Positions 1 to 64,000 of a DNA stretch of 64,000 nt are shown here, piece after piece. Position numbers and translations under genes: made by a program. The stretch covers positions 1-64,000 of the forward strand of contig JADZCJ010000083.1 in the NCBI GenBank assembly GCA_020851635.1, given 5' to 3'. The notes under the pieces are model-generated. The model saw nothing but the letters and a program-made list of their open reading frames with translations, had not been told where the DNA came from and did not search any database. Every line of letters begins with the position of its first letter. Within the stretch, counting starts at the first letter, position 1. Origin of the DNA: Anaerolineae bacterium. Lineage in GTDB: Bacteria; Chloroflexota; Anaerolineae; UBA4142; SHND01.

Positions 1-158
1 CGAACGAAAATGCGAAAGCAGAGTAGAATAGGGATCAGGCAGTTTAAGCATAGCAGTATCTCTTGGCGGAGATTTTTTGCTGTAGCTTACTCTGCCTTTC
101 CTATTCGCTCAAATGGATAAAGTCCAGATTAGACGCGGAACGCATAGGAATACTGAAC

Positions 159-196
159 AAAAACGAGTCTGGCGCGAATTTGCCAGACTCGTTTTT
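159..196. terminator. Bidirectional intrinsic terminator
   Basis: A perfect 15-bp inverted repeat (159-173 with 182-196) encloses an 8-nt loop. It ends in an A-run on one side and a T-run on the other, so it can terminate transcription in both directions. It lies about 75 bp beyond the stop of the minus-strand NnrS-like gene. No gene is convincing in positions 1-270 apart from this hairpin. Confidence 0.8.
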
Positions 197-270
197 GTTG
201 CTTTGGAATTGTGTCGTATTCGGCGCGCTTTTTATGCGCTTGCAAAAACGCTCGCTTGTAGGAACCCTCG

Positions 271-1734
271 TCACAGTTCGGGCTTTCCGACTCGGATTGT
301 TTTTGTCTCGCCGCGTTCGGGCTGACGAAAGGTGGCGATCATGTTGACCGCAAGCACCGCCACAGCCGTCCAACCGATTGTGCCGGACAGACCCCACAAC
401 AACAGCGCCAGCTCGGATTCCGGAAACAACGTCGGCACCACGCGCAAGATTGCTGCCAGATTACCCAACAGGAATGTCACCAGCACCAGCGACGGAAAAG
501 CCACTCCCTTTTTGCGGCTAAAGCCCGGACTCATACGCACTGCCATGCCAAAGATCAAGAGGGTGACAAAACCGACCACAAGCGCATGGCGCGCCGTGTC
601 CGCCGGAATATTTGTCCCGCCCGTAAATTCTCCAAACAGGCGCGCAAGATTCAACAACACGGCGAACGCCAACCACGCAAACGCGGAATACACCAGCAGT
701 TCGAAACGCCCATACTCGCCCGTGTCGGGGTAATTTGCGCGCTTGGGCTTGGGCAGCAGGACGAGATCGGGACGCACGTTGGATGCGCGATTCAACGGTC
801 TCGCCGGCTTGAGCCGCAAAAGGTCGAGCTGCCAGAGAAAAACCAGAACAGCAAGATTGATGCCGAGTGAACCGATGCCCCACAGCGCATTGAGCAACGC
901 GGCAACCTGCTCATGGGTCGCCTGCAGAGGGTTCGACGGCAGGGGCACGGATTCCAAAATGACAAATAACGAGGGCAAAAGGACGAGGACCAACCCACCG
1001 GCGTATACAAACGCGAGCATGCGCAGCGGCTCGCGCGGGGGCGGCGCGAGGCGCATAAAGAGAGGCAAGGTGCGGGTCGAAAAGATGATCGCCATCGGTA
1101 TGGTCAAGCCATAGAGCATCAGCGTGATCAGCACGTTCTCGAACGATGGAGCGACGGTTGTCTTGCCCTGCGCGGCGGCATGCCATACGCCGAACAAATT
1201 CACAAAGAGCGCCGCGAACAAAGACACGAGCGCGATCCGAATGAATGGCTCGATTGCCTTGGCGGGGGAATCGGCAAGAAGAGGTTTTGCCGCCTTTCCG
1301 GTCAAGCGCAACATCGAACCAATGACGAGGATGCCCGCCAGCTCCAACGCCGCCGAGAGCGCCCAGAGCAAGCGCCCCAGCTGCTCAGCTGAATCGCCAA
1401 ACGGATTGAATCCGAGCATTGGCTGGACGATCACGCGCAGAATGATGCCGAGCACAATCAAGCCGAGCGCAAAAGGGGTGCGCGTGACACCCTGCAATTT
1501 TCCGCCATAAAGGCGCGGCAAAAAGTAAAGCCCCATGCCCAGCACAAACAGCCCCACCCAGCCAAAGAGCTGCGCGTGCCCGTGCGACTGAACGACCGGC
1601 GCCCACCATGTGCCCGGAACCACGTTGAGCGCCAGAGCGCCCACCATCAATGCCCCATAGCCAAAACCCGCAGTCAGCGCAAGCAAGAGCCCGGCATAGA
1701 CAAATGGCTCATGTGTTCGTCGAGTCCAATCCAT
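271..1734 (-). CDS. NnrS-family heme/copper membrane protein
   Basis: This 487-residue polytopic membrane protein resembles NnrS, a family linked to nitric-oxide metabolism and nitrosative stress. It is rich in hydrophobic segments, roughly a dozen. Near the N-terminus it has HGHAQLFGWVGLF, and near residue 400 it has RHALVVGFVTLLIFGMAVRM; both fit NnrS-type histidine-bearing helices. The ATG at 1734 is preferred because a further-upstream frame start adds only eight polar residues and would run into the intergenic palindrome side. It is transcribed divergently from a Crp/Fnr gene, with a perfect palindrome between them that may control both. Sub-family and substrate cannot be set from sequence alone. 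Confidence 0.75.
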   Translation of the reverse strand: MDWTRRTHEPFVYAGLLLALTAGFGYGALMVGALALNVVPGTWWAPVVQSHGHAQLFGWVGLFVLGMGLYFLPRLYGGKLQGVTRTPFALGLIVLGIILRVIVQPMLGFNPFGDSAEQLGRLLWALSAALELAGILVIGSMLRLTGKAAKPLLADSPAKAIEPFIRIALVSLFAALFVNLFGVWHAAAQGKTTVAPSFENVLITLMLYGLTIPMAIIFSTRTLPLFMRLAPPPREPLRMLAFVYAGGLVLVLLPSLFVILESVPLPSNPLQATHEQVAALLNALWGIGSLGINLAVLVFLWQLDLLRLKPARPLNRASNVRPDLVLLPKPKRANYPDTGEYGRFELLVYSAFAWLAFAVLLNLARLFGEFTGGTNIPADTARHALVVGFVTLLIFGMAVRMSPGFSRKKGVAFPSLVLVTFLLGNLAAILRVVPTLFPESELALLLWGLSGTIGWTAVAVLAVNMIATFRQPERGETKTIRVGKPEL

Positions 1735-1785
1735 AGAGATAATCCGATTGTGGCGCAAGTATATGGTATTCTCTCACGGGCGTCA

Positions 1786-1799
1786 TTGCGATATCGCAA
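1786..1799. promoter_or_regulatory. Crp/Fnr-like operator palindrome
   Basis: TTGCGATATCGCAA is a perfect 14-bp palindrome with the TTG-N8-CAA architecture of Fnr/Dnr boxes. It lies between the divergent NnrS-like gene and the first Crp/Fnr gene, 52 bp and 29 bp from their starts. Control by the adjacent regulator is an inference. Confidence 0.5.
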
Positions 1800-1827
1800 A
1801 TTCGTATCTATCGAGTAGAATGGGCGT

Positions 1828-2565
1828 ATGTCCGAAACGACCCCCGACGCGCTTGGGGAATGGCTCGGCGCCGTGCCTCTGTTTCGCAAGCTTTCTCGCG
1901 CGGACCTCGCAACAATTGCCAACACGGCACAGCAGCGTCATGCCGAAAAGGATGGGTTCTTTTTTCATCAGGGCGATACGGCTGACCTGATTTATATTCT
2001 GGAACGCGGACAGGTGCGCATGACGCAGCTGACGCCCGAAGGCGAACAGGTCATTCTGCGCTTTATCCGCCCACGCGATATGTTTGGGGGCATTGCCGCA
2101 TTCACCTTCAAGACGTATCCGGCGACGGCACAGGCGCTGGAGGACTCGCAGGCGCTCATCTGGGACGCTGCCGCCGTGCGGGACTTGACGATGCGCGTTC
2201 CGCAATTGGCGCTCAATATTTTGGACCATTCCGCAGAGACGATTGTTCAATTGCAGGACCGCGTGCGCGAACTTCAGACCGAGCGTCTGGAACGGCGCGT
2301 GGCGCGCGCGCTTTTGCGGTTGGCGCATCAGGCAGGCAAGCGTGTAGAGACCGGCGTATTGATTGACCTGCCCCTCTCGCGCCAGGATATTGCCGAAATG
2401 ACCGGAACGAACCTCTATTCGGTCAGCCGCATTCTGAGCGCGTGGGAAAAGCAGAATATTATCCACACCGAACGAGAGCACATCACCCTGCGTTCCCCGC
2501 ACCAACTTGTCGTCATTGCCGAGGACTTGCCCGCACACCCGACTGTTTCTTCACCCGCCTTGTAA
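1828..2565 (+). CDS. Crp/Fnr-family transcriptional regulator 1
   Basis: This 245-residue protein has an N-terminal cyclic-nucleotide-type beta-barrel (about residues 15-125), a dimerisation helix, and a C-terminal Crp-type winged helix. The recognition region near residues 190-215 includes LSRQDIAEMTGTNLYSVSRI. No N-terminal cysteine cluster is present, so an oxygen-labile Fe-S cluster as in classical Fnr is unlikely. A Dnr/NarR-like or other ligand is more plausible. It is divergent from an NnrS-like gene and is followed by DUF1858 and hemerythrin genes, which favours a role in NO or nitrogen-oxide response. The actual effector is unknown. Confidence 0.9.
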   Translation: MSETTPDALGEWLGAVPLFRKLSRADLATIANTAQQRHAEKDGFFFHQGDTADLIYILERGQVRMTQLTPEGEQVILRFIRPRDMFGGIAAFTFKTYPATAQALEDSQALIWDAAAVRDLTMRVPQLALNILDHSAETIVQLQDRVRELQTERLERRVARALLRLAHQAGKRVETGVLIDLPLSRQDIAEMTGTNLYSVSRILSAWEKQNIIHTEREHITLRSPHQLVVIAEDLPAHPTVSSPAL

Positions 2566-2645
2566 AAGCCGCGGCTTGCGCTCTTTGCATTTTTGCAAAG
2601 ACAGCTCTCGATTTTTACCATACACTTGTCCGCAAGGACCAAGAG

Positions 2646-2894
2646 ATGGCAGACCCCAACTCGCTGTGGACACTGTCGGTTGCCGAATTGCTTGAACGTT
2701 TTCCGCAGACGGCATCTCTGTTTGTGCGTCACCGGATGGCATGCGTCGGCTGCGATATTGCTCCTTTTCATACCGTCGCCGAAGCAGCCACTATATATTG
2801 TCTGGATACCGAAAAATTTGCGCAAGAGCTGGCGTCTGCGGCGCAACCGCGCGCGTCAAGCGACCGTCCTACGCTCCCGGAGGAATCAGATTGA
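2646..2894 (+). CDS. DUF1858 redox-disulfide domain protein
   Basis: This is a small 82-residue protein. LSVAELLERFPQTASLF followed by MACVGCDIAPFHTVAEAA matches the DUF1858 / hybrid-cluster-protein-associated domain, with its paired cysteines (CVGC). Such proteins often sit near hybrid cluster proteins or NO-response genes and may form a redox disulfide. The start chosen is the ATG after AAGAG; the longer open frame upstream overlaps the regulator gene. Its TGA overlaps the TTG start of the next gene, indicating translational coupling. Biochemical function is not established. Confidence 0.8.
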   Translation: MADPNSLWTLSVAELLERFPQTASLFVRHRMACVGCDIAPFHTVAEAATIYCLDTEKFAQELASAAQPRASSDRPTLPEESD

Positions 2895-3604
2895 GTCAAG
2901 TCACGCAGGCGTTTCGTGAGCATCATCGCGAGCTCGCCAACCAATTGTCCAAGTATGTCGCGCAGATCGTTCAAGACAAAGCGGACGCGGACCCGCAAGG
3001 TTTTGCCGCGTTCTTGAAAAATGAACTCTTGCCCCACGCCACGGGTGAAGAATCCGCGCTCTATCCGCGCATGGACGAAATCATTCGCGCCCATGGCAAA
3101 CCCACCGCGACGATGACGGTGGACCACGAATACCTCACCGGCTATATCGAACAGATTCAGTTGGTGTCAAAAGAACTGGGACGGCTCGCGCCCGACGCCC
3201 AAACCGAAATGCGCGCCCGGCTCGCGCGCCTGGGGATCGAAGTGCAGGCGATCTTTGAAATGCACCTTGCCAAAGAAGAGCGGGTCTACCTGCCGTTGTT
3301 TGAACAGCACCTATCGCTTGAGGAACAGCAGCGAATCCTGGATACAATGCACGAGGGCGTTCCGGCGGACGTCAAGACTTTTATTGATGTGCGCCCGATT
3401 ATGCCCGCGCAGCGTCACCCGCTCATTTTTCAGACCTTTGAATCTCTTGCGCCGGGCGAGGCGTTCGAGCTTGTAAATGATCACAGCCCCAAGCCGTTGT
3501 ATTACCAGTTTGCCGCGGAACGCGCGGGCGAGTTCACCTGGGATGATGTCGAACAGGGTCCGCAAGTGTGGCGCGTGCGCATCGGCAAGACTCTGAAAAA
3601 CTGA
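2891..3604 (+). CDS. Hemerythrin HHE-DUF2249 fusion protein
   Basis: This 237-residue two-domain protein starts at a TTG preceded by a strong GGAGGA ribosome-binding site; the start overlaps the upstream stop. The N-terminal half (about residues 1-150) is a hemerythrin-like four-helix bundle. Its iron ligands are visible as REHHRE, LLPHATGEE, TVDHEY and EMHLAKEE. The C-terminal about 75 residues, from TFIDVRP to WRVRIGK, match DUF2249. Hemerythrin-like proteins bind O2 or NO or repair damaged iron centres. With the DUF1858 partner and NnrS-type neighbours, a nitrosative-stress role is the likely reading. The fusion with DUF2249 is a known type of arrangement, but its function is unclear. Confidence 0.85.
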   Translation: MSQVTQAFREHHRELANQLSKYVAQIVQDKADADPQGFAAFLKNELLPHATGEESALYPRMDEIIRAHGKPTATMTVDHEYLTGYIEQIQLVSKELGRLAPDAQTEMRARLARLGIEVQAIFEMHLAKEERVYLPLFEQHLSLEEQQRILDTMHEGVPADVKTFIDVRPIMPAQRHPLIFQTFESLAPGEAFELVNDHSPKPLYYQFAAERAGEFTWDDVEQGPQVWRVRIGKTLKN

Positions 3605-3704
3605 TCACGGAAAATAGAGACGGGAAGGCAAAATCCACACCATTGGTTGACGGGCTTGTTCTTGACGACAAAATCCGCCCAATGTCGCACGAGTCACTCT
3701 ATTC

Positions 3705-4877
3705 ATGAACCCACTCCGTGCCACAATACGAGACCCGCGCTTTCGGATGCCTTTGCTCGCCGCGGCAATGCTGGCATTGCTGGCTGCAATGTGGGCGGGC
3801 TTGATTCGTTTGGGGTGGGGGTTCCCGCCGCTCGTGCATGGCATTGGCGCGCTGCACGGACCGCTGATGGTGTGCGGTTTTTTGGGCACCCTCATCAGTC
3901 TGGAGCGCGCCGTCGCGATTGGACAGCGTTGGGCTTATGCCGCGCCGGTTTTTTGCGCGATGGGCGGCATCCTTTTGATCACATCTCTCGCGCCCTATCT
4001 GGGCGCACTACTGCTCACCCTGGGCAGTCTGGGCATGGTCGCAATCTTTTACGTGATCGTGCGTCGTCAACCCGAGCCCTTTAGCTACACGATGGCGCTC
4101 GGCGCGTGCGGCTGGCTGATCGGAAATGTGTTGTGGGTTGTTGGCTTGCCGCTCGCGACGGTGACGATGTGGTGGAGCGTTTTTTTGGTTTTGACGATTG
4201 CGGGCGAACGGCTCGAGCTGAGCCGACTGCTTTTTTTGTCCCGTTCCACCACGCGATTGTTTCTGGGCGCGGCCTGCCTATATTTTGGCAGCACCCTGCT
4301 GGCGACAATTGAAACGGTCCTTTTTCCGGAGGGGTCGTGGCATCTTGGCAGCCGCGTCGCGGGCTTGGGGATGTTGGCGCTCGCGGCATGGCTCTTGCGC
4401 TATGACATTGCGCGTCGCACGGTGCGCCAGTCCGGACTAACACGATATATGGCGGTGTGTCTGTTGTCGGGTTATTTCTGGCTCGCCATCGGAGGTGTGC
4501 TGCAGATAATCTATGCGGGGGCGACAGCGGGACCCTACTATGACGCCATGCTGCATGCGGTGTTTATTGGTTTTGTCTTTTCAATGATTTTTGGGCACAT
4601 GCCCATCATCCTGCCCGCCGTCCTGGCACGCGCGGTCGCCTATTCCCCTTTGATGTATGCTCCGCTGCTCCTATTGAATCTGTCGCTCGCGCTTCGTCTC
4701 GCCGGGGATTTGTGGCTGGGGCTTGGGGTGCGACAATGGGGCGGCATTTTGAATGCGATCGCCATTCTGATGTTTCTGTTCATGACGGCATACGGACTCG
4801 CAGCCGCGTCCCGCACACCGGGAACAAACTCTTTGGTCAAAAAACCGGCGCGGGAATCTTCGCCCGCGGGTCATTGA
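3705..4877 (+). CDS. NnrS-related polytopic membrane protein
   Basis: This 390-residue protein has about eleven or twelve hydrophobic helices. The HGIGALHGPLMVCGFLGTL segment near residue 45 and HAVFIGFVFSMIFGHMP near residue 285 carry histidines inside helices, as in NnrS and distant heme-copper proteins. It follows the hemerythrin gene by 100 bp on the same strand and is followed by a radical SAM gene. It is a diverged relative of, not a duplicate of, the protein at 271-1734. A role in NO or nitrogen-oxide tolerance is inferred from context. The metal content is unknown. Confidence 0.65.
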   Translation: MNPLRATIRDPRFRMPLLAAAMLALLAAMWAGLIRLGWGFPPLVHGIGALHGPLMVCGFLGTLISLERAVAIGQRWAYAAPVFCAMGGILLITSLAPYLGALLLTLGSLGMVAIFYVIVRRQPEPFSYTMALGACGWLIGNVLWVVGLPLATVTMWWSVFLVLTIAGERLELSRLLFLSRSTTRLFLGAACLYFGSTLLATIETVLFPEGSWHLGSRVAGLGMLALAAWLLRYDIARRTVRQSGLTRYMAVCLLSGYFWLAIGGVLQIIYAGATAGPYYDAMLHAVFIGFVFSMIFGHMPIILPAVLARAVAYSPLMYAPLLLLNLSLALRLAGDLWLGLGVRQWGGILNAIAILMFLFMTAYGLAAASRTPGTNSLVKKPARESSPAGH

Positions 4878-4949
4878 CGCGCGCTTTGCGCCTGTCGCTC
4901 TCACAATCCCGTATCACGAGTTAGAAAGCTTTCCAGTGGAGGATCTATT

Positions 4950-6437
4950 TTGCGTGTATTATTGATTATTCCCCGTTTTCAACTGCCCATCGAAACGCGG
5001 ACGACACCCCAGTTGGGCATTGCGTATCTTGCCGCGCTGAGCGAACGTAACGGCGACGAAGTGCGCGTATACGATCAAGATATCGAAGATGTGCCGTTGG
5101 AAGATGTCGTACGGCAGTATCAACCCGAAATTGTCGGGATCACATCCAACACGCCGCAGGTAAAACAAGGTTGGCTCGCCGCGCGCCAGGTCAAAAGCGT
5201 TGCGCCGAATACCGTCGTCGTGCAGGGCGGTCCGCACGTCAGCGCGCTCCCCGAAGAAGCCGCCGCGCGACCCGAGATTGATATTGTGGCGCGCGGCGAA
5301 GGCGAGATGACATGGCTCGAGCTGTGCAATACGATTGCGCACGCCCGAGCAGGCAACTCGAACTTGCGCATCAGCGATATATTGGACCCGCAAAACAAGA
5401 TTCTCAATTCCGTGCGGGGGATCACGTATCAAACGCCGCAGGGCAAAATCAAACACAACGGCGAGCGACCCGCCATTGACAGTCTCGAGGAACTGCCGTT
5501 TCCCGCCTACAAATATTTCAAACTCGAACGTTATACGTCGCTCCAACCCGCGGTGGACACGGTCGAACGCGGCAAGTCTTTTTCGATGATGACGTCGCGC
5601 GGGTGTCCTTATCGCTGCACTTTTTGCTCACAATCGGTGATGGCGGAAAAATGGCGCGGGCGTTCGCCGGAAAGCGTCGCCGCCGAATTTGCCCACTTGA
5701 TTCACGATTGGGGCGCACAAGAGATCGGCATTCTCGACGACAGCGCCAACATTGACCGCAAACGCATGCGCGCCATGTGCGAAAAATTGATTGCGGAAAA
5801 CCTAAACACCGTGCCGTGGATTCTGATCAATGGCATTCGCGCAAACCTTGCCGATACCGAAACGCTGCAGTTGATGAAAGAAGCGGGCTGCAAGCGGGTG
5901 GCATTTGGAGTCGAGACGGGCGATGAAGAGATTCTCGAATCCATTGACAAGCGCGTGACGCACGACCAAATTCGCGAAGCGTTTCGCAATGCAAAACAGG
6001 TGAAGTTAGAGACGGTCGGCTTTTTCATTATCGGTCTGCCGGGCGATACCGAAGAGACCATGAACAAGACCATCGAATTCGCCTGCGAACTCGACCCCGT
6101 GGTTGCGAATTTCTCGATGATGACGCCCTATCCCGGCACCAAAGTGTGGGAGCAGGTCCATCGGAACGGCGGGCGTATGCTGATGAAGGACTGGGACGAT
6201 TACGTGTTCTTTGAAGGCAAAGCGCGCTATGAGCTGGGGACTCTGACCGCCGAGCTGCAAGAGCGAAAATGGAAGGAAGCATACCGGCGCTTTTATATGC
6301 GCCCGCAGCGCGTGTTCAAAACCCTCACGCGGGCTTCGACGTGGAAACATCTGCCGCGTACGCTCGGCATGGCGAGCAAATTGATCTTGCCAAAAATGAC
6401 CAAAGACGAAATCAAACCGATGCTTTATCAGCACTAA
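4950..6437 (+). CDS. B12-binding-type radical SAM protein
   Basis: This 495-residue protein starts at a TTG eight bases after a GGAGGAT site. Residues 1-130 look like the Rossmann-like cobalamin-binding domain of class B radical SAM enzymes (RTTPQLGIAYLAAL, later GGPHVSALPEE). The usual DxHxxG cobalamin signature is not visible. The radical SAM core carries RGCPYRCTFCSQS, a canonical CxxxCxxC cluster motif. Relatives include BchE-like enzymes and many of unknown substrate. It lies between an NnrS-related gene and a Crp/Fnr gene. A link to heme or NO metabolism is possible but not shown by the sequence. Confidence 0.85.
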   Translation: MRVLLIIPRFQLPIETRTTPQLGIAYLAALSERNGDEVRVYDQDIEDVPLEDVVRQYQPEIVGITSNTPQVKQGWLAARQVKSVAPNTVVVQGGPHVSALPEEAAARPEIDIVARGEGEMTWLELCNTIAHARAGNSNLRISDILDPQNKILNSVRGITYQTPQGKIKHNGERPAIDSLEELPFPAYKYFKLERYTSLQPAVDTVERGKSFSMMTSRGCPYRCTFCSQSVMAEKWRGRSPESVAAEFAHLIHDWGAQEIGILDDSANIDRKRMRAMCEKLIAENLNTVPWILINGIRANLADTETLQLMKEAGCKRVAFGVETGDEEILESIDKRVTHDQIREAFRNAKQVKLETVGFFIIGLPGDTEETMNKTIEFACELDPVVANFSMMTPYPGTKVWEQVHRNGGRMLMKDWDDYVFFEGKARYELGTLTAELQERKWKEAYRRFYMRPQRVFKTLTRASTWKHLPRTLGMASKLILPKMTKDEIKPMLYQH

Positions 6438-6506
6438 TCTGTCTTGTGCCCGGCTCGTTTCTCTCTGACACGTGCGTGACTTGATGACCTCGGCGGTGTA
6501 GAGAAA

Positions 6507-7190
6507 ATGGCTGCTGACCCATCATCAGACCCCTTATCCGCGCAATTGCAGGCGATTCCTTTGTTTCAAGGATTGGATCAAGCGACTTGTACAGACCTGG
6601 CGCGCCGGATGACGCAACGCGAATACGCCGAGGGTGAAATTATCTTTTTGGAGGGGGAAGCTGCCGCAGGGCTCTACTTTGTCGAATATGGATGGCTCAA
6701 AGCGGTCAGGGCTTTGCCCGAAGGGCGCGAGCATGTTTTGCGCCATATCGGACCCGGCGAGGTCTTGAACGAGATTGGAGCATTTGCTGAACAGCCGAAT
6801 CCCGCGACGGCGATAGCGCTCGAGCCAAGCAAACTTTGGCTTTTGCCGCGCACATCGGTGGTCAAACTCGTGCGCACCCGACCTGAAATTGCCGAGCGCG
6901 TGATTGCCAGTTTGGCGGCGCGTGTTGTCACTCTCGTCAATCTGGTCACGGACCTCTCGTTGCGTCCCGTTGCGGGCCGGCTTGCGCGCTTGTTGCTCGA
7001 CAGCGCCAAAGGCGATACTCTGTATCGTCCACACTGGTATACCCAAGCCGAACTCGCCGCGCGGCTTGGCACCGTGCCGGACGTAGTACAGCGCGGGCTA
7101 CGCAACCTGGAATCGGAAGGCATTATTCAGGTCGAACGCCAGCGCATTCTCATCCTCGACCGCGCCGCCCTGGAACGTCTGGCGAATTAG
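6507..7190 (+). CDS. Crp/Fnr-family transcriptional regulator 2
   Basis: This 227-residue regulator has an N-terminal effector barrel with EGEIIFLEGEAAAGLYFVEYG and GPGEVLNEIGAF. Its C-terminal Crp-type helix-turn-helix contains YTQAELAARLGTVPDVVQRGL near residues 175-200. Only a single cysteine is near the N-terminus, so an Fe-S type sensor is improbable. It follows the radical SAM gene by 69 bp. The downstream 113 bp carry two hairpins before the next small membrane protein. It is the second of four Crp/Fnr genes within 17 kb. Ligand and regulon are unknown. Confidence 0.9.
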   Translation: MAADPSSDPLSAQLQAIPLFQGLDQATCTDLARRMTQREYAEGEIIFLEGEAAAGLYFVEYGWLKAVRALPEGREHVLRHIGPGEVLNEIGAFAEQPNPATAIALEPSKLWLLPRTSVVKLVRTRPEIAERVIASLAARVVTLVNLVTDLSLRPVAGRLARLLLDSAKGDTLYRPHWYTQAELAARLGTVPDVVQRGLRNLESEGIIQVERQRILILDRAALERLAN

Positions 7191-7239
7191 AATTTTTTTT
7201 GGTTTGTAGAATCCGACTTTAGTCGGTGACTTGACTGCG

Positions 7240-7270
7240 CCCGGGTGATATGCTGTAGATATCACCCGGG
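7240..7270. promoter_or_regulatory. Perfect 12-bp dyad upstream of small membrane gene
   Basis: Arms at 7240-7251 and 7259-7270 (CCCGGGTGATAT and its complement) flank a 7-nt spacer. No T-run follows. It lies 34 bp upstream of the start at 7304, so it could be an operator, a leader hairpin or a weak terminator for the Crp/Fnr gene before it. A smaller dyad (CCGAC TTTA GTCGG, near 7212-7225) precedes it. Confidence 0.55.
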
Positions 7271-7303
7271 TGTTTAGTTGTAGGGGCAGAAAGGAAATTT
7301 GTT

Positions 7304-7519
7304 ATGAATAACGGAATTTACCTCTTTTTGGTCTATAGTCTCATCCCGTTAGGGGTGCTTGTCGTTGTGCTGCTTGGACAGCCGCTTCTCACCGCGCCAC
7401 AGCGTGCCTTGTCTCGAATTTCTGCCGAGGGCGCGCGTGCGCTCAGTGTGACGCTGCTCACGACATTTGCCATCGGCTTGATGATGTTTCTCGCCTTTCG
7501 CCTGATCCTCGGCTATTGA
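7304..7519 (+). CDS. Small two-helix membrane protein
   Basis: This is a 71-residue protein with two predicted transmembrane segments (about residues 4-25 and 46-68) and a short basic loop between them. A good AAAGGAAA ribosome-binding site precedes the ATG. It ends 6 bp before the start of the next membrane protein, so the two are almost certainly co-translated, and it may be a small accessory subunit of that protein. I do not recognise a family. Confidence 0.7.
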   Translation: MNNGIYLFLVYSLIPLGVLVVVLLGQPLLTAPQRALSRISAEGARALSVTLLTTFAIGLMMFLAFRLILGY

Positions 7520-7525
7520 GCGAGC

Positions 7526-8794
7526 GTGATGGGGAAACCCACGCCACAACAGATGACACCTTACTTTATAATGGCGCTGTTGTTCGCCGGTCTGGCGGCG
7601 CTGACTGCCCTTGATGCCGCGTTGACCGGTTTCGGTTTGCTGCCCTGGTTCAACGGACTGCGCTGGCTGCGCGTGCATTTCATCACGCTCGGATTGGTGA
7701 CGGAATTTGCTTTCGGACTGCTCCCTGTCCTGGCAGCTGTGTACGCGCGGCAGCCCATGCCCAAAACGCGTTTGGATATCTGGCTCGCGCTCAATAGCGG
7801 CTTGATCATCCTGATAGTCGGCGTGCCGCTCATGAATAGTGTCCTGATGATTACGGGCGGAACACTGGTCTTTATCGCTGCTCTACTGCTGTTCAAGCAG
7901 CTGAGCGCGTTTGGTCTCGTCCGTTCTGTGGCTGACAAACCGGCCGGAGCCGGGCGCAAATTCTATCTGTCCGGGCTGAGTTTTTTGTTGCTCGGCATTT
8001 TTATCGGCGCCGGGCTGTGGGTTGGTTGGCCCCAGCTTTTGGGGATGCGAGTGCCGATCGAAGTCCACATCCACGCCAATATTTGGGGCTTTATGGCTCT
8101 GGTCTTTGTCGGGCTGCTTGTGGACCTTTATCCCGGTTTTGCGGGGCGCCAACCGGCATGGTCCCGCTCCATTACGCCAATCTTTTGGATGATGACTACG
8201 GGCGCGTTGTTCTTGGTGCTTGGTCCATGGCTGTCAAACCAGATCTTGACGGTGGTGGGCATCGTCCTCCATCTGGGCGCAACGGGTTGGTTGTTGCTTG
8301 GCGTGTATATACCACTGCGCGGCGACGAACTGACCAAGACGCCGGGTTTGTGGCATCTGTTTCTGGCATACCTGTGGATCATTGCGCCGGTCCTTGTCGC
8401 GCCGCTGATCATTTTACAGGTGCCGGGCTTTCCCGGCGTCGGTGTCGAACAGTCTGCGCCGCAGGCGCTGATCTATGGCTGGGTCCTTCAATTCAGCTTT
8501 GCCGTGATACCCTATCTGTTTAGTCGCGTCTTTTTGCCGAATCAGCCCGCTAAACTTGGGGGCAGCTGGCTCACGCTATCGTTGGTGAATCTCGGGGCTG
8601 TGCTGCTCTGGGCAAGCATCTTGATCACCAATTATCAACCATGGCTGTTTGGCACGGCGTATGCGCTCTGGGCGCTCTCGATGCTGCCCGTCATCGCTCA
8701 AATTTATCGCAGCGTGCGCGCCGGGGTAGCGTTCGTCGAGTCGGCGCCTGCGTTTCTCGATGATGCACCCGCTGCCAGTCCAAACGCCTCATGA
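7526..8794 (+). CDS. Heme-copper/NnrS-like polytopic membrane protein
   Basis: This 422-residue protein has about twelve hydrophobic segments. RVHFITLGLVTEFAFGLLP (residues about 50-68) and EVHIHANIWGFMALVFVGLL (about 180-199) hold histidines within helices. The layout recalls subunit I-like or NnrS-like proteins of denitrification regions. A GTG at 7526 and an ATG at 7529 are both possible starts; the small gene ends just upstream. A strong terminator follows. It is the third protein of this general kind in the first 9 kb. Whether it binds heme or copper is not known, and it lacks enough motifs to be called an oxidase or NO reductase. Confidence 0.65.
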   Translation: MMGKPTPQQMTPYFIMALLFAGLAALTALDAALTGFGLLPWFNGLRWLRVHFITLGLVTEFAFGLLPVLAAVYARQPMPKTRLDIWLALNSGLIILIVGVPLMNSVLMITGGTLVFIAALLLFKQLSAFGLVRSVADKPAGAGRKFYLSGLSFLLLGIFIGAGLWVGWPQLLGMRVPIEVHIHANIWGFMALVFVGLLVDLYPGFAGRQPAWSRSITPIFWMMTTGALFLVLGPWLSNQILTVVGIVLHLGATGWLLLGVYIPLRGDELTKTPGLWHLFLAYLWIIAPVLVAPLIILQVPGFPGVGVEQSAPQALIYGWVLQFSFAVIPYLFSRVFLPNQPAKLGGSWLTLSLVNLGAVLLWASILITNYQPWLFGTAYALWALSMLPVIAQIYRSVRAGVAFVESAPAFLDDAPAASPNAS

Positions 8795-8862
8795 GCAGAC
8801 AAGAGATCCTGCGTCAAATTCCTCTTGTGCAGGGACCGAACAAGCTGTCAAGGCAAGCATGA

Positions 8863-8895
8863 AAACTGCCGCTCTCGCGATGAGAGCGGCAGTTT
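8863..8895. terminator. Bidirectional intrinsic terminator
   Basis: A perfect 14-bp stem (8863-8876 with 8882-8895) has a 5-nt loop, with AAA on one side and TTTGTTTT on the other. It separates the convergent membrane-protein gene (plus strand) and the DUF3054 gene (minus strand). Confidence 0.85.
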
Positions 8896-8933
8896 GTTTT
8901 ACAAGAACATTGTTGGTTATGCGTCAGGCGCGG

Positions 8934-9422
8934 TCAGCCAACTTGCTGACGCCCTTGATGACGGCTCCGCCACACCAGAATATAGGCAGCGCGCCAAATC
9001 AAAAGCATCAGTCCGCCAAAGCCAAGCGCTGCCAGGACAAACGCAGTGGGAATGACCGCGCGGTCGAGCCACACGGCGCGGAGGACAATTCCGAGCGGCG
9101 CGGCGACGAGCCATGCGTTTAGCAATCGCCAGAACGCAACGCGCCACCGCAAATCCTCCGCCGAGACGCGATACGCGCCCAACACGGTCGAGGTAACGAG
9201 CCAGGTAATGATAAACGGAAGCGAGGCAAGCAAAAGCCCGCGCACCGGATTCTCTGCATCAATCAGTTCGTGGTCGGCTTGCCCGATATAAACAAAGAGC
9301 AAGAGGGTGACGATATCGCCGAGCATCATGTAGAGCGCGGCGAGGGGGTTTGGAAACAGTCCCGCCATACGCAGCGACAACGGGGGCGTAGGGCGTTTCT
9401 CGAAATTATTGTCGGTTAGCAT
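8934..9422 (-). CDS. DUF3054-type membrane protein
   Basis: This 162-residue protein has four hydrophobic segments. The GDIVTLLLFVYIGQADHE stretch near residue 35 and the downstream LLLASLPFIITWL segment match the DUF3054 family of bacterial and archaeal integral membrane proteins, whose function is unknown. It is transcribed away from the nos locus and toward the terminator at 8863-8895. An internal ATG 18 codons in (MAGLFPNPL) is an alternative start. Confidence 0.7.
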   Translation of the reverse strand: MLTDNNFEKRPTPPLSLRMAGLFPNPLAALYMMLGDIVTLLLFVYIGQADHELIDAENPVRGLLLASLPFIITWLVTSTVLGAYRVSAEDLRWRVAFWRLLNAWLVAAPLGIVLRAVWLDRAVIPTAFVLAALGFGGLMLLIWRAAYILVWRSRHQGRQQVG

Positions 9423-9590
9423 AAGCTATTGTCGGCGCAGTATTCAACAATCCTTTGGACAAAGTTCAGGGGAAAATCTCGCCGGCAGGTTGTCGGAGCG
9501 CGCTCAATGGCAGCCATGAACGCGCGGCACAGTATCTCAAGAATAACTCTTCTGAATTCACTCTGTCAATCTGCCAAACGGAAAATTCCA

Positions 9591-9642
9591 AAGCCCTTGA
9601 GGTTTGTGCGATAGAGCCATCGCGCGAAACCTCAAAGGGCTT
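9591..9642 (-). terminator. Long hairpin downstream of the nos operon
   Basis: Arms at 9591-9605 and 9627-9642 pair over 15 bp with a single bulged base around a 21-nt loop. It lies about 150 bp beyond the last nos-operon gene and could stop minus-strand transcription. No long T-run follows, so the terminator call is tentative. Confidence 0.5.
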
Positions 9643-9689
9643 GTATTGCACTGGGTCCTCTACCTGCTAAAAAATATGCGTCACAATCC

Positions 9690-9721
9690 CGGTAAGGAAC
9701 GAACGCCGTTTCGTTCCCCGC
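9690..9721 (-). repeat. 32-bp dispersed repeat, copy 1 (inverted relative to copy 2)
   Basis: The reverse complement of this segment is identical over 32 bp to 18396-18427. The unit folds into a small hairpin (GGAACGAA with TTCGTTCC, loop ACGGCG). Similarity continues patchily outside the core (GTGACGC on one side, CGCG on the other). The two copies flank the nos locus in opposite orientation. Confidence 0.8.
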
Positions 9722-9730
9722 TCGCGCGCT

Positions 9731-9755
9731 GCTGCGAGCATGCTCTGCTCGCAGC
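9731..9755. terminator. Hairpin just after the cytochrome c gene
   Basis: GCTGCGAGCA (9731-9740) pairs perfectly with TGCTCGCAGC (9746-9755) around a 5-nt loop. It begins 34 bp past the stop of the last nos-operon gene. There is no T-run on the minus strand, so it may protect the mRNA end rather than terminate. Confidence 0.45.
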
Positions 9756-9788
9756 CAAAAATGGGACGCACACCCCTGCTAAAGCGGT

Positions 9789-10229
9789 CTATTGATGAAT
9801 ACTGCGAATGAACGCGATAATGTCATCCAAATTGGCATCGGTGAGCGCGGGATTGCCCCCCTTGGGCGGCATGTCCACCTGAGTCGTATTTGCCGGGTCA
9901 CTTACCGGACGACCCTTTTTGATAAATGCGAGCAGCTCGGCGTCACTTTGACTCGCCACAAACTCGCTGGTTACGAGATCTTTGCCCAGACCCGGCAGCC
10001 CTTTGGCATCCGGACCATGACATGATGTGCAGCTCGAAGTAAAGAGGGTCTTGCCCTTGGCGGCATCCCCGGCAGCTGCCGACGTATTGGTATCTCCCCC
10101 GGATGTCGAGACGTTTTGAGCGCCCGAGCTGCTGCTGGGCGCGCTCGGTGTTTTGCGCGAAGCGGGAGCCGGCGTGCATGCCGCAATTACAAGTAATAGA
10201 GCAAACAACACAAACACAGCAATCTTCAT
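9789..10229 (-). CDS. Lipoprotein c-type cytochrome of the nos operon
   Basis: This 146-residue monoheme cytochrome starts at an ATG preceded by AGGAGGAAAA. A lipoprotein signal ends in VIAAC (lipid-modified Cys18). A Ser/Thr/Ala-rich linker follows, then the heme site CTSCH and a Met-containing distal region (VDMPPKGGNPALTDANLDDIIAFIRSI, of which MPP is the likely axial ligand). It is the last gene of the nos operon, 32 bp after nosL. It is likely the electron donor that passes electrons from the quinol pool to NosZ outside the membrane. Confidence 0.9.
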   Translation of the reverse strand: MKIAVFVLFALLLVIAACTPAPASRKTPSAPSSSSGAQNVSTSGGDTNTSAAAGDAAKGKTLFTSSCTSCHGPDAKGLPGLGKDLVTSEFVASQSDAELLAFIKKGRPVSDPANTTQVDMPPKGGNPALTDANLDDIIAFIRSIHQ

Positions 10230-10261
10230 TTTTCCTCCTGGAACATGGCTTGGTTTATGAT

Positions 10262-10723
10262 TCATGGCGCGGAATGCAAGACAAGGTGCACATACACACG
10301 TAACTCGTCAAACTTTTTTACGGTCCCACGCACCTGTGCCGCAAATGCCTGCGCCGATGCCTCGTCGGCAAACGCGGCAATGCCATCATTCATCGGCGAT
10401 TGAATCTGCGGACTGTGCACATAATAGGCAGTCTCGCCGCGCAGCCAGACCTGTGTATTATAATCGTGAACAAAATAAGCGCGTACCTGAGACTCGGGGT
10501 GATCCATGTGATAAACAACCATGCCGCCAATATCGTCAAACTTGTGTATGTTTCCGTTCAGGTCAATGGTGGCGGCCGCAAAACGGACATCGCTGATGAT
10601 CATGCTGCACTCGTCGCACACATCCTGCCCGTAAAAAATCTCCGGCGCTCCAATGTCGTTAGCGGACTGTCCACAGCCGACCAAACCGATCACCATGACA
10701 AGGATAAATAGTAGAGTTTTCAT
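10262..10723 (-). CDS. nosL: NosL copper chaperone lipoprotein
   Basis: This 153-residue lipoprotein has a signal peptide ending in LVGC (Cys17). The mature part contains CDECSMII, equivalent to the CxxCGM-type copper-binding motif of NosL, and KFDDIGGMVVY, typical of the family. NosL delivers Cu(I) for assembly of the CuZ centre of nitrous oxide reductase. Its ATG overlaps the end of nosY by 4 bp. The usual glycine of the motif is a serine here, which is a minor variation. Confidence 0.9.
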   Translation of the reverse strand: MKTLLFILVMVIGLVGCGQSANDIGAPEIFYGQDVCDECSMIISDVRFAAATIDLNGNIHKFDDIGGMVVYHMDHPESQVRAYFVHDYNTQVWLRGETAYYVHSPQIQSPMNDGIAAFADEASAQAFAAQVRGTVKKFDELRVYVHLVLHSAP

Positions 10724-11547
10724 ACATCCCCCTTCCGGGCAAAGACCCCATAGGCAAGCGCAAAACTGAGCGCGGTCCAGCCGACCAGCAGGGAGACCAG
10801 CACGAACGGTAGTGTATCACCAAATTGAATCATCGCGTACTGCCCCGCCGCGCCGAGCGTGTCAATTGTAGAGCGCAGGGAGTAGATTGCCCCTAATTTA
10901 AAGATTTGAAGCGGGTTGACAAGCACCAGCGTCAACATGCTCGCCGGGGTGGGACGAAACGCCATCGTCGCGCCAATCAACCCGAGGTCACCGATAAATA
11001 CCAGCGCCAGCCACACGATCATGGCGGCGCCGGACGCAGTGGCGGCTTTGTGCGTCAAGGCGCTGATGATAAAACCGATGCCGAGCGAGGCGAGCGCGAG
11101 CAGGACTGCAAAACCGACGAGCGCCAGGAACGACGCCGGGTCACCGCCTTGGTTGGCAAGCCCCAGACCCGCAATACCAAACCCCAGCGCGAGGGCAGCA
11201 ATGACGGCGAGCGCGGCGCCCAATGCCTTGCCGAAAAAAACCTCGGCGCGGTTCACCGGCTGGGCGAGCAGATAGAGCAAGGTGCCGCGTTCGCGCTCTC
11301 CCGCAATGACGCCCGCGCCGACGGTGATGCCAATGAGGGGCACAAACAGCAAGAGCGAATTGATCAGACTCGCCGCCGTGCGTCCAAAACCGCCCAGCCC
11401 GGCATAACCTGCCGCGCTCATGCCCGCCTGTGCCAACCCAAAGGCGAGCACGCCAAAGCCGAGCGCATAAAACCAGAGCCATTTGTTGCGGAGCGCTTCG
11501 CGCAGTTCGCGCCGCGCGATGGTCCACGTCAGAGTCAGTTCCATCAT
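10720..11547 (-). CDS. nosY: NosY ABC-type permease
   Basis: This 275-residue membrane protein has about six hydrophobic helices. It has the ABC-2 permease signature region GAGVIAGERERGTLLYLLAQPVNR near residues 75-100. It is the permease that pairs with the NosF ATPase and works with NosD in NosZ maturation. It overlaps the nosDF gene by 4 bp upstream and nosL by 4 bp downstream, so the three are translationally coupled. The ATP-binding partner is the C-terminal domain of the preceding fusion protein. Confidence 0.9.
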   Translation of the reverse strand: MMELTLTWTIARRELREALRNKWLWFYALGFGVLAFGLAQAGMSAAGYAGLGGFGRTAASLINSLLLFVPLIGITVGAGVIAGERERGTLLYLLAQPVNRAEVFFGKALGAALAVIAALALGFGIAGLGLANQGGDPASFLALVGFAVLLALASLGIGFIISALTHKAATASGAAMIVWLALVFIGDLGLIGATMAFRPTPASMLTLVLVNPLQIFKLGAIYSLRSTIDTLGAAGQYAMIQFGDTLPFVLVSLLVGWTALSFALAYGVFARKGDV

Positions 11548-13940
11548 TCCACCTCAGTCTGCCGTTCCACTTGAAAATCGTCCACGACAAAGCCATTCGC
11601 TTCGAGGAGCTTGAGCGCGCGTATTTTTTCCTGTGCGCGGGCGCGGACGACAATCGTGCCGCGTCCGTTCAAGTGAGCATCCCATCCTTGCGCGTTCAGA
11701 AACGCGCTGGCGCGTTCGCGCTGTTCGTTTCCCAGCCACAAGGTCAGTTCGACCGCGGGGCTGACCAAGGCGCGCCATTCTTCCAGGTCCATTAGCCGCA
11801 TGGGCTGGTTCTCTGCCAGCCACAACACCCGGTCCGCCAGAGCTTCTACTTCTTCGAGACGGTGCGAGGCAAAGAGGATCGTCTTGCCCTGACGTTTCAA
11901 GTCGTCCACCAATCTCACAAATTCAGCACGCGCTGCCGAGTCCAGGTTGGCGGTCGGTTCGTCCAACAAGAGGATGGGCGGGTCGGCAAGCAGCGCCAGC
12001 GCGAGCGCGAGCCGCTGTTTTTGTCCACCCGACAACGCAGTGACCGATTTCGAGGCGTGTGGCGCAAGCCCCAGTTGTTGGAGCAGCTGGGGGACGCGGG
12101 CGGCGGGAACATGCTTGAGTCGCGCATAAAATTCGCATGTCGTCTGCACGCTCCAGTCATAAAACATGGTGAGCTGGGGCACATAGCCAATAAAGCCGCG
12201 TGTCTTTTTGCCCTGCTGTCGGACTTGGAGCCCCTTGATCCGGATGTTGCCCTGGAACGAAATCAACCCCAGCATCGCCTTGACCAGTGTAGTCTTGCCC
12301 GCGCCGTTGGGTCCCCAGAGGGCGAGCGCCTGTCCCGCCTCGACACAAAACGAAACATCGTTCAGGACGCGCGTTTTGCCATAGGTCTTGCCCACGCTCT
12401 CGGCGCAGACAACGGCTTGAGCAAGTTCCGCCGTGCGGTGCGCCGCAGGCAACGACTGGGCTGTGGGTTTTGGAACAGAATCCGACTCGATCATGGGTTT
12501 ATCTCGCTTCGCAATGACAATTGCTCCTGCTGCAATCATCAGGAGCATGAGAGAAGCCGCGACCATTTCGCGGCGCGTGTCAGCGGGCGGCTGGGTAGTG
12601 GCGGGCAGAGGCGCCGGGGTGAGTCGCGGCGCCGGGTCGGCAAATTTGGGGCGAGGTTTGACAATGGGAAAGGATGCGGCGGCAAATTCGATCGCCTGCG
12701 CCGCAGGCGAATAGAGGAGCACGCGCAGGATCGGCATGCGGTCCGTCATGTTTTCAAACAATTTTTCTGCAACGTAGGGAGTGTCGCCCCTGCCGTCGCC
12801 GTCTGCATCCAGCCCCGTATAGTCACTCCAGAAATTGCCCTGCCATGTATTGGCGTCAGGGCTTCCGCCCCCGCCGTGCACCGACATCTGCTCGATATTT
12901 TCCCAAAAGGTGTTGTTGGTAAATTCAACGCGCTTGACCGCGGGCATGGCGGTGACGGCAACATCGTTAAAGGCAAGGATATTGTTCTCGAAACGCGCAA
13001 ACGAGTTGGGCGTAAATGGAGTGCCGTCCAGAAAAATGCCGCCGCGATTTTCGACCAGCAGGTTATTCTCGACGGTGACATTGTCCGTGTCTTTGAACCC
13101 GAGGGCATAGCCGCTCGGACCCCGCTGGTCCCGCACATCATTGTCTACGAGTTCGACACCCTTGGAATACATTGCATAAATGCCGACCGAATTGTTCAGC
13201 AGACGATTGTTTGCAATGAGCGAGTCGTCACTATACATCAGGTGAACGCCATAGCGCCCGTTCTCGATCAGATTGTTAATGATCCGCACGCCCTGCGAAT
13301 ACCAGATCACCAGATCACGCGCGGCATGCACGTGATTGTTTTCGAGAGTCACGCGCGGGCTATACCACAGGCGAATCCCGTCGCCTTTGCGTCCGCTCTC
13401 ATAGCGCGCCTGGCTGGTAATATCGTTCGCGCGCACAATCGAATCGGGTCCCTCGGCAACAAAGATTCCGAACAGCACTTCGTCCAGACGATTTTGTTCG
13501 ATAAGGGCGCGGGGCGCATTTACGGTGATGCCCGCGTGGTCCTGGTCCGGCTCGCTGCCGCTGTTGCGAATTTCGAAACCGCGCACGGTCACATCGGGCG
13601 CATTGATGGTTACGACCGTCCCGCGTCCGCCGGCATCGAGCGTCGGTTTCTGTCCCGAGACCGAGCCCGGCGTGCCTTCGAGGATCACGGATTTGTCAAG
13701 CACCAGGTTGCCGGTATAGACGCCTCCCCGGACCTCGATCGTGTCACCCGCCTGGGCGGCGGAAAGCGCGGCTTGTATGGTGGTATACGGTCCTTGCGGT
13801 GACACTATGAGCCGCTCGGCGGCGGATGCCGATGCCGACCCGAACAGCGCCCACACGAGCAAAACGCCAAGACCGTACAAGCATTTGAAATGGACGCGCC
13901 ATTTCAGCTGCTTGCAAGCCACAGCGCCGGGCGTGTTCAT
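11544..13940 (-). CDS. nosDF: NosD-NosF fusion protein
   Basis: One uninterrupted 798-residue frame joins two normally separate Nos maturation proteins. Residues 1-41 form a signal peptide. Residues about 45-410 are a right-handed beta-helix of NosD type with repeated NN-turn strands (WYSQGVRIINNLIENGRYG, HLMYSDDSLIANN). A Pro/Ala-rich linker and one transmembrane helix (459-477) follow. Residues about 508-735 are an ABC ATPase with Walker A GPNGAGKTT (543-551), LSGGQ (636-640) and Walker B ILLLDE. The topology, NosD outside and NosF inside, is consistent. The start overlaps nosB by 4 bp. NosDFY energises or supports sulfur and copper loading of NosZ. Confidence 0.93.
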   Translation of the reverse strand: MNTPGAVACKQLKWRVHFKCLYGLGVLLVWALFGSASASAAERLIVSPQGPYTTIQAALSAAQAGDTIEVRGGVYTGNLVLDKSVILEGTPGSVSGQKPTLDAGGRGTVVTINAPDVTVRGFEIRNSGSEPDQDHAGITVNAPRALIEQNRLDEVLFGIFVAEGPDSIVRANDITSQARYESGRKGDGIRLWYSPRVTLENNHVHAARDLVIWYSQGVRIINNLIENGRYGVHLMYSDDSLIANNRLLNNSVGIYAMYSKGVELVDNDVRDQRGPSGYALGFKDTDNVTVENNLLVENRGGIFLDGTPFTPNSFARFENNILAFNDVAVTAMPAVKRVEFTNNTFWENIEQMSVHGGGGSPDANTWQGNFWSDYTGLDADGDGRGDTPYVAEKLFENMTDRMPILRVLLYSPAAQAIEFAAASFPIVKPRPKFADPAPRLTPAPLPATTQPPADTRREMVAASLMLLMIAAGAIVIAKRDKPMIESDSVPKPTAQSLPAAHRTAELAQAVVCAESVGKTYGKTRVLNDVSFCVEAGQALALWGPNGAGKTTLVKAMLGLISFQGNIRIKGLQVRQQGKKTRGFIGYVPQLTMFYDWSVQTTCEFYARLKHVPAARVPQLLQQLGLAPHASKSVTALSGGQKQRLALALALLADPPILLLDEPTANLDSAARAEFVRLVDDLKRQGKTILFASHRLEEVEALADRVLWLAENQPMRLMDLEEWRALVSPAVELTLWLGNEQRERASAFLNAQGWDAHLNGRGTIVVRARAQEKIRALKLLEANGFVVDDFQVERQTEVE

Positions 13941-14629
13941 GCCTTCACCGCCGTGGCTTGTGCCGCCGCATGTTTGCGCGCCTCTACCACGGGTTTATAG
14001 GCACGGCGATGAAAATACAAGCCGATCAATGTGACCACACCCGCCAGGAGGGAGAGAAAAAACCCTATTTCCAGACTGGAAGAGGTGCCGAATTGTCCGA
14101 TTGCGCCCGCTCCAATGAGCGGGGGGGTAAAGGGCTTGATGGCGCCCCCCAATGCCGAAGTCGGATCAATCGAGTGCCCGTAGGTGTAGAGAATATACCA
14201 GAGGTCGGCAAGGAAAATGAATGGGAACGCGAGAATGGGCAGGGCAAGCAAGAGCGCGAATTGATTGTGGACAAAGACGCTGGCTGCCAGAATCAAGCCG
14301 ATCGAAACAATGGCGAGGAGCGAGAGCGAGCGTTCCAACCGTCCGCCCTCGTCCAGCGGCGGCATCCCCAGATAATGATTGAGCGCATCTATTTCGCGCA
14401 TGTCGCCCTCGAGACGGTTCACATACACGTCTACCGACAAGCCCTTGGGATACTGCGGCGCGGTCATTTCCATACGCCAATAGGGCAAAAAGGTCGAAGC
14501 CACGAGAATCAGGGCGGCGATGGTAAAGATTGCGTTTGGAACCATAAACGCGTTCAGCGGACGACGCGAGCCATCCGCCAGTTCGACTTGAATGTCGGGT
14601 CCAAACAGAGAAACAATAAAGTTCTTCAT
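13937..14629 (-). CDS. nosB: NosB-like membrane protein
   Basis: This 230-residue protein has about five or six hydrophobic segments. Its external loop contains MTAPQYPKGLSVDVYVNRLEG and DALNHYLGMPPL, a pattern I recognise from the membrane protein encoded after nosZ in clade II (atypical) nos clusters, called nosB in epsilonproteobacteria. ATG 14629 is chosen; a longer frame would read through the hairpin at 14664-14697. It overlaps nosDF by 4 bp. The exact role in N2O reduction is not known, but its position supports the nosZ-nosB-nosD order. Confidence 0.75.
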   Translation of the reverse strand: MKNFIVSLFGPDIQVELADGSRRPLNAFMVPNAIFTIAALILVASTFLPYWRMEMTAPQYPKGLSVDVYVNRLEGDMREIDALNHYLGMPPLDEGGRLERSLSLLAIVSIGLILAASVFVHNQFALLLALPILAFPFIFLADLWYILYTYGHSIDPTSALGGAIKPFTPPLIGAGAIGQFGTSSSLEIGFFLSLLAGVVTLIGLYFHRRAYKPVVEARKHAAAQATAVKA

Positions 14630-14663
14630 TACGGATATTATGAACCTCTGTGCGGTCAAGGGC

Positions 14664-14697
14664 GCTGGGGAATCAGTCGTGCGACTGATTCCCCAGC
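14664..14697. other. Perfect 16-bp hairpin between nosZ and nosB
   Basis: Arms 14664-14679 and 14682-14697 are exact complements with only TG between them. It begins 7 bp past the nosZ stop. No T-run follows on the minus strand. It probably stabilises the nosZ mRNA end or attenuates read-through so that nosZ is expressed above the assembly genes. Confidence 0.7.
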
Positions 14698-14704
14698 ACA
14701 ACTT

Positions 14705-16732
14705 TTAATTGGGTTCCACCATGAAATAACCCAGCATTTCAAGATGGAGCGCCGAGCAGAATTCAGTGCAATAGTATGCATAAGTCCCGCTCATGTTGGC
14801 GTCAAATTCAATCGTTTCGGTCTTGCCCGGTTCCAGCGACAGATTGATATTGTATCCCGGCAAGGCAAAGCCATGTGTGGCGTCGCGTGTCTGTTCGAGA
14901 TTTGTAAAGTGCCAGATGACGTGGTCGCCTTGCTTGATGCGGATATGTTCCGGCGTAAAGTGCGAGCGCACGACCGCCATCCAGATTTCGACGTTATTGC
15001 CATTGCGGACGACTTTGGCTTGGTCCGGTCCGGTGATCGCATTCGGGTCCTGCTGCATGGTCTCGGGATTGGTCCCGACCGGATACACTTCCAGGGGTGC
15101 GAGCTTGTCCGCTTTGATGATCTGAGCATAGTGCGGCTCAGCCATGCCGATCGGCATGTCATACAGCACCTTCATGGTGTCGCCGGTCTGGCTTGTATCC
15201 ACCAGTTGAAAATTCTGCGGCAGCAGTGGACCTACATTTGCAAAGCGGTCAATACTCCACTTGTTCAAGGCGACCACATAATTGCCATCGGGAGATGAGG
15301 TGTCGCCTTCGGCAGCGGCAATATGACCGATGTTGTATTGCACAGGCAATTTCTGCACGAGCGTCCAGGGTTCTTCTGGATGCAGCCCCTGATAGGGACC
15401 GCCCAGCGTCCAGCGCGCGACCACCGAATCGAGGAACAAAGAGGTATAGGCGTAGCCCTTGTCATCATACACCGTGTGCAGCGGACCAAGCCCCAGTTCC
15501 ACTTGTGCTTCCATGGTCGAGTCCAGCGAAAGCACCGGAACCCCAAACTCGTCCTTGGTCATGGTGCCTTCGTTCAACGCGGCGATGGCTTTTTGGATCT
15601 TGTCGAACGAATAGATGGTTACGTGCGGGTCGAGTTTGCCGCCGACCACCACATATTCACCTCCCGGCGTCACATCCGCGCCGTGCGGCGATTTCGGTTC
15701 GGGGGTGAAATAGAGCACACCTTCTTTTGCGGCGGTATCGAGGCGGATCAAAGGCATTCCTTTGATGGTTTCCACTTTGCCCGCTTTGTAGAGCTCTTCG
15801 GCTTTTTTCCAGTTTACGATGTGCAAATAGTCAGTGTCGTTCTTGGCGGTCCCCGCTTCAAACGGCGGATTGCCATCTTCCACGCCGCCGGTTGCCAATT
15901 CGGTATTGAACGAGTTGCAGAACAACCAGCCGTCGCTCACTTTCTTGCCCGCGTCGCACAGGTCTTGAAAGTACGGCGGGAGCTCGATCGAGAACGACTG
16001 CGCGGGATCAATGCGTCCCGTGGCGCGGTCGAATTTCCACAGCGTCATGACGCCGCGATATTCCTCTTTATAATTTGCGATATCCGAATATTCCCAGCCA
16101 AGGGGCGCCGCATACTGGGGTCCTTCGATAATATATTCCGTGTTGGGCGTCACGAACGAGCCGCCGTGGTCGTTGATCGCCAGCGGGTTCTTGACGATTT
16201 GCTTGGTTGCAAAGTCCTTGAGGTCTATCACCGCGACACGCGCGTTCGCCTTGTCGTTGATAAACAAGAATTGCCCGTCATACTCGCCGTTGGTTTCCGA
16301 GAGACCGGGATGATGGGTATCGCCCCAGAGAATCTCGTTGTCTCCAACCTTGCCTTGCGCCAGGATAGCGTTACCTGCCCCGCCAAATCCATAACCCTGC
16401 CAGGGTTCCGGCGTAAAGACGCCGATGAGTTTCAAGATGCGCATCGAAGGCACGCCAACGACCAGCACCTGCCCGCCCTGTCCGCCGGAAGCGAACATGA
16501 TATACGGGTCGAGTTGTCCCGAGGGCATAAACGTTTTCAGCGCCGCCGTGACATCATCCGGCGAAAGTCCGCGTTCGGCGGCAACCTGCGCCGCGTCGGC
16601 AGACAAGCCCGCCTGCGAGGTGGTTCCACCCACCGCGCTTTCGCGGGTCGGAGTTTGTCGTCCCGGACCGCAAGCCATGATAATGGCGGCAAGCACCAGA
16701 ACGATAGCGCAGAGCAAAATCAACTTTTTCAT
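14705..16732 (-). CDS. nosZ: Nitrous oxide reductase, clade II type
   Basis: This 675-residue enzyme reduces N2O to N2 at the tetranuclear CuZ centre using electrons received at CuA. The start is ATG 16732, after GGAG. The signal region has no twin-arginine motif and ends in the lipobox IIMAC (Cys21), so the enzyme is probably Sec-exported and lipid-anchored. The N-terminal beta-propeller holds the CuZ histidine motif WGDTHHPG. The C-terminal cupredoxin has CTEFCSALHLEM (C655, C659, H663, M666) for CuA. Two Crp/Fnr genes lie directly upstream and NosBDFYL with a cytochrome downstream. Sec export and the nosB neighbour mark it as clade II. Confidence 0.96.
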   Translation of the reverse strand: MKKLILLCAIVLVLAAIIMACGPGRQTPTRESAVGGTTSQAGLSADAAQVAAERGLSPDDVTAALKTFMPSGQLDPYIMFASGGQGGQVLVVGVPSMRILKLIGVFTPEPWQGYGFGGAGNAILAQGKVGDNEILWGDTHHPGLSETNGEYDGQFLFINDKANARVAVIDLKDFATKQIVKNPLAINDHGGSFVTPNTEYIIEGPQYAAPLGWEYSDIANYKEEYRGVMTLWKFDRATGRIDPAQSFSIELPPYFQDLCDAGKKVSDGWLFCNSFNTELATGGVEDGNPPFEAGTAKNDTDYLHIVNWKKAEELYKAGKVETIKGMPLIRLDTAAKEGVLYFTPEPKSPHGADVTPGGEYVVVGGKLDPHVTIYSFDKIQKAIAALNEGTMTKDEFGVPVLSLDSTMEAQVELGLGPLHTVYDDKGYAYTSLFLDSVVARWTLGGPYQGLHPEEPWTLVQKLPVQYNIGHIAAAEGDTSSPDGNYVVALNKWSIDRFANVGPLLPQNFQLVDTSQTGDTMKVLYDMPIGMAEPHYAQIIKADKLAPLEVYPVGTNPETMQQDPNAITGPDQAKVVRNGNNVEIWMAVVRSHFTPEHIRIKQGDHVIWHFTNLEQTRDATHGFALPGYNINLSLEPGKTETIEFDANMSGTYAYYCTEFCSALHLEMLGYFMVEPN

Positions 16733-16807
16733 ACGACGCTCCACATAGTATGTTGCAAGTGACCCTGAACGACAGAGCGCCAGGGTCCTCTGCCACACCT
16801 CAATTGG

Positions 16808-16826
16808 TTCGCGCACAATGCGCAAA
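16808..16826. promoter_or_regulatory. Candidate operator upstream of nosZ
   Basis: TTCGCGCACAATGCGCAAA is a near-perfect palindrome (GCGCA CAA TGCGC with AT flanks). It lies 76 bp before the nosZ start, in the only 133 bp between nosZ and the preceding Crp/Fnr gene. The position suits a Crp/Fnr-type activator site; this is inference from symmetry and location. Confidence 0.45.
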
Positions 16827-16865
16827 GAATATTTGAACCAGAAACAGGGACAGGGAAAGAGTGAC

Positions 16866-17540
16866 TCAGGCGCGCAGCGCCAGCGCGGCAGCATCCAAGA
16901 CTACAATCTCCTGCCCATGAATCTCGATCAATCCATCGTGTTCCAACTTTTTCAGCGCGCGCCATGCAACTTCGCGCGCCGTGCCAACCATCGCCGCAAG
17001 CTCTTGGCGTGTGAGGGGTCGTTCCAGTTTCGGATGCGGCGGCGAGGTGTCATCGCCAACCACCTGTTCGAGCAAGACATGGCACACCCGCGCCGTGACA
17101 TCTTTGAATGCCAGATCATTGGCGAGCGCCGCCAGTTTTCGCAGCCGCGCGCTGACCAGATTCAAAAGCACATTCAAAACACTCGGATACTGCGCGATCA
17201 ACTGGCGGGCTGCGCCCGGCGCAAACCGATAGACGACGACGGGGGTCATTGTTTTCGCCGTGACCGCGTGCGTGCCGCCGTCAAATAACGGAATCGGATC
17301 GAGCACATCGCCGTGACCGAGCAGATCGAGAATCTGTTCCTTGTCTCCGCACGCTTTGCAGAGCTTGATATTGCCTGACTTGATGACATGCAAACCGCTG
17401 AATGGGGTGTTTTCTTTGAGCACAAACTTGCGCGCGCCAAAACTCACCTCGGTCATGTTGGCGTAAAGCATTCGCTGGTCGGCGGGCGCAAGATCAGCCC
17501 AGAGGGACACCGTCTCAAACGGTTGCGCGTTTCCGGTCAT
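16866..17540 (-). CDS. Crp/Fnr-family transcriptional regulator 3
   Basis: This 224-residue regulator has an effector barrel (GLHVIKSGNIKLCKACGDKEQ; a CxxC pair near residue 60) and a C-terminal Crp-type helix-turn-helix with LTRQELAAMVGTAREVAWRAL. ATG 17540 was chosen over a longer frame because the upstream extension overlaps the stop of regulator 4. It sits directly upstream of nosZ in the same direction, so control of the nos operon is the natural hypothesis. The CxxC could bind metal or form a disulfide, but this is speculative. Confidence 0.9.
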   Translation of the reverse strand: MTGNAQPFETVSLWADLAPADQRMLYANMTEVSFGARKFVLKENTPFSGLHVIKSGNIKLCKACGDKEQILDLLGHGDVLDPIPLFDGGTHAVTAKTMTPVVVYRFAPGAARQLIAQYPSVLNVLLNLVSARLRKLAALANDLAFKDVTARVCHVLLEQVVGDDTSPPHPKLERPLTRQELAAMVGTAREVAWRALKKLEHDGLIEIHGQEIVVLDAAALALRA

Positions 17541-17580
17541 GATTCCACTACCTTTTCTTGAGGCGCAGTATAGAAAAGGA

Positions 17581-17609
17581 TGTGACTTGCATCTAGGATT
17601 AAAGTCACA
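17581..17609. promoter_or_regulatory. Crp-like inverted repeat between two crp genes
   Basis: TGTGACTT (17581-17588) and AAGTCACA (17602-17609) form a perfect 8-bp dyad with a 13-bp spacer. TGTGA/TCACA is the classic Crp half-site, though the spacing is longer than the usual 6 bp. It lies 41 bp upstream of the regulator 3 start and overlaps the last codon of regulator 4. Confidence 0.45.
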
Positions 17610-18321
17610 CATTACGCGCAGATTCATGACCAATTAACTGCTCGAGCTGGGGAAGGTCAAAGAGGGTGATATGCTTGCCGTCGGCTTGCAGCAGCCCTTG
17701 GCGTTCGAACTGAAGAAGCGTCCGCGCGATAACTGCCCGGTCCGTGCCCACACACGAGGCAACGAGCTCTTGGGTCAGGTCAAGGTCCATTTCAACGCCG
17801 CGCGCCGTAGCAACCCCGTTTGTGTGGGCGTATTCCACAAGCGCCGCCGCCACGCGCACACGAATACAGTGCAGCGCCAGCGCGGAGGTGAGGCGCGCAA
17901 AATGGCGATAGCGGTCCGCCATCATCTTGCCAAACGCCATCCCCAGTTCCGCATCGCCGATCATTTGCTCAGCCACAAGATTTTTGTTCAACAGACGAAG
18001 GGTCACGGGTTCCAGCGCCTGCGCCGAGATGGGACTTGATTCGCCATCGAACAGGGGACACGTGCCAAGACAAAAACGGTCTGTCGTCCGCACGATGCAC
18101 ACTGTCAATTCATGCCCGTCCGGGGCGGTCTTGTATAGGCGCACCCGTCCCCGTTCGAGAAACCACAAATATTGGCTGGGTTCCCCTTCCGAGAAAATGT
18201 GCTCGCCCTTGTCATAGGTGCAGGTCAGCGTTATTTTGCCGAGAATTCGCCGTTCCAGGTCCGAGAGGTGCGCAAACGCCGGCGATGCCGCATCCAGCCG
18301 GGTGGGGATGGTTTTTCCCAT
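17605..18321 (-). CDS. Crp/Fnr-family transcriptional regulator 4
   Basis: This 238-residue protein has a cNMP-type barrel (YDKGEHIFSEGEPSQYLWFLE; PDGHELTVCIV) and a C-terminal helix-turn-helix with LTQELVASCVGTDRAVIART. Three cysteines cluster in the barrel region (VCIV, FCLGTC) and one lies near residue 34, which could form a metal or redox site. It is the first gene of the minus-strand run that leads through regulator 3 to nosZ. The tandem pair suggests a layered response to oxygen and nitrogen oxides. The ligand is unknown. Confidence 0.9.
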   Translation of the reverse strand: MGKTIPTRLDAASPAFAHLSDLERRILGKITLTCTYDKGEHIFSEGEPSQYLWFLERGRVRLYKTAPDGHELTVCIVRTTDRFCLGTCPLFDGESSPISAQALEPVTLRLLNKNLVAEQMIGDAELGMAFGKMMADRYRHFARLTSALALHCIRVRVAAALVEYAHTNGVATARGVEMDLDLTQELVASCVGTDRAVIARTLLQFERQGLLQADGKHITLFDLPQLEQLIGHESARNV

Positions 18322-18395
18322 ACACGCCAATCTAGCCGAGCGGGGCGGTTGTGCAAAGTGATATTTGTCATCTCAAAAGGGGGTGATATGCCCGC

Positions 18396-18427
18396 GCGGG
18401 GAACGAAACGGCGTTCGTTCCTTACCG
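18396..18427 (+). repeat. 32-bp dispersed repeat, copy 2
   Basis: This is identical over 32 bp to the reverse complement of 9690-9721 and contains the same 8-bp stem hairpin. It is followed by GTGACGCACACCC; a matching GACGCACACCC occurs at 9765-9775 near copy 1. It is placed between the divergent Crp/Fnr 4 and MalT/LuxR-type genes. Confidence 0.8.
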
Positions 18428-18489
18428 TCCAAAATCGTGACGCACACCCGTTGTTTTGCGGCAATTAGCGGCGCAATGGGGCGATATGC

Positions 18490-18495
18490 TATAAT
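18490..18495 (+). promoter_or_regulatory. Candidate -10 element for the MalT/LuxR gene
   Basis: A perfect TATAAT lies 64 bp before the ATG at 18559. No clear -35 hexamer is found at 16-18 bp spacing (nearest are TTAGCG and GCGGCG), so a promoter here is only plausible. Confidence 0.35.
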
Positions 18496-18558
18496 CGTTC
18501 AGCTTGCAGACCGGTTTCTGCTGCAATTCTCTCGGCAGGCGGCAGCGCTTTGCAGAAC

Positions 18559-21291
18559 ATGCCCATACTGAATTTACGACTTGCCACCAAGACTCGGATC
18601 CCACGCCCCATCGGCTATTTGCTCGAGCGACCCCGCTTGCTGCGCTTGCTCGACCATTCTCTTGATGTGCCGCTTACCATCCTCAGCGCTCCGGCGGGTT
18701 TTGGCAAGACCAATCTACTCTGCCAATGGCTCGCCTATCGCCGGGACCGGAATACTCCCCGCGTATGCGGGGCATGGCTCTCGCTTGACGAGCATGACGA
18801 GAATCCAAGAAACTTTTTGTCCTATTTTGTCGCCGCCTTGCGCACCGTCTACCCGGATGGCTTTGCCGCTACGGAAAAGTTGCTCTCTTCATCCCAAATT
18901 TCATCCGAACAGACGATCCTGGTTTCGCTTGTGAATGAGCTGGATGAGCTTGGCGCGCAGGGTCAAGCCAAAAAGGAACATCTGGTTCTGGTCCTCGACG
19001 ACTATCATTTGGTCAACAATGACGCCGTCAACTCGCTGCTGTCCGCGATCCTGCGCCATCCCCCCCAACGCCTGCATCTTGTGCTGTGCTGCCGTCACGA
19101 CCCCGCCTTGCCGCTGTCCCGCTGGCGCACCGAGAACCGCTTGCTCGAATTGCGCCCCGAGGACCTGCGGTTTAATCGAACTGAAACCGAGCAGTTTTTG
19201 CGGCAAGCTGTTTCGATTGACTGGACCCCGGCACAGCTCGACGCGCTGGATACCCGGACCGAAGGATGGGCGGCGGCTTTGCGGCTTGTCACCCTGACGG
19301 TGCATGACGCGGCAGGGGCAGACCGCATTGCCGGAGCGCATACTCTTCACCATCATCATTTGATGAATTATCTGCTGGATGAAGTCATCGCCCGGCTGCC
19401 CGCACAATTGGAATCGTGTCTCATCAAGATTTCGATTCTCGATCGTTTCAATGCCGAACTGTGCCAGCAAGTCTGTGCGGAGATGGGAGAATCCGGCGTC
19501 CGGTTTATTGCAGAACTGCAGCGCGCCAATATCTTTTTGGTGGGTCTCGACGAAGCGGGGACCTGGTTTCGCTTTCATACTCTATTCCAAGAGACGCTGC
19601 GGTCGCAACTGGCTCTGCGCTACGACGATCTTGAGCGCGCGGCGCTTCACAAGCGCGCGATGGCGTGGTTCGCCAGAAACAATTTCATCGAGGAGGCGCT
19701 GGCACACGCTTTTGCAGCCGATGACATTACCGGCGCGGCAGAGTTGGTTGCGACACATCGCCATCGGCTGATGGACGCGGAGCAATGGCAGCGCCTGGAA
19801 CATTGGCTTGCAATGTTTTGCGACGACAACCTGGCGTGCTTTCCGGACCTGCTTTTGGCAAAAGCGTGGGTGATGCGTGTCACACGGTTTGATTTGACGA
19901 TCACCGCGGCTCTGGCGCGGCAAGCATCCGACCTTGTCCCCAAGACTGACCTTGCGCCTGACCTTCGCAAGGCGCTGCAAGCGGAAGCTGATGTTCTCCT
20001 CGGCATGGACCTGTATCGTAGCGCGGCAGACGCAGACCAATTTATATCAATCGGAAAGCAGGCATTGGAAGCGGCGCCCGCGCAGCGATATACAATCCGG
20101 AGCAATGCGTACATCCTCATGGCAACCGGCTATCAGACAAAAGGGGAAATTCGAAACGCGCTCGAGGGCTTGCGGCGTTACCGGACAGAAGAAGTCCTGT
20201 CGGGCTATGCCGACCGCAGACGGGCATTTGTAAGTGAAGCCCTCATCCAGTGGTTGGCGGGCAATCTGCCGGCAATGCTCGAGTTGACAAAAGCGCCGGT
20301 CGGGCGTGAGGCGAGCGAGAGCTTGCTTTATTTCGACACAGACAGTTGGAGACATTACCTGCGCGCGGCTGCCAGTTACCAGCGAGATGACCTGAAAACC
20401 GCAGAGACACACGCCGCGTTTTTGTTGAATGACCCAAACCCCTCCGGCAGCTTTCGTCCGATGCTGGAAAGCATGTTCATCCTGGCATCAGTTTATCAGG
20501 CGCGCAAGATGCCCGAGCGCGCTGTCGAAGTGTTGGAGGAAGCGCTCAGTTGGACCATGGAAAAACACAGCGACATGCTGTCCGAAAGCGTCCGGGCATT
20601 TCGGGCACAACTGGCGCTGATGCAGGGTGACATGGTCACCGCCAATCGGTGGCTCGCCGGGTATACGGATGCAGGGGCTTTTGGCGTATTTTCGGGTTTC
20701 AATGTGCCGTTTCTATCGGCGATCAGAATATGGATTGCCCAAAACAGCCCCGAAAGCCGTCAACGAGCTGCCGAATTGCTGGCACGCCTCCAAGAGCATC
20801 TCACCATGACACACAATGCGCGGTTTCTCATCGAGGTCTATGCCCTGTGGGCGATGCTTTACGAAAGTCGGGGTGATCGGGCACGGGCGCTCGAAATGCT
20901 CAAGCAAGCGACTGTGCTTGGCGAACCCGGCGGGTTTATCCGCCTCTATGTTGATTTGGGCGAACCGATGTCAAGATTGTTGGCAGAGCTCGCGCGGCGC
21001 GAGCGCGCCTCGGACTATATCAAAACGGTCCTGGCTGTCTTTCAAAAAACCTACTCGCCGCCGCAACCGGCACAGTCGGCGGCGTTGATCGAGCCATTGT
21101 CCGCCCGAGAGTTTGTCGTTTTGCAACTCCTCGCCAAGCGTTTTTCCAACAAGGAAATCGCCCAGGAACTGATCATTTCTCCCCTGACCGTCAAGGCGCA
21201 CACAGAGCACATTTACCAAAAACTTGGCGTAAACTCACGACAGGATGCGGTCAAACTCGCCATCGAACTGGGATTACTCCCGCACGCCTGA
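18559..21291 (+). CDS. MalT/LAL-type LuxR transcriptional activator
   Basis: This is a 910-residue STAND-class regulator. Residues 44-51 form a Walker A motif (APAGFGKT), followed by the NACHT/AAA-like NTPase region (LVLVLDDYHLV is the Walker B). A TPR-like helical array occupies roughly 330-830. The C-terminal 65 residues carry a LuxR helix-turn-helix (LSAREFVVLQLLAKRFSNKEI). ATG 18559 is used; a TTG three codons upstream is possible. Such proteins activate genes after binding an inducer and ATP. It is transcribed away from the nos locus and has no obvious target operon beside it. Confidence 0.9.
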   Translation: MPILNLRLATKTRIPRPIGYLLERPRLLRLLDHSLDVPLTILSAPAGFGKTNLLCQWLAYRRDRNTPRVCGAWLSLDEHDENPRNFLSYFVAALRTVYPDGFAATEKLLSSSQISSEQTILVSLVNELDELGAQGQAKKEHLVLVLDDYHLVNNDAVNSLLSAILRHPPQRLHLVLCCRHDPALPLSRWRTENRLLELRPEDLRFNRTETEQFLRQAVSIDWTPAQLDALDTRTEGWAAALRLVTLTVHDAAGADRIAGAHTLHHHHLMNYLLDEVIARLPAQLESCLIKISILDRFNAELCQQVCAEMGESGVRFIAELQRANIFLVGLDEAGTWFRFHTLFQETLRSQLALRYDDLERAALHKRAMAWFARNNFIEEALAHAFAADDITGAAELVATHRHRLMDAEQWQRLEHWLAMFCDDNLACFPDLLLAKAWVMRVTRFDLTITAALARQASDLVPKTDLAPDLRKALQAEADVLLGMDLYRSAADADQFISIGKQALEAAPAQRYTIRSNAYILMATGYQTKGEIRNALEGLRRYRTEEVLSGYADRRRAFVSEALIQWLAGNLPAMLELTKAPVGREASESLLYFDTDSWRHYLRAAASYQRDDLKTAETHAAFLLNDPNPSGSFRPMLESMFILASVYQARKMPERAVEVLEEALSWTMEKHSDMLSESVRAFRAQLALMQGDMVTANRWLAGYTDAGAFGVFSGFNVPFLSAIRIWIAQNSPESRQRAAELLARLQEHLTMTHNARFLIEVYALWAMLYESRGDRARALEMLKQATVLGEPGGFIRLYVDLGEPMSRLLAELARRERASDYIKTVLAVFQKTYSPPQPAQSAALIEPLSAREFVVLQLLAKRFSNKEIAQELIISPLTVKAHTEHIYQKLGVNSRQDAVKLAIELGLLPHA

Positions 21292-21435
21292 TTGAGCTGC
21301 CCTCTCTATTTTCCCCTATTTTTCTGCCTGCTCGTCGCTTGCCTGCCCCCGCAACAAAAACGCGCTTACATACTCGAGCGCGGCTTACTGCCAGAATACG
21401 CCGAATAGGAGGATGACTCCTCCCCAGTCTCTGGT

Positions 21436-21455
21436 ACTATAAGTATGCTTATAGT
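21436..21455. promoter_or_regulatory. AT-rich 8-bp dyad
   Basis: ACTATAAG and CTTATAGT are perfect complements with TATG between them. They lie about 90 bp upstream of the small gene at 21545, in a 253-bp region otherwise without recognisable features. An operator or promoter element is possible. Confidence 0.3.
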
Positions 21456-21544
21456 CAGAATTTAGTCGGACTGCCCGGTTGGCAAGGGGTCTCTTGTGCC
21501 AATGAGACTCGTTTTGTCTGTCGAATCAGTCGGAAAAGCTTGAT

Positions 21545-21808
21545 ATGATGCCAGCAGAATTACCGAGGCGGCGGGTCAGGGCGGACGAGCGCGCGATGTA
21601 TTTGATTCGCGTTGTCGGCGACGTAGATGTCCGATGGCTTGATTACTTTAGTGATCTTTCCATCGCCGTCGTCGCAATTCCCGACAATGTCAGCATATCC
21701 ACACTGTGCACGCACAACTCGGACCAAGCCGAGATTGTGGGCATTCTAAATAGCTTGTATCAATACGGCTATCCCCTGATCTCTCTCCAGCGAATCGGGG
21801 ATGCCTGA
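21545..21808 (+). CDS. Small conserved hypothetical protein
   Basis: This is a protein of up to 87 residues. From MYLIRVVGDVDVRWLDYFSDLSI through the DQAEIVGILNSLYQYGYPLISLQRI ending it follows a pattern I recall from many small unannotated Chloroflexota and cyanobacterial proteins: Y-I-V-G-LD-W, later DQA-hGLL-hGhPLhSh. These often lie beside transport or regulatory genes. Relatives usually begin near the methionine at residue 18, so ATG 21596 is an alternative start giving 70 residues. Neither start has a clear ribosome-binding site. The function is unknown. Confidence 0.6.
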   Translation: MMPAELPRRRVRADERAMYLIRVVGDVDVRWLDYFSDLSIAVVAIPDNVSISTLCTHNSDQAEIVGILNSLYQYGYPLISLQRIGDA

Positions 21809-21874
21809 GCGCATGGGGAATCAAACGTTCCGGCGCTTGATTCACCGTGCCTGTTCACGAAAGGAATAAAAGAA

Positions 21875-22363
21875 ATGGCAACACTTGCCGTTCTCAAGTT
21901 CGAAACCGTTAATGGGGCGCAGACGATGCTCGCGACACTCCAGGAGCTGCAAAAGCAGCAAATTATTCAGATTCAGGATGCTGCCATTGTGTCCTGGGCT
22001 GAAGGAGCTAAAAAACCAAAGACCCAGCAGCTTCAAAACCTGACCGGCGCGGGAGCGGTTGGCGGCGCGTTTTGGGGTATGTTGTTTGGCTTGCTCTTTT
22101 TTGTCCCATTTCTCGGACTTGCCATCGGCGCGGCGATGGGCGCGATTGCCGGGCATTTTTCGGACTATGGCATTGACGACAAATTTATCGCTTCGGTGCG
22201 CGACAAGATCACTCCCGGAACGTCCGCTTTGTTCCTGCTCACATCCGGCGCGGTCATGGACAAGCTGGTGGCTGCCGTCAAGAACCAAAAGTTTGAACTG
22301 ATTCAGACCAACCTCTCACAGGAACAAGAAAACAAACTGCGGGAAGCGTTTGGCGAGGGCTAA
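21875..22363 (+). CDS. DUF1269-family membrane-associated protein
   Basis: This 162-residue protein has an N-terminal ferredoxin-like alpha/beta part (residues 1-55). A glycine/alanine-rich hydrophobic hairpin follows (GAGAVGGAFWGMLFGLLFF, about 60-100), then a second alpha/beta segment (TPGTSALFLLTSGAVMDKL). This is the DUF1269 layout. Functions are unknown; the family is common beside stress and transport genes. A second, longer family member lies at 26280-27095 inside the arginine deiminase region. Confidence 0.8.
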   Translation: MATLAVLKFETVNGAQTMLATLQELQKQQIIQIQDAAIVSWAEGAKKPKTQQLQNLTGAGAVGGAFWGMLFGLLFFVPFLGLAIGAAMGAIAGHFSDYGIDDKFIASVRDKITPGTSALFLLTSGAVMDKLVAAVKNQKFELIQTNLSQEQENKLREAFGEG

Positions 22364-22373
22364 ACAACATTCC

Positions 22374-22403
22374 AGCCGGGTTCTGCGCGGTCAGAATCCG
22401 GCT
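22374..22403 (+). terminator. Hairpin after the DUF1269 gene
   Basis: A 12-bp stem (22374-22385 with 22392-22403, one G-U pair) has a 6-nt loop and lies just past the stop. The T-run is missing (CTGTCATT follows), so termination may be weak. Confidence 0.45.
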
Positions 22404-22435
22404 CTGTCATTCAACCATTCAGAGGGGCACAACCA

Positions 22436-23353
22436 ATGGGCAAAAAAAAGCAAGAGAAAAAGCTGAAAAAGCAGGAAAAGAAAGAACTCGAGCGCCAGAA
22501 AAAGGCGGAACAAGAGCGGCTGGTACGCGCCGCAGAATTGGCGGGAGCGGGCGGCGAAGCGTCATCCGGCGAACCCAAGCCCAAAATGAAGCGCAAAGAG
22601 TTTGACGAGGAAATGGAAAAAATGCAGATCGAGCTGGTCAAACTCCAGGAATGGGTGAAACATACCGGCGCCAAAGTGTGCGTGCTGTTTGAAGGACGCG
22701 ATGCGGCAGGCAAGGGCGGCATCATCAAGCGCATCACCGAACGCACCAGTCCACGCGTGTTCCGCGTGGTTGCGCTTCCCTCTCCGACCGAACGCGAAAA
22801 ATCGCAAATGTATATCCAGCGCTACCTGCCGCATCTGCCCGCCGCGGGTGAGGTTATTCTATTTGACCGCAGCTGGTACAACCGCGCGGGCGTCGAGCGC
22901 GTGATGGGGTTTGCCACTCCGGAACAGGTCGAAACATTTCTCAAGTTCACGCCCGCCGTCGAACGCGCCATCATTTCGTCGGGGGTCATCCTGGTCAAAT
23001 ACTGGCTCGAAGTGAGCAAGGAAAACCAGACCGAACGCTTTATGGAACGCATTGACGACTATCGCAAGATCTGGAAACTCAGCCCTATGGATCTCGAAAG
23101 TCACCGGCGCTGGTATGATTTTTCGCGCGCGCGTGACGCCATGTTCGAGGCGACCGACACACCCGAATCTCCCTGGTATGTGGTGGACGCGAACGACCAG
23201 CGCCGGGCGCGGCTCAACTGCATCACGCATTTGCTCAGTTTGATTCCTTATTATGAGGTCCCACACGAAAAACCGGTCCTGCCCGACCGCGAGGGATCGG
23301 ACGGTTATCAGGAATCCAAGCATCCGTTCCGTTATGTGCCCAGCAAGTATTAA
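22436..23353 (+). CDS. ppk2: Polyphosphate kinase 2 (PPK2)
   Basis: This 305-residue kinase transfers phosphate between polyphosphate and nucleotides. The first 60 residues are extremely rich in Lys and Glu and probably disordered. The core follows with Walker A (FEGRDAAGKGGI, near residue 85) and the lid/catalytic region DRSWYNRAGVERVMGF (near 140). VLVKYWLEVSKENQTERF and LESHRRWYDFSRARD are typical of PPK2. It follows the DUF1269 gene by 72 bp. The direction of phosphate flow (NDP or NMP phosphorylation) cannot be decided from sequence here. Confidence 0.95.
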   Translation: MGKKKQEKKLKKQEKKELERQKKAEQERLVRAAELAGAGGEASSGEPKPKMKRKEFDEEMEKMQIELVKLQEWVKHTGAKVCVLFEGRDAAGKGGIIKRITERTSPRVFRVVALPSPTEREKSQMYIQRYLPHLPAAGEVILFDRSWYNRAGVERVMGFATPEQVETFLKFTPAVERAIISSGVILVKYWLEVSKENQTERFMERIDDYRKIWKLSPMDLESHRRWYDFSRARDAMFEATDTPESPWYVVDANDQRRARLNCITHLLSLIPYYEVPHEKPVLPDREGSDGYQESKHPFRYVPSKY

Positions 23354-23432
23354 TGCGCATATCTTGTCGTCCAACCCGCTCAGACCGTCTCAACGAATGG
23401 ACCGTGAGCGGATTGGATGATGGGAGGTTGAA

Positions 23433-24932
23433 ATGGCTACTGCTACAGCGGGCGAGACACAAAAAGAAAAACGGAAATTCACATTTCCGACGGCATACAC
23501 AATCCTCGCGCTCTTGATCGTCGTGTTTGCGCTGCTGACCTTTGTCATTCCCGCAGGGAGATATGACACGGGACCGGACGGCGCGCCGATTCCCGGCACG
23601 TATCACGCGGTCGAGCCAAACCCGCAAAGTCTCCAGGCGATGTTGCTCGCGCCGATTAACGGCATGTACGGCATCGAAGACCGCCAGGGCTATGTCAATG
23701 TGTACAACACCGGCGCATTGTATGGCGCGATTGATGTGGCGTTATTCATCCTAATGATCGGCGGGTTTCTTGGCATCACGATGAAAACGGGCGCGATTGA
23801 CGCGGGTATCACGGCGCTCGTCCAACGGCTGGGCACGAATGGCAAATTGCTTATTCCGATCATGATGTGTGTTTTCGCGGCAGGCGGCACGTCGTATGGG
23901 ATGGCGGAAGAATCGCTTGCGTTTTATCCGCTCATCATTGCCGCGCTGATCGCGTTGGGCTATGATGCGATAACAGGTGTTGCCGTCGTGATGCTCGGCG
24001 CGGGGATTGGCGTGCTTGGTTCGACCATCAATCCCTTTGCCACAGGCGTCGCCACCGGCATTGCGGGGATTCCGCTGACCGAAGGGCTCATTTACCGAAT
24101 TCTGATTCTGGTCGCGTGTCTTGCCATCGGTATCTGGTGGGTGATGCGGTACGCGGCAAAGGTCAAAGCCGACCCGACCAAATCGTTCGTCGCGGACATG
24201 CGAGCCAAAAATGAGGAACACTTTTTGCGCGGCGGCGCGCAAGCCGAAGCGCCCGAATTTACAACCCAGCGCAAAGTGATTCTGGGTCTGTTTATTCTCG
24301 CGTTTGTCGTCATGATCATTGGCGTGATTCCGTGGGGCGACCTCGGCATCAACCGCATTGCGACGCGCTATTGGTGGTTTGCGGAATTGTCCGCATTGTT
24401 CCTGGTGTTTGGCATCATTATCGGGCTTGTCGCGCGGATGAAAGAAGGCGACTTGATCAGCAATTTCATCGCGGGTGCGGCAGACATGGTGGGCGTCGCG
24501 CTCGTGGTCGCGTTGGCGCGCGGCATCACGGTGATCATGAACAACGGTCTGATTATTGACACGGTGCTCTATTGGTGCGAATCGCTGCTGGCGGGCTTGG
24601 GCGGGGTGGCTTTTATCAACGTAATCTTTTTGTTGTATCTGCCGCTCTCGTTCCTGGTCCCCTCGTCGTCCGGTCTGGCGACTCTCACCATGCCGATCAT
24701 GGCGCCGCTTGCAAGCTTTGCGGGAGTGCCCGAGAACCTCGTCGTGACCGCATACCAGTCGGCGTCCGGCTTGCTGAATCTGTTCACGCCGACGTTTGCC
24801 GTCGTCACGGGCGCTCTGATCATCGGACGCGTGCCGATTGCGACGTGGTGGAAATTTGTCTTGCCGCTGGTCGTGATTCTGGGCGTGATCATTATGGTGG
24901 TGCTCTCGATCGGCGTTATCGTCCAGGTTTGA
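23433..24932 (+). CDS. YfcC-family basic amino acid carrier
   Basis: This 499-residue transporter has about 12 or 13 hydrophobic segments. The N-terminal FTFPTAYTILALLIVVF-FVIPAGRYD pattern and the AGGTSYGMAEESLAFYPLI and PSSSGLATLTMPIMAPLASF motifs identify the YfcC / C4-dicarboxylate-carrier-like (IT) family. Members next to arginine deiminase genes are commonly annotated as arginine/ornithine exchangers. A GGGAGG site precedes the ATG. It lies 327 bp upstream of arcB, so it may supply arginine or export ornithine, but substrate assignment rests on context. Confidence 0.85.
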   Translation: MATATAGETQKEKRKFTFPTAYTILALLIVVFALLTFVIPAGRYDTGPDGAPIPGTYHAVEPNPQSLQAMLLAPINGMYGIEDRQGYVNVYNTGALYGAIDVALFILMIGGFLGITMKTGAIDAGITALVQRLGTNGKLLIPIMMCVFAAGGTSYGMAEESLAFYPLIIAALIALGYDAITGVAVVMLGAGIGVLGSTINPFATGVATGIAGIPLTEGLIYRILILVACLAIGIWWVMRYAAKVKADPTKSFVADMRAKNEEHFLRGGAQAEAPEFTTQRKVILGLFILAFVVMIIGVIPWGDLGINRIATRYWWFAELSALFLVFGIIIGLVARMKEGDLISNFIAGAADMVGVALVVALARGITVIMNNGLIIDTVLYWCESLLAGLGGVAFINVIFLLYLPLSFLVPSSSGLATLTMPIMAPLASFAGVPENLVVTAYQSASGLLNLFTPTFAVVTGALIIGRVPIATWWKFVLPLVVILGVIIMVVLSIGVIVQV

Positions 24933-25259
24933 AATCCATCATCAGTGTCCCGCTGCCGGCAGAGTCGTCGCGGGACACTTTGGAATCGCGAGGCGACGAA
25001 CAGAGAATGGGCAGACTCGCGATTCGATAATCTATTCCGAGTCGCTTTTATTGACTGACACAAGGAAACGCGAATCTGCGCGAATTTGGGCTAATTTTGA
25101 TCCTTATTCGTGGTTACGCAAAGCGTAACAATGATTCGTGCCAAGCCGCAGTTTGGCGAAATTCGCGTTTCCCTCCGCGTTGTCGAGACCGAATCTGTCA
25201 GCTCATTAAAGCTTGATGGAATAATAGTGCAACAATATGCTAGGAAAGAGGAAAAAATC
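24933..25259. other. 327-bp gene-free region with nested hairpins upstream of arcB
   Basis: No gene is credible. Features in order are: a 10-bp stem at 24944-24953/24970-24979 followed by TT, a likely terminator for the YfcC gene; a 10-bp stem (GAATCGCGAG, 24983-24992/25016-25025); an outer 12-bp dyad (GGAAACGCGAAT at 25064-25075 with its complement at 25161-25172); and inside it GTTACGC AAA GCGTAAC (25113-25129). The nested last two resemble a degraded repetitive extragenic element. The arcB promoter must lie at the distal end. Confidence 0.6.
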
Positions 25260-26261
25260 ATGGCATTCAATTTACGCAACCGTAACTTTCTCAAAGAGAT
25301 TGATTTCACCCAAGAGGAATTTCTGTATCTCTTGAAACTCTCCGCCGACCTCAAAGCCGCGAAATATGGCGGATACGAACAACAACGGCTCAAGGGCAAA
25401 AACATTGCGCTGATTTTTGAAAAGACCTCGACGCGCACGCGCTGTGCGTTCGAAGTGGCTTCATACGACCAGGGCGCGCATGTGACCTATCTGGGACCGG
25501 AAGGTTCGCAAATCGGGCACAAGGAATCCATGAAAGACACGGCGCGCGTGCTCGGGCGCATGTATGACGGCATCGAGTATCGCGGTTTTGCGCAAGCGAC
25601 GGTGGAAATTCTCGGCAAGTATGCGGGCGTGCCCGTGTGGAATGGCTTGACCGATGAATGGCATCCGACGCAAATGCTCGCAGACATCTTGACGATGCAA
25701 GAGCATTCGCCCAAACATCTGCAAGACATCGCCTACTGCTACGTAGGCGACTGCCGCAGTAATATGGGCAATTCGCTAACGATCACGGGCGCGCTGTTGG
25801 GGATGGATGTGCGGATCTGCGGACCCAGGGAACTGTGGCCCCATGAGGATGTGGTCTCGAAAGCGCGCGAGCTCGCGGACAAGCACGGTGCGCGGTTCAT
25901 GCTCACGGACAAGGTGGCAGAGGCGGTCAAGGGTGTGGACTATTTGTATACGGATGTGTGGGTCTCGATGGGCGAGCCAAAAGAGGTGTGGGACGAGCGC
26001 ATCAAATTGCTGAAACCGTACCAGATCAATGCCGAGATGGTCAAGGCGACCGGCAACGCGAATGTGAAATTTATGCACTGCCTGCCCGCGTTTCATAATC
26101 GCGAGACCAAGGTGGGAGAAGACATTTATCAAAAAACCGGAATGGAGTCGCTCGAAGTGACCGAAGAGATATTCGAGTCAGAACGTTCGATTGTCTTCGC
26201 CGAAGCCGAGAATCGGATGCACACCATCAAAGCGGTGATGGTGGCAACGCTCGGAGACTAA
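25260..26261 (+). CDS. arcB: Ornithine carbamoyltransferase, catabolic type
   Basis: This 333-residue enzyme converts citrulline and phosphate to ornithine and carbamoyl phosphate in the arginine deiminase pathway, or the reverse in biosynthesis. The carbamoyl-phosphate motif STRTR is at residues 57-61. [25 protein letters not shown] and [15 protein letters not shown] are characteristic, and the ornithine loop HCLPAFHN lies near residue 275. ATG 25260 follows a GAAAGAGGAA site and lies far inside a longer frame that reads through noncoding repeats. arcC and arcA follow 4 kb downstream, supporting the catabolic role. Confidence 0.95.
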
Positions 26262-26279
26262 ACCAAGAGGAGAAATATC

Positions 26280-27095
26280 ATGAGTCAAGTACCGGTCGAA
26301 TTGATCGTTGCCGCATTCCAGGATGAAAATGGCGCGGACAATGCGCTTCAAGCCCTGCAAGCGGCGAAAAAAGACCGTCTGATCGCGATTCAAAACGCGG
26401 CAGTCATTCGCCGCGACACCAACAACAAGCTGCACATTCGCGAGACCGCCGACTGGAGCGGCGGCAAGGGCGCGGCGGTCGGCGCAATCGTCGGCGGCGC
26501 GATCGGTCTGATCTTTCCGCCGAGCATCCTGGCTGCCGGCGCGATTGGAGCCGGGGTCGGCGCGTTGGGCGCAAAACTGCGCGACAGCGGGTTTCAAGAC
26601 GAGCAGCTCAAAGAAGTTGGCGCCGCGCTCAAACCCGGGACATCCGCGATTGTGGCGGTGGTCGAGCATACCTGGGTGGCAGAGATGGAGCGCGAAATGG
26701 CAGAGCAAGGCGCCCGGACCGTTCGGCAAGCGATCACGGCGGATATTGCCGCGCAGCTGGCGGAAGGGCGTAATGTTGCCTATACCGCAACCTCGACGGG
26801 CGACGCGATGAATGTGACCCGCACCGCCGTCGGCAAGGATTCGGCGGAAATGGGCAGTGTGACCATGACCGCCGAAGCAGTCGCCGCCGAAAAAGTGGTG
26901 GTGGACAAGGACGATGTAAAAGCCGCGGGTCTGATTGCGACCAAGGACGGCGCGGCAGTTGTGACGATGCAAGGCAAGCTCAAAAAAGAAGGCGAAACTG
27001 CTGCTAACGCGCCGCAAGTGGAAGCGGGGAAACCCGCCGAAAGCACTCCTCCGCCCGCGCCCGCGGCAGGTGAGGAAGCAAAACCGGCTGCCTGA
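26280..27095 (+). CDS. DUF1269 protein with long C-terminal extension
   Basis: This 271-residue protein lies 18 bp after arcB, behind a GAGGAG site. Residues 1-130 have the DUF1269 pattern (VAAFQDENGADNALQALQ, a Gly-rich hydrophobic hairpin GAIVGGAIGLIFPPSILAAG, then ALKPGTSAIVAVV). The rest is soluble and contains AEAVAAEKVVVDKDDV, and it ends in a Pro/Ala/Glu-rich low-complexity tail. The position between arcB and an amino acid permease suggests a link to arginine transport or membrane stress. Its function is not known. Confidence 0.75.
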   Translation: MSQVPVELIVAAFQDENGADNALQALQAAKKDRLIAIQNAAVIRRDTNNKLHIRETADWSGGKGAAVGAIVGGAIGLIFPPSILAAGAIGAGVGALGAKLRDSGFQDEQLKEVGAALKPGTSAIVAVVEHTWVAEMEREMAEQGARTVRQAITADIAAQLAEGRNVAYTATSTGDAMNVTRTAVGKDSAEMGSVTMTAEAVAAEKVVVDKDDVKAAGLIATKDGAAVVTMQGKLKKEGETAANAPQVEAGKPAESTPPPAPAAGEEAKPAA

Positions 27096-27104
27096 AACCG
27101 AAAT

Positions 27105-27142
27105 CCGATCAACACCATCCCATCATGGATGGTGTTGATCGG
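27105..27142 (+). promoter_or_regulatory. Perfect 16-bp hairpin before the APC permease
   Basis: Arms 27105-27120 and 27127-27142 pair perfectly around the 6-nt loop CATCAT. No T-run follows; it ends 14 bp before the permease ATG and could occlude its ribosome-binding site. It may act as an attenuator or a translation-control element between the arcB and permease genes. Confidence 0.55.
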
Positions 27143-27156
27143 GTGGTCGCCCGCCC

Positions 27157-28485
27157 ATGACACAAGCCACCGATACGGCGCGAGAGACTGCAAAAAAGGG
27201 GGTCATCAGTTTACGGGGTGCAGTTTTTATTGGCATCGGCTCGATGGTCGGCGCGGGGATTTTTGCCCTGTTTGGAGAGGCGGGGGCAATCGCTGGTGCG
27301 GCGGTATGGGTATCCTTTCTGGTGGGCGGCATCATCGCGCTCCTGCAAGGTTATTCTTTTGCCAAACTCGGCGCGCGGTATCCCTCTGCGGGCGGGCTGA
27401 TTGATTGGATCGTGCGCGGGTACGGCAAAGGGCTGTTCACCGGCGGCATCGTGATGCTCGGGTTTTTCACCTACATCATCGTGACCGCAATGGTCGCCGT
27501 CTCGTTTGGCAACTATTTTGCAAGTCTCCTGCTGGGTGAAGATGTTGCTCTGGTCTGGGTCAAGCTTTTCTCGGTCGTCATCATTGTTGCGCTGACCTTG
27601 CTCAATCTCATCGGCGCAGGCACGGTCGCAAAAGCGCAAACCGCAATCGTGCTGATTGTGCTGGTCGTCCTCGTCGGTTTTGCGATTGCGATGCTCGCGC
27701 AATTGAACCCCGCACTGCTCGCCCCGGCAAATTATCCGCCGCCGATTAATATCTTTGCCAGTGTTGCGCTGACCTTTTTTGCGTATCTTGGATTTGGCGT
27801 GATCGCGTTTACAGGGGGAGACATTCAAGAGCCCAAAAAGAACTTGCCAAGAGCCATGTACATTTCATTGGGATTCACCATGCTGCTTTATGTCGCCCTC
27901 GCCGTAGGTGTCTTTGGGACCCTGAGCGTTGAAGAGGTCATTGCGAGCGCAGATACTGCTCTGGCGGTCGCCGCCTTGCCAATCTTTGGCGCTTTGGGCT
28001 ATACGATGATTTCCATCGCGGCGGTATTTGCCACCACAGGCGCGACCAATTCGCAGCTCTATGCCACGATTGGCGCCGCGTACGCGATGGCAAAGGAAGG
28101 ATACTTGCCGCCCTCGTTTGGTCTCAAGTTCAGGGGCGGCGCGGAGGGTACGCGCGGGATGGTGATTGGCTCGGCGGTTGCCATTGCTCTTGCCGTCTTT
28201 TTTGACCTGTCGGCGATTGCGTCAGTCGGCAGCGCGGTTGCGCTGGCGATCTTTGCATTGATTACAGTTGCCCACCTCCGCATGGCAAAAGAAACCGGCG
28301 CATCGCGGGCGATTCTCGTGGTCGCGCTCGTTGGCACGAGTCTTGCGATTCTATTGTTCGCGTGGTACACCTTGCTCACCGACCCGGCAACCTTTGTCTT
28401 TCTCGTGGCGACCATTGTTCTCGCCTGGGTGGTCGAAGCCATCTGGCTCAGGATGAGCAAACGCGCAGCAAGGAGTGAGCAATGA
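27157..28485 (+). CDS. APC-family amino acid permease
   Basis: This 442-residue permease has twelve hydrophobic segments. The first helix, FIGIGSMVGAGIFALFGEAG, bears the APC GxG(I/V)F motif, and PSAGGLIDWIVRGYGKG follows. Within the arginine deiminase gene set it may exchange arginine for ornithine (ArcD-like) or import another amino acid. The stop overlaps the NhaC start by 4 bp (ATGA), so the two are co-translated. The start (ATG 27157) directly follows the 16-bp hairpin; no clear ribosome-binding site is visible. Confidence 0.85.
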   Translation: MTQATDTARETAKKGVISLRGAVFIGIGSMVGAGIFALFGEAGAIAGAAVWVSFLVGGIIALLQGYSFAKLGARYPSAGGLIDWIVRGYGKGLFTGGIVMLGFFTYIIVTAMVAVSFGNYFASLLLGEDVALVWVKLFSVVIIVALTLLNLIGAGTVAKAQTAIVLIVLVVLVGFAIAMLAQLNPALLAPANYPPPINIFASVALTFFAYLGFGVIAFTGGDIQEPKKNLPRAMYISLGFTMLLYVALAVGVFGTLSVEEVIASADTALAVAALPIFGALGYTMISIAAVFATTGATNSQLYATIGAAYAMAKEGYLPPSFGLKFRGGAEGTRGMVIGSAVAIALAVFFDLSAIASVGSAVALAIFALITVAHLRMAKETGASRAILVVALVGTSLAILLFAWYTLLTDPATFVFLVATIVLAWVVEAIWLRMSKRAARSEQ

Positions 28486-29990
28486 AAACCGATCAACCTG
28501 CCGCGATCCGCGAGCCATCTTTGTTGGATGCGTTAATTCCGCTCGGGTTTATGATCGTGCTGCTCACGGCTTCGATCGTAATATTCGGGCTGGATGCGTC
28601 GGTGGGACCCCTTCAGGTCGCACTGCTCATGAGTGCAGTGGTGGCGGCGTTGGTCGCGCACAAAAACGGGCATTCGTGGGAAAAACTGGGGGAAGAGGTT
28701 GTCAAGGGCACCTCTCTGGCGATCAATGCAATCTTTATCTTGCTGATGGTTGGCGCGTTGATTGGCGTCTGGAACATGTCCGGCACAATTGCCACCGTCG
28801 TCTATTACGGCATCAAATACATTGACCCGAGCTGGTTCTATCTGGCAGCTGCGCTTCTCACGGGCATTGTCGGTATTGTTACCGGCAGTTCCTGGACCAC
28901 GGCGGCGACGATTGGCGTGGCTTTTGTAGGCATGGCAGAGGTCCTTGGGGCTTCCCCGGCAATTGCAGCCGGAGCAGTGATCTCGGGCGCCTATTTTGGC
29001 GACAAGATGACTCCTTTGTCCGAGACGACTATCTTGACGCCGCAAATCGTCGGGAGCAATGTTTATACGCATATCCGAAGCATGGCAAAAGCCAGCGTGC
29101 CGGCATATCTGATCAGTCTGGTCATTTTCTTTATGCTGGGTCGCGCCGGGAACTTTGCGCCGACTACGGACGTGACTGAGGAGCTTGCCGCGCTGGAGAG
29201 CGTCTATAACATTAGTCTCTGGACCTTGCTGCCCATCGCTGTTCTCCTCCTGCTCGGCATCCGGAGATATCCGGCATTCCTCTCCATCTTGATCGGGACG
29301 CTTGTGGGCGGAATCGTCGCCGTAGTGTTGCAGCCGTCGCTTGTGCTGGCGTATGCTAACGATGTCGGACTGAGCGCGCCGCTGGCGTCGCTCAAGAGCG
29401 TCTGGGACGTCATGGCTAACGGCTTTGCTCTCGAGAGTGGTTACCCCAGGATTGACCAGCTCTTTTCCGGCGGCGGCATGAGCAGTATGCTGCTGACCGT
29501 GTGGTTGATCATTGCAGCCATGTCATTCGGCGCCATGATGGATTATGGCGGCTTTAATCAGCGATTGATTGCGCCCGTCATTCAAAGAATCAAGTCGGAT
29601 GGCGGCGCGATTGCGACCGTGATGCTCACTGCGGTTGGGTTTAACATTGTAGGCGGCGACCAATATATCGCGATCGTATTGCCGACGCGCATGTTCATGT
29701 TGACATTCCGCAAGCGCGGTTTGCACCCGGAAACGCTGGCTACGGCGGTCGAAAATTCGGGGACCGTTACCTCGCCTTTGATTCCGTGGAATTCCTGCGG
29801 CGCATACATGACGGCGGCGCTGGGCGTCCCGACGATGGTTTATTTTCCGTATTGTTTCTTTAACTTTTTGAACCCATTGTTGGGATTGATTTATGGTTTT
29901 GCGGGCATCAACATTATGCGGCTCGACCCGTCGGAGCAGCCGCCGGTTGAAACATTATCACAGGCGCCATTGGTTGATATCGGTAAATGA
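28482..29990 (+). CDS. NhaC-family Na+/H+ or cation/amino-acid antiporter
   Basis: This 502-residue transporter has about twelve helices, with the NhaC signatures TGSSWTTAATIGVAFVGMA and SGAYFGDKMTPLSETTIL. It overlaps the permease gene by 4 bp. NhaC-family members exchange sodium for protons, and some move organic ions such as arginine/ornithine or lysine. In this operon it may balance cytoplasmic pH against the ammonia made by arginine deiminase, or act as the arginine/ornithine carrier. Sequence alone does not decide this. Confidence 0.85.
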   Translation: MKTDQPAAIREPSLLDALIPLGFMIVLLTASIVIFGLDASVGPLQVALLMSAVVAALVAHKNGHSWEKLGEEVVKGTSLAINAIFILLMVGALIGVWNMSGTIATVVYYGIKYIDPSWFYLAAALLTGIVGIVTGSSWTTAATIGVAFVGMAEVLGASPAIAAGAVISGAYFGDKMTPLSETTILTPQIVGSNVYTHIRSMAKASVPAYLISLVIFFMLGRAGNFAPTTDVTEELAALESVYNISLWTLLPIAVLLLLGIRRYPAFLSILIGTLVGGIVAVVLQPSLVLAYANDVGLSAPLASLKSVWDVMANGFALESGYPRIDQLFSGGGMSSMLLTVWLIIAAMSFGAMMDYGGFNQRLIAPVIQRIKSDGGAIATVMLTAVGFNIVGGDQYIAIVLPTRMFMLTFRKRGLHPETLATAVENSGTVTSPLIPWNSCGAYMTAALGVPTMVYFPYCFFNFLNPLLGLIYGFAGINIMRLDPSEQPPVETLSQAPLVDIGK

Positions 29991-30066
29991 TAGAGACACT
30001 ATTTAATCCGTTATTCAAACAGAGCCGCTTTTTTGCTGCCTCGCGATCCGTTAAAAGGAGCATAAA

Positions 30067-30981
30067 ATGAGAATCGTTGTCGCTTTGGGTGGTAATGCCT
30101 TGCTCAAACGTGGAGAGCCGATGACCGCCGATGTGCAGCGCAAGAATGTCAAAACGGCAGCGCAATCGCTTGCGCCCGTAGCAGGCAAACATCAGTTGGT
30201 CATTTCGCACGGGAACGGTCCGCAGGTCGGTTTGCTCGCGTTGCAGCAAGCCGCATACCCGCAAGTAGCGCCCTACCCCCTCGATGTTCTGGGCGCACAG
30301 ACCGAAGGCATGATCGGATACATGATCGAGCAAGAGCTCGGAAATCTTTTGCCGTTCGAGGTGCCCTTTGCCACGCTGCTGACAATGATCGAGGTGGACC
30401 CCAATGACCCCGCGTTCCAGAATCCGACCAAATTTGTCGGACCGGTCTATGACAAGGCGGAAGCGGACAAACTCGCGGCGGAAAAGAATTGGGTGGTCAA
30501 AGCCGATGGCAACAAGTGGCGGCGCGTAGTTCCTTCGCCGCTGCCGAAACGCATCTTTGAAATTCGACCGGTAAAATGGCTGCTCGAACGCAACACGGTT
30601 GTGATCTGCGCGGGCGGAGGCGGCATTCCGACAATGTATCTGCAAGACGGCACACGGACACTCGTCGGCGTCGAAGCTGTGATTGACAAAGATCTGGCGA
30701 GCGAGTTGCTCGCGCGCGAATTGGATGCCGATTTGTTTGTCATGGCAACGGATGTGAACGGCGTGTATCTCGATTTCGGCAAACCCGAGCAGCGGTTGAT
30801 CTCGCGCATCACGCCGTCAGAAATTAAACAGCAAAAATTCGCCGCCGGTTCGATGGGACCCAAAGTGGACGCGGCGGTGAAATTTGTCGAAGCGACGGGC
30901 AAACGCGCTGCCATCGGCTCGCTCGAAGAAATTGAAAAAATCGTGCAAGGAGAAGCAGGCACAAATATTGTGCCGGGTTAG
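30067..30981 (+). CDS. arcC: Carbamate kinase
   Basis: This 304-residue kinase makes ATP from carbamoyl phosphate and ADP and releases CO2 and ammonia, the last step of the arginine deiminase pathway. It begins [10 protein letters not shown] and shows [27 protein letters not shown] and [28 protein letters not shown], all family signatures. An AAAGGAG ribosome-binding site precedes the ATG. It is followed by arcA after 15 bp. The length is normal for the family. Confidence 0.96.
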
Positions 30982-30996
30982 TGAGGAGGAATCATT

Positions 30997-32268
30997 ATGG
31001 CAGAATTTGGCGCAAATTCCGAAGTCGGAAAACTTCGCAAGGTGTTGGTCCATCGCCCGGAGCTCAGTCTCAAACGCCTGACACCGACCAATCATGACGA
31101 ATTGTTGTTTGACGATGTATTGTGGGTGGAACGTGCCCAATGGGAGCATGACCAGTTTGTGGCGCGAATGCAAGAGCGCGGGGTGGAGGTCTATCTGTTT
31201 CTGGATTTGTTGCGCGATGCGCTCAAGGCGAGCGACGAAGGACGCAAACGAATCATCGAACAAGTGGCGTCTGAATATACGGTCGGTTGGTCGCTGGTGG
31301 ACGAGGTGCGCACCTTTTTGAGCGGCTTGAATGCCGATTTGCTCGCCCAACACCTCATCGGCGGTCTCACCGTCGGGGAAATGGAACAGTTGGGTTTTGA
31401 CCTCGGCAGCATGCGCACGATCTCGCTGGGCGCGGCGGCGATGGATGACCCCGGTTTCTTTGTCCTGCCGCCCGTGCCAAACACGCTCTTTACGCGCGAC
31501 TCGTCGTGTTGGATCTATAACGGCGTTTCGGTCAACCCGATGTACTGGCCCGCGCGACGGCGCGAATCGTTGAATGTGCTTGCGATTTATCGCTATCACC
31601 CGATGTTCCAAAACGGCAATTTCAACTGGTGGTATCCCGAATTGGGCGATGACGGCAAATTCCATGCCAACGAGTTCGGGCGCGCTTCGTTGGAAGGCGG
31701 CGATGTCATGCCTCTGGGCAACGGGGCTGTGGCAATCGGAATGAGCGAGCGCACGCAGGGACGGATGATCGAACAAATTGCGCACAGTTTGTTTTCCGCG
31801 GGCGCGGCGGAACGCGTGATTGTCGCCGTCATGACCAAAGACCGCGCGCACATGCATCTCGACACGGTCTTTACGCTGCTCGACCGCGACAAGGCGACGG
31901 CGTTTCCCAAGGTCGTCAACAACATTCGCGCGATTACCTTGCGTCCGGGCAAGAAACCGGGCGATTTCCATGTGACCAATGAAAAGTCGTTGGTGGATGC
32001 TGTGGCAGCCGCGCTCAAGGTCAAGAAATTGACGATTGTGGAAACGGGCGGCGACGAATACCAGATGCAGCGCGAACAGTGGGACGATGCCAACAACACG
32101 GTCGCGCTCGAGCCGGGTGTCGTGGTCTCGTATGAGCGCAATACCTATACGATTGCCAAGATGCGTGAGGCAGGCGTCGAGGTCATTCCGATTGCGGGGT
32201 TTGAACTGGGCAAGGGACGCGGCGGCGGGCACTGCATGACCTGTCCGATGCTGCGCGATGGAATCTAG
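30997..32268 (+). CDS. arcA: Arginine deiminase
   Basis: This 423-residue enzyme hydrolyses arginine to citrulline and ammonia. The start is ATG 30997 after GAGGAGGAAT. Characteristic segments are [33 protein letters not shown], and the C-terminal catalytic loop [14 protein letters not shown] with the nucleophile Cys413. Active-site ELEGGDV-like [10 protein letters not shown] and [10 protein letters not shown] are present. The order arcB-(other genes)-arcC-arcA differs from the common arcADBC order. Confidence 0.96.
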
Positions 32269-32301
32269 AAATCATCTGCGCTGGAAATTGTCGCCTTCGT
32301 G

Positions 32302-33177
32302 ATGAGCGTTAGTGTGCGCCAACCCATTCCGATCATTATCAATCCGGCCTCGGGCAGACCGCTGCCCGTTCTGCACATCCTGAACCGGGTCTTGCGCGCA
32401 CATGCGCTCTCATGGAAGGCGCTTGTAACACACGAGACTGATGATGCACGTCAATTTGCCACACAAGCAGTGGCTGACGGTGCGGACCTGGTCGTGTGTT
32501 ACGGGGGTGACGGGACGGTACGGGATGTGGCGAGCGGCTTGGTTGGCAGTGCTGCCACGCTCGGCATTCTTCCGGGTGGCACGGGAAATTCCGTGGCAAG
32601 AATCCTGGGAATCCCTTTGGACCTGACCGAAGCAACCGAGCTCGTTTGCGGCAAGCACAATTACCAGCGGGTGAGCATGGGCAAGACGGACAATCGCTAC
32701 TTTATCTTGCGCGCCCATTCGGGGATCACGCAGGAGCAAACCGCAACTCGCGAGCTCAAAGTAAAACACCATCTGCTTGCCTATTTGGCATCAGCCGTGC
32801 GCTTTGCTGTTGAAACGCCCGAGATCCATTTTCGCATCCGGTGTGACGGGCAAGAGACACAGGTAACTGCTCTCACGTGTATCGTAAACAACCTCGGCGG
32901 GTTTGGTGATATCCATCCGTCCTTGAACCCGACCGATCCCGCCAGCGATGCGTTCGATGTGCTATTTGTGAGCAAGAATCTTGACGCTTTGACTGAAATT
33001 TCTTCATATCTGGTTGATCTGGGCGATTCGCCTATCCGCGCCCATCATCTGTCCGGAAGAGAAATCGCGTTGGAAGCGGACCCGCCGCAGCCAATTTGGA
33101 TGGATGGCGAATACTTTGGACAAACGCCGGTAACTTTTCAGTCCGTACCAAATGCCGTGACCATTCTGGTTCCGTGA
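32302..33177 (+). CDS. Diacylglycerol kinase-family lipid kinase
   Basis: This 291-residue protein is of the DAGK/YegS type. The N-terminal IIINPASGRPLPVL, VVCYGGDGTVRDVASGL and LPGGTGNSVARILGIP motifs are the nucleotide- and substrate-binding signatures. A beta-rich C-terminal half is typical. It phosphorylates a lipid, probably diacylglycerol or a related polyprenol, at the membrane. GTG 32299 and ATG 32302 are both usable starts. It is 33 bp after arcA but probably functions in lipid turnover rather than arginine metabolism. Confidence 0.88.
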   Translation: MSVSVRQPIPIIINPASGRPLPVLHILNRVLRAHALSWKALVTHETDDARQFATQAVADGADLVVCYGGDGTVRDVASGLVGSAATLGILPGGTGNSVARILGIPLDLTEATELVCGKHNYQRVSMGKTDNRYFILRAHSGITQEQTATRELKVKHHLLAYLASAVRFAVETPEIHFRIRCDGQETQVTALTCIVNNLGGFGDIHPSLNPTDPASDAFDVLFVSKNLDALTEISSYLVDLGDSPIRAHHLSGREIALEADPPQPIWMDGEYFGQTPVTFQSVPNAVTILVP

Positions 33178-33189
33178 ACATCCAGTCAG

Positions 33190-33939
33190 ATGCCTTTGCC
33201 AGAGCAGATCATCGAGATGCTTCAGGTTGTCTTTGGGTCCGATGGAACGGGCAAACTGGCGACCCAAACGCCCCAAACGCTGTACATTTATCAAAGCATC
33301 GTGACCTGGGCCGCCATCATTCTGTCCGCGTTGGCGGGGGTCTTTGAGGCGCGAAGGCGCGACCTGGATTTTTTTGGCTCACTGGTCATTGCGTTTGTGG
33401 TTTCGGTCGGCGGCGGCACGCTCCGCGATCTCTTGCTGGGCCGCTATCCGCTTTTTTGGGTGACAAACCCGGTGTATCTCGTAACGGTGCTTACGGTCGC
33501 AGCGATTGGCACGCTCATCATTGTTCGCGGCGAACAGGCAGGTCCGCGCTTGCAGCCGTTCCTGAATCCCGTCCGGCGCGTCATGCGGAGCGACCAGATG
33601 CCCGTGTGGGTGGTTGTCGTGGATGCGCTGGGTTTGGGTTTATGGGCGTATCTCGGCGCTTCCTTCGCCTTGCAAGCCGGCGCTTCGTGGATCGTCGCTC
33701 CGGTCTTTGGCGTAATGACGGCATCGTTCGGCGGCGTGATCCGCGATGTGTTTTTCGCTCAGACGCCAAGCATTTTCAAACGCGGGCAGCTCTATTCGAC
33801 GAGCGCGGCGATTGGTTCGGTTGTCTATGTCGTCCTTGTCGCTCTGGGCGTCAGTACCAGCATCAGCTTTATCTTGTGTGTGACAGTGACATTTCTTGTG
33901 CGGATGGCTTCGGTTCGATTCAACATCGTGTCCGTGTAG
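33190..33939 (+). CDS. TRIC/UPF0126-type membrane channel
   Basis: This 249-residue protein has seven hydrophobic segments and two repeats of the conserved loop GGGTLRDLLLGRYPLFWV and GGVIRDVFFAQTPSIF. This is the UPF0126 (trimeric intracellular cation channel-like, YicG) pattern. Family members are cation channels or glycine-related transporters. It follows the lipid kinase by 12 bp. The N-terminal segment before the first helix is longer than in many homologues. Confidence 0.88.
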   Translation: MPLPEQIIEMLQVVFGSDGTGKLATQTPQTLYIYQSIVTWAAIILSALAGVFEARRRDLDFFGSLVIAFVVSVGGGTLRDLLLGRYPLFWVTNPVYLVTVLTVAAIGTLIIVRGEQAGPRLQPFLNPVRRVMRSDQMPVWVVVVDALGLGLWAYLGASFALQAGASWIVAPVFGVMTASFGGVIRDVFFAQTPSIFKRGQLYSTSAAIGSVVYVVLVALGVSTSISFILCVTVTFLVRMASVRFNIVSV

Positions 33940-34015
33940 ATTTGTCGGCGGATGCAGCGAGAGCAAACAAGCGGGGGACCCGGCGGAGCAGTAAAAAGTC
34001 GCCGAAATCAGAGAT

Positions 34016-34543
34016 ATGGTGTCGAAACTATTAGGGGCAAGCCGCTTTCTAATCATCGTTGCGGTTATCGGGGCGCTGCTGGCGGCAGCGCTTGTCATGT
34101 TCTTTGGAGTCTATGATATTGTGCGTATTACCGTCCTGATTCTCCAGGGCGGGCTTGATGCCGATGTAGATGTCGGGAAAAAGGTTGCGGTGGGCGCCAT
34201 CGAGCTGATCGAGCTCTTTTTGCTGGGGACGGTCCTGTATGTCATTTCGTTAGGGTTGTATCAGCTCTTTATCGCTCAGGGGATTGAATTGCCTTCGTGG
34301 CTTGAAATCAAAACGCTGGACAATCTAAAGGAACGCTTGCTTGCCACAGTCCTGGTAATGCTAGCTGTTTCATTCTTTGGCTATGCCGTCACATGGGATG
34401 GCAGCTGGACAATTCTGGCAGTAGGATTTGCCATCGGGTTTGTGATTTTAGGTGTCAGTTATGCGCTGGCGCACGCGATCAAAGAAAAACACCCGACAGA
34501 AAATCACTCATCGAAAGAAAATCAGCAGGAAGAAGTGAATTAA
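34016..34543 (+). CDS. UPF0114 (YqhA-like) membrane protein
   Basis: This 175-residue membrane protein has about four hydrophobic helices. The IELIELFLLGTVLYVISLGLYQLFI region and SWLEIKTLDNLKERLLATVLVMLAVSFF fit the UPF0114/YqhA family of unknown function. It precedes the P-type ATPase gene by 48 bp. No specific role can be assigned. Confidence 0.75.
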   Translation: MVSKLLGASRFLIIVAVIGALLAAALVMFFGVYDIVRITVLILQGGLDADVDVGKKVAVGAIELIELFLLGTVLYVISLGLYQLFIAQGIELPSWLEIKTLDNLKERLLATVLVMLAVSFFGYAVTWDGSWTILAVGFAIGFVILGVSYALAHAIKEKHPTENHSSKENQQEEVN

Positions 34544-34590
34544 GGCATTAGTGGCTAGAGTATAGGTAATCCGTCAGAGGGAGAACAACT

Positions 34591-37413
34591 ATGGCAGAAT
34601 CCAAAAATTCTGAAACCAAATGGTATCAGATGACCCCCGAGCAGGTGGCACAGCAGTTACAGGTTGACCCCGCCAAAGGCTTGAGCGCAGGCGAAGCGCA
34701 GCAGCGTCTGCAGAAATATGGTCGTAATGAATTAGCAGCCAAAAAGAAGGAATCGGGTCTTGAGGCATTTCTGCGCCAGTACAAGGATTTTATGCAGATC
34801 CTCTTGCTTGCGGCTGCCGTGATCAATTTTGTTGTTACCCGAGACCTTGGCACCACCGTTGTCTTGCTCGGTTTGACCGTTTTTAACGCGGTGCTGGGCT
34901 TGAATCAAGAGTCCAAAGCACAAGCGAGTCTGGACGCGCTGCAAAAGATGCTCAAGAACATTGCGCGTGTGCGCCGCGATGGGCAAGCGATCGAGATTGA
35001 CGCCGGAGAGCTGGTGCCGGGCGATATCGTGTTGATCGAGGCGGGAAATCGCGTGCCCGCGGATGGTCGTCTGTTTGTCGCCGCAACCATCGAGATCGAA
35101 GAGGCGGCGCTGACGGGCGAGAGCGCGCCGACGCTCAAAGACTCGGCCACTATCGCCAAAGAAGCCGGTTTGGGCGACCGCCTCGACATGGTCTTTATGA
35201 ACACGGCAGTGACGCGCGGGCGCGGCGAATTCATCGTCACGACGACCGGCATGGCAACCGAGATGGGGCATATTGCCGACCTGCTCAACAAGACCGAAGC
35301 GGACAAGACGCCGCTGCAAAAGCAGTTGGACAGGTTGACGATGATTATCGCAGGCATCGCAGGGATTGCCTTTGTGCTCATGATCATTTTGGGTGTTCGG
35401 AACGGGACGCCATTCGACGTAATTTTCATTGCCGGTATCGCGCTGGCAATTTCGGCGATTCCGACAGGTCTGCCCGCCGTCATTACTACGCTCTATTCGA
35501 TGGGGACGCGCGAGCTCGCCAAACAAAACGCGATCGTCAAACGGCTGCCCTCCGTGGAAACGCTCGGCTCGGTTTCGGCGATTTGTTCGGACAAGACAGG
35601 CACGCTGACGCTGAACAAAATGACCGCGCGCGAGTTTACTATTCCCGGACAGAATCGTTACAAGGTCACGGGTGAAGGGTATGGCACCAAGGGAGAACTG
35701 CAATATCTTGCAGCGAAACCGGCGACAGAGCCCTGGCAAAAAGGAACGACGCCGTACTCTACCGATGGCCAGATCCTCAGCGCCGGAGGTCCCAGGATTG
35801 ATCTCGAGCCGGTCATGCTGCCGATGGCATTGTGCGCGGATGCGCGGCTTGACGGTGAGAGTCTCATCGGCGACCCGACCGAAGGCGCATTGATCGTCTT
35901 GGCAGCCAAGGGCGGAATTGATGTGGAGGGCGCGCGCCAAATGTATCCCCGCGTTGCCGAAGTCCCGTTCGATTCCGACTATAAATTCATGGCGACGTTC
36001 CACAACATGAAAAATGCCAGTGGTGAAGATGTCGTGCGCTGTTTTGTCAAAGGCGCGCCCGATGTGCTGATTGCGCGCGGCGGCTCGTACTGGACGCCGG
36101 ATGATACGACTCATCCGATCACCGACGACAATCGTAAATTGGCTCTCGGCGAAAACGACCGTATGGCAAGTGTTGGCGAACGGGTCATGGTGGTTGCGCG
36201 TCGCGATTTTGACCCCGCGACCTTTGACCCGAAAGCCAAGTTGATTGATCTGGTCAACGATCTGACGCTGCTGGCGATGGTCGGAATCGTGGACCCGCCG
36301 CGCGCCGAAGCCAAAGATGCAATTGCCAAGTGCAAGAGCGCCGGAATTCAGGTCCGCATGATTACGGGCGACCATGCCGTAACGGCAGCTGCCATTGGAC
36401 AGGAATTGGGCATAACGGGGAATGCGCTGACCGGCAAACAATTTTCCGAATTGAGTGACGAACAGCTTCTCAACGACTTGCCGAACATTGGAGTGGTCGC
36501 CCGCGTCGCGCCGGAAGACAAAATTCGGCTCGTGACAATGCTCCAAAAGCAAAAGAACATCGTCGCCATGACCGGCGACGGCGTGAACGATGCGCCTGCG
36601 CTCAAAAAGGCGGACATCGGTGTGGCGATGGGTATTACGGGGACCGAAGTCTCGAAAGAAGCGGCGGTCATGATTTTGACGGATGATAACTTTGCAACCA
36701 TCGTCAAGGCGGTCGAATATGGGCGCGCGCTCTATGACAACCTCTCGAAATACATTCGATTCCAGATGGCGGCGCTCGTGGCGTTCATTGCAAGTTATCT
36801 CGGCGCGGCGTTTTTCCTGATTTTGGGCGGTGTTCCATTCTCGCCGCTGGTGGTGCTGTTTATCAACTTTTTGGTGCAGGTGCCAATTGCCATCGCGCTC
36901 GGCTTTGACAGCCCGCGGCCCGGATTGATGGAGCGCAAGCCGCGCCCTCTCACACAACCCGTGCTTTCGCGGGCGCAGTGGACGCGCATTATCTTTTTGG
37001 GGCTCATCATGGCGTTCGCTACGTTGTATATCGAGCAGCAATACGAGCCGACAGGTTTCGCACTGGCGGCAACCATGGGATTCGTCGTCTTTTCGTTGCT
37101 GAATGTCACTCTCGGGCTTTCTGCGCGTGATGAATTTGGAACGGCGTTCAACCGTGACATTTTTTCAGACCGGCGGCAATTGATGCTGTATGGAATCTCG
37201 CTTCTCCTTACGTTTCTGGCGACAGAGCTCGGATTTTTTCAGCGCATTCTCGGCACGACGGCATTGGACCGCGATCATTGGTTCCTCGCCATCGCTCTGG
37301 CAATTGTGCTGCTCCTCATTGACGAGGTGGTAAAATTCATTTTGCGCCGGCGGCGGACGCCCGAAACGGCTCCGACGCCAAAGGCGGGCGCTCCCGCTCC
37401 GGCGACAAAATAG
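34591..37413 (+). CDS. P2-type cation-transporting ATPase with atypical ion site
   Basis: This 940-residue ATPase has the full cytosolic machinery: TGES (175-178), phosphorylated Asp334 in DKTGTLT, KGAPD, and TGDGVNDAP (661-668). The architecture resembles bacterial calcium ATPases. The ion-binding residues differ, however. Helix 4 has IPTGLP (291-296) instead of PEGLP, so the calcium-ligating Glu is Thr. Helix 6 has INFLVQVP (758-765) where calcium pumps have VNLVTDGLP, so the Thr-Asp pair is lost. A different cation or lost specificity is possible. A ribosome-binding site (GAGGGAGAA) precedes the ATG. A ZIP transporter gene follows. Confidence 0.9.
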   Translation: MAESKNSETKWYQMTPEQVAQQLQVDPAKGLSAGEAQQRLQKYGRNELAAKKKESGLEAFLRQYKDFMQILLLAAAVINFVVTRDLGTTVVLLGLTVFNAVLGLNQESKAQASLDALQKMLKNIARVRRDGQAIEIDAGELVPGDIVLIEAGNRVPADGRLFVAATIEIEEAALTGESAPTLKDSATIAKEAGLGDRLDMVFMNTAVTRGRGEFIVTTTGMATEMGHIADLLNKTEADKTPLQKQLDRLTMIIAGIAGIAFVLMIILGVRNGTPFDVIFIAGIALAISAIPTGLPAVITTLYSMGTRELAKQNAIVKRLPSVETLGSVSAICSDKTGTLTLNKMTAREFTIPGQNRYKVTGEGYGTKGELQYLAAKPATEPWQKGTTPYSTDGQILSAGGPRIDLEPVMLPMALCADARLDGESLIGDPTEGALIVLAAKGGIDVEGARQMYPRVAEVPFDSDYKFMATFHNMKNASGEDVVRCFVKGAPDVLIARGGSYWTPDDTTHPITDDNRKLALGENDRMASVGERVMVVARRDFDPATFDPKAKLIDLVNDLTLLAMVGIVDPPRAEAKDAIAKCKSAGIQVRMITGDHAVTAAAIGQELGITGNALTGKQFSELSDEQLLNDLPNIGVVARVAPEDKIRLVTMLQKQKNIVAMTGDGVNDAPALKKADIGVAMGITGTEVSKEAAVMILTDDNFATIVKAVEYGRALYDNLSKYIRFQMAALVAFIASYLGAAFFLILGGVPFSPLVVLFINFLVQVPIAIALGFDSPRPGLMERKPRPLTQPVLSRAQWTRIIFLGLIMAFATLYIEQQYEPTGFALAATMGFVVFSLLNVTLGLSARDEFGTAFNRDIFSDRRQLMLYGISLLLTFLATELGFFQRILGTTALDRDHWFLAIALAIVLLLIDEVVKFILRRRRTPETAPTPKAGAPAPATK

Positions 37414-37433
37414 GCAACGCGCTGGTCCATCGG

Positions 37434-37473
37434 CAGCCCACATGCATTCCCTCTCGGGAAGGTGTGTGGGCTG
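37434..37473 (+). terminator. Composite hairpin after the P-type ATPase
   Basis: A 9-bp outer stem (37434-37442 with 37465-37473) encloses a TTCCC TCTC GGGAA inner hairpin. It is followed within 25 bp by a nine-base T-run in CGCTTTTTTTTTGG rather than directly. Termination is plausible but imperfect. Confidence 0.45.
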
Positions 37474-37542
37474 TGTTGCAAAGACCCGATGCGCTTTTTT
37501 TTTGGTATTCGTCACTGCACACATGCTGAGAATCAGATTTGT

Positions 37543-38280
37543 ATGAAGATAGAATCGGGTCTCGTGCCGGCGCTCTATGGCGCGTTGGCAGCCAGCGCTC
37601 TGCTGTTGGGCGCACTGCTCGTCATGTGGCGGCCGCCGTCATCACGCGCGATCGGACTGGTGATGGGGTTCGGCTCCGGAGCGATCATAAGCTCGATTGC
37701 CTACGAGCTCATTCCGGGTTCTTTGGCTACGGGCACGCTGCTGATGGGCGTTGCGTTCGCGCTTGGCGCGGTCACATTTTTTCTGGCGGATTGGTGGATT
37801 GACACCAGAGGCGGGGCAAGTCGTAAAGACATCAAGGGCGCAGAAGAGGGCTCCGGGCTTAGCATCTTTGTTGGCTCTTTGATTGACGCGATTCCCGAGT
37901 CGGCGATTCTCGGAATCGGCATTGCGACGGGCGGCTCTATCAGTCTTGCGTTTCTGCTGGCGGTTGTAGTTTCGAATGTGCCGGAGGGGATTGCAGGGAC
38001 AATCAATCTCCAAGCTGCGGGGCGTTCCAAAAAATCGGTCTTGCTGATGTGGTCCGGAGTCGTCCTGATCAGCGCGGTGTGTGCCGCCGTCGGTTATCTC
38101 TATGTCAGTTCGGCGCCGGAAGCGGACGGGCGATATGCTCAGGCATTTGCGGCGGGCGCGTTGCTGACCATGCTTGCCGAGGCAATGATGCCCGAGGCAT
38201 TCGAACATGGGGGCAAAGCCGTTGGTTTGCTGACAGTGCTGGGTTTTTTGGCGGCGGCGGTCCTTTCGGCTGTTGATTGA
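37543..38280 (+). CDS. ZIP-family metal transporter
   Basis: This 245-residue transporter has eight hydrophobic segments. The metal-site motifs are in helices 4 and 5: GSLIDAIPESAILGIG and SNVPEGIAGTINL. ATG 37543 is the likely start; the longer frame crosses the terminator region. ZIP proteins import zinc or other divalent metals into the cytoplasm. Its position after the P-type ATPase suggests a paired metal-homeostasis role. It precedes the GH13 gene by 28 bp. Confidence 0.88.
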   Translation: MKIESGLVPALYGALAASALLLGALLVMWRPPSSRAIGLVMGFGSGAIISSIAYELIPGSLATGTLLMGVAFALGAVTFFLADWWIDTRGGASRKDIKGAEEGSGLSIFVGSLIDAIPESAILGIGIATGGSISLAFLLAVVVSNVPEGIAGTINLQAAGRSKKSVLLMWSGVVLISAVCAAVGYLYVSSAPEADGRYAQAFAAGALLTMLAEAMMPEAFEHGGKAVGLLTVLGFLAAAVLSAVD

Positions 38281-38308
38281 GTCCCATGCGCCACCGGAGG
38301 GTAAAGCC

Positions 38309-39778
38309 ATGCAATGGGTAAAGAATCCGATCATCTATGAAATTCATACGTGGGTCTGGTTGAATGAATTGAGCAGACGCCACGGAAAAAAAGTGACGCT
38401 GGGCAGTGTGCCGGCAAAGGAATGGGACACGCTCAAGGCGCTCGGCATTGACGCCGTGTGGTTTATGGGCGTATGGGAGCGCAGCCCCGAGGGCATTCGG
38501 GTGGCGAATGAAAACGCGGAACTCCAGGCGGAATTTCGGCGCGCGCTGCCCGATTTCCAGCCGTCGGACAATGTCGGCTCGGCGTATTGCGTGCGCGACT
38601 ATGTCGTCGCTCAAGCGCTCGGCGGACCGTCGGGTCTAGCCAAAGCGCGTCAAGCCCTCGCCACACGCGGCATCCGACTGATTCTCGATTTTGTGCCCAA
38701 TCACGTTGCCCCCGACCATCCCTGGGCTACCCTGCATCCCGAATATTTCATTCGCGGTTCGCGTGAGGACCTGGAGCGCGCGCCGGGCGAATTTTTCCAG
38801 GCGGGCGAGCATGTCATTGCCAATGGGCGTGATCCGTATTTTGCGCCCTGGCCCGATGTTGTGCAGCTCAATGCATTCGATCCCGGTCTGCGGGAAGCGG
38901 CAATTCGGACGGTCAATTCGATTGCAGACCAATGCGACGGGATGCGGTGCGACATGGCGATGTTGATGCTCAACGCTGTCTTTGCGCGCACGTGGGGCGA
39001 GCGCGCAGGCAATCGCCCCGAGACCGAGTATTGGACCGAATTGATTTCGCGTGTCAGGACAAGCCATCCGGACGTGATTTTCATCGCCGAAGCGTACTGG
39101 GATTTGGAGTGGGAACTGCAACAAAAGGGCTTTGATTATTGTTATGACAAGCGGCTGTATGACCGGCTGGAACATGAAAGCGCACAGAGCGTGCTCGGAC
39201 ATTTGCGGGCAGACATGGCATATCAGCAAAAACTGGTGCGCTTTATCGAGAATCACGACGAGCCGCGCGCTGCAGGAGTCTTTGCGCCGCAGAGGGAACG
39301 CGCCGCAGCCGTCATCATGGCAACCATCCCCGGCGCCAAACTCTATTATGATGGGCAGTTCGAAGGTCGCCGCATCAAAGTGCCCGTGTTTCTGGCGCGC
39401 CGCGCCGACGAAGCGTCGGACGCCGGGCTTGAGGGTTTCTATCGTGCCCTGCTCAAGGCGACACACACCGAGCTAATACGGTCGGGGACATGGCAGTTGT
39501 GCGAGGTCACGGGCTGGAGCGATAACCAGAGTTGCCTCAATTTACTCGCATGGTGCTGGGCGCGCGGCGATGAACGCAATCTCATCATCGTCAATTGGTC
39601 GGACACGCGGTCTCAGGGGCGGGTGCGTCTGCCCTGGCATGAATTGACTCGACATGTTTGGGGTTTACATGATGTTCTCAGCGGCGCGCTCTATGAGCGG
39701 CTCGGAGCTGAACTCGTGGGAGATGGTTTGTATGTGGATCTCGGTCCCGGAGAATTCCACTTTATCAATTTCGTATGA
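38309..39778 (+). CDS. GH13 alpha-amylase-family glycosidase
   Basis: This 489-residue enzyme shows GH13 region I DFVPNHVAPDH, region II DGMRCDMAML (nucleophile Asp), region III IAEAYWDLEW (acid/base Glu) and region IV IENHDEPRA. It starts after a CCGGAGGG site. It has no signal peptide, so it acts in the cytoplasm, perhaps on storage glucan or trehalose-type sugars. The substrate is not predictable from motifs. The last codons overlap the UbiB/AarF gene by 4 bp, so they are co-expressed. A sugar-metabolism role with a UbiB kinase is an odd pair. Confidence 0.9.
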   Translation: MQWVKNPIIYEIHTWVWLNELSRRHGKKVTLGSVPAKEWDTLKALGIDAVWFMGVWERSPEGIRVANENAELQAEFRRALPDFQPSDNVGSAYCVRDYVVAQALGGPSGLAKARQALATRGIRLILDFVPNHVAPDHPWATLHPEYFIRGSREDLERAPGEFFQAGEHVIANGRDPYFAPWPDVVQLNAFDPGLREAAIRTVNSIADQCDGMRCDMAMLMLNAVFARTWGERAGNRPETEYWTELISRVRTSHPDVIFIAEAYWDLEWELQQKGFDYCYDKRLYDRLEHESAQSVLGHLRADMAYQQKLVRFIENHDEPRAAGVFAPQRERAAAVIMATIPGAKLYYDGQFEGRRIKVPVFLARRADEASDAGLEGFYRALLKATHTELIRSGTWQLCEVTGWSDNQSCLNLLAWCWARGDERNLIIVNWSDTRSQGRVRLPWHELTRHVWGLHDVLSGALYERLGAELVGDGLYVDLGPGEFHFINFV

Positions 39779-41958
39779 CCTCCACTATGGCTGCCCGTCG
39801 CTTTATTTTTCAGGTCGTAATCAATTCGATCGCGCTGCTCTTTACGTTCTTGGTATTTCGGCTGATTCAAGTGCCTGCCCCGGACGGCTCGGGCGAAAGC
39901 GTTCCCGTTTTCACGGTGGACGATTTGGTGTTGTGGATGGTCCCGATTTTGGGATTGATCTTTACAGTCATCAACCTCTTGTTACGCCCGGTGCTCCTGA
40001 TGCTGCTTGGACGGCTCGTGATCCAGACGTTCGGGCTTTTTCTTTTGGTCGTTGACGCAGTGGTCTTTTGGTTGACGACGCGGCTCTCACCTTTCGAGTT
40101 TGCGATTGTCCCACCGGTCGTCCTGTGGCTCTTTGTCGCGGCAGTTCTGTTTAACCTGTTCAAATTCCTGTTGGCAGCGGTTGTCGGGGTGAATCGTCCG
40201 CAGGTCGAGGGAGCTCCCTCGGGGGGGGACTTGTGGAAACGGCTGGAACGCCTACCCGGTTTCCGTGACAGTCGTCTTGCCGAAAACATGCGGCTCCAAC
40301 AGGTCTATGACACACTGGGAAGCTATGCGCTCGAAATCGCAATGACGCGCACCCCGCTCAACAGCTTTCGGCGCACGATTTCCAACTGGGTCTATCGCAA
40401 GCGCAACCCCATCGAAGACATGTCGCCCGCGGTCCAGGTCCGCGTCATGCTTCAGCAGCTCGGACCCACATATGTCAAATTCGGGCAAATGGCAGCGAGT
40501 CAGGGGCAAGCCCTGCCGCCCGAGTACCAAGTGGAATTGGAAAAACTCCAAAACACGGTCCCACCCGTGCCATACGACCAAGCTCGCCAGGTCATTGTTC
40601 AAGAGTTGGGTCGCCCCCCCGAAGAATTGTTTGCCACGTTCGAGCAAGAAGCATTTGCGGCGGCGTCCACCGCGCAGGTGCATAAAGCAACCTTGAAGGA
40701 CGGGACCCCGGTTGCGATCAAAGTGCAACGCCCCAATATTGTCACCATGGTCAATGCGGACCTGGGCATTTTGCGCCAGGTGGGCAGAGCTGTCGAGCGG
40801 ATAAACAAAGAGGCGCGCACGATTGACCTCTCGGGGATCGTGGACGAATTTGGCAACGGTGTGCGCCGCGAATTGGATTACCATAACGAGGCATACCACG
40901 CGCTGCGTCTCGGGGACAACATGAAATCGGTCGAAGGAGTTGCTGCTTGCGGCGTGTATCCCGCGCTTTCCTCGACCCGGGTCCTGACCATGCAGTTTGT
41001 GCGCGGGGTCAAAATCACAAATCTCCAGGCGCTCGACCAGGCAGGACTGGACCGCCTTGATCTGGGGCAGCGTTTTATGCGCGCCTTTCTCAAGCAAGTC
41101 ATGGTGGATGGCTTTTTTCACGGCGACCCGCATCCGGGCAACATTCTGGTTGACCCCCAAAGCGGCACGCTGACCTTTATTGACCTCGGGTTGGTTGGCG
41201 TGCTCGACGGCGCAAAACGTCTGGATCTGATTGATTTGGTAATTTCGCTCGCCCAAAAAGATGCCGCAAGCATTGCCGATGTCTTTTTGCGCCTCTCGAA
41301 AAAGCTGCGCCCCGTGGATCTACAGCAATACCGCGCCGACATGGAGAACCTGATCCAACAATACGTGGTGTATGCATCGGGTGCCTCGCTGAGCGAGGTG
41401 GTATCTCGCGTGTTCAGCTTGCTGCAAAAACACGGCTTGAGACTCGATCGGCAGCTCACCCTCGGACTCAAAGCCATTGCCCAATGCGAAGAAACCATGG
41501 TTGCGCTGGGGGCAGAATTTGATGTCATCGAGTTTGCCAGCGAACAATTGACAGGATTCGCCGCCGAAGCGTTCACACCTGATAAAATCTCTGAATTGTT
41601 GAAACAGCAATTGACTGTTGCCGCCAAACAACTCGTCCGCCGCGTGCCAAATCTCTCGGATGCAACGAACATGTGGCTCGACCAATACATGTCAGGACGC
41701 TTTACCGTCTCGGTTGATACCAGTGACCTCGGGAAACATGTGGACAGCTTTGGGGGCGCGGTCCGACGCCTGACGGCGGGGCTGGTGATTACGGGGATGA
41801 TCATCGGGACAGCCATTGTGGCAAGCCAGATTCTGGCTTTTCAAAGCGCAGATGCGTTCTGGGTGGTCGTCCTCGCGATCATTGTCTTTGTCATCATGAT
41901 AGCGCTCGGTATCGCTATAATTTGGAACACTCTGCGCGCGACCAATGATTCCTCTTGA
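39775..41958 (+). CDS. UbiB/AarF-type atypical protein kinase
   Basis: This 727-residue protein begins with four hydrophobic segments (residues about 10-130), unlike the usual C-terminal-only anchor, and ends in two more. The kinase core carries VKFGQMAASQGQALPPEYQ (KxGQ motif), an Ala-rich loop AAASTAQVHKATLKDG, FHGDPHPGNI and the metal-binding DLGLVG. These are the ABC1/UbiB signatures. The family supports quinone or lipid metabolism; the precise role is unsettled. It overlaps the GH13 gene by 4 bp and ends with a terminator at 42079-42106. Confidence 0.88.
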   Translation: MTSTMAARRFIFQVVINSIALLFTFLVFRLIQVPAPDGSGESVPVFTVDDLVLWMVPILGLIFTVINLLLRPVLLMLLGRLVIQTFGLFLLVVDAVVFWLTTRLSPFEFAIVPPVVLWLFVAAVLFNLFKFLLAAVVGVNRPQVEGAPSGGDLWKRLERLPGFRDSRLAENMRLQQVYDTLGSYALEIAMTRTPLNSFRRTISNWVYRKRNPIEDMSPAVQVRVMLQQLGPTYVKFGQMAASQGQALPPEYQVELEKLQNTVPPVPYDQARQVIVQELGRPPEELFATFEQEAFAAASTAQVHKATLKDGTPVAIKVQRPNIVTMVNADLGILRQVGRAVERINKEARTIDLSGIVDEFGNGVRRELDYHNEAYHALRLGDNMKSVEGVAACGVYPALSSTRVLTMQFVRGVKITNLQALDQAGLDRLDLGQRFMRAFLKQVMVDGFFHGDPHPGNILVDPQSGTLTFIDLGLVGVLDGAKRLDLIDLVISLAQKDAASIADVFLRLSKKLRPVDLQQYRADMENLIQQYVVYASGASLSEVVSRVFSLLQKHGLRLDRQLTLGLKAIAQCEETMVALGAEFDVIEFASEQLTGFAAEAFTPDKISELLKQQLTVAAKQLVRRVPNLSDATNMWLDQYMSGRFTVSVDTSDLGKHVDSFGGAVRRLTAGLVITGMIIGTAIVASQILAFQSADAFWVVVLAIIVFVIMIALGIAIIWNTLRATNDSS

Positions 41959-42337
41959 TGAGACAGGCGAGACGCCGGGTCCTCTGCTACGGCTCCCCCG
42001 ACCATTGTGCCCGCCCGGTGCGGCAGCGCACGACTCTTTTTCAACGTTATTCAGTCTATTTTAGGCAGTCCTACATCCAGACCCGTCCTGTCCCGGACGG
42101 GTCTTTGGGTTGGTCAGCATACACCGCAGCGATAATAGCCGGGTTGCCCCATTCCCTTTGGGACAAATGCCCCTATCCCGCGCGGGCGAGTTGGAGTAGC
42201 ATCATCTCGGAGGTTGTCGGCCAAGCGCATCCACAAAAGCGGCGTTCCGACCCATGTGAACGCACGAATCACGAGGCAGAAATGAACAATCATTCTGCAC
42301 TAATTTTGTGGCGGCATTTTTGAATCCAGGAGCAACT
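41959..42337. other. 379-bp intergenic region
   Basis: No gene is credible. It holds the UbiB-gene terminator (42079-42106), then about 230 bp that presumably carries the promoter of the response-regulator gene. I could not identify a confident -35/-10 pair. The only well-formed signal near its end is the ribosome-binding site CCAGGAGC just before ATG 42338. Confidence 0.55.
42079..42106 (+). terminator. Intrinsic terminator after the UbiB gene
   Basis: A 10-bp perfect stem (AGACCCGTCC with GGACGGGTCT, loop 42089-42094) is followed by TT, about 120 bp beyond the stop. Confidence 0.6.
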
Positions 42338-43033
42338 ATGGACACCCTTGGCACCATTCTCGTAATTGACGATGACAGGACCTTGCTGCGACTCGTTCAA
42401 GAAGCTCTCGTCAAGGCACACTTTCGGGTTATCCTTGCGACGAATGGCATTGACGGGCTGCAGGAATTGTACGCTCACCAGCCCGATCTGGTGTTGTTGG
42501 ACGTGATGATGCCGCGGATGGACGGCTGGGAAACGCTTTCACGCATCCGGCAACTTTCGCACGTGCCGGTTATCATGTTGACCGCCAAAGACACCGAGGC
42601 GGACAAAATGCGCGGCTTTACGCACGGCATTGACGACTATGTCACAAAACCCTTTAGTTTTGCCGAACTGGTCGCGCGGGCGCAGGTGGCGATTCGGCGC
42701 GCGCGCGGGACGCAACCCATTGATAAAGCGCGGCGTTACGTTACCGGAGACCTCGTGATTGATCTCGATACACACCGTGTGACCAAAGCGGGCAAGCCCG
42801 TCGAATTGACGCCGACCGAATTTCGGCTGCTGGAAACACTGGCGGAAAACGCAGGACGTGTGCTCACGCATGAACAATTGCTTGAGCGGGTGTGGGGTTA
42901 TGACGCCGGCGAGGACACGGGCTATGTAAAACGCTATATCTGGTATCTGCGTCATAAACTCGAGGATGACCCCGCCAATCCGCAATATATTCTGACTGAA
43001 CGCGGTTTCGGTTATTCTTTTTCGACGAACTGA
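42338..43033 (+). CDS. OmpR/PhoB-type response regulator
   Basis: This 231-residue regulator has a receiver domain with acidic pocket Asp11-13, phosphorylated Asp55 (LLDVMMPRMDG) and conserved Lys104 (TKPF). Its C-terminal winged helix (residues about 140-231) includes LTPTEFRLLETLAENAGRVL and RYIWYLRHKLEDD. No histidine kinase gene is adjacent, so it is an orphan within this window. It precedes a universal stress gene by 29 bp, perhaps as one transcription unit. Confidence 0.93.
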   Translation: MDTLGTILVIDDDRTLLRLVQEALVKAHFRVILATNGIDGLQELYAHQPDLVLLDVMMPRMDGWETLSRIRQLSHVPVIMLTAKDTEADKMRGFTHGIDDYVTKPFSFAELVARAQVAIRRARGTQPIDKARRYVTGDLVIDLDTHRVTKAGKPVELTPTEFRLLETLAENAGRVLTHEQLLERVWGYDAGEDTGYVKRYIWYLRHKLEDDPANPQYILTERGFGYSFSTN

Positions 43034-43062
43034 CGAACGGGTTTTACACAGGAGGGATTACC

Positions 43063-43518
43063 ATGATGAAAAAGATACTTGTCCCATTGGATGGCTCTAC
43101 CATGTCCGAGGCGGTGCTGCCCTATGTGCGCACGTTCGCCAAGAGTCTGAATGCCGAAGTGATTTTGATGCGCGTCGTCACCAATCAGGTGTACGAGACC
43201 ATGCCTGCCCAGGTCCCGCCGATGCCCGTAATGACCATGCGCGCCACTTCCGAGCAGGACTATTATGGTCAAGCCGAGGGCTATCTCCAACGCGTCGCGT
43301 TCGATTATTTCCCGGATTCGGTGGTCCGACTCGAAGTCATGGGCGGTCCGACGACAGATTCCATCCTCGATTTTGCCATGACTCATGAAGTGGACATGAT
43401 TGCCATGACCACGCATGGGCGAAGCGGCTTGTCCCGCATGGTGCTTGGCAGTGTAGCGGATGAGGTCATGCGACGCTCCCATCTGCCCGTCCTTTTGGTC
43501 CGACCGAATCAGGAATAG
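43063..43518 (+). CDS. Universal stress protein (UspA)
   Basis: This 151-residue protein has the ATP-binding Usp motif GRSGLSRMVLGSVADEV and the N-terminal KKILVPLDGSTMSE. A GGAGGG ribosome-binding site precedes the ATG. Usp proteins modulate stress survival. It follows the response regulator and ends before a strong terminator. A middle loop (PAQVPPMPVMTMRATS) is unusually rich in Met and Pro. Confidence 0.92.
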   Translation: MMKKILVPLDGSTMSEAVLPYVRTFAKSLNAEVILMRVVTNQVYETMPAQVPPMPVMTMRATSEQDYYGQAEGYLQRVAFDYFPDSVVRLEVMGGPTTDSILDFAMTHEVDMIAMTTHGRSGLSRMVLGSVADEVMRRSHLPVLLVRPNQE

Positions 43519-43609
43519 ACGCGCAGCGTGAGATTCGTGGCAGGTCGGCAGTCAGCGTGAGTTTGCAGAACGCAGGACCTTTCGAGCTTGACCACATTTC
43601 GAGCAAGCG

Positions 43610-43645
43610 CCGGGCGCAACTCGTACGAGTTGCGCCCGGTTTTTT
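43610..43645 (+). terminator. Intrinsic terminator after the universal stress gene
   Basis: A 30-bp uninterrupted palindrome (43610-43639) is followed by TTTTTT. It stops plus-strand transcription before the convergent nrfA operon. Confidence 0.8.
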
Positions 43646-43667
43646 GTGTCTCGGTCGCGCATACATC

Positions 43668-43697
43668 AAAAGACCCACCCCGTTTTGGGATGGGTCT
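43668..43697 (-). terminator. Intrinsic terminator of the nrfHA operon
   Basis: AGACCCA-CCC and GGG-A-TGGGTCT (43671-43697) pair around a short loop. Read on the minus strand, the stem is followed by TTTT (43671-43668). It lies 22 bp beyond the nrfA stop. Confidence 0.7.
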
Positions 43698-43718
43698 CTA
43701 TCTTGCTCGGTGCGCCCG

Positions 43719-45029
43719 CTATCTTGAACCGGTCGGCGCCAATTTTTCTGCCTCGAGTTGTGCCTGTCGGGCAAAATCAATCGCTTCCCCAAGCACGCGC
43801 GCCGCTTCTTGCGGACTGTGAAACCCGGTGCTGTTTTCGCTAAAGATAAAGTCCCAGCGCAGCTGCGACCGTCGTATCAAATCACGCGCGGCGGTCAGTT
43901 GTTCGTCGGTTGCGCCCCCATTCTTGGCGACGACGATAGAGTCCATCGCCGCGCCGAGCGCGGTTTCGGTCCGGCGCAAGAGACTCGCCGTGGTCTCTTG
44001 AATGTCAACGATACGCTGCCTCAGCGCTTCGTCGTCCTGATTATGACACTGTCCGCATGACGCGCGCACGTTCGTCAGGGGACTGCGTATCCAATGGTCC
44101 GATACCTTGATCGCGCCTTCGCGCTGATAAGGCATGTGACAGTCGGCGCACGAAACGCCTGATTTGTAATGCAGTCCCGAGGTAAACAGTTCAAATTCCG
44201 GGTGCTGTATCTTGATCATGGGCGCGCCGGTTTCTTTGTTGACAAAGTCTTTGAATCCGAGATCGGTGTAATACTGGTCTATGTTTTCAATCCGCGTGCC
44301 GTTGCTCCACGGGAACGTAAGCAGTTTCTTGTCACCTTGAAAATAGTACTCGACATGACACTGGGCACAGACATACGTCCGCATTTCCTGGCGAGTGGCG
44401 GTGTTTACATCCACGCCGCGCTGTGCCATTGCGTTCACAAAGGCGGGGCGTGTAATACGCAATTCCATCGTTTCCGGATTGTGACAGTCGGCGCATGACG
44501 AGCCGTAATGCAGCGTGCCCGAAATCTCCTTGTACGGCGTGGCATTGAACGTTTCCCAACCCATTTGCGCGATCAGCTGCGGCGCTTCGGCAGCGTGGCA
44601 GTTGGCACATGCGGCGGGTTGCGCGACCGCGTCCTGACGTTTGGTTTCTTTTTGGTCGGTCAGCGCATAAAAATGTCCGCGTTCCTCGTTATAGTCCACA
44701 CTAAACGCATACCCCGCCCACAAACGCTTGAGGATGGGATAGCGTTCCAGTTTGTCATATACCTGTGAGCCACCATGCGGTGTATTTACGTCATCTTGTT
44801 GGGTCTTGCTCCACGAGTCGTATTCCCGCGGGAAATTTTGACCCCACACCGCGGGGTCCAGTTCCGTATCTGAGATTTCGACCAGTTTGAGCGGATATTG
44901 CAGCGCCTCATCTTTGCGCGTTTGAATATTGAGCAGAAAGAGGGCGATAATCGTAATGACAATCGCGCCGCCCACGAATGCGGCGGCAAGCCACAATAGC
45001 TCTTTGCGATTGATTTTTAGCGACTCCAT
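43719..45029 (-). CDS. nrfA: NrfA pentaheme nitrite reductase
   Basis: This 436-residue enzyme reduces nitrite to ammonia. An uncleaved N-terminal helix (residues about 11-33) anchors it to the outer face of the membrane. Five heme sites are seen: CANCH (141), CADCH (179), CAQCH (221), CADCH (294) and CGQCH (325). The first, catalytic heme has CxxCH rather than the classical CxxCK, so its proximal ligand would be His, as in the CxxCH type of NrfA. The KIQH motif (273-276) between hemes 3 and 4 fits the family K-x-R/Q-H signature. A CCGGAGG site precedes the ATG. nrfH lies directly upstream. Confidence 0.93.
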   Translation of the reverse strand: MESLKINRKELLWLAAAFVGGAIVITIIALFLLNIQTRKDEALQYPLKLVEISDTELDPAVWGQNFPREYDSWSKTQQDDVNTPHGGSQVYDKLERYPILKRLWAGYAFSVDYNEERGHFYALTDQKETKRQDAVAQPAACANCHAAEAPQLIAQMGWETFNATPYKEISGTLHYGSSCADCHNPETMELRITRPAFVNAMAQRGVDVNTATRQEMRTYVCAQCHVEYYFQGDKKLLTFPWSNGTRIENIDQYYTDLGFKDFVNKETGAPMIKIQHPEFELFTSGLHYKSGVSCADCHMPYQREGAIKVSDHWIRSPLTNVRASCGQCHNQDDEALRQRIVDIQETTASLLRRTETALGAAMDSIVVAKNGGATDEQLTAARDLIRRSQLRWDFIFSENSTGFHSPQEAARVLGEAIDFARQAQLEAEKLAPTGSR

Positions 45030-45098
45030 ACCAAAACCTCCGGGGCAAAGAATGAAATGGCAAGCGACACTCTGCTCTTTGCCTTGGTGCGCTCCTCT

Positions 45099-45599
45099 CT
45101 ACCTCCCATGACCCACCCCCTCATGGCAACTCAGACAATCTGTCGGCTCGGCGCTCTGTGCGTGCGCGATTTCACTGACAAACTCGCCATGACAATACAG
45201 GCATGCGCCTTGGGTTACCTCACGATTGAACGGGGTGATGCGAATCGGTTCCTCAAAGTTGCCGAACGTAAAGGCGCGGCTGTGATTAAAGCCGTTTAAT
45301 CCCTTGACCGCGTATTTGCCGACAATGGATTCATGGGGCGTGTGACAGTCGTTGCAAGTAGCCACATTCTGGTGCGCCGAGCGATTCCAGCCGTCAAATT
45401 GCTCGCGCATGATGTGGCAATTGGCGCACGCATTGGGGTCGTCCACAAGATAGGAATACCCCTGCGCGTAGGTGAATGTGAACGCCGCAAACGTGATCGC
45501 AGCGCCAAGAATTGCCGCGAGCACGAGCATGATCGGAAAGGAGGGAAGCAAGGCGAGGATACGAGATGCAAGCGTCGAGAGACGATTCATATGGCGCAT
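45099..45599 (-). CDS. nrfH: NrfH tetraheme quinol dehydrogenase
   Basis: This protein, up to 166 residues, has an N-terminal membrane helix (about residues 17-45) and four CxxCH motifs: CANCH, CNDCH, CLYCH and CLSCH. This is the NrfH/NapC pattern that passes electrons from menaquinol to NrfA. HIM after the first site provides a possible Met ligand. The ATG directly follows the stop of the upstream 84-residue gene (TGAATG). ATG 45590 is an alternative start. The pair NrfH-NrfA is complete. Confidence 0.93.
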   Translation of the reverse strand: MRHMNRLSTLASRILALLPSFPIMLVLAAILGAAITFAAFTFTYAQGYSYLVDDPNACANCHIMREQFDGWNRSAHQNVATCNDCHTPHESIVGKYAVKGLNGFNHSRAFTFGNFEEPIRITPFNREVTQGACLYCHGEFVSEIAHAQSAEPTDCLSCHEGVGHGR

Positions 45600-45854
45600 T
45601 CAGGACTGGTGTGACTGCGGCACGGCGCGATAGGAGGCGACGATTTCTTTCCACTGACGCAGTGTTTCGGGCAAGACCGGTTTGCCGTTCCACCAGGGCA
45701 GATCGGAACAGGTTTCCACGCCGCCCGGCGTAAATTCATAACATCCCGTGCCCTCGGGCAGAATAGCGGCTTGACAGGCAAGACAACGTGTCGCGTGGGC
45801 AAGAACCAGCTCCATTTCTTGAATGGTGGGTTCCTGGTTTGGCTTGGCATTCAT
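45600..45854 (-). CDS. Small Cys-containing protein leading the nrfHA operon
   Basis: This is an 84-residue soluble protein with CLAC near residue 25 and two more Cys (TGCYEF and ETCSDLPWW). A GGAGGAC site eight bases before the ATG supports this start and frame. Its TGA touches the nrfH ATG, so it is the first gene of the operon. The CxxC plus a second pair may bind a metal or a cofactor. I do not recognise a family; it may be a small redox or assembly factor for NrfHA. Confidence 0.65.
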   Translation of the reverse strand: MNAKPNQEPTIQEMELVLAHATRCLACQAAILPEGTGCYEFTPGGVETCSDLPWWNGKPVLPETLRQWKEIVASYRAVPQSHQS

Positions 45855-45905
45855 AGTGTCCTCCGAAAACTAGACCTAGCTCATTATCCGCCAGAAACTA
45901 TCGGG

Positions 45906-45923
45906 GGACAGGTATACCTGTCC
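45906..45923. promoter_or_regulatory. Perfect 18-bp palindrome in the nrf/CoA-transferase divergent region
   Basis: GGACAGGTATACCTGTCC is fully palindromic with no spacer. It lies 52 bp upstream of the first nrf-operon start and 149 bp before the CoA-transferase. TTTGTTTT follows on the plus strand, so it could be a terminator, but no plus-strand gene ends here. An operator for the nrf side is the better reading. Confidence 0.5.
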
Positions 45924-46032
45924 TTTGTTTTGGGTGATACCCTTCACTCGCAATTCATTCTCGTACTGCGACAATGAACATGATGATTTCGATTGTGAAA
46001 GAATTAATTTTTGACCGGGTTGTAACTCGGTT

Positions 46033-46059
46033 TTGACTTGGGGTCGTTACAAATAATAC
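46033..46059 (+). promoter_or_regulatory. Candidate promoter of the CoA-transferase gene
   Basis: TTGACT (46033-46038) and TAATAC (46054-46059) are separated by 15 bp, with the ATG 12 bp later. Spacing is short, so this is tentative. A second TTGACC lies at 46011. Confidence 0.3.
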
Positions 46060-46071
46060 GGGGTTCAGACC

Positions 46072-47367
46072 ATGGATATGCAGCCACTCTATCGTTCCAA
46101 AACCGTCAGCGCGGACACGGCAATCCGCGCCATTCGATCCAACACACGCGTGTATCTGGGCGGTGGGGCGGGTGTGCCCCAGGTGCTCGAGCGCGCGATG
46201 GTCGCGCAGGCGTCTTCCTTGCGTAACGTCGAAGTGGTCAGCGTGCTGACGTTTGCGGGCGGCGAATATCTCGCGCCCGAATATGCGCGCAGTTTTCACC
46301 ACCGCGCGCTGTTTATCGGCGCCAATGCGCGTTCTGCCGTGCAGGGTGGGCGCGCGGACTATGTCCCCGTATTTTTGTCAGAGATTCCCCGACTTTACTG
46401 TGACGGCACGATGCCGATTGATGTGGCGCTGGTCCAGGTTTCACCGCCGGACGAGCACGGTTTTTGCTCGTTTGGCGTCGAAGTCGGCGTCACCAAGCCC
46501 GCCGCCGAGTGCGCCAAACATGTCATTGCCGAAGTGAATGTCCGCATGCCCCGCGTGTGGGGAGATTCCTTTATCCACCTCAACAAGTTCGATGCGATTG
46601 TCGAGACCGACTATGCTTTGCCAAATGCCCCGCAGGGCGCATTGAATGGAGTCTCCGGCCGGATTGGGGCGCTTGTCGCCGAGTTGATTCCCGATGGCGC
46701 GACCCTGCAGCTGGGTATCGGCGCGATTCCCGATGCGGTCTTGAGCAACCTCGGAACCAAGCGCGACCTCGGCATTCATTCCGAGTTATTTTCCGACGGC
46801 GTGATCGAACTCGTCGAGCGCGGCGTAATCACCAACGAACGCAAAACCCTGCATCCCGGAAAAATCGTTGCGGGCTTTTTGTTTGGTTCGGAGCGGCTCT
46901 ATCAATTTGTTCACGACAATGCAATGATCGAACTGCACCCGACCGATTACGTGAATGACCCGTTTATCATTGCCAAGAATCATTGCATGACCTCGATCAA
47001 TTCCGCCATCGAAGTGGATTTGACGGGGCAGGTGTGCGCGGACTCGATCGGCTCTCGGGTTTATAGCGGCATTGGCGGGCAAGTGGACTTTGTGCGCGGC
47101 GCCGCGCGTTCGCCCGGCGGCAAAGCGATCATCGCCCTGCCCGCAACCGCCAAGGGCGAAGCCGAATCGCGCATTGTGCCGCTCCTGAAACCGGGCGCGG
47201 GGGTCGTTACCTCGCGGGGCGATGTCAATTATGTTGTGACCGAGTACGGCATCGCCGCGCTGCGCGGAAAAAGTTTGACCGAGCGCGCCCGCGCGCTCAT
47301 TGACATCGCGCATCCCAAATTCCGCGATGGCCTCGAACGCTTTGCGCGGGAACAAGCGTGGTGGTAA
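46072..47367 (+). CDS. Acetyl-CoA hydrolase/4-hydroxybutyrate CoA-transferase family enzyme
   Basis: This 431-residue protein has the family I CoA-transferase-like architecture with VYLGGGAGVPQVLERAM near residue 28. The catalytic Glu region (GIGAIPDAVL then LGIHSELFSDGVIEL, about residues 220-250) matches 4-hydroxybutyrate and acetyl-CoA transferases (Cat1/AbfT type). It moves CoA between short acids, for example acetate. It overlaps the start region of a radical SAM gene. The exact acyl substrate cannot be decided by motif. Confidence 0.9.
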   Translation: MDMQPLYRSKTVSADTAIRAIRSNTRVYLGGGAGVPQVLERAMVAQASSLRNVEVVSVLTFAGGEYLAPEYARSFHHRALFIGANARSAVQGGRADYVPVFLSEIPRLYCDGTMPIDVALVQVSPPDEHGFCSFGVEVGVTKPAAECAKHVIAEVNVRMPRVWGDSFIHLNKFDAIVETDYALPNAPQGALNGVSGRIGALVAELIPDGATLQLGIGAIPDAVLSNLGTKRDLGIHSELFSDGVIELVERGVITNERKTLHPGKIVAGFLFGSERLYQFVHDNAMIELHPTDYVNDPFIIAKNHCMTSINSAIEVDLTGQVCADSIGSRVYSGIGGQVDFVRGAARSPGGKAIIALPATAKGEAESRIVPLLKPGAGVVTSRGDVNYVVTEYGIAALRGKSLTERARALIDIAHPKFRDGLERFAREQAWW

Positions 47368-47369
47368 CT

Positions 47370-48662
47370 ATGCCGATCTTGCGCTTTCAAATGACGAACG
47401 GCAGGCAGATTACCGTGCATGCGCGCAGTGAAGCCACGGTGATCATGCAAGACCGCGCGCTCACCTGGACGTTTGACGTTGGGGGGCGACTGGTTGGCGC
47501 GTTCCGCGAAGGGCGCAATTATCGCCGCAGTTTTTCCAATCAAATCATCGAAAAATCAAAAAGTCCCGGCTCTGGGGTGTCGGGGCGCGCGCGACGCACC
47601 CTCTCACCCGACGAGGTGCGCGCGCTCGAAGTGGAAGCGTATGATTTCGCCGGCAAGGTTGCGATGGAATTGCGCCAACTCGGACCGGCGGAGGAGGGCG
47701 CGGCGTTGGAAGCGGCGCAGCATGCGCTCGCGCATGTAAACAGTTATTGCTATACGAGTCTCGAACGCGAGCGCGACGTTTACGAGCATATCTATCATCC
47801 CATCGCCATCATGCCGCCGGACCAGTATTTGGCTCTCTATCTGCAAATGACCGAGGGCTGCGCTTTTAACAAATGTTCGTTTTGCAGTTTGTTTGGAGGT
47901 CAGACGGCGACGGAACGGCGGTTCCGCCTCAAACCTCCCCAGGTATTTCGCGAACATATTCGCCGCGTCCGCGCGTTCATGGGCGAGGGGTTGGCGCTGC
48001 GTCATTCGATTTTTCTCGGCGATGCGAACGCGCTGGTGATTCCGCAAAAAATGCTGTTGCCGCGGTTCGAGATTCTGCAGGAAGAATTTGATATTCTGCC
48101 GTCGGGGCTGGACCTGCGGGCGCGCAAGGATTGGACGGCGGCTCATCCACTCTATTTCGATGGCATCTATTCGTTCGTTGACGCGTTTTCGACCCGTCAG
48201 AAACGCGCCGCCGATTTTGCCGCGCTCGCCAGGTTGGGTCTGCGGCGAGTGTATGTCGGTCTGGAAACGGGGGACGCGCAACTCTTGAAATTTCTCGGCA
48301 AACCCAATACGCCGGACGATGTGGTGCGCCTCGTCAACGAGTGTAAAGCCGGCGGAGTCGCCGTCGGTGTGATTGTGCTGGTGGGCGCGGGTGGAGCGAA
48401 ATACGCGCGCGCTCATATTCGACACACCGCCCAACTCGTCAATGGACTGCCGCTCGACGCACACGATTTTGTGTATCTGTCCGAGTTGATTGATTTTCCC
48501 GATTCCATGTATTCCCATCTTGCCGCGCGGGCGGGAATCCGCCCGCTTGGCGACAAGGAAATCCAAGAGCAAATGCAGGCGCTGCGCGACGCATTCTCGT
48601 TTCCGTGCCCCGCGCGCCGACCGCAAGTTTCGATCAATGATATTCGCGAATTTGTTTACTAG
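47370..48662 (+). CDS. Radical SAM protein with CX4CX2C motif
   Basis: This 430-residue protein starts 2 bp after the CoA-transferase stop; a GTG at 47358 would overlap it. The iron-sulfur motif is GCAFNKCSFCSLF, that is C-x4-C-x2-C rather than the canonical CxxxCxxC. Similar spacing with GCxxNxCxFC occurs in some COG1032-like radical SAM proteins. Later strands of a TIM-type barrel are visible (RVYVGLETGDAQLLKFLGKP). The first 130 residues have no clear motif. The substrate is unknown. Co-transcription with the CoA-transferase is likely. Confidence 0.78.
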   Translation: MPILRFQMTNGRQITVHARSEATVIMQDRALTWTFDVGGRLVGAFREGRNYRRSFSNQIIEKSKSPGSGVSGRARRTLSPDEVRALEVEAYDFAGKVAMELRQLGPAEEGAALEAAQHALAHVNSYCYTSLERERDVYEHIYHPIAIMPPDQYLALYLQMTEGCAFNKCSFCSLFGGQTATERRFRLKPPQVFREHIRRVRAFMGEGLALRHSIFLGDANALVIPQKMLLPRFEILQEEFDILPSGLDLRARKDWTAAHPLYFDGIYSFVDAFSTRQKRAADFAALARLGLRRVYVGLETGDAQLLKFLGKPNTPDDVVRLVNECKAGGVAVGVIVLVGAGGAKYARAHIRHTAQLVNGLPLDAHDFVYLSELIDFPDSMYSHLAARAGIRPLGDKEIQEQMQALRDAFSFPCPARRPQVSINDIREFVY

Positions 48663-48751
48663 CAGGTTGTCAGAGTGAAATCAAACCAGAGTGATCTTGT
48701 GCTATGGCGCGCGTCCATAACTATAAAAGAGACCTTTTTGACAACCTGCTA
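48660..48751. mobile_element. MITE-like element with 13-bp terminal inverted repeats
   Basis: TAGCAGGTTGTCA (48660-48672) and TGACAACCTGCTA (48739-48751) are exact inverted repeats separated by 66 bp with no gene. The ends begin with TA, consistent with TA target duplication by IS630/Tc1-type transposases. The element's left end includes the stop codon of the radical SAM gene. A diverged relative of this end lies at 9485-9500. Confidence 0.55.
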
Positions 48752-48769
48752 AAGCAAGCCATTAGTGCC

Positions 48770-49261
48770 ATGATCCACGCAAAAATTTCTCCCCCATCGG
48801 ACGACAAAAGATGGAAAATTGTCGAAGCGACCATGCGGCGGCAGGGGTATGTGCCGAGCACGCTTATCGAGGCGCTCCACAGCATTCAAGAGGCGTTCGG
48901 CTTTCTCGATGACGCTGCGCTGCGTTATGTCTCGGCGGCGCTGCGCGTGCCGCCAAGCCGAGTGTACGGGGTCGCAACCTTTTATCATTTTTTCACCATG
49001 CGCCCCCCCGGACGACACACTTGTGTCGTCTGCACCGGCACGGCGTGTTACATCAAAGGCGCGCCCGCGCTGCTCAAGGCGATTGAAAATAATTTCGGCA
49101 TCAAGCAGGGCGAAACGACGCCGGATGGGGAACTTTCGCTGTTGACAGCGCGTTGTATCGGCTCGTGCAGTCTCGCGCCTGCCGCCGTGTTTGATGGTCA
49201 GGTTGGCGGCAAGTTGGAACCCGCGGCAATGCTGGAACGCATTGAGAGGTTACAAAAATGA
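48770..49261 (+). CDS. hoxE: HoxE, [2Fe-2S] subunit of NAD(P)-linked hydrogenase
   Basis: This 163-residue protein has [18 protein letters not shown] and [17 protein letters not shown]. Its [2Fe-2S] ligands appear as [11 protein letters not shown] and [12 protein letters not shown] (NuoE-type). It starts at ATG 48770 rather than the earlier 48704 because the earlier stretch is within the MITE-like element and has no family similarity. It overlaps hoxF by 4 bp. HoxE connects the diaphorase module to other electron acceptors. Confidence 0.92.
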
Positions 49262-50901
49262 CCAGAGAAGAACTCGATGCGGCTGTCGTCACCGAACAGG
49301 AACGCTCACAGAGCTTTCGACATCATGTAGATGTATGTATCGCCGCCGGTTGTCTGTCGTCACAGTCAGAGGTTGTCCTCAACTCTCTGCGGACTGAAAT
49401 CCGCGAGCGCGGACTGGAAAAAGAATGTGCGCTCAGAGGCGTTGGGTGCATGGGCTTGTGTAAAGCGGGTCCGCTGGTCGCATTGGACGGACAGGCAGTA
49501 ATGTATCAAACCGTCGCGCCCGCAGACGCGCCCGAAATCATCGAATCGCTGGATACTGCGCCTGTGGAACGACTCGTCTGCCCGGTCAATATGCCGTTTT
49601 TCAATCGCCAGACTCGCATTGCGCTTGAAAATTCCGGACAGATTGATCCCGAACGCATCGAAGAATACATTGCGCGCGGCGGATACAGTGCGCTGGCAGA
49701 GGCGTTGGCAGAATTAACCCCCGCGCAGGTGGTCGAGCGGATTACGGCGAGCGGCTTGCGCGGGCGCGGCGGCGCGGGCTATCCGACCGGGCTAAAGTGG
49801 AGCACCGTCGTCAAAGCCCCGGGCAGTCAGAAATATGTGATCTGTAACGCGGACGAAGGTGACCCGGGCGCTTTTATGGACCGCAGCGTGCTCGAAAGTG
49901 ACCCGCACCGGCTGCTCGAAGGCATGGCAATCGCCGGTTATGCGGTCGGCGCCGAACAGGGCTATATCTATGTGCGCGCCGAATATCCGCTTGCGATCAA
50001 ACGTCTGAAAACTGCCATCCGTCAGGCAGTGCGCGCGGACGTGCTTGGCACCACGATCATGGGCAGTCGTTTCAACTTTCAGGTTGACCTGCGCATCGGC
50101 GCCGGAGCTTTTGTTTGCGGCGAAGAGACCGCGTTGATTGCCTCTATCGAGGGCGGGCGCGGGCTGCCGCGTTTGCGCCCACCTTATCCCGCCGAGTATG
50201 GGTTGTGGGGCAAACCCACGCTCATCAACAATGTCGAGACATTTGCGAGTGTGCCGGTCATTTTACGCAAAGGCAGCGAATGGTTCGCCGGGATCGGCAC
50301 GGGCAAGAGCAAAGGCACCAAAGTCTTTGCGCTGGCGGGCGCAGTGCAAAACACGGGTCTGGTCGAAGTGCCCATGGGGATCACCCTGCGTGAGATTGTT
50401 TTTGACATTGGCGGCGGGATTCCGGGCGGCAAGCGGTTCAAGGCGGTCCAGACCGGCGGACCCTCGGGCGGCTGTATTCCCGAAGCATATTTGGACCAAC
50501 CCGTTGATTTTGAAACTCTGGCGCAGCTCGGTTCGATCATGGGGTCAGGGGGCATGATTGTCATGGACGAAACCTCCTGCATGGTGGATGTCGCGCGCTA
50601 TTTCATGGATTTTTGCAGGACCGAATCGTGCGGCAAATGCGTGCCGTGCCGCGTGGGCACCGTACACATGCACAACCTGCTCACCAAAATCAGCGAGGGA
50701 CAAGCCACGCTGGATGATCTCGCCATGCTCGAAGAATTATGCGATCTGGTCCGCCACACGAGCTTGTGCGGGCTGGGGCAGTCCGCGCCGAATCCCGTAA
50801 TGAGCACACTGCGTTATTTTCGCGATGAATATCTGGCGCACATACAGGACAAACGTTGTCCGGCGGGCGTCTGCCATATCGCGCCGGAGGTGACGGCATG
50901 A
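49258..50901 (+). CDS. hoxF: HoxF, diaphorase NAD(P)H/FMN subunit
   Basis: This 547-residue subunit has an N-terminal thioredoxin-like [2Fe-2S] domain ([21 protein letters not shown]). It then has NAD-binding [16 protein letters not shown] (about residues 166-181), FMN-binding [20 protein letters not shown], and C-terminal [4Fe-4S] [12 protein letters not shown]. It oxidises or forms NAD(P)H for the hydrogenase. The overlap with both neighbours is 4 bp. The last about 30 residues ([13 protein letters not shown]) contain two more Cys. Confidence 0.95.
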
Positions 50902-51617
50902 AACCGGCAGAACAAGTCACGGTCCTCAAGATCAACGGCGATGAGGTCAGCGCTCATGCCGACCAGACGATTCTCGATGTGGCGCGCGAAAACGGCATCG
51001 AAATTCCGACGTTGTGTTATCTCGAGAACTTGACCGAGGTAGGCGGATGTCGTTTGTGTCTCGTCGAAATCAAGGGCGCCGCCAAGCTGCAGCCCGCCTG
51101 CGTCACGCGCGTGCGCGAAGGGATGGAGGTGGCGACGCATTCGTCGCGCCTCGACACGTATCGCCGAAAGATTCTCGAATTGATTTTCACGGAACGCAAT
51201 CACATTTGTTCGGTCTGTGTTGCCAATGGCAACTGCGACTTGCAGGACATGGCAGCGGCGCTGGGCATGGACCACGTAACATACCCATACTTGAATCCCT
51301 CTGTGCCCGTTGACCTTTCCCACGAGTTGTTTGGCATAGACCAGAACCGCTGCATTTTGTGCACCCGCTGCGTGCGCGTGTGCGCCGAAATCGAGGGCGC
51401 GCATACCTGGGATGTTCGTAACAGCGGCATCAACAGCCGCGTCTTTACCGACTTTAACGAGCCGTGGGGTGAGTCGCAAACCTGCACCAATTGTGGCAAA
51501 TGCGTGAACGTGTGTCCCACGGGCGCACTGTTCAAAAAGGGCAAAGCGGTTGGCGAACGCACCCGGCAGATTGACTTTTTGCCCTATCTAAAAACGATGC
51601 GCGAGGAATTGAAATGA
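50898..51617 (+). CDS. hoxU: HoxU, Fe-S electron transfer subunit
   Basis: This 239-residue subunit has a plant-type [2Fe-2S] domain ([22 protein letters not shown]), a His-Cys3 cluster ([12 protein letters not shown]) and two [4Fe-4S] sites ([11 protein letters not shown] and [15 protein letters not shown]). ATG 50898 overlaps the hoxF stop by 4 bp. It bridges HoxF with the HoxY/H hydrogenase. Confidence 0.95.
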
Positions 51618-52174
51618 TGAACGGCGAATCTCGGAACGGACCAGCCAAACCGCGGCTTGCCACCGTCTGGCTGGATGGCTGCTCGGGCTGTCACATGTCG
51701 TTTTTGGATTTGGATGACAAGCTGGTTGACATTTGCCTGCGCGCCGACCTGGTCTACAGCCCGCTGGTGGATACCAAGACCTTTCCCGATTTTGTGGATG
51801 TAACCCTGGTCGAAGGCGCGGTCAGCAGCCAGGAAGATTTGGAAAAGATCAAGCACATTCGCGACCATACAAAGTTTCTCGTCGCGCTGGGTGATTGTGC
51901 GGTCACGGCGAACGTGCCCTCGATGCGCAATCCCTTTGGCGCCAACGCCATATTAAGGCGCGCCTATATTGAAAATGTGACCTTGAATCCGCGCGTCCCC
52001 GACCGGGTTGTGCCGCCACTGCTCAACCGTTCCAGCCCCGTGCACACGGTGGTCAAGGTGGATGTGTTTGTGCCCGGCTGTCCTCCATCCGCCGAGACCA
52101 TCGGATATGTCGTGAATGAATTGCTGGATGGGCGAATGCCCGACTTGAGTGGGCGCACGCGCTTTGGCGCTTGA
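51614..52174 (+). CDS. hoxY: HoxY, [NiFe]-hydrogenase small subunit
   Basis: This subunit is about 186 residues. It is short like other HoxY proteins and has only the proximal cluster: [35 protein letters not shown] and [15 protein letters not shown] supply the cysteines. There is no signal peptide, so it is cytoplasmic. A second ATG one codon on is an alternative start. It is followed by hoxH 14 bp later and overlaps hoxU by 4 bp. Confidence 0.95.
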
Positions 52175-52188
52175 GCCAGGAAAGAACC

Positions 52189-53607
52189 ATGACAAAAACC
52201 ATTATGATTGACCCTGTCACCCGCATCGAGGGACACGCCAAAATTACGATTGAACTCGATGAGCGGGGCGAGGTCAGCGATGCTCATTTTCACGTGACCC
52301 AGGTGCGCGGGTTTGAAAAATTATGCGAAGGGCGTCCGTTTCAAGAGATGCCGTCGTTGATGGCGCGCATTTGCGGCATCTGCCCTGTCAGCCATTTGCT
52401 CGCCTCTGCCACCGCGTGTGATGCCCTGATGGCGGTGCGTATTCCGCAAACGGCGCTTTTTTTGCGGCGCGTCATGAATCTCGCGCAAATCGTGCAATCG
52501 CACGCGTTGAGTTTCTTTTATCTCTCCTCACCCGATCTGTTATTGGGCATGGACAGCAATTCCGCAGAGCGCAATCTGATCGGTGTCTTGCAAGCAAATC
52601 CACAGTTGGCGCGCGATGGCATTCGCTTGCGCCAGTTCGGACAACAAATCATCGAATCATTGGGCGGCAAACGAATTCATCCCGGCTGGATCGTGCCCGG
52701 GGGCGTGAGCGAGCCCCTTGATGTCAAAAAGCGCGATGCGATCCTGGCGGAAACGCCCGAGATGCTCGAGATTGCCCAACGGACATTGACATGGTTCAAA
52801 ACGGTGATGTCAGACTATCACGAGGAAATTGAAACCTTTGCGAATTTCCCGTCCCTTTATATGGGGTTGGTGAACGACGAAGGCAAGCTCTCGTACTATA
52901 GCGGCAAGCTGCGGATTGCGGATGCGTCGGGCAGGATTCTGGTTGATCATCACAACCCGGAAGAGTATTCAGAGCTCATCGGCGAAGCGGTCGAGCCATG
53001 GAGTTATTTGAAATCCGCCTATTACATCCCGTACGGGTATCCCGAGGGCATCTATCGGGTGGGTCCGCTGGCGCGCTTGAATGTAGCCAACGGCGCGCGC
53101 ACGGAACGCGCGGACCGGGAGTGGCGCGAGTTTCGACAGCATGGTGTGGTCTCGAGTTCTTTTCACTATCACTATGCGCGCCTGATCGAAATCTTGTATG
53201 GCATCGAGCGCATCGAACAGATCTTGAGCCATCCGAAAATTCTGAGCAAGCACGTGCGCGCGGATGCCAAACCCAACAACTTTGAAGGCGTGGGCGCGGC
53301 AGAAGCGCCGCGCGGCACATTGTTTCATCATTACAAGATTGACGAGCACGGGCTGATCACATGGGTCAACTTGATCATTGCGACGGGACAAAACAATCTC
53401 GCCATGAATCGCGGTGTGCTGCAAGCGGCGCGCCGTTTTGTTCACGGCGAGCGCATCGAGGAAGGCGCGTTGAATCGTGTCGAAGCCGTGATTCGCGCGT
53501 TTGACCCGTGCCTGAGTTGCTCGACCCATGCGGCGGGGCAGATGCCGCTCGAGATTCAGCTCGCGCGCGCGGACGGTGTGGTGGTAGACCGCGTGATGAG
53601 AGGTTGA
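52189..53607 (+). CDS. hoxH: HoxH, [NiFe]-hydrogenase large subunit
   Basis: This 472-residue catalytic subunit has the nickel ligands in RICGICPVSH (C62, C65) and DPCLSCSTH (C441, C444). The C-terminal extension after His447 (AAGQMPLEI onward) must be removed by a protease. It starts at ATG 52189, after AGGAAAG. Together with HoxEFUY it forms a group 3d bidirectional hydrogenase that links H2 to NAD(P)H. The maturation protease gene follows 7 bp later. Confidence 0.96.
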   Translation: MTKTIMIDPVTRIEGHAKITIELDERGEVSDAHFHVTQVRGFEKLCEGRPFQEMPSLMARICGICPVSHLLASATACDALMAVRIPQTALFLRRVMNLAQIVQSHALSFFYLSSPDLLLGMDSNSAERNLIGVLQANPQLARDGIRLRQFGQQIIESLGGKRIHPGWIVPGGVSEPLDVKKRDAILAETPEMLEIAQRTLTWFKTVMSDYHEEIETFANFPSLYMGLVNDEGKLSYYSGKLRIADASGRILVDHHNPEEYSELIGEAVEPWSYLKSAYYIPYGYPEGIYRVGPLARLNVANGARTERADREWREFRQHGVVSSSFHYHYARLIEILYGIERIEQILSHPKILSKHVRADAKPNNFEGVGAAEAPRGTLFHHYKIDEHGLITWVNLIIATGQNNLAMNRGVLQAARRFVHGERIEEGALNRVEAVIRAFDPCLSCSTHAAGQMPLEIQLARADGVVVDRVMRG

Positions 53608-53614
53608 ACAGAAC

Positions 53615-54094
53615 ATGTCGCGCGTTGTGTTGATTGGTTATGGCAATCCCTTGCGCCGCGACGATGGTTTCGGCTGGTGGCTGGCGCGGCGTTTGCAAAA
53701 TGAATTGTGCGATCCTGATATAGAAATCATTGCCGCCCACCAGCTGACGCCCGAACTCGCCGAGCCGCTTGGTCGCGCGGATTACGCGATTTTTGCCGAT
53801 GCTTGTGCCACAGCTCAGGACGAGCTGCCGGACCTGCAAGAGATTGTCGCGGACGAAACGCCAGAGAGCCAATTCTCTCATCAGATGAATCCCGGGTCGC
53901 TTTTGGCGCTCGCGCGCGCCCTCTATGGCGCCGCGCCGTCCCAGAGCTGGCTCTTGACCGTCGGGGCTCAAGACATGGGCTATGGCGAGCAGCTTTCTGC
54001 GCCCGTTGCCTGCGCGCTGGATACCGCCGTCATGCGCGCCCGCGCGTTGTGCATTCAGCTGTCACAAACTCAAGCCCGCGCGGCAATTCCGTAA
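53615..54094 (+). CDS. hoxW: Hydrogenase maturation protease
   Basis: This 159-residue protease has the Ni-binding GYGNPLRRDDGFGWWLAR motif, and FADAC continues the fold. It cleaves the C-terminal tail of HoxH once the Ni-Fe site is loaded. It ends the hox operon and is followed by a terminator hairpin. The C-terminal 30 residues show no special feature. Confidence 0.88.
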   Translation: MSRVVLIGYGNPLRRDDGFGWWLARRLQNELCDPDIEIIAAHQLTPELAEPLGRADYAIFADACATAQDELPDLQEIVADETPESQFSHQMNPGSLLALARALYGAAPSQSWLLTVGAQDMGYGEQLSAPVACALDTAVMRARALCIQLSQTQARAAIP

Positions 54095-54214
54095 GCCCAT
54101 GATTCGTCTCGCGAACATTGCCCCCGCTGCGCCCGGCGTCATCGTCCCGGCAGACCGGGGCGATGATGGCGTGGGGCGTCGGACCTGGTTGATGACAGCA
54201 AAAGCGCGAACAAG

Positions 54215-54239
54215 CCGCAGGCATTCTGCCTGCGGTTTT
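54215..54239 (+). terminator. Terminator of the hox operon
   Basis: A 9-bp perfect stem (CCGCAGGCA with TGCCTGCGG) has a 3-nt loop and is followed by TTTT. It lies 121 bp past the protease stop. An imperfect, G-U-containing hairpin at about 54140-54178 precedes it. Confidence 0.75.
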
Positions 54240-54259
54240 ATGTTTGCCTGCACCTTTTT

Positions 54260-54289
54260 TTGACTTGATTGGAACCGATTCTGTAACGC
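54260..54289 (+). promoter_or_regulatory. Promoter-like region before the metallo-hydrolase
   Basis: TTTTTTTGACTTGATT is followed about 13 bp later by GTAACGC. The same arrangement (TTTTTGACCCGATT ... GTTACGC) is found before the korD operon, suggesting a shared regulatory element. It lies about 70 bp before the ATG at 54356. Confidence 0.3.
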
Positions 54290-54355
54290 AATCCGCTAGA
54301 CTGGATGAGAGAATTTTGAGCAGGTCGAAAGCTGTCCCGCCAAGGGAGGAATACC

Positions 54356-55294
54356 ATGAAAAAGTTTCTCTTGATTGGTTTCGGCATGATTTTTACTGCA
54401 TGCGTTCTCGGCATTGGCGCATGGGCGATTGGCGACCGAATGGCAGCTGCCGCCATCGAACAGGAATGGCAAACCACACAGGTCGAAAAAATTCATGCGC
54501 TCGGCGCGACGCGCACGTTTGAAATTTTGCCGTTGTTTGAAGAAGCAAAAGCGCGCAATGACCTGGAATTGGAGCATGGCGTCTCGTATCTGATCAAGAC
54601 CGACGAGCTGAACATTTTGCTGGACGTTGGCATGACGCCCGCGCGCCTCTCACGCAATATGCAAGCGTTGAATGTGAGCGAAAAGGATTTTGATGTGGTC
54701 GTGATCACGCACCCGCATCCCGATCATATGGGCGGGACAGCTGCCTGGTGGTCAAACAGATTGGCAGCGGGCGACCCGCCACTGGATTTGACCGGGAAAC
54801 GCGTGCTGGTCCCGATGGCGCTGAACAATGCGGAAATAGCACAGAGCGTTCTTGAACAACCGACGAAAATCGCAAAAGGCGTTGCAACCCTGGGCACGAT
54901 TGCTTTTCCCGAATTGTTTCCCCTTTCGCTCCGAGGGGCGCGGAATGTCGAGCAAGCGTTGGCGGTGAATGTCAAAGATAAAGGGATTGTTCTCATCACC
55001 GGCTGCGGGCATCCAACCGTAGAGCGCATTGTGACACGCGCCGGTGCGATATTTGATGAACCGATTATTGGGATCGTCGGCGGACTGCATTATGAGGGGT
55101 TTAGTCGGGAACAAACACAACCGCATATCGCCTTTATCGCCGCGCTCGATCCGCAGTTGGTCGCCGTGTCCCCGCATGACAGCAGCCCCGCGGCGCTGGA
55201 GGCATTCCGAGAAGCGTTTCCGGGCGCGTATCGTGAAATCCGCGTCGGTGAACAGATTCGGCTGGATGAACCGATTGCCGCACGCCCGCGTTGA
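54356..55294 (+). CDS. Exported metallo-beta-lactamase-fold hydrolase
   Basis: This 312-residue protein has an N-terminal hydrophobic signal or anchor (residues about 4-28). The HxHxDH metal motif is in THPHPDHMGG (near residue 121), followed by a GCGH loop (near 221) and GGLHYEG (near 241), giving a likely dinuclear metal site. A GGGAGGA ribosome-binding site precedes the ATG. It precedes a DUF6544-like protein by 24 bp. The substrate is unknown; relatives include lactonases and other hydrolases of the 7,8-dihydropterin-6-methyl type. Confidence 0.82.
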   Translation: MKKFLLIGFGMIFTACVLGIGAWAIGDRMAAAAIEQEWQTTQVEKIHALGATRTFEILPLFEEAKARNDLELEHGVSYLIKTDELNILLDVGMTPARLSRNMQALNVSEKDFDVVVITHPHPDHMGGTAAWWSNRLAAGDPPLDLTGKRVLVPMALNNAEIAQSVLEQPTKIAKGVATLGTIAFPELFPLSLRGARNVEQALAVNVKDKGIVLITGCGHPTVERIVTRAGAIFDEPIIGIVGGLHYEGFSREQTQPHIAFIAALDPQLVAVSPHDSSPAALEAFREAFPGAYREIRVGEQIRLDEPIAARPR

Positions 55295-55318
55295 ACGGAC
55301 CGTCGAAAAGGAGTAAAG

Positions 55319-56203
55319 ATGAACACTACAAGCATCCTGACGCCGACCTATGGGCGGCAAGAAACCAAACAAAAGCGGAGATTTGGGATGATGGAAATCT
55401 TGTTGATTATCGGTGGGGTGATTTTGGGGCTGCTCCTGCTCGGCTGGTTGGGTCTGCAGGTGCGTCTTGCTCCCTTTCCCGCGTTTTCGCAATCTTCGGG
55501 TCCGGCTGAAACAATGCCTCTGCCTGCTAATCTGCCACCCCCGGTCGCTCGATTTTATGACAAGGTGTATGGGGGTGATGTGCCCGTCATCAAATCCGCC
55601 GTGATTTCGGGTCGGGCGCAAGTGCGTCCCGTCGGTCCGGTGTATCTGCCGGCGCGTTTCCGCTTTACCCATGAAGCGGGTGTGGGCTATCGTCACTATA
55701 TCGAGGCGGGCTTGTTTGGCTTGCCTTTGCTGCAAGTGGACGAGCGTTATCTGGACGGTCATGCAGTGGGGAAAACTCCCTTTGGCGTGGATCAAGGAGA
55801 CAAGGTAGACCAGGCGGCAAATCTTGGGATGTGGGCAGAGCGGATCTGGATGCCTGCCATGCTTTTGAGTGAGCCGGGGGTGGAATGGCAAGCCATTGAC
55901 GACAACACCGCCGGTCTGGTCGTTCCGTTTAACGAGGGCGTGGACCACTATATCGTGCGGTTCAATCCCGAGACGGGCTTGATTGATTGGTTCGAATCCA
56001 TGCGCTTCAAGAATCAGGCAAGCCCTGCCAGGATTCTGTGGCTCAACAAGGCAGTGGAATGGGCGCCGCTGAATGATTTCCTGACCAGCACCGCCGGCTC
56101 TGCCATCTGGATGGACGATGGCACTCCGTGGGCAACCTTTTACGTCGAGGACATTCGCTTTAACGTGGATGTGCATGAATATATTCGCAGTACCGGACCC
56201 TGA
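55319..56203 (+). CDS. DUF6544-like membrane-anchored protein
   Basis: This is a 294-residue protein with one transmembrane helix near residues 25-45. The outer domain has LPANLPPPVARFYDKVYG, a charged WMPAMLLSEPGVEW segment and an NFDYIV-like core. It looks like DUF6544 (a lipocalin-like domain of unknown function), but I am only moderately sure. A GAAAAGGAG site precedes the ATG and it is co-transcribed with the metallo-hydrolase gene. No catalytic motif is visible. Confidence 0.5.
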   Translation: MNTTSILTPTYGRQETKQKRRFGMMEILLIIGGVILGLLLLGWLGLQVRLAPFPAFSQSSGPAETMPLPANLPPPVARFYDKVYGGDVPVIKSAVISGRAQVRPVGPVYLPARFRFTHEAGVGYRHYIEAGLFGLPLLQVDERYLDGHAVGKTPFGVDQGDKVDQAANLGMWAERIWMPAMLLSEPGVEWQAIDDNTAGLVVPFNEGVDHYIVRFNPETGLIDWFESMRFKNQASPARILWLNKAVEWAPLNDFLTSTAGSAIWMDDGTPWATFYVEDIRFNVDVHEYIRSTGP

Positions 56204-56229
56204 CACCGTAACTGATTTCTGACTCGTTT

Positions 56230-56260
56230 TTGACCCGATTCAAACAATGCCGCGTTACGC
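56230..56260 (+). promoter_or_regulatory. Promoter-like region before the kor operon
   Basis: TTGACC (56230-56235) within TTTTTGACCCGATT is followed by GTTACGC (56254-56260), 26 bp before the korD start. The match to 54260-54289 is the main support. Confidence 0.3.
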
Positions 56261-56285
56261 TTGGTGCAGGCAAAGGAGCCAAGAG

Positions 56286-56570
56286 ATGCGTGGAACAATT
56301 GTCATTGACGAGAATCGCTGCAAGGGCTGCGAGTTGTGCGTGTATGTATGTCCGAAACACTTGATTGGCTTGGCTGAGACCGTGGGCTTGCGCGGCTATC
56401 GTCCCGCGCATCTCGACGACCCGCGCGGCGACTGTACGGGCTGTTTGTTATGTGCGGTGATTTGTCCGGAGGCTGCCATAACGATTTATCGCGCAGCACC
56501 GGCGCACCGCGAAAACAGGCGTGCTGTCGCCGCGTCCGCGCCCACGCCGGGGGAGGAACAAGCTCTATGA
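56286..56570 (+). CDS. korD: Ferredoxin subunit of 2-oxoacid:ferredoxin oxidoreductase
   Basis: This 94-residue protein has two [4Fe-4S] motifs, [13 protein letters not shown] and [13 protein letters not shown], typical of the delta subunit. ATG 56286 follows AAGGAGCC. The basic, proline-rich C-terminus overlaps the next start by 4 bp. It passes electrons from the oxidoreductase to external ferredoxin. It is the first gene of the operon. Confidence 0.92.
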
Positions 56571-57670
56571 AAGAGTTGTGGAAGGGCAATGAAGCGATTG
56601 CCGAAGCAGCCGTCCGCGCAGGTCTCGACGCCTATTTCGGTTATCCCATCACACCTCAAACTGAATTGCTCGAATATCTCTCCGCTCGCTTGCCTGCTCT
56701 GGGCAAGCGAGTTTTTCTCCAGGCGGAAAGCGAATTGGCTGCCATCAACATGGTTTACGGCGCGGCGTGCGCGGGCGCGCGTACCATGACCTCATCTTCT
56801 TCGCCGGGCTTTTCGCTGATGCAAGAGGGCTTGTCGTATATTGCCGCCTCGCAAGTGCCCTGTGTGGTCGTGGATGTCATGCGCGGGGGACCCGGTCTGG
56901 GCAATCTCGCGCCCACTCAAGCCGACTATTTTCAAATGACCAAGGGCGGGGGTCACGGCGACTATCACCCCATCGTCCTCGCGCCCGCGTCGGTGCAGGA
57001 AGCGGTGGATTTGATGTATGGCGCGTTCGAGCTCGCGGAAAAGTACCGGACGATCGTGATTCTGGCGATTGACGGCAACATCGGACAGATGATGGAACCG
57101 GTCGAGCTGCCGCCCATGCGCGAGCGCAACAAATCAGATTTTGGATGGGAACTGACGGGCGCGCGGGGACGCGAGCGTCGCATCATCACCTCGCTCTTTT
57201 TGAAACCCGAAGAATTGGAACACATGAACACCGCGCTGCAGACCAAGGACCAGGCGGTTCGCGCCAACGAGGTCCGGTATGTCGAGCGCTTGACGGAGGA
57301 TGCGGACCTGGTGCTCGTGGCGTTTGGCTCTGCCGCGCGCATCTCCCAGACCGCGCTCAAACAAGCGCGGGCGAATGGCTTGGCGGTGGGCTTGTTTCGC
57401 CCCATCACCCTCTATCCCTTTCCGGACCAAGCGCTCGCGCGTTTGTCCGAGCGCGTCAATCAATTCCTGGTTGTGGAAATGAGCGCCGGGCAAATGGTCG
57501 AAGATGTACGGCTTGCGGTCGAGCGCAAGGCGCAAGTTCACCTGTTGGGCAAAATGGGCGGACTTGTGCCGATGCCTGATGAGATTCTCGACCGCATTTA
57601 TGCGCACATGCCGGTGCGGGAGGAAGCGGCACTGACCGCAGAAGAAGCATTGCTTGCCGCTTATTTATGA
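56567..57670 (+). CDS. korA: 2-oxoacid:ferredoxin oxidoreductase alpha subunit
   Basis: This 367-residue subunit has the pyrimidine-binding region with [15 protein letters not shown] near residue 25, [21 protein letters not shown], and [18 protein letters not shown]. These match the alpha subunits of 2-oxoglutarate and related oxidoreductases (KorA or VorB). [21 protein letters not shown] is also typical. Its partner beta subunit lies 2 kb downstream. The substrate (2-oxoglutarate or branched-chain 2-oxoacids) is uncertain. Confidence 0.92.
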
Positions 57671-57680
57671 GCACGGACGA

Positions 57681-58472
57681 ATGACAGACCCCCACCTCGC
57701 ACACACCGTCTTGCCATTTCCGGTCGAGCGACAGGTCATCATCGAGGGCGGTCGGATTGCCTCGCACCGGCATACCGTGTGCGGCTTGATTGAAATGGAT
57801 GTTACCGAACCGCGCCGATTGATTCAAGTTGTCAAGGCGCGCACCGGCGAAGGGGTCTCTCTGACTGCTTTTGTCATTGCGTGCCTGGCGCAGGCGATAG
57901 ACCGGGACAAACCGATGCACGCGTATCGCGATCGGCGCAAGCGGCTCATTGTCTTTGACGAGGTGGACGTCAACGTCATTATCGAGATCGAGCATGAAGG
58001 CAGAAAAGTAACCTTGCCGCATTTCGTGAGGGGGGCGAACCGGCGGACGGTATACGACATCAATAAAGAAATTCGGACGGTCAAAGCCAATCCCAGGATG
58101 GCATCCGGATACAAGAGCATGTGGTTTCTGCGGCTGCCGCGTTTTGTTCGGGACATTTTTTATGGCGTGGTCTACAAGAACCCTTTCTGGCTGAAACAGA
58201 GTTTTGGGACGGTGGGCGTGACCGCCATCGGCATGTTTGGCAAGGGCGGGGGCTGGGCGATTCCCTTTGGCGTGCATACGCTGGATGTGGCGCTGGGCGG
58301 CATCGCCGTGAAACCCGGCGTGGTGGATGGGCGCATCGAGATTCGCGAATATATGGATGTGACGCTTTGTTTCGATCATGATGTAATTGATGGGGCGCCG
58401 GCTGCGCGTTTTACAGAGCAGTTTAGAGAATTGGTCGAGAGCGGATACGGCGTGTGTGATCAAGAATTGTAA
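57681..58472 (+). CDS. Stand-alone 2-oxoacid dehydrogenase E2 catalytic domain
   Basis: This 263-residue protein matches the acyltransferase (CATRD) domain of dihydrolipoamide acyltransferases. HDVIDGAPAARF near residue 230 is the HxxxDG catalytic motif, and SLTAFVIACLAQAIDRD is an early family segment. Normal E2 proteins carry lipoyl and E3-binding domains before this core; here both are absent and the protein begins at about the core. A middle segment KQSFGTVGVTAIGMFGKGGGW has the family SFGTVG variation. It lies 10 bp after korA. How it works without a lipoyl arm is unknown. Confidence 0.8.
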   Translation: MTDPHLAHTVLPFPVERQVIIEGGRIASHRHTVCGLIEMDVTEPRRLIQVVKARTGEGVSLTAFVIACLAQAIDRDKPMHAYRDRRKRLIVFDEVDVNVIIEIEHEGRKVTLPHFVRGANRRTVYDINKEIRTVKANPRMASGYKSMWFLRLPRFVRDIFYGVVYKNPFWLKQSFGTVGVTAIGMFGKGGGWAIPFGVHTLDVALGGIAVKPGVVDGRIEIREYMDVTLCFDHDVIDGAPAARFTEQFRELVESGYGVCDQEL

Positions 58473-58482
58473 GGAGGAAAAC

Positions 58483-59031
58483 ATGTCAAGCTCAATTCTT
58501 GTAACGTATGCCACTCGTTACGGTTCCACGCGGCAGGTTGCCGAACATGTCGCGGCGGTACTGCGTGAACACGCGCTGGTCGTGGATGTTGAATCCGTGC
58601 GCAGCGTGCGGACCCTCGAAGGGTACGACGCGGTGGTTCTCGGCGCGCCCATTTATATCGGCAGTTTGCACAAGGACGCGCAGCGTTTCTTGTCGCAGCA
58701 CCGTGAAACGCTTTCGCACGTGCCCGTTGCGATCTTTGCGCTCGGTCCGATTCACGACGACGAAAAGGAATGCCAAGACGCGCGCGTCGAACTCGACAAA
58801 GAGGTTGGAAAATACCATTGGCGTGCGCTCATCACGGTTAAAGTGTTTGGCGGCAAGTTCGATCCGAGCAAGCTGCGCTTTCCCGATAATCTGCTGACCA
58901 CGCTGCCCGCAAGCCCGCTTCATGGAGCGCCGGCAAGTGACGTGCGCGACTGGACGGCGATCCGCGCATGGGCGAATGAGCTGGCAGTCAAACTGCAGGC
59001 GGCTTTGTCGCACATGGAGGCGCAAAAATGA
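58483..59031 (+). CDS. Flavodoxin-like FMN protein
   Basis: This 182-residue protein has the FMN phosphate loop VTYATRYGSTRQVAEHVA and YDAVVLGAPIYIGSLHKDA, a pattern of HemG/flavodoxin domains. A strong AAGGAGGAAA site precedes the ATG. It could be an electron carrier of the oxidoreductase system or a quinone-dependent protoporphyrinogen oxidase-like enzyme; the operon favours an electron-transfer role. It overlaps the next membrane-protein gene by 4 bp. Confidence 0.82.
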   Translation: MSSSILVTYATRYGSTRQVAEHVAAVLREHALVVDVESVRSVRTLEGYDAVVLGAPIYIGSLHKDAQRFLSQHRETLSHVPVAIFALGPIHDDEKECQDARVELDKEVGKYHWRALITVKVFGGKFDPSKLRFPDNLLTTLPASPLHGAPASDVRDWTAIRAWANELAVKLQAALSHMEAQK

Positions 59032-59714
59032 AAAGCGCGACGAAAGTAACCGTTTCAACATTCGGTGTTCTGGCGGCATTAGCGGGTCTCGAACATGGTA
59101 TCGGCGAAATCCTGCAAGGCAATACCGCGCCTGAGGGGATTGTGATCGAATCATGGCCCCATTGGGAGCCGATGCAAATCGTGAGTGGGGAGCCGGCGAT
59201 GACGATTGTTCCTAACCTGCTCGGCTCCGGCATCCTTACCGTCCTCATTTCGCTCATCTTCCTTGCTTGGGTGACATTGTTTATTGAGCGTAAGCACGGC
59301 GGTTTGGTTCTGATTCTTTTGTCCATCCTCCTGCTGCTCGTTGGCGGAGGGTTTGGACCGCCACTGCTTGGGATCCTTCTCGGCATCACAGCGACGCGAA
59401 TCCATGCGCCGCTGACGTGGTGGAGGAAACTACTCCCTGTTGGTTTGCAGCGTTTCCTTGCGAGAGTGTGGCTGGGGTCGCTTGTCGCCGCGTTCTGCGC
59501 GTGGCTGGTGATGTTTCCCGGCTCGATCCTGCTCGGCTATTACGGGAATGTGGATGATCCAAACCTTGTGCCGGTTCTAGTCTTCTTGGCGTTCGGGCTT
59601 CTTTTACTAACCATCGTCGCAGGATTTGCCTATGACATTCGGCAGCAGACCGACGTGTCCCACAGTCCTCCCTTGCGCGTTGGGCGAAATCGAATGGGGC
59701 GCAGCACTCTGTAG
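59028..59714 (+). CDS. Predicted membrane protein
   Basis: This 228-residue protein has about five hydrophobic segments. The N-terminal FGVLAALAGLEHGIGEILQGN motif and PHWEPMQIVSGEPAMTI loop recur in unannotated Chloroflexota membrane proteins, in my recollection. No function is evident. Its ATG overlaps the flavodoxin stop, so it is translated from the same mRNA between korA and korB. The last about 25 residues are hydrophilic. Confidence 0.6.
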   Translation: MKSATKVTVSTFGVLAALAGLEHGIGEILQGNTAPEGIVIESWPHWEPMQIVSGEPAMTIVPNLLGSGILTVLISLIFLAWVTLFIERKHGGLVLILLSILLLLVGGGFGPPLLGILLGITATRIHAPLTWWRKLLPVGLQRFLARVWLGSLVAAFCAWLVMFPGSILLGYYGNVDDPNLVPVLVFLAFGLLLLTIVAGFAYDIRQQTDVSHSPPLRVGRNRMGRSTL

Positions 59715-59808
59715 GAATACGCAGCGCGCTAGTCAATGCAGAATTAGAAAACGCGTGGCGGCAGCCCATGAAACTAAAGTAAGGTAATAACGTTACAGGA
59801 ACCGGAAC

Positions 59809-60579
59809 ATGCTTAACGAAACTCTTGGCGTCGTCTATGAACGCCCACACACTCTGACGGACGTCATCACCCATTACTGTCCGGGCTGTACCCACGGCGT
59901 CATTCATCGCCTCGTTGCAGAAGTGATGCAGGAATTGGATATTCAACACGAAACGATTGGCGTCGCGTCCGTGGGCTGTTCGGTGTTTGCGTACAACTAT
60001 CTCGACTGTGATTTTTGCGAAGCGGCGCACGGGCGCGCTCCTGCGATGGCGACGGGTGTCAAGCGCGTGCATCCCGACAAGATCGTTTTTACCTATCAGG
60101 GTGACGGCGACCTCGCCTCCATCGGTCTGGCTGAAATCGTTCATGCCGCCTCGCGCGGAGAAAATATCACGGTCATTTTTGTCAACAACGGCGTGTACGG
60201 CATGACCGGCGGACAGATGGCGCCGACAACGCTGCCGGGAATGAAAACAACCTCATCCCAAACGGGTCGCGATGTGGTGACGATGGGCTTTCCCTTGCGC
60301 ATGTCGGAACTGCTCGCCACAACCGGCGGCGCGAGTTATATCGTGCGGCGCTCGGTGCATGATCCGGGACACATCAACCAGACCAAAAAGGCAATCAAGA
60401 AGGCGTTTCAGGTCCAAATGCACGGCTTGGGTTTTGCGCTCGTCGAGATCTTGTCGTCGTGCCCGGTCAACTGGGGCATGACCGCGCATGATGCCCTGGA
60501 CTATATCAAAGAAAAAATGGTAACCTATTTCCCGCTGGGCGATTACAAAATCTCGGACGCGGTCAAGGCGCTCAAATGA
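59809..60579 (+). CDS. korB: 2-oxoacid:ferredoxin oxidoreductase beta subunit
   Basis: This 256-residue TPP-binding subunit has [20 protein letters not shown] near residue 20 (a Cys ligand pair), [21 protein letters not shown] and [17 protein letters not shown] for the TPP site. [15 protein letters not shown] supplies further Cys for the iron-sulfur cluster. It pairs with KorA to oxidise a 2-oxoacid to acyl-CoA, CO2 and reduced ferredoxin. The gap to the preceding gene is 94 bp, so a second promoter is possible. Confidence 0.93.
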
Positions 60580-60616
60580 CGCGCTGGTCGCGCGCACGGG
60601 CGACGGAGAGATTGCG

Positions 60617-61486
60617 ATGACCTGGAGGAAACTGCTTTTCGATCTCGGCAAAGTGATTCTTGCAGGGGCAGCATTCGCCCTCGGCACGATGCTTGGCGGC
60701 ATGTTTGCGACGCTGCTGCAACTGCCGCCTCCCGTCCCGCCCCGGGACGCCGACATGAGCGCGGTTGCTCTCTATTCCGCGCTCACGACACCGTTGGTCG
60801 CGCTGGGGCTTGTCGTTTTGGCGCGCGGAGTGAGCGGCAGTCCGGTCGTGCGCGCGCTCGTGCTCTCTTTTTTCCTCTGGATCACGTATGCGGTCAATAC
60901 GCAGTTGGAGGCGGCAATTGTTTCGACCTTTGCGGCGAGTATGCCGTATGCAATCGTCATGTATCTTTTCGCCGCGCTGTTCTGCGGCACGGCTGTCGCG
61001 TTTCTCTTTAGACCGGACAAGCCGGACGTGACGGTCCGGCAGGCGCTTGACGGTTATCGCGCGGGCGTGACCACCTTTGGGCTGGTGTGGCGGCTCGGAC
61101 TGGCTGCCGTTGCGTTCATGCCCATCTATTTTGTGTTTGGTCTGATGGTCCTGCCTTTTACCGGTGAATATTATCGGCAAGAGATGTTCGGGCTTGTCGC
61201 GCCGACAATCGAATCGCTGCTCCCTACGCTGTTTATTCGCAGTGTCTTGTTCCTGCTCGCCTGCCTGCCGGTGATTGTGTTGTGGACAAGGTCCGCCCGC
61301 GCGCTCTTTTGGCGGCTGGGGCTGGCGCTCTTTTTGATGGTCGGCGGAGTCATCATGCTCTATGCGACATGGCTGCCGCTTTATGTGCGTGTTCCGCACC
61401 TGCTCGAAATTCTGGCGGATGAATTTGTGTATGCGGGCGTCCTGGTGCTGCTCTTGAAAAAACGCGGGTCGCCCGCAGCTGGATGA
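60617..61486 (+). CDS. Predicted polytopic membrane protein
   Basis: This 289-residue protein has about eight hydrophobic segments. Features are the helix-loop PPPVPPRDADMSAVALYSALTT near residue 45 and the charged loop RPDKPDVTVRQALDGYRAG between helices. I do not recognise a family. It lies 37 bp after korB and is probably in the same operon. No catalytic motif is evident. Confidence 0.6.
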   Translation: MTWRKLLFDLGKVILAGAAFALGTMLGGMFATLLQLPPPVPPRDADMSAVALYSALTTPLVALGLVVLARGVSGSPVVRALVLSFFLWITYAVNTQLEAAIVSTFAASMPYAIVMYLFAALFCGTAVAFLFRPDKPDVTVRQALDGYRAGVTTFGLVWRLGLAAVAFMPIYFVFGLMVLPFTGEYYRQEMFGLVAPTIESLLPTLFIRSVLFLLACLPVIVLWTRSARALFWRLGLALFLMVGGVIMLYATWLPLYVRVPHLLEILADEFVYAGVLVLLLKKRGSPAAG

Positions 61487-61580
61487 AAATACGCGAGACA
61501 TAGTGACGATTTCAATCGTCCTCCGGCGCGAGCAACGAATGAATTCGTTAGTACGGGTCTGTTTTTAGCGGAGGTGTGAA

Positions 61581-61979
61581 ATGAATCAACTCTCAAGACA
61601 GGATATCGAACTGCATACTCGTATCGTCGGCTGGCTCTATATCGTGGGCAGCGCGCTCTTGATGGCGTTTGGGTTGATCGGGTTCTTTTTCCTGACAAAT
61701 CTGGGCGTCATCACAGGTGACGCGCAGGCCGCTCTGATTATAGGCATCGTTGGAACGTGGGGCGGCTTGCTGCTCATCGTTTTGTCAGTGCCCGGCTTGC
61801 TGGCGGGCTATGGTTTGCTTCGACGACGAGAATGGGGCCGCGTCCTCGCCATCGTCGTCGCACTCTTGAATCTCTTTAATTTTCCGTTGGGGACTCTCCT
61901 GGGCGTGTATACCCTCTGGGTGTTGCTGCAAACCAACGCAAACGAGCTCTTTGCGCAAAGCAAGCCGATGCCTGCATAG
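61581..61979 (+). CDS. Small predicted membrane protein
   Basis: This 132-residue protein has four hydrophobic segments. The start is ATG 61581 (GGAGGTG seven bases before). The sequence IHTRIVGWLYIVGSALLMAFGLIGFFF-like N-terminus and GYGLLRRREWGRVLAIVVALLNLFNFPLGTLLGVYTLWVL resemble small integral proteins of unknown function found across bacteria. It precedes a hairpin at 62002-62037. Its function is unknown. Confidence 0.6.
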   Translation: MNQLSRQDIELHTRIVGWLYIVGSALLMAFGLIGFFFLTNLGVITGDAQAALIIGIVGTWGGLLLIVLSVPGLLAGYGLLRRREWGRVLAIVVALLNLFNFPLGTLLGVYTLWVLLQTNANELFAQSKPMPA

Positions 61980-62001
61980 AGCGAGGATGATTGACGGAAT
62001 C

Positions 62002-62037
62002 GTGGGCGACTCGTAATTGCATCGGCAAGTCGCCCAC
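62002..62037 (+). terminator. 10-bp hairpin
   Basis: GTGGGCGACT (62002-62011) and AGTCGCCCAC (62028-62037) pair perfectly around a 16-nt loop. No T-run follows, so it may only be a weak terminator or leader element before the hydrolase gene 17 bp on. Confidence 0.4.
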
Positions 62038-62053
62038 ACTCGGAGAGTTCAAA

Positions 62054-63346
62054 ATGAGTACCTTGACACATTCAATTCAAATCAAGACGAACGCGCCTTC
62101 GGTTCGCAGTGTTGCCGGGAAAATCGGGCGCTCGATCTTGTATGTTCTTGCCGCATTCCTGGCTGTCCTGCTGGCTGTGCCGATGTTGCTGCTGCCGTTG
62201 ACAACTGCCGTGCCCGCGCCGGTTTGGATTCTGCTGCTTGCGGGAGCTGCCGCGCTCGCCTATGGCGCTTTTCATTTCTTTCAACCGCTCCTTGCATTTG
62301 GAATCTTGTATGGGGGCTTGATCGTTCTTGCCGTGATTGCCGGCGTGGCTTCGCAGATTTTTGCGGCGACCCCGCCGATCACGGATGCAAACGGCAAGCC
62401 ACTGCCCGGCAGCATCGCCGTGCTGGAACAAGTCGAATTGAACGGCAGTAAACAGTGGATTACGATTCGCGGCAAGGATGCGACCAAGCCCGTGCTGCTC
62501 TATCTCGGCATCGGCGGACCCGGCGCAGGCGGCTTTCCCGCCACGTTCACCAGTCTGTCGCCGCTCGAAGAGCATTTCGTCGTGGTGAACTGGGACCAGC
62601 CCGGCACAGCCAAATCATATGACGCGGTCCCGATTTCGACCTTGACGGTGGACCGCTTTGTTGCCGATGCCCACGCCCTCACACAGCTCTTGCGAGAACG
62701 CTTTGGACAGGAAAAAATCTATGTCATGGGGCTTTCATGGGGCACGATTGTGGGCACCAAACTGGTGCATCAACATCCTGAATTGTTTCACGCCTATCTG
62801 GGCACGGGGCAGATGGTAAATACGACCGAAAACGATGTGTTTGGTTACGAGTTTGCCGTCAAGCTCGCGACCGAACGCGGCGACACAGCCACCGCGGATA
62901 CGCTGCGCCGCAACGGACCACCCCCATACCGGGGCGACGGCATGCAGTTCAAGTATGCGGCATACAACAATGTGCTCTTTGACTATATGGGCAATCCGCG
63001 GCTCGAAATGATCTTGCTGCTGGTGCCACAGCTGGCGCGTGAATACGGCTATTGGGACCGCGTGAATTTTGATCGGGGTCTGATCGAATCCTTTGCCCAA
63101 CTGTATCCGCAGCTGCGCGACCTGGATTTCACAACGCAGGCGAACAAGGTTGACGTGCCGATGTATTTTTTGCACGGGCGCAATGACGTAAACGCGGTTT
63201 CGGCGCTGGTCGAGCGCTACTATGACATTCTGCAAGCGCCGCACAAAGAATTGATCTGGATCGAGTCGGGACACGGCGCGACTGCGGATGAAATATTGGA
63301 TACGTTCGTCAACCGCATCCTGCCGCAGACGCTGCCCGTCAAATAG
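62054..63346 (+). CDS. Membrane-anchored alpha/beta hydrolase
   Basis: This 430-residue protein begins with three hydrophobic helices (residues about 25-125). An alpha/beta hydrolase fold follows, with LYLGIGGPGAGGFPATF, the nucleophile elbow MGLSWGTIVGTKLVHQHPELF (GxSxG), acid FLHGRNDVNAV and terminal IESGHGATAD with the catalytic His. The pattern resembles proline iminopeptidase-like enzymes. ATG 62054 avoids an extension with no similarity. It precedes the small membrane gene by 9 bp. The substrate is unknown. Confidence 0.85.
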   Translation: MSTLTHSIQIKTNAPSVRSVAGKIGRSILYVLAAFLAVLLAVPMLLLPLTTAVPAPVWILLLAGAAALAYGAFHFFQPLLAFGILYGGLIVLAVIAGVASQIFAATPPITDANGKPLPGSIAVLEQVELNGSKQWITIRGKDATKPVLLYLGIGGPGAGGFPATFTSLSPLEEHFVVVNWDQPGTAKSYDAVPISTLTVDRFVADAHALTQLLRERFGQEKIYVMGLSWGTIVGTKLVHQHPELFHAYLGTGQMVNTTENDVFGYEFAVKLATERGDTATADTLRRNGPPPYRGDGMQFKYAAYNNVLFDYMGNPRLEMILLLVPQLAREYGYWDRVNFDRGLIESFAQLYPQLRDLDFTTQANKVDVPMYFLHGRNDVNAVSALVERYYDILQAPHKELIWIESGHGATADEILDTFVNRILPQTLPVK

Positions 63347-63355
63347 GAGATTGCC

Positions 63356-63772
63356 ATGAACATTCCACTTGTGCTTGTCGCGTTGTTTCTCATCGCTCAC
63401 GGTTTGATACACGTCTATTTTGTGACGCCCGCGCCGCCGCCGGGTCCGGTCAAATGGCCCTTTCAACTTGATCACTCCCGGCTGCTCGCGGCGCTTGGGC
63501 TAGACCGGTTCGCGCGCCCCATTGGCATCGGGTTGCTGATTCTGACGGTCGGAGGCTTTGCGACGACCGCGCTCGGTTTGCTCGGCGTACCGCTGTTCCA
63601 TGAATGGTGGGAGATTCTGGCGTTGGCTTCAGCAGCCGTGTCATTTCTCATGCTCGTGCTCTTTTGGAATCTAATGCTCGTATTTGGCATTGTGATCGAC
63701 GCGGTCATTGTGGTGGCGGTTTTGTGGAATCCATCGCCTTTGCAAACGTGGGGGTTGGCTGTCACGCGCTGA
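63356..63772 (+). CDS. Small predicted membrane protein
   Basis: This 138-residue protein has about four hydrophobic helices. The N-terminal FLIAHGLIHVYFVTPAPPPGPVKWPF is distinctive, with a Pro-rich loop after the first helix. It begins 9 bp after the hydrolase gene and is likely co-transcribed. I do not recognise a family. Confidence 0.55.
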   Translation: MNIPLVLVALFLIAHGLIHVYFVTPAPPPGPVKWPFQLDHSRLLAALGLDRFARPIGIGLLILTVGGFATTALGLLGVPLFHEWWEILALASAAVSFLMLVLFWNLMLVFGIVIDAVIVVAVLWNPSPLQTWGLAVTR

Positions 63773-63814
63773 GTGTGTCCAAGACACCGAAAATCCGCTC
63801 ACGCAGAGCCGCAG

Positions 63815-63849
63815 AGCCAAGTAAAACACAACTCGCTGTGGACTTGGCT
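63815..63849 (+). other. Hairpin before the final partial gene
   Basis: AGCCAAGT (63815-63822) and ACTTGGCT (63842-63849) flank a 19-nt loop that can itself pair CACA with TGTG. It occupies the intergenic stretch before the last gene. No T-run follows. Confidence 0.35.
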
Positions 63850-63876
63850 TGAATACAACCGTTAGAGGGAAATGCT

Positions 63877-64000
63877 ATGACAAACGGACAGCCCGGAAAC
63901 CCCGGGGGCTCGATACAGCATGAAATCGTTATTTCCGGTTTTGGCGGACAGGGCGTTTTGTTTGCGGGGCAATTGTTGGCATACGCGGGCATGGCGGAGG
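63877..64000 (+). CDS. korC: 2-oxoacid:ferredoxin oxidoreductase gamma subunit (partial)
   Basis: Only the first 41 codons are in the window, so the gene is cut by the right edge. The visible part has a hydrophilic N-terminus and then HEIVISGFGGQGVLFAGQLLAYAG, the KorC/VorC gamma-subunit signature. A GTTAGAGGGAA site precedes the ATG. It completes the D-A-B-C set of the oxidoreductase whose alpha and beta genes lie upstream. Confidence 0.85.
   Translation, partial: MTNGQPGNPGGSIQHEIVISGFGGQGVLFAGQLLAYAGMAE

Follow-up and report, generated by a model that had tools for sequence, protein, structure and literature searches.

How does the NosDFY machine operate when two of its subunits, NosD and NosF, are made as one chain? 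NosDFY loads copper into N2O reductase and decides its activity, and N2O is a greenhouse gas, of which Chloroflexota are prominent reducers in wastewater. To our knowledge, it is not yet fully settled how NosDFY links ATP use inside the cell to the delivery of metal or sulfur outside. In a natural NosD-NosF fusion, one contact of this machine is fixed, which opens its asymmetric stoichiometry to direct testing. Such a fusion had been predicted in a 64,000-nucleotide stretch of Anaerolineae DNA (hereafter the window), and we followed it up here.

NosD and NosF are joined through a membrane helix

As originally predicted, the nosDF gene is a single frame of 798 residues with both domains complete and no internal stop, and it shares 4 bp with each of its neighbors, nosY and nosB. 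The frame lies on the minus strand, as do nosY (10720-11547) and nosB (13937-14701 as the longest frame) (Table 1). NosF is here not encoded as a separate cytoplasmic polypeptide; it shares its frame with NosD. The single membrane helix, previously placed at residues 459-477, spans residues 456-479 in our AlphaFold2 model.

Table 1. Positions of the nos genes and of the parts of nosDF within the window
Feature	Position	Strand	Details
nosZ, clade II, Sec/lipoprotein signal	14705-16732	minus	TIGR04246, 835 bits (cut-off 625); lipobox IMAC; start set at MKKLILL, longest frame extends to 16894
nosB	13937-14629	minus	directly downstream of nosZ; motifs LNHYLGM and YGHS; start set at MKNF, longest frame extends to 14701
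Fused nosDF	11544-13940	minus	798 codons, 798 aa; single open frame; 4-bp overlap with each neighbor
Signal peptide region, residues 1-40	13821-13940	minus	hydrophobic helix 11-33 in AlphaFold2 model; end ASASA-A
NosD domain (beta-helix and C-terminal helices), residues 41-450	12591-13820	minus	TIGR04247, 7o0y_A, AlphaFold2
Membrane helix, residues 456-479	12504-12575	minus	AlphaFold2 helix; mean hydropathy 2.56 across 19 residues
Disordered inner (cytoplasmic) linker, residues 480-508	12417-12503	minus	pLDDT 38-57; 24% identity among relatives
Candidate internal ribosome-binding stretch, gcgaagcgagataaaccc	12495-12512	minus	moderate match only
Candidate internal start ATG, Met483	12492-12494	minus	would yield free NosF of 316 aa; Shine-Dalgarno energy of -5.0 kcal/mol (synonymous-codon null, p=0.05)
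NosF-type ABC ATPase domain, residues 509-798	11547-12416	minus	motifs, PF00005, 7o0y_B, Foldseek
nosY, ABC-2 permease	10720-11547	minus	PF12679, 105 bits
nosL lipoprotein	10262-10723	minus	PF05573, 67 bits
Lipoprotein cytochrome c	9789-10229	minus	PF00034, 50 bits; start set at MKIAV

The NosD profile TIGR04247 recognizes residues 55-440 with 382 bits against a curated cut-off of 300, covering positions 1-376 of 377, and PF05048 matches residues 172-376. The ATPase part is matched by ABC_tran (PF00005, 107 bits) over residues 526-664. In sequence searches, Pseudomonas stutzeri NosD (7o0y_A) matches residues 69-442 and its NosF (7o0y_B) matches residues 513-730. When raw phmmer scores are compared for the ATPase part, NosF is outranked by two-domain ABCA proteins; a Foldseek search with the nosDF model returns NosF at ranks 1, 2 and 4, the best matches being 7osf_B and 7o14_B from the NosDFYL and NosDFY complexes. 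All nucleotide-site motifs of the ATPase are present (Walker A GPNGAGKT, Q-loop VPQ, signature LSGGQ, Walker B ILLLDEPT, H-loop SH), and they are largely invariant across the alignment.

The AlphaFold2 model, which was built on 26 fused homologues and has a mean pLDDT of 85.9, contains a confident beta-helix (pLDDT mostly >90), C-terminal helices up to residue 423, a disordered stretch at residues 480-505 and a confident ABC fold from residue 509, with a Pro-rich stretch between the beta-helix and the membrane helix. From the signal helix, the NosD part is predicted to be an exported right-handed beta-helix. It would stay outside, anchored by the C-terminal helix, and the chain would resume inside as an ATPase that pairs with NosY. 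Our results support this topology, with NosD outside and NosF inside via one membrane helix, as well as the integrity of the fusion.

The further suggestion that the fusion directly couples ATP hydrolysis to periplasmic handling was not borne out. The inner linker is predicted to be disordered (pLDDT 38-39), and in the window's clade it has 24% identity versus 60-65% for both domains, which points to a tether rather than a lever. Given this disorder, it is most likely that the helix holds the subunits together instead of transmitting force; it would raise their local concentration, and coupling most likely still runs through NosY.

The operon reads nosZ-nosB-nosDF-nosY-nosL-cytochrome c, all on the minus strand. 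Judged from its gene content, a Sec-type NosZ and then nosB, the cluster is a clade II nos cluster. The nosB product has zero matches in Pfam or NCBIfam, but its LNHYLGM and YGHS match the motifs described for NosB, LNHYIGM and YGHN (PMC9697520). The operon holds one nosY, and a separate nosF was not found in it. Other ATPase matches listed for the window's genome show 35-38% identity over about 200 residues, which is typical of general ABC proteins. NosDFY is needed for the CuZ center of NosZ in other organisms (PMC7558416). From the protein family, the operon and such studies, we infer that nosDF serves CuZ maturation, and the NosDFY machine containing it would mature the clade II NosZ, whose gene lies two genes upstream.

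The fusion is widespread in Chloroflexota

The window comes from a draft genome of 144 contigs, where a sequencing or assembly error could have deleted the stop and start codons between two genes. This explanation is vanishingly improbable, since dozens of independent genomes share the same join, among them that of Thermomicrobium roseum DSM 5159, which is finished, and a sequencing indel or assembly error was ruled out on these grounds. The same fused frame in three genomes of the same genus (65-72% identity) and in dozens of others likewise excludes a chance frame, in agreement with the original prediction.

The stop-free NosD-NosF frame recurs in each set that we surveyed (60 relatives, 20 genomes from the order and 396 from the class). 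In the same class, about 49 of 86 nos-bearing genomes carry the fusion, by our count among the 396 genomes that left out frames with internal stops. It was also found in 7-8 of 12 matches from other Chloroflexota classes, in 8 of 11 from Calditrichota, in 3 of 11 Planctomycetota genomes (one with two copies), and in MAGs of Armatimonadota and Tectomicrobia. Among named relatives, Anaerolineae MAGs come closest to the window. Viral contigs gave distant beta-helix matches only. In the Planctomycetota genome G927, the two fused copies lie on contigs 7 and 59.

Separate genes had been taken as the usual form. They are indeed separate in P. stutzeri and in some relatives of the window, and nosD and nosF also lie apart on Cupriavidus necator pHG1, but the fused form is common throughout Chloroflexota and appears again in Calditrichota, Planctomycetota and others. 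The prediction had also raised the prospect that the form is widespread and already described. Widespread it is; we found no description of a NosD-NosF fusion in the openly licensed papers searched, an absence that is not proof, and the fusion seems to have gone unremarked so far.

Fusions of other nos neighbors are already known, namely NosB-NosL of Dyadobacter and Flavobacterium (PMC9697520) and NosB-NosC2 (PMC11409646). Like the window's gene, they join neighboring nos genes in one membrane protein, but they involve other partners and no ATPase. In T. roseum, the NosD-helix-NosF fusion (WP_012643063.1) is carried on the megaplasmid between a hypothetical gene at the nosB position and a permease gene, and RefSeq labels it only as NosD. 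The description of the nosZDYL cluster of Thermoflexus hugenholtzii gives nosD, nosY, nosL and nosZ and no nosF, an absence that passes unremarked in that part of the paper (PMC8129789). This is consistent with an overlooked fusion, and the Thermoflexus loci L093 and L096 are fused in our data, like the window. Annotation pipelines can thus call nosF missing in fused genomes such as these two, and N2O-reducing potential can be misjudged.

Two candidates were set aside. A second NosF was sought elsewhere in Thermoflexus, where the best extra match is an ABC-2 ATPase beside shikimate-pathway-type genes, not nos genes. A 1258-residue NosB-NosD-NosF-NosY single frame in isolate SSC4 (L009/L101) has ambiguous bases at the gene borders and is probably an artefact.

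A hydrophobic helix occupies the membrane position in nearly all fused relatives and is absent in G003. In this same-genus genome (L007/L046/L138; contig 357, fused frame 130-2205), about 40 residues comprising the membrane helix and inner linker are missing. With such a frame, NosF would face the wrong side of the membrane; either the deletion is real or the assembly has collapsed here.

Origin of the join

Unfused relatives offer a potential explanation for how the fusion arose. Their NosD often carries a terminal membrane helix behind a Pro-rich stretch (L011, L012 and L016), and a membrane helix is likewise reported at the C-terminus of each of the five NosDs of Bacillus azotoformans (PMC3475470). 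The window's NosD shares this helix, but in B. azotoformans and the unfused Chloroflexota the chain stops after it and nosF is a separate gene. The nosF start of unfused relatives lies no more than a few bases from the nosD stop, and the two codons often overlap by 1 nt. The fusion would have formed when a tail-anchored NosD was joined to the nosF gene just behind it, and because NosD was already tail-anchored ahead of an adjoining nosF, the join leaves the topology unchanged.

A tree of 104 NosD domains, made by a quick method so that the counts are approximate, implies at least 12 changes between the fused and separate states, at least 7 of them forced by starred branches alone. Joins and/or splits of nosD and nosF have thus recurred, with separate genes persisting in relatives. 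These state changes, the frequent 1-nt overlap of the unfused genes, and the separate genes of L011 from the same order, which sit inside a fused clade, all speak for neutral joining, in which adjacent and often overlapping genes would join and separate through drift, leaving function unaffected. We nevertheless consider drift an unlikely account, because the fused form is the majority among the sampled nos-bearing genomes of the class and among the Calditrichota matches, and because the membrane helix is retained across long divergence.

The genome that carries L011 (G019, L011/L137) has its nosF 59 nt past the nosD stop and in a different frame, nested in the otherwise fused clade; its separate genes are likely either the product of fission or an unfused survivor.

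Internal start signals in the linker

The fusion creates a stoichiometry problem that the original prediction missed, together with the internal-start signature described below. P. stutzeri NosDFY (7o0y and related entries; 7osf with NosL) resembles the window's system in its NosD beta-helix, in the family of its NosF ATPase and in having NosY and NosL next to them. However, its NosD and NosF are separate chains, with one NosD per two NosF, whereas in the window they form one chain via the membrane helix. Counting chains in the PDB, the solved NosDFY structures hold 16 NosD chains in 16 entries versus 30 NosF chains in 15 entries, a ratio of 1:2. A strict fusion would place two NosD in each complex, unlike the solved arrangement.

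In most fused frames, an in-frame ATG preceded by a ribosome-binding site persists between the helix and the ATPase, far above chance; this feature is new here. An ATG lies in the inner linker of 31 of 39 non-redundant fusions versus 14.4 expected (P ~2e-8) and, in the window's clade, of 16 of 19 versus 6.7 expected (P=7e-6), although this count is an imperfect test, since outside the window's clade ATGs are frequent in the outer linker too, apparently via a PLMxP motif, and all P values given here are nominal, the fusion sequences being related to one another. The remaining 8 of the 39 representative fusions have no linker ATG.

The ribosome-binding signal at linker ATGs exceeds a synonymous-codon null (P=0.002). 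Its mean energy is -5.2, near the -6.9 of true nosF starts in unfused relatives; the outer linker averages -1.8, the membrane helix -2.2 and other ATGs within the gene -2.8. The cleanest control is given by the outer linker and the helix, where starts are not expected and the signal was not seen. RNA structure is also weaker around linker ATGs (-8.1 versus -11.2 kcal/mol, P=5e-4). Several starts of the window's own nos genes have good Shine-Dalgarno sites (nosL -10.8, cytochrome c -10.3, nosY -6.2).

We lean, on balance, toward a model in which the genuine NosD-helix-NosF fusion supplies both NosDFY subunits for CuZ maturation and most members also yield free NosF from within the gene, so that a 1:2:2 complex is kept. 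The core would be a dimer of NosY, encoded by the single adjoining nosY, and would hold two ATPase domains; one or both of these would bear an outside NosD arm via the membrane helix. Initiation at the internal ribosome-binding site and ATG would give free NosF, and one NosDF plus one NosF on the NosY dimer would reproduce the 1 NosD : 2 NosF : 2 NosY of the solved complex. Both internal translation and the 1:2:2 stoichiometry of the fused system are what we infer from these observations. More tentatively, nosDF could be a dual-product gene under selection, in which translation sets the asymmetry between NosDF and NosF and hence which ATPase bears the NosD arm.

Not all fusions carry strong signals of this kind. 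The window's own site at Met483 is moderate (-5.0, p=0.05). Thermoflexus and its kin (L010, L078, L093) have no convincing internal start, and T. roseum (L135), unlike the window, has no ATG before the ATPase, only a GTG with an energy of -2.4. Free NosF therefore cannot be required everywhere, and fusion-only complexes presumably exist in some lineages. In many lineages outside the window's clade, moreover, the ATG lies at the ancestral NosF start, position -33, and some of the ATG signal could be left over from a recent fusion.

An obligate fusion would fit these cases. Only full-length NosDF would then be made, giving 2 NosD : 2 NosF : 2 NosY or leaving one NosD displaced and idle, for which both linkers are long enough, and the internal ATGs would be relics of the former nosF start, as the 14 at the ancestral position -33 suggest. 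As a general account we find this possible but doubtful: the window's clade keeps an ATG and ribosome-binding site at shifting places despite the 24% linker identity, which is unexpected for a relic, and the solved complexes have one NosD per two NosF.

Free NosF could instead arise if the whole fusion were made and a protease then cut the inner linker, releasing soluble NosF from a tail-anchored NosD and so giving the separate proteins of other organisms. The linker is disordered in the model and its sequence varies freely, as such a cut would allow, but the linker alignment shows no conserved cleavage motif and the translation-start signals would be left unexplained. We regard this route as very unlikely compared with the internal start of our preferred model.

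The thermophile fusions of Thermoflexus and its kin and of T. roseum are natural test cases for a fusion-only complex.

Surroundings of the nos operon

Lipobox signals on NosZ, NosL and the cytochrome c (9789-16732) make the exported parts appear membrane-bound. Many Chloroflexota have no periplasm, and membrane-bound exported parts fit with this. Just downstream of the cytochrome c gene, on the same strand as the operon, lies a gene for a DUF3054 protein (8934-9422). Two overlapping Crp/FNR-family regulator frames are found just upstream of nosZ (16866-18330) and a third beyond the operon (6507-7190); these are likely redox or N-oxide regulators.
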